From a virus, in IMG/VR virus record IMGVR_UViG_3300042868_000981, positions 1-26,934 of that record: a DNA stretch of 26,934 bases. The stretch is one strand, 5' to 3'. The notes beneath the pieces are model-generated. The model made no database searches and had not been told where the DNA came from. It saw nothing but the letters and a program-made list of their open reading frames with translations. This document shows, piece after piece, positions 1 through 26,934 of the stretch; the stretch's first letter is position 1, and each line of letters starts with the position of its first letter. Made by a program: the position numbers and the translations under genes.

Positions 1-98
1 CCTTCAGCAATATCCTCAACACTGTGACTGCCTCCAGAGTATTCTAAGGCTGCTGCCACATGATGGCGCAGTCTCCCAAACTCTTCCCAATCAATCAA
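1..98 (-). CDS. N-terminal fragment of an unknown phage protein (cut by window edge)
   Basis: An open frame starts at TTG (98-96), sharing the bases TTGA with the stop of the upstream gene, and runs off the left edge after 32 full codons without a stop. It begins M-I-D-W-E-E-F-G-R-L-R-H-H-V and continues with HSVEDIAEG. The 4-base start/stop overlap is the same arrangement as at most junctions here, which supports translational coupling. N-termini of this type occur in phage proteins following tail genes, some annotated as acetyltransferase-like, but too little is visible to assign a function. The TTG start is the only one available in this frame after the preceding stop. Confidence 0.55.
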   Translation of the reverse strand, partial: MIDWEEFGRLRHHVAAALEYSGGSHSVEDIAE

Positions 99-1576
99 CG
101 CTTGCCTGCCGCCACCGCATCGACTCTGGTCACGCCAACGCGCCAATCTTGCAGCACCGCACCTGTGTAGATAATCTTGACCTGACGGCCAGAGAACCGC
201 GCATCAGTCGGCTGTGACGCTGAATATGGTCCGTGTGTCGTTTCTGTCGATGTCGGATACATCCGCGACTTGAAGCTGATCTGCACCTCGCCCAGCGTCT
301 GCTCGTCAGGAATGACTTGACGCACCGACATGATGTTCTCTCCCACGCCAATCTCGTATGGTCCAGACTCGGCATAGACAGAGCCACCGTCATAGCCAAA
401 GCCAACTTCGTGCTCGTAGATGTAGCCTGATGGGTCAACCATGATGGGGTTGAGATACACACCACGGTCAACACCAGCAGTACGCGCCAAAGTGCCAATG
501 TTCCAATGGCCTTCGCGGTAGTTGTAGATCACATATGAATCGATTTCATTACTCGCGCTTGATGGGTAGAACCACCAGACCTCGCCATACTTGGAATTAT
601 GGACAGCGTAGACCTTTGACGCTTGGTTGTAGTTCATGTTCGTGAACACATAGTCCGAGACATCGCAAGGCATTGGCTTGACATATCCGTCAAACATCCA
701 GAATCCTGATCGAGACATCCACATGGCGGCAGAGTCGATGGCGGCCACCGACTGACTCGATATCACGCCACAGCCTGAACCGGCACGCTCAAAGCTGTAT
801 ACATAGGGTAGGCCGACATAAGTCGCGGTGTGGACATCGACATCAGTAAACAGCAGATTGATGCCTCTGACGCGCTTTCCACACTTGAGAGCGCCAACCG
901 TGTTCAGTTCAAAGTCACCCGCCTGATTGGTGGCTGCCGCCGTCCATGTTGTGTTGTCCTCTTGATCTGACCACTTGACCAGACGCGGATTGCTGGACGC
1001 GCCCAAAGCAAACAGGAATCGCTCGGCAGTAGACAGCAAGGCAGCGCAGCCGGTTGGCGCGTTGGTGATGGCAACCGCCAGCGTTGGCGTTGTGAATCCC
1101 AACTGCCACTCGTAGAGCTTGCCATCGGTGTCGGCGCACGCCACCAGATACTCGCCCCATGTGTCCAGACTCCATGTGGTGGCTGGCGCAATAGCACCGG
1201 CATCAGGACGCGCTACACCGTAGGCAAATGATCCATAAGTGTTGTAGCCATAGCCTGTGCCGCTGACGGCATCAGCACGGCCAGAGGCAATACCTGTTGG
1301 CGTGATCTCTTTGATGACATTGTTCTCGTCCACGGCGTAGAGCTTGGACTGCGTGCCAGCGGCAATGTAACGCGCACCGGAATTGGTACGCCAAGTCAAG
1401 ATGCCACGGCACAATCCGGTCAGCGCGGTAGCCGACTTCTTACGCCAGCCGCCAATGGGACGCAATGTGTTTTCGTACCAACGCACAAGATTTGCGTCAT
1501 ACCAGCGTCCGGCAGACTGATACTCTGTGCCGTTGCGGTACACGCCAGCAGGGATTTTGAGTGGAATGAGTGCCAT
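95..1576 (-). CDS. Tail / DNA-stabilisation structural protein, propeller-like
   Basis: A 493-residue protein beginning MALIPLKIPAGVYRNGTEY, followed by GRWYDANLVRWYE and RPIGGWRK. This N-terminus is typical of a widespread structural protein of podoviruses, usually annotated as a tail or packaged-DNA stabilisation protein. Repeated short beta-rich segments with aromatic and glycine residues (for example GARYIAAGTQSKLYAVDE, the 140s region, and SRSGFWMFDG) suggest a beta-propeller. It ends in a beta-rich C-terminal domain (YPTSTETTHGPYSA). No signal peptide or membrane helix is seen. It lies 7 bases after the 221-residue virion protein and overlaps the next gene by 4 bases. The virion role is well supported by family resemblance; the exact position in the tail is inference. 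Confidence 0.7.
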   Translation of the reverse strand: MALIPLKIPAGVYRNGTEYQSAGRWYDANLVRWYENTLRPIGGWRKKSATALTGLCRGILTWRTNSGARYIAAGTQSKLYAVDENNVIKEITPTGIASGRADAVSGTGYGYNTYGSFAYGVARPDAGAIAPATTWSLDTWGEYLVACADTDGKLYEWQLGFTTPTLAVAITNAPTGCAALLSTAERFLFALGASSNPRLVKWSDQEDNTTWTAAATNQAGDFELNTVGALKCGKRVRGINLLFTDVDVHTATYVGLPYVYSFERAGSGCGVISSQSVAAIDSAAMWMSRSGFWMFDGYVKPMPCDVSDYVFTNMNYNQASKVYAVHNSKYGEVWWFYPSSASNEIDSYVIYNYREGHWNIGTLARTAGVDRGVYLNPIMVDPSGYIYEHEVGFGYDGGSVYAESGPYEIGVGENIMSVRQVIPDEQTLGEVQISFKSRMYPTSTETTHGPYSASQPTDARFSGRQVKIIYTGAVLQDWRVGVTRVDAVAAGKR

Positions 1577-1583
1577 GGCTGAA

Positions 1584-2249
1584 TTATGCTGTTTCTACTG
1601 ACAGATTGGACACGAATGTGATAGTGGCAATCACTGACGGCACTACAGGTCTGGTGGGTGAAGTGCCTGCGGCAAAGTGCTCAATGCTGACACCGACATC
1701 TGATGGCCGCCACATGATCTCCACATAGTCATTGGCCGCCAAACTTACAAAGAAGTTCAGCGCACCAATCATGTGAGATGGGTCGCCAGCAGCTTTTCTT
1801 GGAGCAAGTCCAAATCTGCTGTTTGACTTGTCAATGTTTGTGCCGTTCTTGCGAAACCAGACATCAACATCTTGCGTATCGTTGGTGGTGTTCTTGAATT
1901 GAATGCTGAATTGCAAGTTGTAGATTCCAGCCTGCGCCACATTCAGCCTTGACGAATTCGACAAGGTAACACCATTGCTGAAGTCGGTGGTGTCAAATGT
2001 GACGGCATAGGCCGTGGTGGTGTTGGCCGCAGTCTGGTCTGTGCCGTCCTGAAACGCGCCATATGGGGAATTGATCCACTTGCCACCACGCCTACCGAAT
2101 AACGCTGAGAACAGTGCTGTGAGCTTGGAGAAGTAGGTATTCAGGCCGCCAAAGGATTGCGTGAAGAAACCCTGATCGTAGGCAACATCAGCCGAGCCAA
2201 GGTTTGGTGGCGTAGGCGGTGTTATCTGCTGATCAAGGTTTAGTGCCAT
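1584..2249 (-). CDS. Virion protein with C1q/TNF-like jelly-roll domain
   Basis: A 221-residue protein. The first 55 residues are a Pro-rich linker and a short helix (QSFGGLNTYFSKLTALFSAL). From about residue 75 the sequence is beta-rich and resembles phage proteins with a C1q/TNF-like jelly roll: AGIYNLQFSIQFKN, then DVDVWFRKNGTNI, then a NFFVSLAANDYVEIMWRPS segment and a final ATITFVSNL strand. Such domains form trimeric spikes or decoration proteins on phage virions. The ATG at 2249 lies 3 bases after the stop of the endolysin gene. Position between lysis and tail genes is consistent with a fibre, spike or decoration protein; which one cannot be decided here. Confidence 0.65.
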   Translation of the reverse strand: MALNLDQQITPPTPPNLGSADVAYDQGFFTQSFGGLNTYFSKLTALFSALFGRRGGKWINSPYGAFQDGTDQTAANTTTAYAVTFDTTDFSNGVTLSNSSRLNVAQAGIYNLQFSIQFKNTTNDTQDVDVWFRKNGTNIDKSNSRFGLAPRKAAGDPSHMIGALNFFVSLAANDYVEIMWRPSDVGVSIEHFAAGTSPTRPVVPSVIATITFVSNLSVETA

Positions 2250-2252
2250 GTT

Positions 2253-2717
2253 TTAAGCCACCAAGCCGTTCAAGTAGGTAGTCTTACCGGCCACCTTGGT
2301 GGCGGTCAACTCTTGCTTTTTCAGGTTGTTCGGGTCATAGCTGACATGAACCCATCCGCTGTCGGGGATGCCTGAAGTGTAAAACTCCAGAATCAATTGC
2401 GTGTACTCAAGGTTGTCCATGATCCACTGTGCGAGTTCTGCATTTGGCACGCCAGGTATCTCAATATCTGCCGCCATACCCTTGCAATGGTCGCTGGTCT
2501 TAGAGCCGCCAACCGCTGCATTTGACTCTGGTGAACGATAGGCAGAGTTCACCTTCACACCCTTGCCGTAATGGTCACGCACCGGCTGCAACACTTTCTC
2601 GCACAGCAGACGCAGATTCTCGGTGGCCTCTGCATCAGGCAAGTTGTCAAAGCCCATGCGTAGGGCTGTTTCTGACTTGCACATCTCGTGCAGAGAAAAA
2701 TTCGCTGATAAATTCAT
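2253..2717 (-). CDS. Endolysin, peptidase M15 family (D-Ala-D-Ala or L-Ala-D-Glu peptidase type)
   Basis: A 154-residue single-domain zinc peptidase that would cleave peptide cross-links or stems in host peptidoglycan at lysis. The M15 zinc-site pattern is visible: S75-D-H77-x-x-G80-x-x-x-D84 (SDHCKGMAADIE), a candidate catalytic Glu at 111 (LILEFY), and H124 in WVHVSY. N-terminal NFSLHEMCKSETA and VNSAYRSPESNAAVGG are also typical of the family. There is no signal peptide, so export needs a holin. Length is usual for the M15_3-type phage endolysins. ATG at 2717 overlaps the stop of the Rz-like gene by ATGA, placing it in a lysis cassette with spanins and a candidate holin. Confidence 0.92.
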   Translation of the reverse strand: MNLSANFSLHEMCKSETALRMGFDNLPDAEATENLRLLCEKVLQPVRDHYGKGVKVNSAYRSPESNAAVGGSKTSDHCKGMAADIEIPGVPNAELAQWIMDNLEYTQLILEFYTSGIPDSGWVHVSYDPNNLKKQELTATKVAGKTTYLNGLVA

Positions 2718-3193
2718 TTGGTGTTCCTCAAGGTTTCGTAGGCTTCAAGACAAATATTCAGTTTCCTGATGGCGGCATCTCCATCGGCTGCGATCTGGAG
2801 AAGATCGGCAGCGACATCAACCGATCCACTAGATTCGGCTCTTGCTTCTCCGCTGTCACTTCCGCTGGCAATGGTGGAGGTTTCGGACACTGGAATGGCG
2901 CAGTTGGGCGCTTTGGTAGGAATCCGCAGCTTGAGACTGCCATTACTAAGATCAGCACGCAACTGATTTTCTTTAGCCTTTGCAACATTGTTCGCCTTTC
3001 GTAATGTGTCACCGTATGTCTGCGCTACCCTTGCCATTGTCTGCTCAGTCTCACGCGCCTTGGCGTTGAGTTCAGCAATCTCGACTTGCTGGCGCTGAGA
3101 CTCATCATTCTCGCCCTTGTAGTATCCGCTACCAAAGGCTGACAGCATCGCCATGACGATGCCCAATAACACCCAAGGATTTAATAGACTCAT
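2714..3193 (-). CDS. Rz: i-spanin, Rz-like
   Basis: A 159-residue protein with one N-terminal membrane helix (about residues 5-24, PWVLLGIVMAMLSAFGSGYY) followed by a long charged helical stretch (about 28-85) rich in Glu, Gln, Lys and Ala that can form a coiled coil. This is the layout of inner-membrane spanin subunits, which span the periplasm and bind an outer-membrane lipoprotein to fuse the membranes at lysis. A lipoprotein ORF with o-spanin features lies entirely inside it in another frame, the classic Rz/Rz1 arrangement. It overlaps the candidate holin gene (ATGA at 3190-3193) and the endolysin gene (2714-2717). Confidence 0.85.
   Translation of the reverse strand: MSLLNPWVLLGIVMAMLSAFGSGYYKGENDESQRQQVEIAELNAKARETEQTMARVAQTYGDTLRKANNVAKAKENQLRADLSNGSLKLRIPTKAPNCAIPVSETSTIASGSDSGEARAESSGSVDVAADLLQIAADGDAAIRKLNICLEAYETLRNTK
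2758..2988 (-). CDS. Rz1: o-spanin lipoprotein, Rz1-like, nested in Rz
   Basis: A 76-residue ORF in a different frame, wholly within the Rz-like gene. It begins MLQRLKKISCVLILVM and has a type II signal peptide with lipobox V-S-S-C (Cys at 21), so the mature protein would be lipid-anchored. The mature part is short and proline-rich (PKRPTAP, CPKPPPLP), as in Rz1 proteins. ATG 2988 is preceded by AAAGGCG at a suitable distance. An in-frame GTG at 3012 would add eight residues (T-H-Y-E-R-R-T) and is less likely. It would bind the Rz-like protein across the periplasm. Embedded Rz1 genes are known from phage lambda; the identification here rests on lipobox, proline content and nesting. Confidence 0.85.
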   Translation of the reverse strand: MLQRLKKISCVLILVMAVSSCGFLPKRPTAPFQCPKPPPLPAEVTAEKQEPNLVDRLMSLPIFSRSQPMEMPPSGN

Positions 3194-3510
3194 GGTGCTG
3201 GCGGCTCGTTGTCGTTAGCCTCTGCCTTGGCAACTGCATTGGCCACGGCTTTGACACCAGATCGTCCTGCAACACCGCCAAGCACGCCAGTGATGAATAC
3301 CATGATGGTGGAAATTTGGCTTGTGTAGACCTTATCAATTGCCGCCATCTGACCATTCATTGGTTGCGTCACATAGGTCACAGAGTACAAGAACATGGCC
3401 ATTGCACCAAGCAGAATGGTCACCAAGATAACGATCACAAAAGCCCAAACACGAATCTCGATTTCTTCGGCAGTCATGCGGTTTGATTTATTCATCACGA
3501 CAGTTGGCAT
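3190..3510 (-). CDS. Candidate holin, two membrane helices
   Basis: A 106-residue protein with membrane helices at about 21-45 (VWAFVIVILVTILLGAMAMF) and 65-83 (ISTIMVFITGVLGGVAGRSG), a charged N-terminus, and an Ala/Lys-rich tail ending NDNEPPAP. Size, two helices and position directly upstream of Rz/Rz1 and the endolysin fit a class II holin, which would permeabilise the inner membrane and release the endolysin. No family signature is decisive. Its ATG (3510) shares one base with the TAA of the small lipoprotein gene, and its stop overlaps Rz by ATGA. Another small membrane protein at 4563-4718 is an alternative holin. Confidence 0.65.
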   Translation of the reverse strand: MPTVVMNKSNRMTAEEIEIRVWAFVIVILVTILLGAMAMFLYSVTYVTQPMNGQMAAIDKVYTSQISTIMVFITGVLGGVAGRSGVKAVANAVAKAEANDNEPPAP

Positions 3511-3689
3511 TACTTTTTCTCCTGTTCGGTTTTAACAAGTTGCTCTAGACAAGTCGCTGTGGCGGTGCAGATGGGTGGTTTGCACTCATCAAGTTCCCAA
3601 TTCTCAGGGTCTTGACAAGGGTATCTGAATCTGTCTTCGCACCCTATCAAACACAGGATTGTCATCAAAAGAATTAGGCTTTTTGTCAC
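3510..3689 (-). CDS. Small lipoprotein, phage-conserved type
   Basis: A 59-residue protein starting MTKSLILLMTILCLIGCED. It has a short basic N-terminus, a hydrophobic helix and lipobox L-I-G-C, followed by EDRFRYPCQDPENWE and two further Cys-containing segments (DECKPPICTATATC). Small lipoproteins of this form are found in many phages near lysis and tail genes; their role is not settled. The GTG at 3689 is chosen because GAAAGGGA lies just upstream; an in-frame TTG at 3704 would add five residues. The first half is overlapped out of frame by the 80-residue membrane protein gene. A second o-spanin or an envelope or superinfection function is possible; that is inference. Confidence 0.7.
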   Translation of the reverse strand: MTKSLILLMTILCLIGCEDRFRYPCQDPENWELDECKPPICTATATCLEQLVKTEQEKK

Positions 3690-3846
3690 GCTTGTCCCTT
3701 TCAATTTCTCGGCGCAATTTTTCCACTTTTTCGGTCTGCTGTTTCACTTCTGCTTTTTGAGTCAGAACCTCTACATACAAAAATGCGAGCAACGGCAACA
3801 TCAGCGCCACCAATACTACGGCAGAAATCCAACCCAAGGCGCTCAT
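3604..3846 (-). CDS. Small membrane protein with coiled coil, unknown function
   Basis: An 80-residue protein: one N-terminal membrane helix (about 4-28, LGWISAVVLVALMLPLLAFLYV) and a charged helical stretch (about 30-58, KAEVKQQTEKVEKLRREIER), ending in a basic tail (RVRRQIQIPL). The frame is open further upstream to 3969, but the ATG at 3846 makes a 4-base ATGA overlap with the preceding gene, the usual junction here, and removes a polar extension without membrane character. Its 3' part overlaps the lipoprotein gene in another frame by 86 bases. The form (N-in helix plus coiled coil) resembles an i-spanin, but no assignment is made. Confidence 0.65.
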   Translation of the reverse strand: MSALGWISAVVLVALMLPLLAFLYVEVLTQKAEVKQQTEKVEKLRREIERDKRDKKPNSFDDNPVFDRVRRQIQIPLSRP

Positions 3847-4529
3847 TGCAGTGTCCTCGCTTGACTCAGCCACACGAACCATGTCCAGAGGTACAGGATA
3901 AGAATAAAGGTCAGGACGCTTAGTCCCGCTTTTAACCGCTGGCTGGCCTCTCTTTGTTGACGTTGCCATCTTGCCCTCTTTGCTTTCGCCTCCTGCGCTA
4001 GCCTTGCTGCCTCCTGCTCTACACCAACAATCTCATGCATATCCATGACCTTAGAGTACAGAGCACCTAGTTCCGGTGGGGCGTTCCAAGTCATCGCCAT
4101 GCGTATATCTTCCACCAATTTGTTCATCTGATCCTGCGCCCTTACACGCTTGATGGCGGCCTCAAAATGATTTTGTGTTGGATCGTAGACTGTTCTGGAC
4201 TTTTCCTCTTCCTCCCGAATATGATTTGCGAGCTGCTGCTGTATGTGGAAAAACTGAATTAATTGATCCACGACAGAATTCAAAATCTGCTCTTCATCAG
4301 CCGCAACGAATTTCTCTTTCTTCTTTGCGACTGGCTTGGCTTGTTGTTGGTGTTGTGATGGTGTGGGTTTGCTGGAGAAAAATTGCAACAACTTCTTCCA
4401 GAACCCTTGCACCTCTTTGCCGATCTCCATCACCTGATCGGCTGTGGCTTTTATTTCTACAAACTGCGTTTTTGCGGAACGATACAAATCACACCCAGCC
4501 TGAATCTGCTTACAGATACCGGCGGCCAT
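3843..4529 (-). CDS. Tail-anchored helical protein, unknown function
   Basis: A 228-residue, mostly helical protein with a polar Gln/Lys-rich linker (about 55-75), long charged helices in the middle, and a C-terminal membrane helix (about 203-222, LSVLTFILILYLWTWFVWLS). No known domain was recognised. It belongs to the run of membrane proteins upstream of the holin, spanin and endolysin genes. The ATG at 4529 has no ribosome site at normal distance. An AGGAG at 4564-4560 instead sits 6 bases before an in-frame ATT codon (4553-4551), which would give an eight-residue longer N-terminus M-D-P-I-T-L-C-L. The true start may therefore be the rare AUU codon; the ATG boundary is the conservative choice. 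Confidence 0.65.
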   Translation of the reverse strand: MAAGICKQIQAGCDLYRSAKTQFVEIKATADQVMEIGKEVQGFWKKLLQFFSSKPTPSQHQQQAKPVAKKKEKFVAADEEQILNSVVDQLIQFFHIQQQLANHIREEEEKSRTVYDPTQNHFEAAIKRVRAQDQMNKLVEDIRMAMTWNAPPELGALYSKVMDMHEIVGVEQEAARLAQEAKAKRARWQRQQREASQRLKAGLSVLTFILILYLWTWFVWLSQARTLQ

Positions 4530-4562
4530 AAGGCATAGCGTGATCGGATCAATTTACAGCTC

Positions 4563-4718
4563 CTAGAGCTTTAAAACAAGCGTCATCAGCATACCAATGA
4601 TGGCGGCACATGACCCTATCAATATCTGCTCAATGCGCTTGAGTCGAGCGTTGATGCTGTCGTATCGAAACTCGCAGACTTGTTCGTGCGTGTCTAATCG
4701 TGCTTCAATTGGTGTCAT
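4563..4718 (-). CDS. Small XhlA/holin-like membrane protein, 51 residues
   Basis: A 51-residue protein: an amphipathic charged N-terminal helix (MTPIEARLDTHEQVCEF, then SINARLKRIEQ) followed by one membrane helix (ILIGSCAAIIGMLMTLVLKL) at the C-terminus. This layout is that of the XhlA/hemolysin-like small phage membrane proteins and of some accessory holins. The start ATG overlaps the upstream stop as ATGA (4715-4718) and the stop is TAG at 4563-4565, whose bases run into the AGGAG ribosome site of the next gene. An accessory holin or holin-regulatory role is inferred from form and place only. Confidence 0.75.
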   Translation of the reverse strand: MTPIEARLDTHEQVCEFRYDSINARLKRIEQILIGSCAAIIGMLMTLVLKL

Positions 4719-4903
4719 GGTGCAGGCTCAGTAGGTGCTGGTGTTGCTGCTGCGTCTGCAAGTGCTTGCGCTTCAGCAGCCGCTGCCGCGTCTGCAAGTG
4801 CTTGTGCCGCTACTGCCGCATCATGCACTGCTTGTTCTTCAGCGGTGTACTCAACGATTGAGGTCACGCCTGTCTCTACATTTACAACGATTCTGTGTGT
4901 CAT
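4715..4903 (-). CDS. Small alanine-rich protein, unknown function
   Basis: A 62-residue protein with a beta-like N-terminus (MTHRIVVNVETGVTSIVEYT) and an Ala-rich helical repeat containing two copies of AQALADAAA, ending in a Pro-rich tail (TPAPTEPAP). Very similar small proteins sit downstream of tail-fibre genes in many tailed phages. It shares 4-base overlaps with both neighbours, so translation is probably coupled. The repeated 'caagtgcttg' DNA units that encode the Ala repeat could be unstable. Role unknown; possibly a small tail-assembly or fibre-associated protein. Confidence 0.65.
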   Translation of the reverse strand: MTHRIVVNVETGVTSIVEYTAEEQAVHDAAVAAQALADAAAAAEAQALADAAATPAPTEPAP

Positions 4904-5121
4904 GGCATTGCCGCCTTAATTGCGTCAGTGGTAGTTGCCGCATCAATGGCTGTCTGCATGGTGGCATACTTCTCACGCACAGCTTGCCTTGCCGCTTCTG
5001 CCGCTGTTGCTTCAGATGGAATTGTTGCCTTGATGTCCAAAGGCGCAAACTCAGCAGATCGTGCTTCTCTGCGCTTGTCATGAGCAATGGTCTTGGCTTT
5101 GTCAATGTTGATGGTAATCAC
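4900..5121 (-). CDS. Small conserved phage protein (tail-fibre-associated type)
   Basis: A 73-residue protein starting MITINIDKAKTIAHDKRREA and ending TDAIKAAMP. Proteins with the pattern 'hydrophobic-x-hydrophobic-DKAK-x-I-x-H-x-x-R-R-x-A-R' and a short Ala-rich helical tail are common in phages next to tail-fibre genes, with no established function. The GTG at 5121 is chosen because it overlaps the upstream stop as GTGA, like its neighbours; an ATG at 5136 would add five residues (M-G-V-F-R) and a longer overlap. It ends with ATGA into the next gene. Confidence 0.65.
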   Translation of the reverse strand: MITINIDKAKTIAHDKRREARSAEFAPLDIKATIPSEATAAEAARQAVREKYATMQTAIDAATTTDAIKAAMP

Positions 5122-5315
5122 TCTAAATACTCCCATGCGTTGCGAAATGTGCGGTCTGATGGAATGTCAGCAACATCCACGATCTTGAATGGCTTGCCTT
5201 CAGGAACTCTCATTTGGGCGAGTACCCCCATTGTGTTTCCTTCTTGTGCAAGCCACTCTGGTGCTGGGACAATGATGGCAACACCATCGTCTGTTGGGTA
5301 AATGATTCGTTTCAT
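5118..5315 (-). CDS. Small conserved phage protein following tail fibres
   Basis: A 65-residue protein beginning MKRIIYPTDDGVAIIVPAPEW and ending with FRNAWEYLE. Short proteins with this start (MKRIIYP-x-DDG...I-x-P-x-P) are frequent after fibre genes in tailed phages; function unknown. It is preceded by an AT-rich stretch with AAGGAATAAAA as ribosome site and overlaps the next gene as GTGA. The RTFRNAWE segment near the C-terminus recurs in the family. Confidence 0.65.
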   Translation of the reverse strand: MKRIIYPTDDGVAIIVPAPEWLAQEGNTMGVLAQMRVPEGKPFKIVDVADIPSDRTFRNAWEYLE

Positions 5316-5324
5316 TTTTATTCC

Positions 5325-5726
5325 TTATCTGAATACAGAAATACATACATCAATTACATCTGAACGAGTGCCTGATGTTGTTTGGAAAGATGAAACTCTT
5401 AATCTAGTTGTTTGTCCAGTTTCTCTATTTGCCGTAACAACTTTGTCAGTTCTGTCTGCTGCACCACCATTATCTTCTTTACAACAGCTAACATAATTGT
5501 AATTAGCATCCACCATTGCAGTCGTAAAGTTAACTGTGTAGTCGCCTGTGCCATTGTCAGTAATATTTGTCACATTACCACTTGCACGAATAGCAACAGT
5601 GCCAATGCCGTTGAAGTTCACCCAAGCACGGCATGAGTAGTTGATGCCATCAATCGTTGTCGATGGGTTTACAGACCCACCAGCGTTTGTCGTGACACCT
5701 GCTGATCCATCAATAATTACGCTCAA
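5325..5726 (-). CDS. Tail fibre / appendage structural protein
   Basis: A 133-residue, beta-rich, Thr/Asn/Gly-rich protein. The segment YSCRAWVNFNGIGTVAIRAS, followed by GNVTNITDNGTGDYTVNFT and DANYNYVSCC, is a recognisable module of phage fibre and appendage proteins, including those of many aquatic phages. The start is TTG at 5726, with AAGGAGA about 6 bases upstream; no ATG exists near the N-terminus. The HNH gene ends 11 bases upstream, so the HNH element separates this gene from the paralogous fibre genes. Likely exposed at the tail tip and involved in attachment. Confidence 0.7.
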   Translation of the reverse strand: MSVIIDGSAGVTTNAGGSVNPSTTIDGINYSCRAWVNFNGIGTVAIRASGNVTNITDNGTGDYTVNFTTAMVDANYNYVSCCKEDNGGAADRTDKVVTANRETGQTTRLRVSSFQTTSGTRSDVIDVCISVFR

Positions 5727-5737
5727 AATATTCTCCT

Positions 5738-6238
5738 TTAGCCGTGGTTGGCAAATTCTTGATATGTCATTTCTCTTGCTAACACAACAAAGTCTTTAGC
5801 ATCTTCCAAGTCTACAAAGTATCCAAGATTTTTGTTTTTTCCATTTACTCGAATACAAGCATTCCATTTATTAGATTTTTTTGCCCACGATACACCTTTA
5901 ACGCCAGACTTGTTTGCTTTTGTTCGAAATTGATTCGCACAGTTTTGACTTGGTGTGGCGGCTCTTAAATTGTCAATGTGATTATTTTGCTTATCACCAT
6001 CGATGTGGTCAACAGTAACAGGGTTAAATTTATAAACCATGTAAAACAAGATTCTATGGACTTGCCAAGGTATGGCGTTCAAAAATACCAACCTGTATGC
6101 GCCGCTATTAGAACCCGCCAATTCTCCAGCCTTTACCCTGCTGCTTCTTTGCACTTTGTTGTACAGCAATCCATCTTTGATTTCAAAGACAGAATGCAAA
6201 TAATCGTAATCAGGAAAAAAGGCTCGTCTTGCTGCCAT
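5738..6238 (-). CDS. HNH homing endonuclease with AP2-type DNA-binding domain
   Basis: A 166-residue free-standing endonuclease. The HNH core lies at about residues 58-100: H61 (VHRILF), D77-H78 (VDHIDGD), N86-H87 and N90 (NNHIDNLR). It is followed by an AP2-like domain at about 111-155 (SGVKGVSWAKKSNKWNACIR ... GYFVDLEDA). Such genes nick or cut DNA at a target in genomes lacking the gene and spread by repair. It starts 3 bases after one fibre gene and ends 11 bases before the next. It is visibly more AT-rich than its neighbours, which suggests recent acquisition. All core residues appear intact. Confidence 0.9.
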   Translation of the reverse strand: MAARRAFFPDYDYLHSVFEIKDGLLYNKVQRSSRVKAGELAGSNSGAYRLVFLNAIPWQVHRILFYMVYKFNPVTVDHIDGDKQNNHIDNLRAATPSQNCANQFRTKANKSGVKGVSWAKKSNKWNACIRVNGKNKNLGYFVDLEDAKDFVVLAREMTYQEFANHG

Positions 6239-6241
6239 GAT

Positions 6242-6832
6242 TTAACCCTCGTAGATTATGTTGATTGAACCAGCATCGAAAGTATCTGTGCCGCCTGATG
6301 TTGTTATGCGAACACGATCTAGAGTGGCAGAAAGAGACTTAGATCCGCCCTGTATATAAATGTTTGCTCCATCACTTCGTCCTACAGCCCCCATTGCTGT
6401 CCAAGTGTTTGTACTAGAATTAAGTAAATTAAGAGCAATACTTCCGTGTCGAACACTCGCTGCTGCGCCACCATCTTCTATAAGAAAGCCCGATGAATTA
6501 TTTGCCCCAGCAGTGCCAGCACCTGTTCGTCCATTTGTGCCTAAATACCCAGTTATTTCAACCCCACCAGAGTCGCCAATCTGCATGGTCACAGGAGAAG
6601 TTCCATTAGTGCTTACACCCTCAAACATCACAGTAATACGCTTACACCACGCAGGGATGCCAGTGAAGTCAATTGATGTTCCACTGGTAGATGCGACAGC
6701 AGTAGCCTGCACAATCCTCTGCAACTGCGCCCGAGACGCATTGCTGTCAGTGCCAAAGAATTGACCGTTGTATTCAATCTGCCCAGATGCGGCAGTGACC
6801 AGCGTGTCAGAAGTTAAAGCAAGTATTGACAT
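6242..6832 (-). CDS. Tail fibre / appendage protein, paralogue of the next gene upstream
   Basis: A 196-residue beta-rich protein beginning MSILALTSDTLVTAASGQIE. The middle has ATAVASTSGTSIDFTG, then W-C-K-R-I-T-V-M-F-E-G-V-S-T, and the C-terminus has LDRVRITTSGGTDTFDAGS followed by INIIYEG. The same blocks occur in the adjacent upstream gene, so the two are tandem paralogues; the region between the blocks (about 90-150) differs strongly. ATG 6832 follows GAGGG at 6 bases; the in-frame TTG at 6838 is rejected for lack of a site. Likely a surface-exposed virion protein. Confidence 0.7.
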   Translation of the reverse strand: MSILALTSDTLVTAASGQIEYNGQFFGTDSNASRAQLQRIVQATAVASTSGTSIDFTGIPAWCKRITVMFEGVSTNGTSPVTMQIGDSGGVEITGYLGTNGRTGAGTAGANNSSGFLIEDGGAAASVRHGSIALNLLNSSTNTWTAMGAVGRSDGANIYIQGGSKSLSATLDRVRITTSGGTDTFDAGSINIIYEG

Positions 6833-6834
6833 AA

Positions 6835-7419
6835 TCAACCCTCTAGTAAAAGATTTACGGTTCCGGCATCGAATGTGTCAGTGCCGTTGACTGTGGTGAT
6901 GCGGACTCGGTCAAGAGTTCCACCAAGCGTAATTTGTCCTGCGCCTTGCCAAACTCTAGTATTAGTAGAACTTTGAAAAATAGTTGAGCCAACGTATAAA
7001 TTACTTCCTAACAAAGTAAATACATACTGCCCAGTTAATTCTTCTGCCGCAAGGTCTGAATTCATTAAAAAACCAGTAGTGGCAGAGGCAACAACAGTAG
7101 CATTTGTGCTATAAATTAAAGAACATGAAGACTTATAGCCAGTTGTAACGACTCCACCTGTTGTTCCTAATTGCATTTGTTTAAATGAAGTTCCGCTTGT
7201 ACTCACACCAGCAAACATTACAGTTACGCGCTTCACCCAACTTGGCAGACCTGTAAAGTCAATGCTTGTACCTGATGTAGACGCAACCGCTGTTGCCAAT
7301 GTATTGACAGCACTTGTCGCAGTGGCGGCTTGAAGCGTCAGCGTGTTTGTACCAGCAACAAGGGGCGCTGATACTGTGATAGCCCCGCTGGTGTCTCCTG
7401 AGATAACGACTGATGACAT
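6835..7419 (-). CDS. Tail fibre / appendage protein, tandem paralogue
   Basis: A 194-residue beta-rich protein starting MSSVVISGDTSGAITVSAP, a start common among phage fibre modules. It shares ATAVASTSGTSIDFTG, then P-S-W-V-K-R-V-T-V-M-F-A-G-V-S-T, and the C-terminal LDRVRITT-x-N-GTDTFDAG with its downstream neighbour. The central 80 residues diverge, as expected for a module under receptor-driven variation. AAGGAAAAAT precedes the ATG. It sits between a longer fibre-like protein and its paralogue, so these three probably form one appendage. Function inferred from composition and context. Confidence 0.7.
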   Translation of the reverse strand: MSSVVISGDTSGAITVSAPLVAGTNTLTLQAATATSAVNTLATAVASTSGTSIDFTGLPSWVKRVTVMFAGVSTSGTSFKQMQLGTTGGVVTTGYKSSCSLIYSTNATVVASATTGFLMNSDLAAEELTGQYVFTLLGSNLYVGSTIFQSSTNTRVWQGAGQITLGGTLDRVRITTVNGTDTFDAGTVNLLLEG

Positions 7420-7434
7420 ATTTTTCCTTTAGGT

Positions 7435-7956
7435 CTAAAGCACAACCCACCTTGCACCACTTGGAATGGTGACGGTGATGCCGCTGTTGATGGTGATAGG
7501 GCCAACACTGTGCGCGTTGTTGGAAGAGCTTAGTGTGTAGTTCGTTGTGACGGTGCGCGTGTTCTCATAGAACACGGTATCAGCACCGCCACCAGTTGCA
7601 CCGCCGCCCACTGAAGACCAGACAGTGCCGTTATAGCCTTCAAACTTGTTGAGGGTTGTGTTGTATCGGAGTTGACCGGCTGCTGGTGAGCCTGGCCGCT
7701 GTGCCGTAGTGCCTGACGCAATCTTGATGGCATCGGTTGCCGATACAGTGAATGTGCCTGATACAGACGCTGTACCGGCCACCGACAATGTCTTGCCTGA
7801 ACCAATGTTCAAGCCGACTGATGTGCCAGTGCCGTTTGCAGTAAACACCGCATCAACACTATCCAAATCGGTGTTGATCTTGCTTCCCCAAGTGTCAGTA
7901 CTTGCGCCTACCTCTGGCTTTGTCAGCAGTAGGTTACTTGTGGTGGTATCTGGCAT
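7435..7956 (-). CDS. Tail fibre-like protein
   Basis: A 173-residue protein. The N-terminus ([20 protein letters not shown], then [18 protein letters not shown]) is a very common head module of phage tail fibre and collar proteins. The middle has [20 protein letters not shown] followed by [18 protein letters not shown], another recurrent fibre element, and the C-terminus ends in a beta-strand motif ([14 protein letters not shown]). The N-terminal module usually attaches the fibre to the tail. A GGAGAT ribosome site precedes the ATG. High confidence as a fibre-family protein; receptor unknown. Confidence 0.8.
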
Positions 7957-7968
7957 CTTTAAATCTCC

Positions 7969-8493
7969 TTACGCGGCTTCTTGCCAAGTGATTGAATTGT
8001 CTGCTAAATCCGTCCAGTTTTCTGAGGTGTCTGAAACTGGTGTCCAAGATTCCGAGGAATCAGGCACTACGCCCCATCCGAAACCGATCAGCGTGCCAAC
8101 CGATCCGGCAAGGCTCACGCCACTGATATTCACAACAACAGAAAAGCTGAAAGTGATTGTGCCAACTTCCCCTGTACCTTCAACGCCTGTGATGTCTTGA
8201 AGTGTAAGAACCGCGCCGATCACCGTTCCAACACCACCAGTAGCGGCATTGCCTGTGATGATTGGTGAAACAAATAGTGAGTTGACAGCGCCAGTGGCTG
8301 AATTGCCAGTAATGGCAACAGTTCTATTGATGCCGACTGTGCCTACATTGCCGGTGGCGATCGTGCCATCTTCTTGAATTGATCGGCTCGCTAGTAGCGT
8401 GCCAACGGCAACAGTGGCTGAATTGCCACTGATGACAACATTGCCTATGCCATAGACACCAAGTCCGTAATAGCCTGTTCCATAAGCAGCCAT
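7969..8493 (-). CDS. Repeat-containing virion-associated protein
   Basis: A 174-residue protein starting MAAYGTGYYGLGVYGIGNVV, an aromatic/glycine lead, followed by about six imperfect units of roughly 20 residues carrying G-N-x-A-T-x-x-V-G-T (V-G-T at about 30, 50, 88, 110 and 132). The C-terminus has three decapeptide-spaced tryptophans (W150, W160, W170) in Ser/Asp/Thr-rich surroundings. Short repeats of this sort occur in phage tail appendage proteins. Position among fibre genes supports a structural role. The encoding DNA also repeats imperfectly, so length variation between relatives is likely. Confidence 0.65.
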   Translation of the reverse strand: MAAYGTGYYGLGVYGIGNVVISGNSATVAVGTLLASRSIQEDGTIATGNVGTVGINRTVAITGNSATGAVNSLFVSPIITGNAATGGVGTVIGAVLTLQDITGVEGTGEVGTITFSFSVVVNISGVSLAGSVGTLIGFGWGVVPDSSESWTPVSDTSENWTDLADNSITWQEAA

Positions 8494-8506
8494 GCCGCTG
8501 CTCCGG

Positions 8507-8962
8507 TTAAGCCAACCGGATTAGGCCGGTACTGGCATCATTGGTGGGCATTGTCAGCGTGAATGTTCCAGCAGTCACGGTCTGACTGCCAAATGTATGT
8601 ACGCTAACCGCTTTGTTTGATTGGGTTGAGTTGTAGATCAACACGCAATCAAAGGCAGTTGATAAAGTAACTGCGGCATATGTGATGCTGGCGCTTGGCG
8701 TGACAAACGCTGTCGTGCCACTGGTGCTCGGTGCAGTGCCAAATGTGACGGTGACACCGCCTGCGGTATAGCCTGAGCCTGATACCTCATCGGTGGTGCT
8801 GTAGGCTGTAGTGGCAGCGTTGACAGTGGCGCTGGCTAAGTACAGAGCCGCCTTGAAAGTGTCTGCTGTGGTGGCAGCGCGAATAACGCCAGTGCCGAAA
8901 TTGTGATGACCGACAAGCAGTTCACCTTTGAAACTTGTACACATAGCCTGAGTATTCGCCAT
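8507..8962 (-). CDS. Phage structural protein, unknown position
   Basis: A 151-residue Thr/Ala/Ser-rich beta protein beginning MANTQAMCTSFKGELLVGHH. The segments DTFKAALYLASATVNAATTAY, split by a Ser/Gly turn from SGSGYTAGGVTVTFG, and a final QTVTAGTFTLTMPTNDAS recur in phage virion proteins next to the head-tail adaptor. No enzyme motif is seen. Neighbours are the repeat protein and a 63-residue protein. It may be a decoration, tail or connector-associated protein; this is inferred from context. Confidence 0.65.
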   Translation of the reverse strand: MANTQAMCTSFKGELLVGHHNFGTGVIRAATTADTFKAALYLASATVNAATTAYSTTDEVSGSGYTAGGVTVTFGTAPSTSGTTAFVTPSASITYAAVTLSTAFDCVLIYNSTQSNKAVSVHTFGSQTVTAGTFTLTMPTNDASTGLIRLA

Positions 8963-8972
8963 GACTTAATCC

Positions 8973-9164
8973 TTATCCAATTGCAGCCGCCACACCATCG
9001 GCAGCGACATTTTGTTTCAACACAACATGGACTGATCTGTGTACCAGTTCGTCATCCAAACGATATTCAACCCAACTGATGATCTCTTTGTCGCTCTCAG
9101 TTGATCCGACAGACTTTTGCAACAAGGACTCGTCCATGTCGCCTTTGGTGGTGGTGATCATCAT
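8973..9164 (-). CDS. Small conserved phage protein, unknown function
   Basis: A 63-residue protein with a beta-hairpin-like core (ISWVEYRLDDELVHRSVHVVL) and an Ala-rich C-terminus. Two consecutive Met codons start the frame; the first (9164) overlaps the adaptor stop as ATGA, as at other junctions here. Small genes of this size often sit next to the head-tail adaptor. No function is assigned. Confidence 0.6.
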   Translation of the reverse strand: MMITTTKGDMDESLLQKSVGSTESDKEIISWVEYRLDDELVHRSVHVVLKQNVAADGVAAAIG

Positions 9165-9790
9165 CCGAATGTCCTTGCTCTTGCCAAGATTGCGCCGCCA
9201 GAGGTTGATCCACGGTCATCAGCAGTCTGCAACTGCTCTAAGCCAGCAGCATATAACGATGACCACACATTGATTCTCGCATCATCCTGTAGGTAAGGCG
9301 CGGCCTGTAAAAGTGAACCGTACAAATAAATATCAGGCGCTTGCGTCAGCAGAAAATTAGTGGCAACAGTCGATGACAACTTAGTCAACTTGGCGTAGTA
9401 GACCAACTCTGCGGTGTATGCGCCATCAGGAATTGGCAACAGTCGGAATTGATTTCCCACCACGCTGAAATACAGTGGCTTGCCGCTGGACAAGTAGGTG
9501 GTGTTGGACAGCGAGTCCATGGCATCAATCGTCTGAAACTGCAATGCAGTCACTGGATTGGTGTCGAGCTTGATGGATTTAACTTCCAAAAAGTCATCAG
9601 GCACTGTGCCGTACTCAGCAGCCGCAGCAAATGAGGCAGTGGCACGCACAATCATCTGTCGTGTGCGTAGCTGACGCTCCATCTGTGCCTCGGCCAGACT
9701 GATGAAGTCAGGAATAACTGAAGTCAGATCAGACCGATTAAGCCAATCGGCCAGCGATGTCTTCAATTCTGTGTAGGTACTCAATGCCAT
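9161..9790 (-). CDS. Head-tail adaptor protein (SU10/gp4-like)
   Basis: A 209-residue, mainly helical protein. The N-terminus S-T-Y-T-E-L-K-T-S-L-A-D-W-L-N-R-S-D, then DFISLAEAQMERQLRTRQM, is characteristic of phage adaptor proteins that dock under the portal, such as the SU10 adaptor. It is followed by GTVPDDFLEVKSIKLD, a beta part (YFSVVGNQFRLLP) and helical ending (LQDDARINVWSSLYAAGLEQ). Twelve copies would form a ring joining portal and tail. It overlaps the glycosyltransferase gene by one base and the next gene by ATGA. Confidence 0.85.
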   Translation of the reverse strand: MALSTYTELKTSLADWLNRSDLTSVIPDFISLAEAQMERQLRTRQMIVRATASFAAAAEYGTVPDDFLEVKSIKLDTNPVTALQFQTIDAMDSLSNTTYLSSGKPLYFSVVGNQFRLLPIPDGAYTAELVYYAKLTKLSSTVATNFLLTQAPDIYLYGSLLQAAPYLQDDARINVWSSLYAAGLEQLQTADDRGSTSGGAILARARTFG

Positions 9791-10443
9791 TAGACGGCCT
9801 CTTTTTCAAGCTGTTCTTTCATCACCCAAGTGTGCTCATGTCTGAATTCAAATGTGCCAATGTGTCCAATCTCTTTCGAGACATCATGGTCAATATACAC
9901 CTTGAATCCAAGTTCTTGCGCCTTCTTGCAGAAGAACACATCCTCGCCCATGTAGCCGCGAGTGTCGTACTGCCACGGCATATCAAACCATGGCTCAGAC
10001 ATACCCTGAAACACTTCGCGTTTGATTAGCATCACGCCAGTACCAACCGAGCCAACTTCTTCCAATCCAGTGGACTCAGGCATGGTGTAAACCTGTTGGC
10101 GCTTGCCGTTCTCATCGTAATTCTGCGCTGTTGGTCCTGTCGGCATCCGGCGCCGAGCGCAGTTTGTAGCCACGATGTCCACATCATGCGCCAGCAATCT
10201 GCCGATCATGTCTTGTGGGAAAGTCATGTCGGAGTCGATAAATAGAATGTGGCTGCAACCCTCACGCATTGCGTCCAGACACAAATCAGCACGCTGATTC
10301 TGTATCAGTGTGCCTTGCAAGAGCTTGAGGCTGACGGCATCAGTGGTGTTGAGCGTGTGATACGCCACCATGTTTACTAAACAATATGTGTAGTTGGTGT
10401 GGACTTGATCACGCGCTGGAGTACAAACCGCTATGTATTTCAT
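9790..10443 (-). CDS. GT-A-fold glycosyltransferase
   Basis: A 217-residue enzyme starting MKYIAVCTPARDQVHTNYTY. It has features of a family-2-like glycosyltransferase: I-L-F-I-D-S-D-M with the metal-binding DxD at D70-S-D72, a preceding NQRADLCLDAM helix, a VATNCARRR segment, GSVGTGVMLIKREVF, and an acceptor/catalytic GEDVFFCKKA segment near 166. It would transfer a sugar from a nucleotide sugar; the acceptor is unknown. The ATG at 10443 overlaps the HNH stop as ATGA; the longer frame to 10464 only reads through the HNH end. Related genes in phage structural modules are thought to modify virion or host glycans, not proven here. Confidence 0.85.
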   Translation of the reverse strand: MKYIAVCTPARDQVHTNYTYCLVNMVAYHTLNTTDAVSLKLLQGTLIQNQRADLCLDAMREGCSHILFIDSDMTFPQDMIGRLLAHDVDIVATNCARRRMPTGPTAQNYDENGKRQQVYTMPESTGLEEVGSVGTGVMLIKREVFQGMSEPWFDMPWQYDTRGYMGEDVFFCKKAQELGFKVYIDHDVSKEIGHIGTFEFRHEHTWVMKEQLEKEAV

Positions 10444-10904
10444 GCTTTCTCCAAATGTTTCCATAGATTGCCGTTTTTGATTTCACGAATCATTGATGCT
10501 GAATAGTTAAATTTAGCAGCCAACTTTATAGATGTTTCCAAGCTAGATTTAATTTCACGCACTTGATCTTCTGTTAATTTTGCATTGCCATGATTGATGC
10601 CTTTGGCTTGTCTGTTTTTTAGCATTTTGTCCGTCATATTATTTTGTTGTGTTCCTATAAAAATATGATCTGGATTTACGCAGCACCTTACATCGCAATG
10701 ATGTAAAGCCATCATTCCACTAGGTATAGTCCCATGCTTTTGCTCGTATGACACTCTATGTGCATAAAAAGGCTTTTTGCCAGAGCAAACTCTGCCATAC
10801 CCACTTTTTTCAATTGTGGACATCCATATCCAGCAACCAGATTCTGGTATTCGGGTTATGTTTCTTTCTATTTTTTCAGAAAGAGGAATTCTTGGTCTTG
10901 CCAT
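10440..10904 (-). CDS. HNH homing endonuclease (HNH_3 type)
   Basis: A 154-residue endonuclease starting MARPRIPLSEKIERN. An N-terminal CWIWM turn, then A-H-R-V-S-Y-E, then M-A-L-H-H-C-D, V-R-C-C-V-N-P-D-H-I form the HNH_3 core with Cys residues that can bind a structural zinc. The C-terminal part (AKLTEDQVREIKSSLE, then LAAKFNYSASMIREIKNG) is a helix-turn-helix DNA-binding module typical of phage HNH proteins. ATG 10904 overlaps the preceding stop as TGATG; an in-frame TTG at 10907 is less likely. It is AT-rich and separates the 104-residue gene from the glycosyltransferase, as expected of an inserted free-standing homing gene. Confidence 0.9.
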   Translation of the reverse strand: MARPRIPLSEKIERNITRIPESGCWIWMSTIEKSGYGRVCSGKKPFYAHRVSYEQKHGTIPSGMMALHHCDVRCCVNPDHIFIGTQQNNMTDKMLKNRQAKGINHGNAKLTEDQVREIKSSLETSIKLAAKFNYSASMIREIKNGNLWKHLEKA

Positions 10905-11218
10905 CAAACTTTACCTGGTCTTACTCTGAAAAACCTGTTGTCAAAATCGTTTAACCATTTCTTCATGTAAACCGGATCATCAATCTTGCCCTCGGCCTTC
11001 AACTGAAAGTAAATGGACTCAGGAATGCTGGCAACATGATGCCATTCACCCTTCCAATTTGCTTTGTTGTCGATGGTGGCAAAGTCGCGCTTGTTGGCCT
11101 CAATGACAGCAGTCAAATCCTGAGTTGTCTGAATCGTTGCCTCATCAGTGTCCTCGTTGTAGTGCCAAGTGCGTGTGATCCCTTTGTCAGGGCTTGCATC
11201 AAAAAATCGTTTTTCCAT
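10904..11218 (-). CDS. Conserved phage protein downstream of capsid gene
   Basis: A 104-residue mixed protein with MEKRFFDASPDKGITRTWHY, TQDLTAVIEANKRDF, then WKGEWHHVASIPESIYFQL, and FDNRFFRVRPGKV at its C-terminus. Proteins of this pattern lie beside the major capsid gene in many tailed phages, and their function has not been established. It begins about 45 bases after the capsid gene, past a strong hairpin. No catalytic signature is seen. Possibly a head completion or virion-associated protein. Confidence 0.65.
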   Translation of the reverse strand: MEKRFFDASPDKGITRTWHYNEDTDEATIQTTQDLTAVIEANKRDFATIDNKANWKGEWHHVASIPESIYFQLKAEGKIDDPVYMKKWLNDFDNRFFRVRPGKV

Positions 11219-11224
11219 ATAAGT

Positions 11225-11251
11225 AAGGGGAGGATTTCTCCTCCCCTTTTT
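11225..11251 (+). terminator. Strong hairpin between capsid and downstream gene
   Basis: A perfect 10-bp stem (AAGGGGAGGA / TCCTCCCCTT, loop TTTC) is followed by T residues in the + direction. As drawn it is a rho-independent terminator for rightward transcription, although all genes nearby run leftward. In the leftward direction the stem is followed by ACTTAT, a poor U-tract, so it could only partly attenuate. It may protect the 3' end of abundant capsid mRNA or act as a processing site. Confidence 0.6.
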
Positions 11252-11263
11252 CCTCTCAGTCGA

Positions 11264-12226
11264 TTAAGAAGTAGACAAGTCAGCGCAGAGGCCGTGAGCG
11301 TTTTCAGCCAAGACTTTGTGGCCGAATTCGATCAACAGCATACGCTTCTCAGCGTCACCTGTTTTCGCCAATTCGAGTTGCTGGTAAGGACGCAACACGG
11401 TCATCTTTGCGTACTCAGGATCGATGATCCAACCATCACGCTCGCGTTGAAATCTATTCGCAATTACGGCCACATTTCCGAAATCTGAAACATAAATGTC
11501 TACAGCGCCAATTAAAACTGCAGGCTTTTCACCTCCATTTATATTGAAACGTGAAGATGCAATGCCAGAGAAACCGGACACGCGCTGCTTGTTGACAGGA
11601 CCAACCATCAGAATCTTCGGTGTACCGCCAGCAGACCATACTTTTTGAATCACATTCTTGAGAATGGTTTCAGTGAAAGTACGCACATTGCCGTCACTAC
11701 GCGCATTGCTTGGCAATGTGGTGTAGCTTGGGTCAGCGCCGTTGGTTTGCTTGTCGGTGTTGGTCTTGACAAACGCGCCCAAAGAGGCAGTAGCGCGAGC
11801 AGTGGTGGTGTTACCAGCGGCAGCAACTGCACCATTCAAGAATGTGAATTCTTGGTCACGCTTTAGCTCGCTGCCGCGCTTAGCTATTTGGTATGCTAAT
11901 TCTGAGCGTCTGCCTGCCTTATTTACTACTTCTTCAGTATTTGATAAGACGATGGTTTTGCGTGCGATCTGAGCGTAGTTGGTCAAACGAACAGTCGCAA
12001 CGACTGCATCGAATGTTCCAACGTCATCACCTTCCAACTGAGCATTGGCGGCTGCGTCTGCCAATGTGTCGGTCTGCCATTCAAACAGAGTGTTGGTGAT
12101 TGTTTCGCGGCCAATGTTGGATTGGTACGGTGTTTCTTCGGGAGCGATGTTGGTGATGACATTGCTCAAGTCTTCACGAATACCCTTTGCAGAGTAGGTG
12201 GTGAAAGTATTACTAACGATAGCCAT
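11264..12226 (-). CDS. Major capsid protein (SU10-like, DUF5309 family)
   Basis: A 320-residue protein beginning MAIVSNTFTTYSAKGIREDL, then NIAPEETPYQSNIGR, TLFEWQTDTLADAA and LEGDD. This N-terminal signature belongs to the SU10-type major head proteins. The rest fits an HK97-like fold: a helical region around 115-150 (ELAYQIAKRGSELKRDQE), the peripheral ILKNVIQKVWSAGG segment near 200, and the late strands VDIYVSDFGNVAVIANRF and RPYQQLELAKTGDAEKRMLL. It lies directly after the scaffold gene, with a leading hairpin after its stop. It would assemble into the icosahedral head. Length is in the family range. Confidence 0.92.
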   Translation of the reverse strand: MAIVSNTFTTYSAKGIREDLSNVITNIAPEETPYQSNIGRETITNTLFEWQTDTLADAAANAQLEGDDVGTFDAVVATVRLTNYAQIARKTIVLSNTEEVVNKAGRRSELAYQIAKRGSELKRDQEFTFLNGAVAAAGNTTTARATASLGAFVKTNTDKQTNGADPSYTTLPSNARSDGNVRTFTETILKNVIQKVWSAGGTPKILMVGPVNKQRVSGFSGIASSRFNINGGEKPAVLIGAVDIYVSDFGNVAVIANRFQRERDGWIIDPEYAKMTVLRPYQQLELAKTGDAEKRMLLIEFGHKVLAENAHGLCADLSTS

Positions 12227-12236
12227 GATGGATTCC

Positions 12237-13229
12237 TTATTTCAAGAGTTTGTAGATTGCATCAGCCGCGTCATCGACACGGCCAGTTTTCGCAAGACGC
12301 TGTTGTGCTCGCAATGCCTCAGTGTTGTTTGATACTCTTCCTGCTGCGCCAGGCTTGGCAGGTCTAGGCCCATTGTTCGTCACCGGCTTGATCTGCCCAC
12401 GCTTGGACATCATCTGATCGTACAAAGCCGCTTTTCGCAGCAGTACAACCGCCCTGTGATCTAAAACATTCTTCAGTTCATCAGGTGAGAATCCAGCCTT
12501 CTGGCCGAATTGAACAAGCATCGACTTCTCAGCCGCAGCCTTTTTTGCGTCTTTCCACTCAGGGATAGCCGCCATCAAAGCCTCTTGTTCCTGCTGCAAC
12601 ATCTGATCGTGATATTGCCTCTGCTCTTGCTGTGACAACTCAGAGAGTCGCTGCTTTTCCGATTGGATAGCCACGTTCTTCTCTTGGTTGTCACGCATCA
12701 ACTCGCGCTGCCTTACCCATTCGATGGGGTCTTCTTGATAAAGACGATCCCAATCAATGTTTGGCTGCGCGGCCTGCTGAACCTGTGCCTCTAGAGCACC
12801 CAACAAATGAGCGTATTGCTCACGCTCGGCACGCACCGCCTGCAACTCTGCCTCTGCGTGCTTTCGCACCTCGGCAATTTGCTGCGTTTTGCGTGTGTAA
12901 TCCTGAGTTCTTGAGTAACCTTTTTGGAGTTCCTCCAGCGTCACCTCGACTTCTTTACCGTCAACCTTGACGGTGAAGACTTGTGGCTGTTCTTCCTCTT
13001 CAGATTCCCCATCTTCTTCAGATTGTTCGGTATCAGTTTCATCACCATCCGCGTCTGCATCGGTTAGCAACTCCTCATCTACCGCCGCGCCCTCATCGGG
13101 CAACTGCGCCTCGCTGCTCTCCTCTTGTCCCTCATCGGGGAGCATCCCAGCAAGTGCATTGGCCGCTTCGGCCATATTCATCGGACCCTGAACAACACTC
13201 GCCGCTGGCGTTGGTGCTACTGTTTGCAT
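12237..13229 (-). CDS. Head scaffolding protein
   Basis: A 330-residue protein. The first 85 residues are disordered and very acidic (long Glu/Asp runs around 35-80). Then come a VFTVKVDGKEVEVTLEEL hairpin, typical of phage scaffolds, and a long coiled-coil stretch rich in Gln, Glu and Ala (about 105-245). A helical basic C-terminus (AAEKSMLVQFGQKAGFSPDEL and the final DAADAIYKLLK) probably contacts capsid subunits. Position between portal and capsid genes is standard for scaffolds. It would guide capsid assembly and leave or be degraded. No protease domain is visible. Confidence 0.88.
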   Translation of the reverse strand: MQTVAPTPAASVVQGPMNMAEAANALAGMLPDEGQEESSEAQLPDEGAAVDEELLTDADADGDETDTEQSEEDGESEEEEQPQVFTVKVDGKEVEVTLEELQKGYSRTQDYTRKTQQIAEVRKHAEAELQAVRAEREQYAHLLGALEAQVQQAAQPNIDWDRLYQEDPIEWVRQRELMRDNQEKNVAIQSEKQRLSELSQQEQRQYHDQMLQQEQEALMAAIPEWKDAKKAAAEKSMLVQFGQKAGFSPDELKNVLDHRAVVLLRKAALYDQMMSKRGQIKPVTNNGPRPAKPGAAGRVSNNTEALRAQQRLAKTGRVDDAADAIYKLLK

Positions 13230-13245
13230 TGGTCTATTTCCTTAA

Positions 13246-13506
13246 TTAAACAAGATTTTTCTGTGCGCGTTCGATGGCACGCTGTGCCACCTTACCGTTG
13301 TCGATCATTTTGGTAAGTTCGTTCTTGAAACTTTCAATGGCACGCAACTGCGCCCAGACAATTTCACGCTTGCTCGACTCTTCCGGTTTGCTGCTCTCAA
13401 ACTCCCACAGCAAATCGCCACGCATTTTTTCCATGGCCGCTGCAAATACCTCGTCCTGCATAAACTGCTCAGACTTGCGGCCTTTTCTTACCTGTTCTTC
13501 GTTCAT
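13246..13506 (-). CDS. Small helical phage protein between portal and scaffold
   Basis: An 86-residue helical protein rich in charged residues: MNEEQVRKGRKSEQFMQDEV, then AAMEKMRGDLLWEFE, a W-A-Q-L-R-A-I-E-S-F-K core, and a C-terminal helix QRAIERAQKNLV. Similar small proteins are found at this place in podovirus head modules; function is unknown. It overlaps the portal stop as ATGA (13503-13506), so its output may be tied to portal translation. Confidence 0.65.
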   Translation of the reverse strand: MNEEQVRKGRKSEQFMQDEVFAAAMEKMRGDLLWEFESSKPEESSKREIVWAQLRAIESFKNELTKMIDNGKVAQRAIERAQKNLV

Positions 13507-15698
13507 TGCGCCATTCCATTAAGGTTGATGGGTGGAGGCACATTCGCCGCTGTCTGCACAGCCTGTTGGATGATTGCAGACTCTTGCGCCATGGCCTCCC
13601 GATCCATAGACTGCTGAGCTTGAATCTCAGCAGTGCTAATTTGTGTCTGATACTTTAACTCCAATTCGTACTTTTTGAGCATTAAGTCTTGCGCCAATTG
13701 ATCTCTTCGATAATCGTCATCGCGGATCATCTGCTCGCGCTTCAATTCCAACTCGGCAGCCTTCTTCTGGATGTCTGCTTGGATCGATTGCGCTTGCACT
13801 TGCGCCAGCACCTCTTCTGGTGTCGGCTTCGGTGCTTCTTCTTGCGGCATCTGATAGTCAGGTGGCAGTGCTTGAAAGTAGCTAGATGCGTCTTTCACGC
13901 CAGACAACTCAACGATTTTCTGAATCGTGCGGATGTACATGGATGGTGTCACCACCGGATTGCCCAAGCCAAACTGCTGCATGATCTGCTCTTGCTTACC
14001 GGCAATCATGGTCAAAGCCTGAATGCGCTCGCCGGTGTCGCCATTACCCAGACCGATATTGACGGTCACATCCATATTGGCATTCCAGACGCGAGGATCA
14101 ATCTCCACCCACTCATTACGCAAGCGCACCATGCGAGGCTTGTCCTGATGCGTTGTCATCAGATACAAAATGCCCTTAAACAGCTTCTTCATGCCCTCGG
14201 CCAAGAGTCGAGCCTGCAACTCCAAACGGCTTTGGCTGGCGCTGACGGTGGCCGCCACCGCTGCCTTGGTAGTTGACTGCAAAGCGTCAGGATCAAGTCC
14301 CATGGCGGCTTTGCTCATGCCGGTACGGTCTTCGCGCATCTGGTCCATGTAGTCCAACATAGGGAATGCGGCCTGACCAACGAATGGTGTGCTGAACGGC
14401 TGCACCATGCCTGGCGCACGCATCCGAATAATTGCGCCTGTCTCGTTGTTGAGCACATCATCAATATTGACCTGACCCTCAACCACCGCAGTGCGCGGAT
14501 GGATTGACTGCGCCAGCGAATCCAAGGTATTTCGCAATATTTCGGATTTGATTTCTTGAATGTCATGCGTCAAATCAAACACCGACATGGCCTCAAGTGG
14601 TGAGGTGTGTGGCTCTGGATCACATGGGAAGTCAACAAATGGGATATAGCTGGCCGGTAGATTACGCACCACGGTGTAGCCAGAACCCATGCAGCAGACC
14701 TTACGCAACTCGGCGATGCCGTCACCGTCAAAGTCCACGCGAATGTAGGACTCGACATACAGCACGCGCCGTTGGCCAGGATTCAAACTGTCGCCCGATC
14801 CCATGGTGGTGGATAGCGGCTGACGCGCCAAATACTCGTCATTGCTGTCCAAGTCGGTGCTGGAGATGTTCTCCTCGATCTCGTCCAACTCATAGCCCAT
14901 GGCAAGCAAATCGTCCACGGTTGCCATTTGACGGTGGGCGATGATGCCTGCATCTTCAAATGAACGCGCTCTGCGGTCCAGTATCAATTCTTCGGGTGGC
15001 ACGGCCATGATGCGGATACGGCCATCCTTGGTCTTGCGCTTGATTTGCACATCGTGCAACATGGGTTGCTGCATCATTTCTGGCGGCAGGGGTAAGCCGG
15101 TTGCCGGATCAACCTGTGGCTGCATCATGTCCATGGGCATCGATGGGTCTGGATAGCTGACCACAATCTTCACCTCTGCACCCTCTTGCATCAGCAATTG
15201 CACGGTCTGGTCATCAAGTCCAGAGTAGTCATCAATCTTGACCTCTTCAACCTCGTCCCACCAATACTTTGCAATGCCGCACTTACGCACCAGCGAGTCT
15301 TTGAACAACGCATAGGTGGTCATAAAACCGTTGTTGTCGTTGCTGAATATGTAGTTCGCATAGTCAGTCGCCTGCTGAGTGCTGGCAACATCTTCAGGAC
15401 CGCGCGGCACATACTCAACGACATTCTCACTGCTGAAGAAGACCTTCATCAGACTTGGCAGCATGGCCGAAACAGTGTCGCGCACCTCCATCGCCACCAC
15501 TTGGCTGCGGCCATCTTCCTCATTGCCAAAGGGGTCGCCACGGTAATACTCTGTACCCTTGGCGCGGATGGGAGAGATGTCGGCATCAATGTATGAAACC
15601 GCGTCTTCCAGTTCACCGGCCACAATGCCCTGCAACTCGGTGTCATCCATCGGATTGACTGCCGCGATGTCGGTGCTCACTTGCATATCGTTGATCAT
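13503..15698 (-). CDS. Portal protein (SU10/P22-like)
   Basis: A 731-residue protein. N-terminal helices with DDTELQGIVAGELEDAVSY, AKGTEYYRGDPFGNEEDGRS and SQVVAMEVRDTVSAMLPSLM are the standard portal signature, followed by VFFSSENVVEYVPRGPEDVA. A beta-rich wing (about 175-260) and the VYVESYIR-type strands lead to the stem/crown helices, including FDLTHDIQEIKSEILRNTLD and RTGMSKAAMGLDPDALQSTT. The last 130 residues are a Gln/Glu-rich coiled coil (barrel). Twelve copies would form the DNA channel and packaging motor docking site. Length is typical of the long-barrel portals. Confidence 0.93.
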   Translation of the reverse strand: MINDMQVSTDIAAVNPMDDTELQGIVAGELEDAVSYIDADISPIRAKGTEYYRGDPFGNEEDGRSQVVAMEVRDTVSAMLPSLMKVFFSSENVVEYVPRGPEDVASTQQATDYANYIFSNDNNGFMTTYALFKDSLVRKCGIAKYWWDEVEEVKIDDYSGLDDQTVQLLMQEGAEVKIVVSYPDPSMPMDMMQPQVDPATGLPLPPEMMQQPMLHDVQIKRKTKDGRIRIMAVPPEELILDRRARSFEDAGIIAHRQMATVDDLLAMGYELDEIEENISSTDLDSNDEYLARQPLSTTMGSGDSLNPGQRRVLYVESYIRVDFDGDGIAELRKVCCMGSGYTVVRNLPASYIPFVDFPCDPEPHTSPLEAMSVFDLTHDIQEIKSEILRNTLDSLAQSIHPRTAVVEGQVNIDDVLNNETGAIIRMRAPGMVQPFSTPFVGQAAFPMLDYMDQMREDRTGMSKAAMGLDPDALQSTTKAAVAATVSASQSRLELQARLLAEGMKKLFKGILYLMTTHQDKPRMVRLRNEWVEIDPRVWNANMDVTVNIGLGNGDTGERIQALTMIAGKQEQIMQQFGLGNPVVTPSMYIRTIQKIVELSGVKDASSYFQALPPDYQMPQEEAPKPTPEEVLAQVQAQSIQADIQKKAAELELKREQMIRDDDYRRDQLAQDLMLKKYELELKYQTQISTAEIQAQQSMDREAMAQESAIIQQAVQTAANVPPPINLNGMAQ

Positions 15699-15985
15699 TT
15701 CTTGTTCCTTTTGGATATGGCCTTTGCGGTCGCCCTAGCCTGTTCTTTTGAGTTAGCCCCCCAAGCCTTGAGAGACAACGCTAATCGGGTTGGCTCGCCG
15801 TTCTTTTCCATCGGGCCAGGCATATTGCCCATTCTCGCAAGGAATGATGCTCTGCGCGGATTGTCACCAGACTTCACCGGCGCTTTCAGATTCATGCCCT
15901 CGGCTTTTGCGCTGGCGCGTCCCTTGGCATTCAAACCGCCACTTGGACTCTTTCCCTCTTTACGCTGCCACGCTGGTGTCTTCAT
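15695..15985 (-). CDS. Small basic protein, DUF6321 type
   Basis: A 96-residue basic protein starting MKTPAWQRKEGKSPSGGLNA, then K-G-R-A-S-A, a central SGDNPRRASFLARMGNMPGP and a final LALSLKAWGANSKEQA. The pattern 'RKEG-(K/N)-P-x-GGLN-x-KG' with 'R-R-x-S-F-x-A-R-M-x-x-M-x-G-P' and 'K-x-W' is that of DUF6321, a family encoded next to portal genes in many aquatic phages. No function is known; Lys/Arg content suggests nucleic-acid contact or a virion-internal role. It overlaps portal as ATGA and the methyltransferase gene by 26 bases. Confidence 0.8.
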   Translation of the reverse strand: MKTPAWQRKEGKSPSGGLNAKGRASAKAEGMNLKAPVKSGDNPRRASFLARMGNMPGPMEKNGEPTRLALSLKAWGANSKEQARATAKAISKRNKK

Positions 15986-16517
15986 AAGGCACTTTCTTCA
16001 AAATCACATACATGGAGTCAACTGCACGCGGCAGTCGCAGTATTTCATCTTGTGGCAATTCTAGGCTTGCACCGTAATTGCTGAGACTCATTTGCAAATG
16101 CGTCAACTCAAACCGACTGCCCTTCCAGCCCAAGTACCACGCCCACTCGCAGTAATACACCCATGACTTCTCATTGAACGCACGCACATGAGTCGGGTCT
16201 TGCCACGCGCCATGACTCAGGTCATAGGGGACATGAATGTGCATCTCGCCACCCATCTCCAGCAAATCCCGACAGTTGGTCATGGCCTGCACTAAGTTCG
16301 GTATGTGCTCCAACACATCATTGGCAATGATCCTGTTAAAGCAAAAAGGCTTGATAGTCACCAGCCCAACTGGTGACTGTATGACTTCACCTAGTGACAA
16401 TTTGCAAATGTCCAGCACCCAATCAGCGCCAACATCAGCGCGAATGTCAGCATTCACGCAATCGGCACGGCGATCCTTGCCCGATCCGAGATTAAGAGTT
16501 AAACCACTGCTTTGCAT
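15960..16517 (-). CDS. Class I SAM-dependent methyltransferase
   Basis: A 185-residue enzyme. Motif I is L-N-L-G-S-G-K-D near residue 8, followed by the acidic ribose-binding part NADIRAD, and the post-motif ANDVLEHIPN (66-74), then GGEMHIHVPYD. This is a Rossmann-fold methyltransferase; no N6-adenine (NPPY) or cytosine (PC) motif is visible, so it is not clearly a DNA methylase. Genes of this kind lie between portal and terminase in many phages, often with glycosyltransferases, suggesting glycan or small-molecule modification, which is inference. It overlaps both neighbours (26 bases each). Confidence 0.82.
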   Translation of the reverse strand: MQSSGLTLNLGSGKDRRADCVNADIRADVGADWVLDICKLSLGEVIQSPVGLVTIKPFCFNRIIANDVLEHIPNLVQAMTNCRDLLEMGGEMHIHVPYDLSHGAWQDPTHVRAFNEKSWVYYCEWAWYLGWKGSRFELTHLQMSLSNYGASLELPQDEILRLPRAVDSMYVILKKVPYEDTSVAA

Positions 16518-17190
16518 ATTCCGGTCTGTTCTTTAAGAGCCACGGTATCGCGGCCTTGGTCAATGCGTCACTGTTCATGCCCACCGTCTGGCTGCCAATG
16601 TGATGCACATACGATCTGCTTAGATAGTGGTGAAAGCCAGCCGCAATCAGGTCAGCGCAATGCACATCATCAGAGTACCAATTCAGTGGTGGAAACTTTG
16701 CAGACTCCCACGCATCACGCCCGATCCATGCAAAGATAGGTGATGGGCATTCCATAGGCACAATTGCATCCTCGTATGGGTACTTGAAGTAGTGCAGCTT
16801 CTGATCAAAGGGGTTAGATCGAATATTTTGCACAGGTCTGGCCGCATCACAACGCGCTGAAACCCATCCCACAGGCTCGCCGGTTTCCGCTTTCAATTGC
16901 GCCACATCCTCCATCAGCATTCGATAGCTGGTGGGGGTGAGCACGATGTCATCGTTGGCGCAGATCACTGACTCAAAGCCATCGGCAAAGGCGCGATCCA
17001 TGATGTCGTTGTAGTCATCACCAAAATTGTGCGCTGCACCAAAGACTTTCAGGTCAGCGTCAAAGCCGCCAATAGTGGACTCTGGACCGCGCAAATAGAC
17101 AGGCACTTCTGGACAGTACTCGGCGATGCTTGTGAGCATCACCCGCAAACCTTTTGCGTGTACTGTCGAGATGCATATGGGTGAGATCAA
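16492..17190 (-). CDS. Glycosyltransferase-like protein, GT-A fold
   Basis: A 232-residue protein with an N-terminal Rossmann-like start (SPICISTVHAKGLRVMLTSI), a donor-site segment VICANDDIVLTP with N79-D80-D81 in place of a DxD, and an acceptor-side PSPIFAWIGRDAWE followed by WYSDDVHCADLIAAGF (around 171-186). These match GT-A enzymes of the GT2 group. The start is TTG at 17190, directly after the TAA of the upstream gene; no good ribosome site is visible, and the next Met (18) would cut the first strand. With the overlapping methyltransferase it forms a probable glycan-modifying pair. Acceptor unknown. Confidence 0.72.
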   Translation of the reverse strand: MISPICISTVHAKGLRVMLTSIAEYCPEVPVYLRGPESTIGGFDADLKVFGAAHNFGDDYNDIMDRAFADGFESVICANDDIVLTPTSYRMLMEDVAQLKAETGEPVGWVSARCDAARPVQNIRSNPFDQKLHYFKYPYEDAIVPMECPSPIFAWIGRDAWESAKFPPLNWYSDDVHCADLIAAGFHHYLSRSYVHHIGSQTVGMNSDALTKAAIPWLLKNRPEYAKQWFNS

Positions 17191-17607
17191 TTAAAACTGC
17201 CGGTTGTAGTTCAGCATCAAATATGGATTTGATGGGTTTCTCGGATCACGCCGATTCAATTGCATACCAAACCCACCTTGCGGTGTTTGCAGCATTGCAT
17301 CAAGTGAATTCGCTTTGAATTGATTGCCTCCTTGAATGCTTGGCAAGTATGAGCCGCCGCCAGATATTCCAAGAATCAAAGCCTGTTCAGGCGTTAACTG
17401 CACTCTTGTTCCTACTCTTCCACCGCCAACAATCCCAGCAATATCAGGCAATGTCTCAGCTTGCGCGTTGACATCTAAAGGCATTGATTGATTGCCATAT
17501 GCCTGCTGCATCAATTGCTGCGCCTCCATCTGCCGCTGCATCATCTCTCGTTGCTTGGCAGTTTTGTCGCTTTGGCTCGTAAAAAAATCAAGTAGTCCCT
17601 GATCCAT
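17191..17607 (-). CDS. Unknown phage protein, Gln/Gly-rich
   Basis: A 138-residue protein with a Gln/Met-rich helix at the N-terminus (QREMMQRQMEAQQLMQQAYG), a central LPDIAGIVGGGRVGTRVQLT, and a C-terminus QGGFGMQLNRRDPRNPSNPY ending in YNRQF. The last part resembles a short beta-hairpin seen repeated in some phage internal proteins. No signature allows a function. It follows the 55-residue gene by 3 bases, with AAAGGG upstream. It may be a virion-internal protein given its place between head genes. Confidence 0.6.
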   Translation of the reverse strand: MDQGLLDFFTSQSDKTAKQREMMQRQMEAQQLMQQAYGNQSMPLDVNAQAETLPDIAGIVGGGRVGTRVQLTPEQALILGISGGGSYLPSIQGGNQFKANSLDAMLQTPQGGFGMQLNRRDPRNPSNPYLMLNYNRQF

Positions 17608-17610
17608 GAT

Positions 17611-17778
17611 TCAACCCTTTGTTTTTGGCTTCTTCTTGGCAGTCTTGGCTGCCAGTTTGAAGTCAGCGGCAGACGGTGCTGCCTTTGATCCAACCTTGTT
17701 CATCTTCTCGCCGCTGCCAGCGGCAATGCGTTTTTGTTTGGCGTTGATATTGGCGTAGAGGCCAGGCTTAGTCTTCAT
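17611..17778 (-). CDS. Small basic phage protein (KTKPGLYANIN type), 55 residues
   Basis: A 55-residue, strongly basic protein: MKTKPGLYANINAKQKRIAA, then GSGEKMNKVGSKAAPSAADF, ending KTAKKKPKTKG. Proteins with 'K-P-G-L-Y-A-N-I-x-x-K-x-x-R-I-x-x-G-S-G-E-K-M' are found in many phages near terminase, with unknown function; charge suggests DNA binding or a role in the head. ATG 17778 overlaps the cysteine-rich gene by 11 bases and the stop TGA is at 17611-17613, 3 bases before the next start. Confidence 0.78.
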   Translation of the reverse strand: MKTKPGLYANINAKQKRIAAGSGEKMNKVGSKAAPSAADFKLAAKTAKKKPKTKG

Positions 17779-18262
17779 TTTTCATTCCAATCTTGATTGT
17801 CAACAATGACTCAGGCATCTCGCCCTCATCTTCGCCCTCTTCACCCTCGCCACCGGCAACCCATGCCGAACAGGTACGGCTGGACGCGCACTTGAAGTCG
17901 AATATCTCGCAGTAACCCAAGTCACCGGCATCAATCACCGCCCATGGGTCACCCTCGTCACCAATGCCCTTGGCGATGCACTCCATCATGGAATCATCCT
18001 GATTGAAAGCCGCGCAGTTTCCGCACAGGCTCATCTTCGCCTCGTCCTCGGACACTTCCCACTGGTCGGCCATCTTCATCCAATATTGCTTGTTGGGCAG
18101 TTTGGGATTCTCAGGACCGTAGTCGGCAGACTCAATAGCCTTGGCGCGGTTCTTCAGATTAAGCGTGATGTCTTGCGTTGCCATGGGGCAGCTCTCTTCG
18201 CCACCCTCATAGCCTTCGTCCTGATCCATGGCCTGATCCATGGTGCGCTTGAGCGTTGCCAT
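17768..18262 (-). CDS. Acidic cysteine-rich protein with HiPIP-like pattern
   Basis: A 164-residue acidic protein. Residues 80-118 read C-x2-C-x2-F (CGNCAAF), then C95, then G-Y-C118-x2-F, which matches the order used by high-potential iron-sulphur proteins (C-x2-C, C, G-W/Y-C). Two more cysteines follow in KCASSRTCSAW, and C25 lies in an acidic N-terminus. Relatives with CGNCxxF...GYC occur in phage head modules. Whether it binds an Fe-S cluster or zinc is unknown. The N-terminus has a repeated AMDQ from a 12-bp tandem DNA duplication (18220-18243). It overlaps the DUF6496 gene as TAATG. Confidence 0.72.
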   Translation of the reverse strand: MATLKRTMDQAMDQDEGYEGGEESCPMATQDITLNLKNRAKAIESADYGPENPKLPNKQYWMKMADQWEVSEDEAKMSLCGNCAAFNQDDSMMECIAKGIGDEGDPWAVIDAGDLGYCEIFDFKCASSRTCSAWVAGGEGEEGEDEGEMPESLLTIKIGMKNED

Positions 18263-18456
18263 TAACGCATCCCCTTAGTCTTCATGTTCTTCGCTGTACG
18301 CGAACCGCGCATGGGCATCTTGGCCTCAGACATCGCAATTGCCACGGCCTGCTTAGGATTCTTGACCACTTTGCCGCCTTTTCCAGAGTGCAATGTGCCA
18401 GCCTTGTACTCGCCCATCACCTTGCCAACCTTCTTCGCTGCCTTTGTCATCTTCAT
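18262..18456 (-). CDS. Small basic protein, DUF6496 type
   Basis: A 64-residue Lys-rich protein. The block KVGKVMGEYKAGTLHSGKGG followed by KVVKNPKQAVAIAMSEA is the DUF6496 signature (K-V-x-x-V-M-x-E-x-K-x-G-x-L-x-S-G-x-G-x-x-V-x-x-x-x-Q-A-I-A-I-A). These proteins are common next to phage terminase and head genes; the function is not known. A GGAGTAAC ribosome site precedes the ATG at 18456 and the gene lies about 30 bases after TerL. Confidence 0.85.
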   Translation of the reverse strand: MKMTKAAKKVGKVMGEYKAGTLHSGKGGKVVKNPKQAVAIAMSEAKMPMRGSRTAKNMKTKGMR

Positions 18457-18485
18457 CGCGGTTACTCCTTAAAGAATCTCGTCAA

Positions 18486-19961
18486 TTATGCAACCCTTGA
18501 GAGGTTTCTTTTCAAGGGTTGCGCCCAGTTGTTGCCAGCCTTCGATCCCATCATGCCGATCACTGCATCTGATGCAAAGGTCAAACAGAACGCATCAGCC
18601 TTGTCAGGTGAGGCCAAACCCCGCTTTTTGATCTCATCTTTGCTCTCGATCTGAATCTTGCCGTTGGAAGTAAACATATACCTCACGGTCGCCAACTCAG
18701 CAATCAGCAGCTCATCCTTTGGCAGACGGCAGTCCCGCTGCTCCAACCACGCCTTGGCCTTGTACCAAAGCTCAGCCTTCAGATTGCGATAAGTACCGCC
18801 CATGGCCGGTGACTCCGCCACATTGATTCCTCTGGCTGGTAACTTCAACTCCCGCAGCCGGTCAACCACGCCAGCGCCAAGTCCAATGCTGTCCACCAGT
18901 ATCTCGGTTGGACGGTCGCTTGAGGCCAAAGCCTCGTACTCAGCCACCACCGCACCGGTCAACTGCATCAGGTCTAGATTCTTCCATGTCTTGATCGGCT
19001 CAGTCACCGCATTGCCGCGCCGCTTGCACAGCGCAGATCGGTCAGAGCCAAAGCGTGCCACATCCAATCCCCAGACCAGTGGCGCGTAAGGCGAGCCTTC
19101 AACATCCCGATTCATCGCCAAGTCCAGCAACTCCATCGGTATCACCGTGTCTTCGTCACTCTTAGGGAATTCACCCAGCACGCGGATTCGGTAGGCGTTG
19201 GACTCCTCACCGTACCGCGCCTTCATCTCCTCGATGTACGCCTCAGACACCCTTGGCGAGTCGGCGCAGGACACCTTCATCGTCACCCAATCACCGGCCA
19301 ACCGATTGTGGGTGTCGTAGAAGAAGCCGCTGGAGCGCACCGGATTACCGAGTAACAGCGTCACGGCGTTATGTCCGGACATTGAGCCGGAAGCCGCCTC
19401 AAAGACCTTCTCAGGTATGCCGGATGCCTCATCCCCCACCAGCATCACATGATCACTGTGAACCCCTTGCAAGGCTTCGGGCTGCTCGGCACGCGATGTT
19501 CTGGCTGAGATAAACGCCTCCTCGTTTGCGCCAATTACCTCAATGCGGTCCTGCTTCACATCCAACATATCGGCCAGCATTGGCGGCAACACCTTCACCC
19601 AACGCTTAACCTCGGCAAACAAGGCATCGTAGAGCTGGCTGCTGGTAGGCGCTGTGACCACCACCTTGACCGGAAAGCGCAGCAGCAAGTACCAAATCAT
19701 CGCCCAAGCACTGGCTGTGGACTTGCCGACACCGTGACCTGATCTCACGCTGATGCGTCTGCTTCCTGACGCAATGTGATTCAAGAATTCCACTTGCCAA
19801 GGGTCAGGCTCAGTGTTAAGGACTTCCTTAACAAACAGGACAGGGTTATTCTTGTACAGCTTGACGAATTCGACAAAAGGGTTATTCGTCAGCAAGTCCT
19901 CGGAATTTTTTTTCGGGACGCGCTTTTTCGCGGTAGGGGTGGTGGGGGTCGGGTCAGTCAT
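18486..19961 (-). CDS. terL: Terminase large subunit
   Basis: A 491-residue packaging motor. The ATPase half has Walker A SGHGVGKST (74-82), a coupling/C-motif-like TLLLGNP (201-207) and Walker B with the catalytic acid in MLVGDEASG (173-181). The nuclease half is RNase H-like with acidic residues D300 (WGLDVARFG), D357 (LVDSIGLGAG) and D453/D456 (SPDKADAFCL). It uses ATP to drive DNA into proheads through the portal and cuts genome ends. Length and domain order are complete. No clear ribosome site lies before ATG 19961, and the long spacer upstream separates it from terS. Confidence 0.95.
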   Translation of the reverse strand: MTDPTPTTPTAKKRVPKKNSEDLLTNNPFVEFVKLYKNNPVLFVKEVLNTEPDPWQVEFLNHIASGSRRISVRSGHGVGKSTASAWAMIWYLLLRFPVKVVVTAPTSSQLYDALFAEVKRWVKVLPPMLADMLDVKQDRIEVIGANEEAFISARTSRAEQPEALQGVHSDHVMLVGDEASGIPEKVFEAASGSMSGHNAVTLLLGNPVRSSGFFYDTHNRLAGDWVTMKVSCADSPRVSEAYIEEMKARYGEESNAYRIRVLGEFPKSDEDTVIPMELLDLAMNRDVEGSPYAPLVWGLDVARFGSDRSALCKRRGNAVTEPIKTWKNLDLMQLTGAVVAEYEALASSDRPTEILVDSIGLGAGVVDRLRELKLPARGINVAESPAMGGTYRNLKAELWYKAKAWLEQRDCRLPKDELLIAELATVRYMFTSNGKIQIESKDEIKKRGLASPDKADAFCLTFASDAVIGMMGSKAGNNWAQPLKRNLSRVA

Positions 19962-20268
19962 TTCGGTAGGTGTTTAGGTGCGTCATCAACCGCCCCCGCC
20001 GCAAAGCGCAAGGGGGGGCATCGCGCCGCGCCAGCCAGCAGGCCGGTCACCGCGGCCACTTGACAGTGGGAAAGTTATCCACATGGCACTATATCGGTAA
20101 GTCATTGATTCATATGCTTTCTTACAGATTGCTTACATAATCCATTTAACACGATGTCCATTATGTTAAGTCAAATGTGGATAACTGGCCTGTTTCTGCT
20201 CAATTAGCAGGCGCTTTGCAGTTATGCACAGGCCAGTGTGCTCAACCATTGCGATTTTCTGTGGATAA
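19962..20268. other. Candidate replication origin with four DnaA boxes
   Basis: The non-coding spacer between terS and terL, reaching into the terS 3' end. It carries four 9-mers fitting TTATNCACA: TTATCCACA at 20075-20083 (+), its reverse complement TGTGGATAA at 20176-20184 and 20260-20268 (-), and TTATGCACA at 20222-20230 (+). Between boxes one and two lies an AT-rich stretch (about 20085-20175), a possible unwinding element. A GC-rich block with a run of seven G (19985-20060) precedes them. Host DnaA could bind here. The same spacer could also hold the packaging (cos/pac) site. Confidence 0.6.
20184..20237. repeat. 10-bp inverted repeat between DnaA boxes
   Basis: ACTGGCCTGT (20184-20193) and its perfect reverse complement ACAGGCCAGT (20228-20237). 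Each arm touches or overlaps one of the DnaA-box sequences (20176-20184 and 20222-20230). A smaller stem CTGCT/AGCAG (20196-20200, 20206-20210) lies in the loop. No U-tract follows, so it is not a terminator. It fits a protein-binding site or structured origin/packaging element. Confidence 0.6.
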
Positions 20269-20673
20269 GTCATCGACAACCTCGACATGGCGCAAAGCCG
20301 CCATGCGTAAGTCTTGGATGTTGATGTTGACTGAAGCCGCTTTTTGTAAGCCGTAAGTCTTCTGATCCCACCTTTCGGCCAGCCATTGCCGAGTGCGGAT
20401 GCGCTGGACATCGCGCTGCGGATTGCTGTCGGCCATGCTGTCTGCTATGTCCAGAGTCTCCACCGCGAGCTTATCTGCGGCCTTCGCACGCGCACGCGTG
20501 ATTATAGTGGGATCAGTATCTTCGATCCACTGCTCGAGTGACCTGCGCCCAATGCCAAGCTCATAGCAAATCTGCGTCTGCGACTTGCCGACTTCAAGCA
20601 TCGAAATGATCATGTCATCTGGCAAATCCTCAAGCAGCGCCATGTCTTGCCTGAATTTAGGTCTACCTGGCAC
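20242..20673 (-). CDS. terS: Terminase small subunit-like protein
   Basis: A 143-residue protein beginning PGRPKF with a GTG start at 20673, 2 bases after the stop of a 29-residue ORF. An N-terminal helix-turn-helix lies at about 28-50 (KSQTQICYELGIGRRSLEQW), followed by helices (ARAKAADKLAVETLDIADSM) and RDVQRIRTRQWLAERWDQKTY, a pattern of small terminase and terminase-small-like phage proteins. It would bind the packaging site and hand DNA to TerL. The gene lies just upstream of terL but is separated by the DnaA-box spacer. An internal ATG (11) is a less likely start. Confidence 0.82.
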   Translation of the reverse strand: MPGRPKFRQDMALLEDLPDDMIISMLEVGKSQTQICYELGIGRRSLEQWIEDTDPTIITRARAKAADKLAVETLDIADSMADSNPQRDVQRIRTRQWLAERWDQKTYGLQKAASVNINIQDLRMAALRHVEVVDDLSTENRNG

Positions 20674-20675
20674 GC

Positions 20676-20765
20676 TCAGACCCGCTTTAAAGCTGTTTTT
20701 ACACGCTGGACGATGTCCAGTACCTTTTCCTTGATCAAGTTTGCTAATCGCTTAATTTGTTCCAT
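20676..20765 (-). CDS. Possible 29-residue cationic amphipathic peptide
   Basis: A short ORF, MEQIKRLANLIKEKVLDIVQ continuing R-V-K-T-A-L-K-R-V, with ATG at 20765 and GGAG ten bases upstream. It overlaps the previous gene's end by 14 bases and stops 2 bases before the terS GTG. The peptide would be one amphipathic helix with Lys/Arg on one face. Tight spacing and a ribosome site support translation; it could also only serve to couple terS translation. No homologue is claimed. Confidence 0.4.
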   Translation of the reverse strand: MEQIKRLANLIKEKVLDIVQRVKTALKRV

Positions 20766-21429
20766 GTTTGTATTTCTCCGCTTGTTTGCTGTTGAATTTC
20801 ATCTCTGGCTGATTGCCTTCAAAGGCATGAAGATCGTTTTCCATGTCATCAAAGCCTGATTGTCCACCGAATTTCTCGTTTGCTTTGAAGCTGACCACCT
20901 TGGCTGTTGGATCAAACGCCTTGACCGCAATGACTTGTTGCACAAAGGGATCATTGAAGATCACCTCCAACTCTTCCATTGACCAAATGCACTTGTTGTC
21001 CAGTTCCTGTCTTTCTCGTTGCATAGCCAAAGTCTCGTTAACCGTTCTGACAATCACCATAACCTGACCTGACTGCATCTCCCACTCGATCCTCGGAATG
21101 CTGTCGCTGGCTGGACTCATGCCTTGATCGTTTGCCCACTGATCGAGCACTGCATACGCTCGGACCATTCCCGCCAAACTGGAATCAAACTTCGCACGAT
21201 CCTTTGCGTCAATCGCTTGGTGCAATCTGCCGTTCTGAATCCAGAATTTCTCTCTGAGTCCACTGTCTACTAAAGTAATCAGTCGATTTTCTCCCCATTT
21301 CCTGTCGCTAGATGCTTTGGCGGCCTCCAACTCCACCAACTTGGATTGCACATAAACCGTCCACGCATCTGCCTGTGGACTTGGACTCACCGCCACTGGA
21401 TGCTGTCTTGAGCTTTTCTTTGTTGCCAT
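20752..21429 (-). CDS. Unknown protein upstream of terminase
   Basis: A 225-residue soluble protein. A helical N-terminal half (WTVYVQSKLVELEAAKASSD, RLHQAIDAKDRAKFDSSLAG, VRAYAVLDQWANDQG) is followed by a strand pair (IEWEMQSGQVMVIVRTVNE) and a helical region with CIWSMEELEVIFNDPFVQQV. The C-terminus is polar and Lys/Gln-rich. No known domain was recognised. An AAGGAT ribosome site precedes ATG 21429, and the upstream primase gene ends about 45 bases before. Position between replication and packaging genes allows a role in either. Confidence 0.75.
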   Translation of the reverse strand: MATKKSSRQHPVAVSPSPQADAWTVYVQSKLVELEAAKASSDRKWGENRLITLVDSGLREKFWIQNGRLHQAIDAKDRAKFDSSLAGMVRAYAVLDQWANDQGMSPASDSIPRIEWEMQSGQVMVIVRTVNETLAMQRERQELDNKCIWSMEELEVIFNDPFVQQVIAVKAFDPTAKVVSFKANEKFGGQSGFDDMENDLHAFEGNQPEMKFNSKQAEKYKHGTN

Positions 21430-21474
21430 CTTTTTTATCCTTGTCTAAATTTACTGAAGCAGCCGTCAGAACAA

Positions 21475-23658
21475 TCAGAAACTACGAGTCTTATAGACTC
21501 TCGTTTCCGATTCTGATTTCTGATCATCTGAAGCGTCTGATTTCTGATCGCTTCTGATCGCTTCTGATTGCTGATTGTTAAATTTGTAAGCCGCCTCACT
21601 TGCCATTTTTGTCAAAACATCTTGGTTAAGCCATGCGACTTTGCCGTGATGTCCACCCAATTTTTTAGTTTTAAGTCTCCCCTTTGCTGTCCAAATTGCG
21701 TTACTGATTTGCGTCTTTGTAGCGTCATAGGCGCTGGCTTGTAGCGTCAATTCTTCTTTCCAGTCATCAATATTGACCACCTTCAGGCTTACGCCATCTA
21801 TTACATCAGTGAATCCTTTGTTCTTAATTGCCCTATATAGTGCTGGCAACTCATATGGCTGCCATTTGCCACCATCTTTGTTGGCTGGTGGCTTTTTCTC
21901 GGTCATCTTTGTGTGATCTGTTTTGGCTGAATCTGACGCTTGCACCGCCAAACTGGTCATTGGGTCACCGATTTGCAGTGATCCGGCTGACGCTGCCAGT
22001 TCGACTTTGACCATTTCAAAGCCGTAGCGAGTGCCGTCTTCGCCGTCCTTTTGCTTGGCGGTTCTGATGATGCCCTTCATAGAATCCTCAAACCTGATCA
22101 ACTCCAGTTCGGTATCCACAGCACCTAGCAACGCTGACGATCCCCGCATCCCTTTGGCCGAGTCCTTGCCGCTGTGATGCAGAATCATCAGCGCAGCGCC
22201 TTGCACGATCTTCTGTATGTGTCCACAGGTCACCACAAACTGCATCATGTCGCTGGCTGAGTTCTCGTCCCCACCGCCAAACGCTCGCGCCAGCGTATCC
22301 ACAACGATCAACTTAAAGTCGATGCCTGTTTCCATTACCAGCGTCTCTACGGCCAGCATGAGCGCGTTGAAGTCTTCCACGCTGGCTCTGAGGTTTAGTT
22401 GATGTCTGATCACATAGATCGGCGCACCGTCCTCGGTTTGGTGGTGCTGCTTGCACGCCTTAATCCTTGCGCCGACTCCCCCGAACCCTTCACCGGCTAT
22501 ATATAAAACAGCGCCGGATTCTGTGACTTCGTTGCCCATCCACGGTGTACCTGTGGCAATACAGTGAGCAATATGAAGAGCGTGGAAACTTTTAAAACTA
22601 CCTGGCGGTCCATAGAGTGCGCTGAAACTACCCACAGGCAGCACCTTATCTATCAGCCACTTCACCGGCTCATCTTGGATCGAGTCCCAATGCTCGATGG
22701 CGATGTGCTTGGCAGGCTTTGGTGGTGCTGTCGGCTCTGCCTCAAATTCCTTGGCGATGTCTTCGGCCGGCGCTGTCAGTTCCTGCACCGCACTCGCAAT
22801 TGAATTCATCACAGGATTCAATCGTTCGGGCATCGTTAGCTGATCCAGCGATGTGATGACTGCTGCCGCCTTGACCAGCGCCACTAGCTTGTCCCTGCCG
22901 CCACCCTCTTCGATAAATTCATAGGCATCGTCACCCTGACCTTGCAGTCCGAGGTCAACTACCTTGAGTGACTTGACGATGGGCAGTATTGCTTCGGCTG
23001 CTTTGTAGGCATAGCCCCAACCGGCCACATCGTTGTCGGGCAAGATGATGACTTGAGCGCCAGCGAAATACTCGGTGATGGCGGCAGGCCAGCTTCCAGC
23101 GCCAGTGTGCGCGGTGCTGGCGATCATGCCAATTGACTTGATGGCATCGGCTGCCTTCTCGCCTTCAACTAGGAAGATGTTTCTGCCTGCGGTCTTCGCG
23201 TCCAAGAGTGCCGGTAAGTTGTAGGGGACTATGCGTGCATCTGACAGCGTGCTCTGCTTTCTGCCGTGCTCATCAATCTTGTACAGGCGGTAAGTCTTGC
23301 CTGACTCGCCTACCTTTAGGCGCTGCTTGACGAATACCGGCTGACGGTCTTCATCGGTGTAAATCCATTCCTGTTGGAATTCCACCTTTGGAATCGGCTT
23401 AATGTTAGCGAGTGGGTCTGGTCTTTCCAAGAGTTCCGGTAACAAGTTCAATGCTCTGATGGTGTGGAAGACATCTTCTTGGCTGCACCCACCATGGCAG
23501 TGAAAGAGAGGCTTGCCCTCATCATTGATGTCTATGCTGAGGGATGGATTCTTGTCGCCGTTGCCTTTGCCGTGACTCGGTACAGGGCAAGATGCTACCC
23601 ACTGACCGTTTGCTTTCTTTGCGTTGCCGAGCTGCTTGGCTATTTGTTCTGCTTGCAT
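21475..23658 (-). CDS. Primase-helicase, Toprim plus RepA-like ATPase
   Basis: A 727-residue replication protein. A zinc-binding part has C24, H29, C54 and C58 (VASCPVPSH ... LFHCHGGC). A Toprim domain follows, with E165 in FLVEGEKAADAI and D208/D210 in ILPDNDVAGWG. A RecA-like ATPase has Walker A GPPGSFKS (350-357), Walker B LIVVDTLARAF (450-460) and MILHHSGKDSAKGMRGSSAL, as in RepA/DnaB-type helicases. It likely primes and unwinds DNA at the fork. The C-terminal tail is polar and encoded by short DNA repeats. GGAGAAG precedes ATG 23658. The first residues MQAEQIA are duplicated in the ORF just upstream. Confidence 0.93.
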   Translation of the reverse strand: MQAEQIAKQLGNAKKANGQWVASCPVPSHGKGNGDKNPSLSIDINDEGKPLFHCHGGCSQEDVFHTIRALNLLPELLERPDPLANIKPIPKVEFQQEWIYTDEDRQPVFVKQRLKVGESGKTYRLYKIDEHGRKQSTLSDARIVPYNLPALLDAKTAGRNIFLVEGEKAADAIKSIGMIASTAHTGAGSWPAAITEYFAGAQVIILPDNDVAGWGYAYKAAEAILPIVKSLKVVDLGLQGQGDDAYEFIEEGGGRDKLVALVKAAAVITSLDQLTMPERLNPVMNSIASAVQELTAPAEDIAKEFEAEPTAPPKPAKHIAIEHWDSIQDEPVKWLIDKVLPVGSFSALYGPPGSFKSFHALHIAHCIATGTPWMGNEVTESGAVLYIAGEGFGGVGARIKACKQHHQTEDGAPIYVIRHQLNLRASVEDFNALMLAVETLVMETGIDFKLIVVDTLARAFGGGDENSASDMMQFVVTCGHIQKIVQGAALMILHHSGKDSAKGMRGSSALLGAVDTELELIRFEDSMKGIIRTAKQKDGEDGTRYGFEMVKVELAASAGSLQIGDPMTSLAVQASDSAKTDHTKMTEKKPPANKDGGKWQPYELPALYRAIKNKGFTDVIDGVSLKVVNIDDWKEELTLQASAYDATKTQISNAIWTAKGRLKTKKLGGHHGKVAWLNQDVLTKMASEAAYKFNNQQSEAIRSDQKSDASDDQKSESETRVYKTRSF
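21512..21577. repeat. Iteron-like TTCTGAT repeat cluster at primase 3' end
   Basis: A 14-bp unit (TCTGATTTCTGATC) occurs at 21512-21525 and 21536-21549. It is followed by tandem 10-bp units TTCTGATCGC at 21542-21551 and 21552-21561, and TTCTGATTGC at 21562-21571. Inverted copies (TCAGAA, ATCAGAA) lie at about 21467-21480, after the stop. The repeats encode the polar Ser/Asp/Gln tail of the primase. A hairpin GAGTCT/AGACTC (21486-21500) sits beside them. Confidence 0.7.
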
Positions 23659-23788
23659 TTCTTCTCCAACTTCTTTACTTTTTTTTGCAAGGTTTTGAAA
23701 TGCAGCATCAGAAGTTGATGTTCTGCTATCAACTTGAGTTCTTCACTTCTTTGCTTAATCAGATTGGCTATTTGTTCTGCTTGCATTT
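23636..23788. repeat. 25-bp perfect direct repeat covering two gene starts
   Basis: Copies at 23636-23660 and 23764-23788, 128 bases apart. Each contains, on the minus strand, an ATG followed by codons for QAEQIA. The left copy is the true start of the primase gene; the right copy starts a 48-residue ORF. Sequence outside the copies differs, including the ribosome site region. An 8-bp inverted repeat, AAGTTGAT/ATCAACTT (23712-23735), lies between them. Confidence 0.85.
23640..23786 (-). CDS. 48-residue coiled-coil ORF sharing primase N-terminus
   Basis: A short frame with ATG at 23786, starting MQAEQIANLIKQRSEELKLI and ending KKLEKKCKQNK, with TAG at 23642-23640 inside the second repeat copy. 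The protein would be one long charged helix, able to form a coiled coil. Its first seven residues equal those of the primase because of the 25-bp duplication. No clear ribosome site precedes the ATG, so expression is uncertain. It sits just downstream of a strong terminator and overlaps the primase start by 19 bases. Confidence 0.45.
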   Translation of the reverse strand: MQAEQIANLIKQRSEELKLIAEHQLLMLHFKTLQKKVKKLEKKCKQNK

Positions 23789-23807
23789 AGCTGCCATTTT
23801 TTAGAGG

Positions 23808-23837
23808 AAAAAAAAGCCTGGGGTTTTACGCCCAGGC
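23808..23837 (-). terminator. Rho-independent terminator after SSB-like gene
   Basis: Read leftward: stem GCCTGGG, an 8-base loop, CCCAGGC, then eight T. It begins 16 bases after the stop of the SSB-like gene and faces the direction of transcription. It should end the first early transcript, so the primase needs read-through, antitermination or its own promoter. Confidence 0.88.
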
Positions 23838-23853
23838 ACATACTGACTAAAGG

Positions 23854-24441
23854 TTAGAACATTTCGTCATCAGCCACTGCCGCGGCCATCACGCTCTTCG
23901 CTGGCGCTGGTGGTGCAACTGGTGCAGCAGCCGGTGCATTGAATGGCGCAGAGTGATCCGCACCTTCAGCGTCCATGCCAGCCGGACGGTCAATCCAACT
24001 GATGATCGTGAACGCTGGAATGCGTGTCGTGCCCTTGCCGATCTTTTCCAGCTTGCTGCCGGTGTACTCCAGCACTGGCAACTTGCCAGCGTTGGCGGCT
24101 TGCTGTGCCGCGCACGCTGTGTAGAGTTGTTCTAAGCCCATGTTCGGACCTACGCCATTGGATGACCACTCAACAAGTCCGATTTCCTTGTTGTAAAACT
24201 TGATGATGAATCCGCGTTTGTGGTCAGGTGTTGGCTGTGCGCCTTTGCGGCCAAGGCTTGCATCGGCTTGCCAATCGCGGATACCTACACCGAGTTGCAG
24301 CCAGCCGGTTTGCACATCATTGATGTCGAACACAACCTTCTTGAGTTGGATTTCCTCGCCAAGATTGTTTGTCCAAGCGTTGGCTTGGGGTGAGAAGCGG
24401 ATGTATGCACCAGAGCCGCCAGCAGATGAGAGGTTTAGCAT
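23854..24441 (-). CDS. Probable single-stranded DNA-binding protein
   Basis: A 195-residue protein starting MLNLSSAGGSGAYIRFSPQA, with beta-rich segments (EIQLKKVVFDINDVQTGWLQ, RGFIIKFYNKEIGLVEWSSN) and IPAFTIISWIDRPAG. It ends in an Ala/Pro-rich flexible linker and an acidic tip A-D-D-E-M-F. A linker plus acidic, Phe-terminated tail is the hallmark of SSB-type proteins, where the tip recruits partner enzymes. The core is not a clear standard OB-fold by eye. It lies between a Cas4-like nuclease and a terminator in a replication/recombination operon. SSB function is inferred from tail and context. Confidence 0.7.
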   Translation of the reverse strand: MLNLSSAGGSGAYIRFSPQANAWTNNLGEEIQLKKVVFDINDVQTGWLQLGVGIRDWQADASLGRKGAQPTPDHKRGFIIKFYNKEIGLVEWSSNGVGPNMGLEQLYTACAAQQAANAGKLPVLEYTGSKLEKIGKGTTRIPAFTIISWIDRPAGMDAEGADHSAPFNAPAAAPVAPPAPAKSVMAAAVADDEMF

Positions 24442-24475
24442 TTTGCGTTTTGCTTTCTAAGTTTCAGGGGTTGCA

Positions 24476-25594
24476 TTATTGACTCAGACTGCGATCTCTC
24501 GCAAGCGTGAGTCCACTTGATATCTTGACCGTGAGATCGTCCAAGATAACTCTGTTTTCCTTTGGTAGCAGTTTCTCTGCTGCCGCTGGAGTAATTAGTG
24601 TCGTGTCGAATATCTGAATTCGGGTAAGTCCCAACTCGGCCAACTTGTCGGCGGCCTTGTCACCGTCCAACCACTTGCGCGTTGCGCGTTTAGGTTGCAA
24701 CTGCCAGCCTTGCAGCACCATGCCGTCCTTCTCCATGGCTTGCAATGCGTGCTCTTTGACCGCCTCGATGAATTTCTCAACATGATTGGCTTTGTCCAGA
24801 ATGGCGCTGATCTGATCCGGTGTGAGCGTCTTCATCACCTCGGCGATCTCTTCTTTGTCCAGCGTAGTGATGTCCTGTTGTTTGGCCACGACATCGAATT
24901 GCTGTTGCTGCTTGGGGCAAATAGTCTTCGCGTCACACCATTGGCAGGCTGACTCCGACATATACAGTGGCGGCTCATCGAGTTGGGTGGCGATCATTGC
25001 AGGCCGCAAGACTTTCTCTTCCCACTCCCACATATCAGCTGCTGTCATCACCAGTGTGCGCGGCTCGCCAGAGTATGGCTGCACAATGGTGAGTTGAAAC
25101 TCTTTTATCCAATCGCGGCTCATGCCCTGCGTGTAAGCAAGTGCGTATATTTTGAGTTGTGTGCTGTCCTCAGACACATAACCCTTGCCGGTTTTGAGGT
25201 CTATGACATAGACAGTGCCTGACAACATTGAGTAGCCAACAACATCGGCAGTGCCGCCAACCTCTATGTATTCTTTGCTCTGGTATTTGACTGGATGCTC
25301 GACATTCATGCGCTCTGTCATGCCCTCGATGTGCCAAATCTCATTCAAGTAATCCAGCGCCATCTGACAATCGTCAGCGTCAAAGGTCACGCCTCCCATC
25401 TCCTCGCCAACAAACTTCATGGGGTCAGTGTCCAACTGATAGCAAGTCTCGGCCAGCGCATGAATGGCAGTGCCACGTTGGGCAGCCTCACCTGATGGTC
25501 GTTGCGGTACTTGAGCGCAGAGCTTCACCGAGCCAGGACACGCGATCCAGCGTGATGACGCTGACGGTCTTAACCTTCTTTGTTTGATTGCCAT
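24476..25594 (-). CDS. DUF2800 nuclease, Cas4/RecB-like PD-(D/E)xK
   Basis: A 372-residue protein. The N-terminus has RPSASSRWIACPGS with C19, then GTAIHALAE (H45), the nuclease core GGTADVVGY (D117), YVIDLKTGKG (D132, K134), and S-T-Q-L-K-I-Y-A-L-A-Y (Q146, Y150). Three cysteines follow in CQWCDAKTIC (217, 220, 226). One N-terminal and three late cysteines are the AddB/Cas4 arrangement for an Fe-S cluster. It would be a DNA exonuclease in replication or recombination, with the SSB-like protein encoded next. The C-terminal third is helical with WQLQPKRATRKW and of unknown role. Its start overlaps the previous gene by 25 bases. Confidence 0.88.
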   Translation of the reverse strand: MAIKQRRLRPSASSRWIACPGSVKLCAQVPQRPSGEAAQRGTAIHALAETCYQLDTDPMKFVGEEMGGVTFDADDCQMALDYLNEIWHIEGMTERMNVEHPVKYQSKEYIEVGGTADVVGYSMLSGTVYVIDLKTGKGYVSEDSTQLKIYALAYTQGMSRDWIKEFQLTIVQPYSGEPRTLVMTAADMWEWEEKVLRPAMIATQLDEPPLYMSESACQWCDAKTICPKQQQQFDVVAKQQDITTLDKEEIAEVMKTLTPDQISAILDKANHVEKFIEAVKEHALQAMEKDGMVLQGWQLQPKRATRKWLDGDKAADKLAELGLTRIQIFDTTLITPAAAEKLLPKENRVILDDLTVKISSGLTLARDRSLSQ

Positions 25595-25800
25595 GTGTCT
25601 CTCTCCAAGTGGTGGTCATTGATGACCAGTTGATAAGCCAGTTGTCGCACCTCGTGACTGACTGCATGGCCGAGGTCTTCGGGATCGAGGATGCGCTTGA
25701 GTAATACGATCTTGTCTTGGTTTGCTTTGCGTTGCTGCTCAAGCTGAGTGCCAAGCCAGATGATGTGCTCGCGCAATATCTGTCGTTCTTTATCCTGCAT
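25570..25800 (-). CDS. Small helical protein between RuvC and nuclease genes
   Basis: A 76-residue mostly helical protein: MQDKERQILREHIIWLGTQL, EQQRKANQDKIVLLKRI, then EDLGHAVSHEVRQLAYQLVI. Heptad-like spacing suggests a coiled coil. No known domain was recognised. ATG 25800 overlaps the RuvC-like gene by 11 bases, and the 3' end overlaps the DUF2800 start by 25 bases. This frame is preferred over an overlapping 108-residue frame because it keeps helix-like composition and the usual junction form. Role unknown, possibly with the recombination enzymes. Confidence 0.65.
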   Translation of the reverse strand: MQDKERQILREHIIWLGTQLEQQRKANQDKIVLLKRILDPEDLGHAVSHEVRQLAYQLVINDHHLERDTWQSNKEG

Positions 25801-26269
25801 GGCGTGACCCCCAATATGCGATCAGCGCAGCGTCAGCGCGGCCATCGTCTTTGACGCGCTTGAATTGATCTTGGTCTGATGGGAAGAGTTCCATGGCGCG
25901 AGCGCGGCTGGCATCCTTACCCTGTCCACGGCCAACGGCCTTCACCCAAGTGGCCGGCGCGACATAAGTCACTGGCAATTTGAACGCGGCCAGAATGCCC
26001 TCGATCATGCCAAAGCTGCGGCCAAAGCTGAAGACACTTGTCACGCCTTGGCCTGCCATTGCGCTCACACGCTCGCAGTAGACATGACAGTCTCTACCGG
26101 AGTACAGGTAGAGCATCTCGGCCAACTCGCTGGCGCTGACCTGTCGCTTGGCTTTGCCGTTGCGCTCCACCGTCATGGTGGGCATATCGAATATCTTGAG
26201 GCTTTCGGGCGAGATGATGGCGATTGCGCCAGAGAGGCCAGGATCGATGCCAATGCTGTATTTGCTCAT
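25790..26269 (-). CDS. RuvC-like Holliday junction resolvase
   Basis: A 159-residue RNase H-fold nuclease. Catalytic acids are in place: D9 (SIGIDPGLSGAIAI), E66 (HVYCERVSAM), and D141/D142 with D146 (KDDGRADAALIAY). The segments FSFGRSFGMIEGIL and VAPATWVKAVGRGQGKD are typical of phage RuvC-like proteins. It would cut four-way or branched DNA from replication and recombination before packaging. It overlaps the regulator gene by ATGA and starts an operon with nuclease and SSB genes. Length matches RuvC. Confidence 0.92.
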   Translation of the reverse strand: MSKYSIGIDPGLSGAIAIISPESLKIFDMPTMTVERNGKAKRQVSASELAEMLYLYSGRDCHVYCERVSAMAGQGVTSVFSFGRSFGMIEGILAAFKLPVTYVAPATWVKAVGRGQGKDASRARAMELFPSDQDQFKRVKDDGRADAALIAYWGSRHAG

Positions 26270-26502
26270 TTGACGGCCTCTTCCATGGCTTTGTTGAGCA
26301 CCTGTAGCCGCGCTGATATCAGCGCATCGGCTGCCTGCTCCAAGCGAATGACGGTGCTATACAGTGGCTCAGTGATACCGTTCTGCCACCGGCTGACCTG
26401 TGCCTGATTGATTTCTGCGACTCGGCACAAGTCAGACATCCGATATCCGGCTGACTCAATCTTGTACTTGATGTCGTTTATGGCTTGTTGTGCGATTTTC
26501 AT
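26266..26502 (-). CDS. Cro/CI-like helix-turn-helix regulator
   Basis: A 78-residue DNA-binding protein starting MKIAQQAINDIKYKIESAGY, with helix-turn-helix M-S-D-L-C-R-V-A-E-I-N-Q-A-Q-V-S-R-W-Q at about 23-41, then T-E-P-L-Y-S-T-V-I-R-L-E-Q-A-A-D. This is the XRE family. The ATG at 26502 is chosen because the in-frame ATG at 26520 lies inside the promoter -10/spacer region. The predicted transcription start is 0-4 bases from ATG 26502, so the mRNA appears leaderless, as for lambda cI from PRM. It heads the leftward early operon and probably controls this and the rightward promoter. Confidence 0.82.
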   Translation of the reverse strand: MKIAQQAINDIKYKIESAGYRMSDLCRVAEINQAQVSRWQNGITEPLYSTVIRLEQAADALISARLQVLNKAMEEAVK

Positions 26503-26510
26503 GCGTAGAA

Positions 26511-26539
26511 TGTTAACCATGTTTTGTGGAAAGCGTCAA
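26511..26539 (-). promoter_or_regulatory. Sigma-70-like promoter of leftward early operon
   Basis: Read leftward: -35 TTGACG (26539-26534), 17-base spacer, -10 TTAACA (26516-26511). The regulator ATG (26502) comes 8 bases after the -10. Box quality and exact 17-base spacing are good. The start point would fall at about 26506-26502, leaving little or no leader. Confidence 0.75.
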
Positions 26540-26549
26540 GTGTACAGGC

Positions 26550-26578
26550 AAAAAAGGGGGCTGACTCGCGCCAGCCCC
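26550..26578 (-). terminator. Leftward terminator upstream of regulator promoter
   Basis: Read leftward: GGGGCTG, 8-base loop, CAGCCCC, one C, then six T. It faces left but lies 11 bases before the -35 of the operon promoter, so it must stop transcripts coming from further right. It may insulate the operon or end a short RNA made from the spacer. Confidence 0.75.
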
Positions 26579-26655
26579 AAAGGCAACTGCGCGAAAGCAG
26601 AAACGCGCAAAGACATTGTAATCGGCAAATACCCGACTACTTTGTAAGGTCTAAA
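26579..26655 (-). ncRNA. Possible short structured RNA in control spacer
   Basis: A weak leftward -10 (TATTAT, 26660-26655) would start a transcript near 26648 ending at the terminator at 26550, about 100 bases. It contains small stems TCGG/CCGA (26622-26636) and GCGCG/CGCGC (26589-26608) before the terminator hairpin. No convincing -35 is present. It would run opposite to, but not into, the rightward gene. Tentative. Confidence 0.3.
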
Positions 26656-26660
26656 TAATA

Positions 26661-26707
26661 GTTGTTGATGAGTTTGGTAAATCGATTATGATTCGTTCAT
26701 CAACAAC
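26661..26707 (+). promoter_or_regulatory. Rightward promoter within 11-bp inverted repeat (operator-like)
   Basis: A -35 TTGATG (26665-26670), 16-base spacer and -10 TATGAT (26687-26692) precede the rightward gene. GTTGTTGATGA (26661-26671) and TCATCAACAAC (26697-26707) are perfect inverted copies with a 25-base spacer; one covers the -35, the other the start-point region. A palindrome AATCGATT lies at the centre. This is a plausible operator for the adjacent regulator. Confidence 0.65.
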
Positions 26708-26728
26708 GCAACCCCAAGGAGATTTCAA

Positions 26729-26934
26729 ATGACAAACGCAACACAAACAACTGCTCAAGAAGAACGCAACATCAATATGTATGGAGTCGCTGATATTGAC
26801 GCTTATGTGGAATCTGTTAAAGAATCCATCACTTACCAATTCACAGGCGCAAACATGGTTGTGGCTGGCCTGATGTCTGATGCTCAAGAATTGATTGCTG
26901 GTGGCGCACAAAACAGCAGCCGCCAAACACTCAA
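26729..26934 (+). CDS. Rightward gene, unknown function, cut by window edge
   Basis: The only plus-strand gene: ATG at 26729 with AAGGAG (26716-26721) 7 bases upstream, a strong ribosome site. At least 68 residues are open to the edge: MTNATQTTAQEERNINMYGV, then ADIDAYVESVKES and ITYQFTGANMVVAGLMSDAQ. A polar start is followed by helices. No family was recognised. It is divergent from the regulator operon and probably heads a second early transcript. Divergent early genes of phages often encode host-takeover proteins, but nothing here proves that. Confidence 0.8.
   Translation, partial: MTNATQTTAQEERNINMYGVADIDAYVESVKESITYQFTGANMVVAGLMSDAQELIAGGAQNSSRQTL

Follow-up and report, generated by a model that had tools for sequence, protein, structure and literature searches.

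The general view is that a tailed phage encodes a recombinase of its own and, in many cases, an initiator as well. DnaA-dependent origins include pSC101 ori, P1 oriR, and bacterial oriC, and phage P1 carries Cre-lox near pac, which circularizes its terminally redundant genome. Sites for the host recombinases XerC and XerD are 28 bp long, with a better conserved XerD arm and a center that is not conserved (PMC11724359), and the dif site of Rhodoferax ferrireducens is ACTTGATACGA-TGTATA-TTATGTTAAGT (PMC2731167). CTXphi, gokushoviruses, and non-tailed phages of Vibrio use a dif-like site together with host XerCD without having an integrase of their own (PMC7062461; PMC9966536). Origins with DnaA boxes, Xer resolution sites, and phages that use dif are each already known, and a search of the literature that covered it in part, and is weak evidence, found no description of a combined DnaA-Xer module in tailed phages. 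We describe here such a module, which is found in many freshwater phages, and we favor with moderate confidence the explanation that it is a cis-acting element of about 200 bp in which a DnaA-dependent origin is fused to a resolution or circularization site for host XerCD.

The window that we analyzed comprises an entire IMG/VR record (26,934 bases), with most of the predicted genes carried on the minus strand. Pfam and PHROG searches place the terminase large subunit gene, terL, at 18486-19961 (minus strand), and an Sf6-like terminase small subunit gene, terS, lies at 20242-20673 (minus strand; PF20901, E=1.5e-11; phrog_1482). Beyond these are a 225-aa gene at 20752-21429 (minus strand), for which no Pfam or PHROG family was matched, and a gene for a RepA-like primase-helicase at 21475-23658 (minus strand; PF13481, phrog_906/239). 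Further genes code for an SU10-like portal, a Cas4-like exonuclease, a RuvC-like resolvase, and an HTH protein. Searches of the window and of six near-complete relatives revealed neither a tyrosine recombinase or integrase nor ParA, and the lambda-O-type initiator (phrog_391) is absent from the near-complete relatives G001-G006. Two AT-rich open reading frames among the structural genes (5738-6238 and 10440-10907, minus strand) have the look of HNH-type endonucleases, as judged by eye.

A cluster of DnaA boxes upstream of terL

The initial annotation of this DNA had reported four TTATNCACA boxes at 20075-20268, clustered beyond chance and lying between terS and terL. The positions and the clustering are confirmed. 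With offsets given from the Xer core described below, box 1 (TTATCCACA, 20260-20268, minus strand) is at -99, box 2 (TTATGCACA, 20222-20230, plus strand; TTATCCACA or TTGTCCACA in relatives) at -61, box 3 (TTATCCACA, 20176-20184, minus strand) at -15, and box 4 (TTATCCACA, 20075-20083, plus strand), the least conserved of the four, at +86. Three of them lie in the 280-bp spacer before terL, but box 1 is inside the 3' end of terS, and the placement between the two genes holds for the other three. A fifth match to TTATNCACA is distant from the cluster, at 10759-10767 (minus strand). Shuffled windows contain a mean of 1.0 matches and a maximum of 4, with at least five in none of 100 shuffles, and not one of 600 Markov copies of the window has three or more boxes within 200 bp.

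The boxes adjoin a 92-bp stretch at 20084-20175 that is a possible unwinding region, as is expected of an origin. It is 67% AT, which places it in the top 1% of 92-bp windows and bears out the AT-richness remarked on earlier, with an equal AT content being reached at about nine other places in the window. A 10-bp inverted repeat (20184-20193 and 20228-20237) that had been counted among the origin-like features is indeed present, but it is not kept in relatives.

Conservation of the boxes was assessed in 80 relative loci collected by TerL alone, which are related to one another, such that counts among them are not independent events. In the 38 kb just upstream of terL these loci contain 193 boxes, and in their remaining 483 kb there is no match to TTATNCACA. 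The distances from box to box are fixed at 38, 46, and 101 bp, whereas the gap to terL varies. Box 1 keeps all nine bases, including those at synonymous codon positions of terS, in every TerL relative that is long enough, and the substitutions seen in boxes are of the kinds that DnaA boxes tolerate (TTATCCACA, TTATGCACA, TTGTCCACA). The initial annotation had proposed an alignment of the spacer in related phages, and among close relatives the boxes prove to be kept in both position and kind.

A GC-rich inverted stem (CCCCCC...GGCGGGGG) at 19990-20020 is also conserved and may not belong to the module. It lacks a T-run, lies directly before terL, and is followed by a conserved CACCTAAACACC; the contigs of three relatives break close to it.

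A candidate XerC/XerD site in the AT-rich stretch

The most conserved block of the terS-terL spacer is a 28-mer at 20144-20171 (plus strand), which is composed of a XerC arm, ATTTAACACGA (20144-20154), a center, TGTCCA (20155-20160), and a XerD arm, TTATGTTAAGT (20161-20171). It matches the R. ferrireducens dif site at 23 of 28 positions, compared with 18 for the runner-up place in the window and a maximum of 18 in 20 Markov copies. The two 11-bp arms and the 6-bp center conform to the architecture of XerCD sites, which have a total length of 28-30 bp, arms of 11 bp, and a center of 6-8 bp. Among cores of group A (the phages with the window's terminase) sampled by TerL, entropy is lowest in the XerD arm (0.19), followed by the XerC arm (0.41) and the center (0.49), and the core thus agrees with published rules for XerCD sites in its 28-bp length, its better conserved XerD arm, and its variable center. 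Judged by its sequence, the AT-rich stretch contains a XerC/XerD site, the center of the element, which the initial annotation had overlooked. The possibility that terL has its sigma-70 -35 box at the position of the core was considered and rejected, the TTGAC start not being kept in relatives.

The AT-rich stretch also holds a match to the IHF consensus, WATCAANNNNTTR, at 20098-20110 (minus strand). This IHF-like site is at +59/60 in 48 of 64 group A modules, and at +69/70 in all 15 group B modules.

The core also bears on the identity of the host. One Rhodoferax genome with a related core has ACTTTATACGATGTATATTATGTTAAGT as its own dif, from which the core of a group D phage, ACTTTATACAATGTCCATTATGTTAAGT, differs at 3 of 28 positions. 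Two other genomes with a dif ending in TTATGTTAATA carry elements whose core has the same ending, and similar dif sites are present in 34 of 101 genomes of the Rhodoferax genome's family. From this resemblance between phage cores and dif, a Burkholderiales host is likely.

The strong resemblance to dif, together with the lack of an integrase gene, raises the alternative that the core is an attP at which XerCD would integrate the phage into host dif, as for CTXphi or gokushoviruses. We consider this highly improbable, because the center is TGTCCA rather than the TGTATA of dif and varies among close relatives, a search of 401 genomes from the family of the Rhodoferax MAG gave no TerL homologue of more than 36% identity (E<=1e-60), and four core hits in bacterial genomes are without a DnaA array and without terminase homologues, and represent other elements. 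Integration at host dif was rejected, as neither host junctions nor prophages were found in the genome collection (401 family genomes in the case of TerL). A center that differs from that of host dif implies rather that the phage site should recombine with its own copies and not with the chromosome, which agrees with the lack of such TerL homologues, of a tyrosine integrase, and of ParA.

Four contigs of proteobacterial, mostly Burkholderiales, genomes (L388, L389, L390, and L391) contain a dif-like core without DnaA boxes and represent other elements that bear a Xer site. The neighbors of the core include integrase genes in L388 and L391, and primase-helicase genes in L389 and L391.

Geometry, gene context, and replacement of the module

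A pattern for the core only was scanned over viral contigs, which together with the earlier loci gives 151 distinct modules; the phages that carry them have terminases of at least three types. Group A has the terminase of the window, group B (L294/L295) a terminase that is unrelated by the search used, and group C a TerL relative (66-76%), while groups D and E have another Sf6-like TerS. In all groups the boxes occupy positions relative to the core that come from one set (about -100, -77, -62, and either -21 or -15), and the upstream sequence outside of the boxes is 24-38% identical between groups, which is near random. One ancestral module could explain the shared geometry, and the groups are not independent samples. 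Distant BLASTN searches found no copy of the module in public plasmid or phage collections.

Box 1 is matched at -100 +/-1 in 86% of 127 modules, and at the box 2 offset (about -62) TT[AGT]TNCACA is present in 101 of 105 distinct modules (96%), compared with 0% at control offsets. Box 3 is at -15 in 43 of 61 group A modules, with a box at -21 instead in other groups, and box 4 is kept in about 43% of group A. Two loci (L061 and L063) have lost box 4 and have an opposite-facing box nearby, and in one sub-clade boxes 1 and 2 are set further apart by an 11-bp insertion, which is close to one turn of the helix.

The 225-aa gene lies upstream of terS in the window and immediately precedes the module in group B. 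Its conservation ahead of either terS or the module is confined to groups A and B, which are also the two groups with the IHF-like site.

The module adjoins terS in all array-bearing groups examined, as might be expected if it were a packaging signal (cos, pac, or the end of a terminal repeat) and the boxes were repeats recognized by terminase that resemble DnaA boxes by chance. A terminal repeat just upstream of terL in phiM5 (TerL 55% identical), the conserved GC-rich stem before terL, and the presence of an IHF-like site are also consistent with this; lambda cosB, too, has an IHF site. However, the module accompanies unrelated terS/terL pairs, lies on either side of terS (upstream rather than downstream in group B), and in groups C and E has the opposite orientation with respect to terS and terL. 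Furthermore, the repeats match the consensus for DnaA boxes and show the variation that is typical of them, and contig ends are scattered there with no pile-up at one nucleotide. A packaging signal is therefore very unlikely, and cos or pac was rejected as the main reading because the module changes both its terminase partner and its orientation. The link between replication start and packaging that had been suggested for this locus is likewise not supported, given the different terminases and the two orientations, although the module is always close to terS.

Two patterns of replacement are seen in relatives. In six core bearers without an array (L400, L466, L425, L467, L461, and L392) a lambda-O-like initiator gene ends 25-40 bp from the core, and of the four array-less core-bearing records scanned, three contain phrog_391, which was found in none of 14 array-bearing records. 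A gamma-delta-type resolvase is encoded upstream of terL in nine of 40 records searched, all of them lacking the core, and in none of 19 core-bearing records. The core-less TerL relatives that encode the resolvase are MW202879 (L488, L498; TerL identity 68%), G435, G436, G438-G441, G443, and G444. Two or three TTATCCACA boxes are close together in MW202879, G435, G436, G440, and G441, and in the three examined (MW202879, G435, and G441) DnaA clusters lie beside repA and apart from the resolvase. Some close core-less TerL relatives have no resolvase or no DnaA cluster, several of these being incomplete contigs. The array trades places with the initiator and the Xer site with the resolvase, and since cores without an array and DnaA clusters without a core both occur, the array and the Xer site are separable. 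These replacements are observed directly, as are the boxes, the Xer site, and their fixed geometry.

In L400, a different terS and terL come after the lambda-O-like initiator gene, and in several core-less TerL relatives short repeats accompany the DnaA boxes beside repA. Four unrelated viral contigs (L204, L235, L248, and L284) carry 14-16 boxes of the DnaA type, most of them in a span of about 600 bp, and lack a dif-like site; they are candidates for other DnaA-dependent phage origins. A distant TerL relative, MW202496.1, has at 28052-28519 an annotated DnaA-type helix-turn-helix protein, possibly a phage-encoded binder of DnaA boxes.

These replacements also bear on whether DnaA is chiefly an architectural accessory for Xer recombination, in the manner of ArgR/ArcA and PepA at cer and psi, with the module being no origin at all. 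The distances between boxes, IHF-like site, and core are fixed and roughly helically phased (-100 versus -111, and +59/60 versus +69/70), as would suit such a role. On the other hand, DnaA clusters near repA persist in core-less relatives, core-bearing phages without boxes exist, and the boxes are on the XerD side, whereas the accessory sites of cer and psi are on the XerC side (PMC11724359). We regard a purely accessory role of this type as unlikely.

Another conceivable role is that of a titration or inactivation site (datA/DARS-like) that disturbs host replication, since datA, too, combines a small number of DnaA boxes with an IHF site. This is extremely doubtful, because next to the core the array trades places with a lambda-O-like initiator, a swap that points to a part in starting replication of the phage itself.

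Predicted roles and comparison with known systems

The swap between array and lambda-O-like initiator and the DnaA clusters beside repA in core-less relatives, together with the conserved boxes, make a host-DnaA-type origin beside a phage primase-helicase the best reading of the array. The initial annotation had proposed such an origin, but it missed the Xer site that lies in the AT-rich stretch. In the combined origin and resolution site that we favor, host DnaA would bind the array (-99, -61, -15, and +86 from the core), aided by an IHF-like bend at +59, and would open the AT-rich DNA such that the phage RepA-like primase-helicase could be loaded. Host XerC and XerD would act on the 28-bp dif-like site inside the same AT-rich segment, either to resolve multimers or to circularize terminally redundant genomes, and would thereby provide a circular template for the origin. 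Both multimer resolution and a P1-style circularization of a terminally redundant genome fit as the purpose of Xer in a phage that has no visible plasmid genes, and circularization would account for the constant proximity of the module to terS. We infer DnaA binding, origin firing, Xer recombination, and the substrate that is resolved, and these phages probably borrow host DnaA and XerC/XerD to start and tidy circular genomes.

Several considerations count against this explanation. In six near-complete relatives the GC skew switches in the vicinity of the boxes rather than at them, 2-3 kb upstream near the helicase gene, a position that speaks weakly against an origin at the boxes. It is not evident why a lytic phage with concatemer packaging would need to resolve multimers, and the conserved boxes are beside the XerD arm, whereas in cer and psi the accessory sequences are beside the XerC arm. 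A more speculative and rather unlikely extension is that array-bound DnaA directly controls XerCD, such that replication start and genome resolution or circularization are one switch; this would constitute a class of Xer control apart from FtsK and ArgR/ArcA-PepA, in tailed phages of freshwater Burkholderiales.

A widespread group of phages appears to keep neither a recombinase nor an initiator of its own, and to rely instead on the module as a small docking platform for DnaA and XerCD, both of them essential systems of the host, with a geometry that is kept across different terminases. The swaps of the array for a lambda-O-like initiator and of the Xer site for a gamma-delta resolvase provide a natural experiment on the role of each half, and they make it testable whether tailed phages that do not integrate need site-specific resolution of their genomes.

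The core has the same organization as the dif/XerCD sites (xrs) of Burkholderiaceae, with an 11-bp XerC arm, a 6-bp center, and an 11-bp XerD arm, but it is phage-borne, is flanked by DnaA boxes, and has the center TGTCCA, which varies among the phages, rather than TGTATA. As in pSC101 ori, P1 oriR, and oriC, DnaA boxes, an IHF-like site, and AT-rich DNA occur together near a helicase gene; this candidate origin differs from them in that the boxes are few and no plasmid Rep initiator or iterons are seen at the locus. The phages known to exploit Xer integrate into dif, whereas the phages described here are tailed dsDNA phages with no sign of integration. P1 Cre-lox is similar in being a site-specific recombination site near packaging genes that is able to circularize a terminally redundant genome, but the P1 recombinase is phage-encoded whereas that used here would be the host's, and terminal redundancy is hypothetical for these phages. 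Finally, pSC101 psi and ColE1 cer likewise have a Xer site adjoining some 100-200 bp of binding sites for accessory proteins, on a circle separate from the chromosome (PMC11724359), but in the module described here DnaA boxes replace the ArgR/ArcA sites, the array is on the XerD side, and the carrier is a tailed phage rather than a plasmid.
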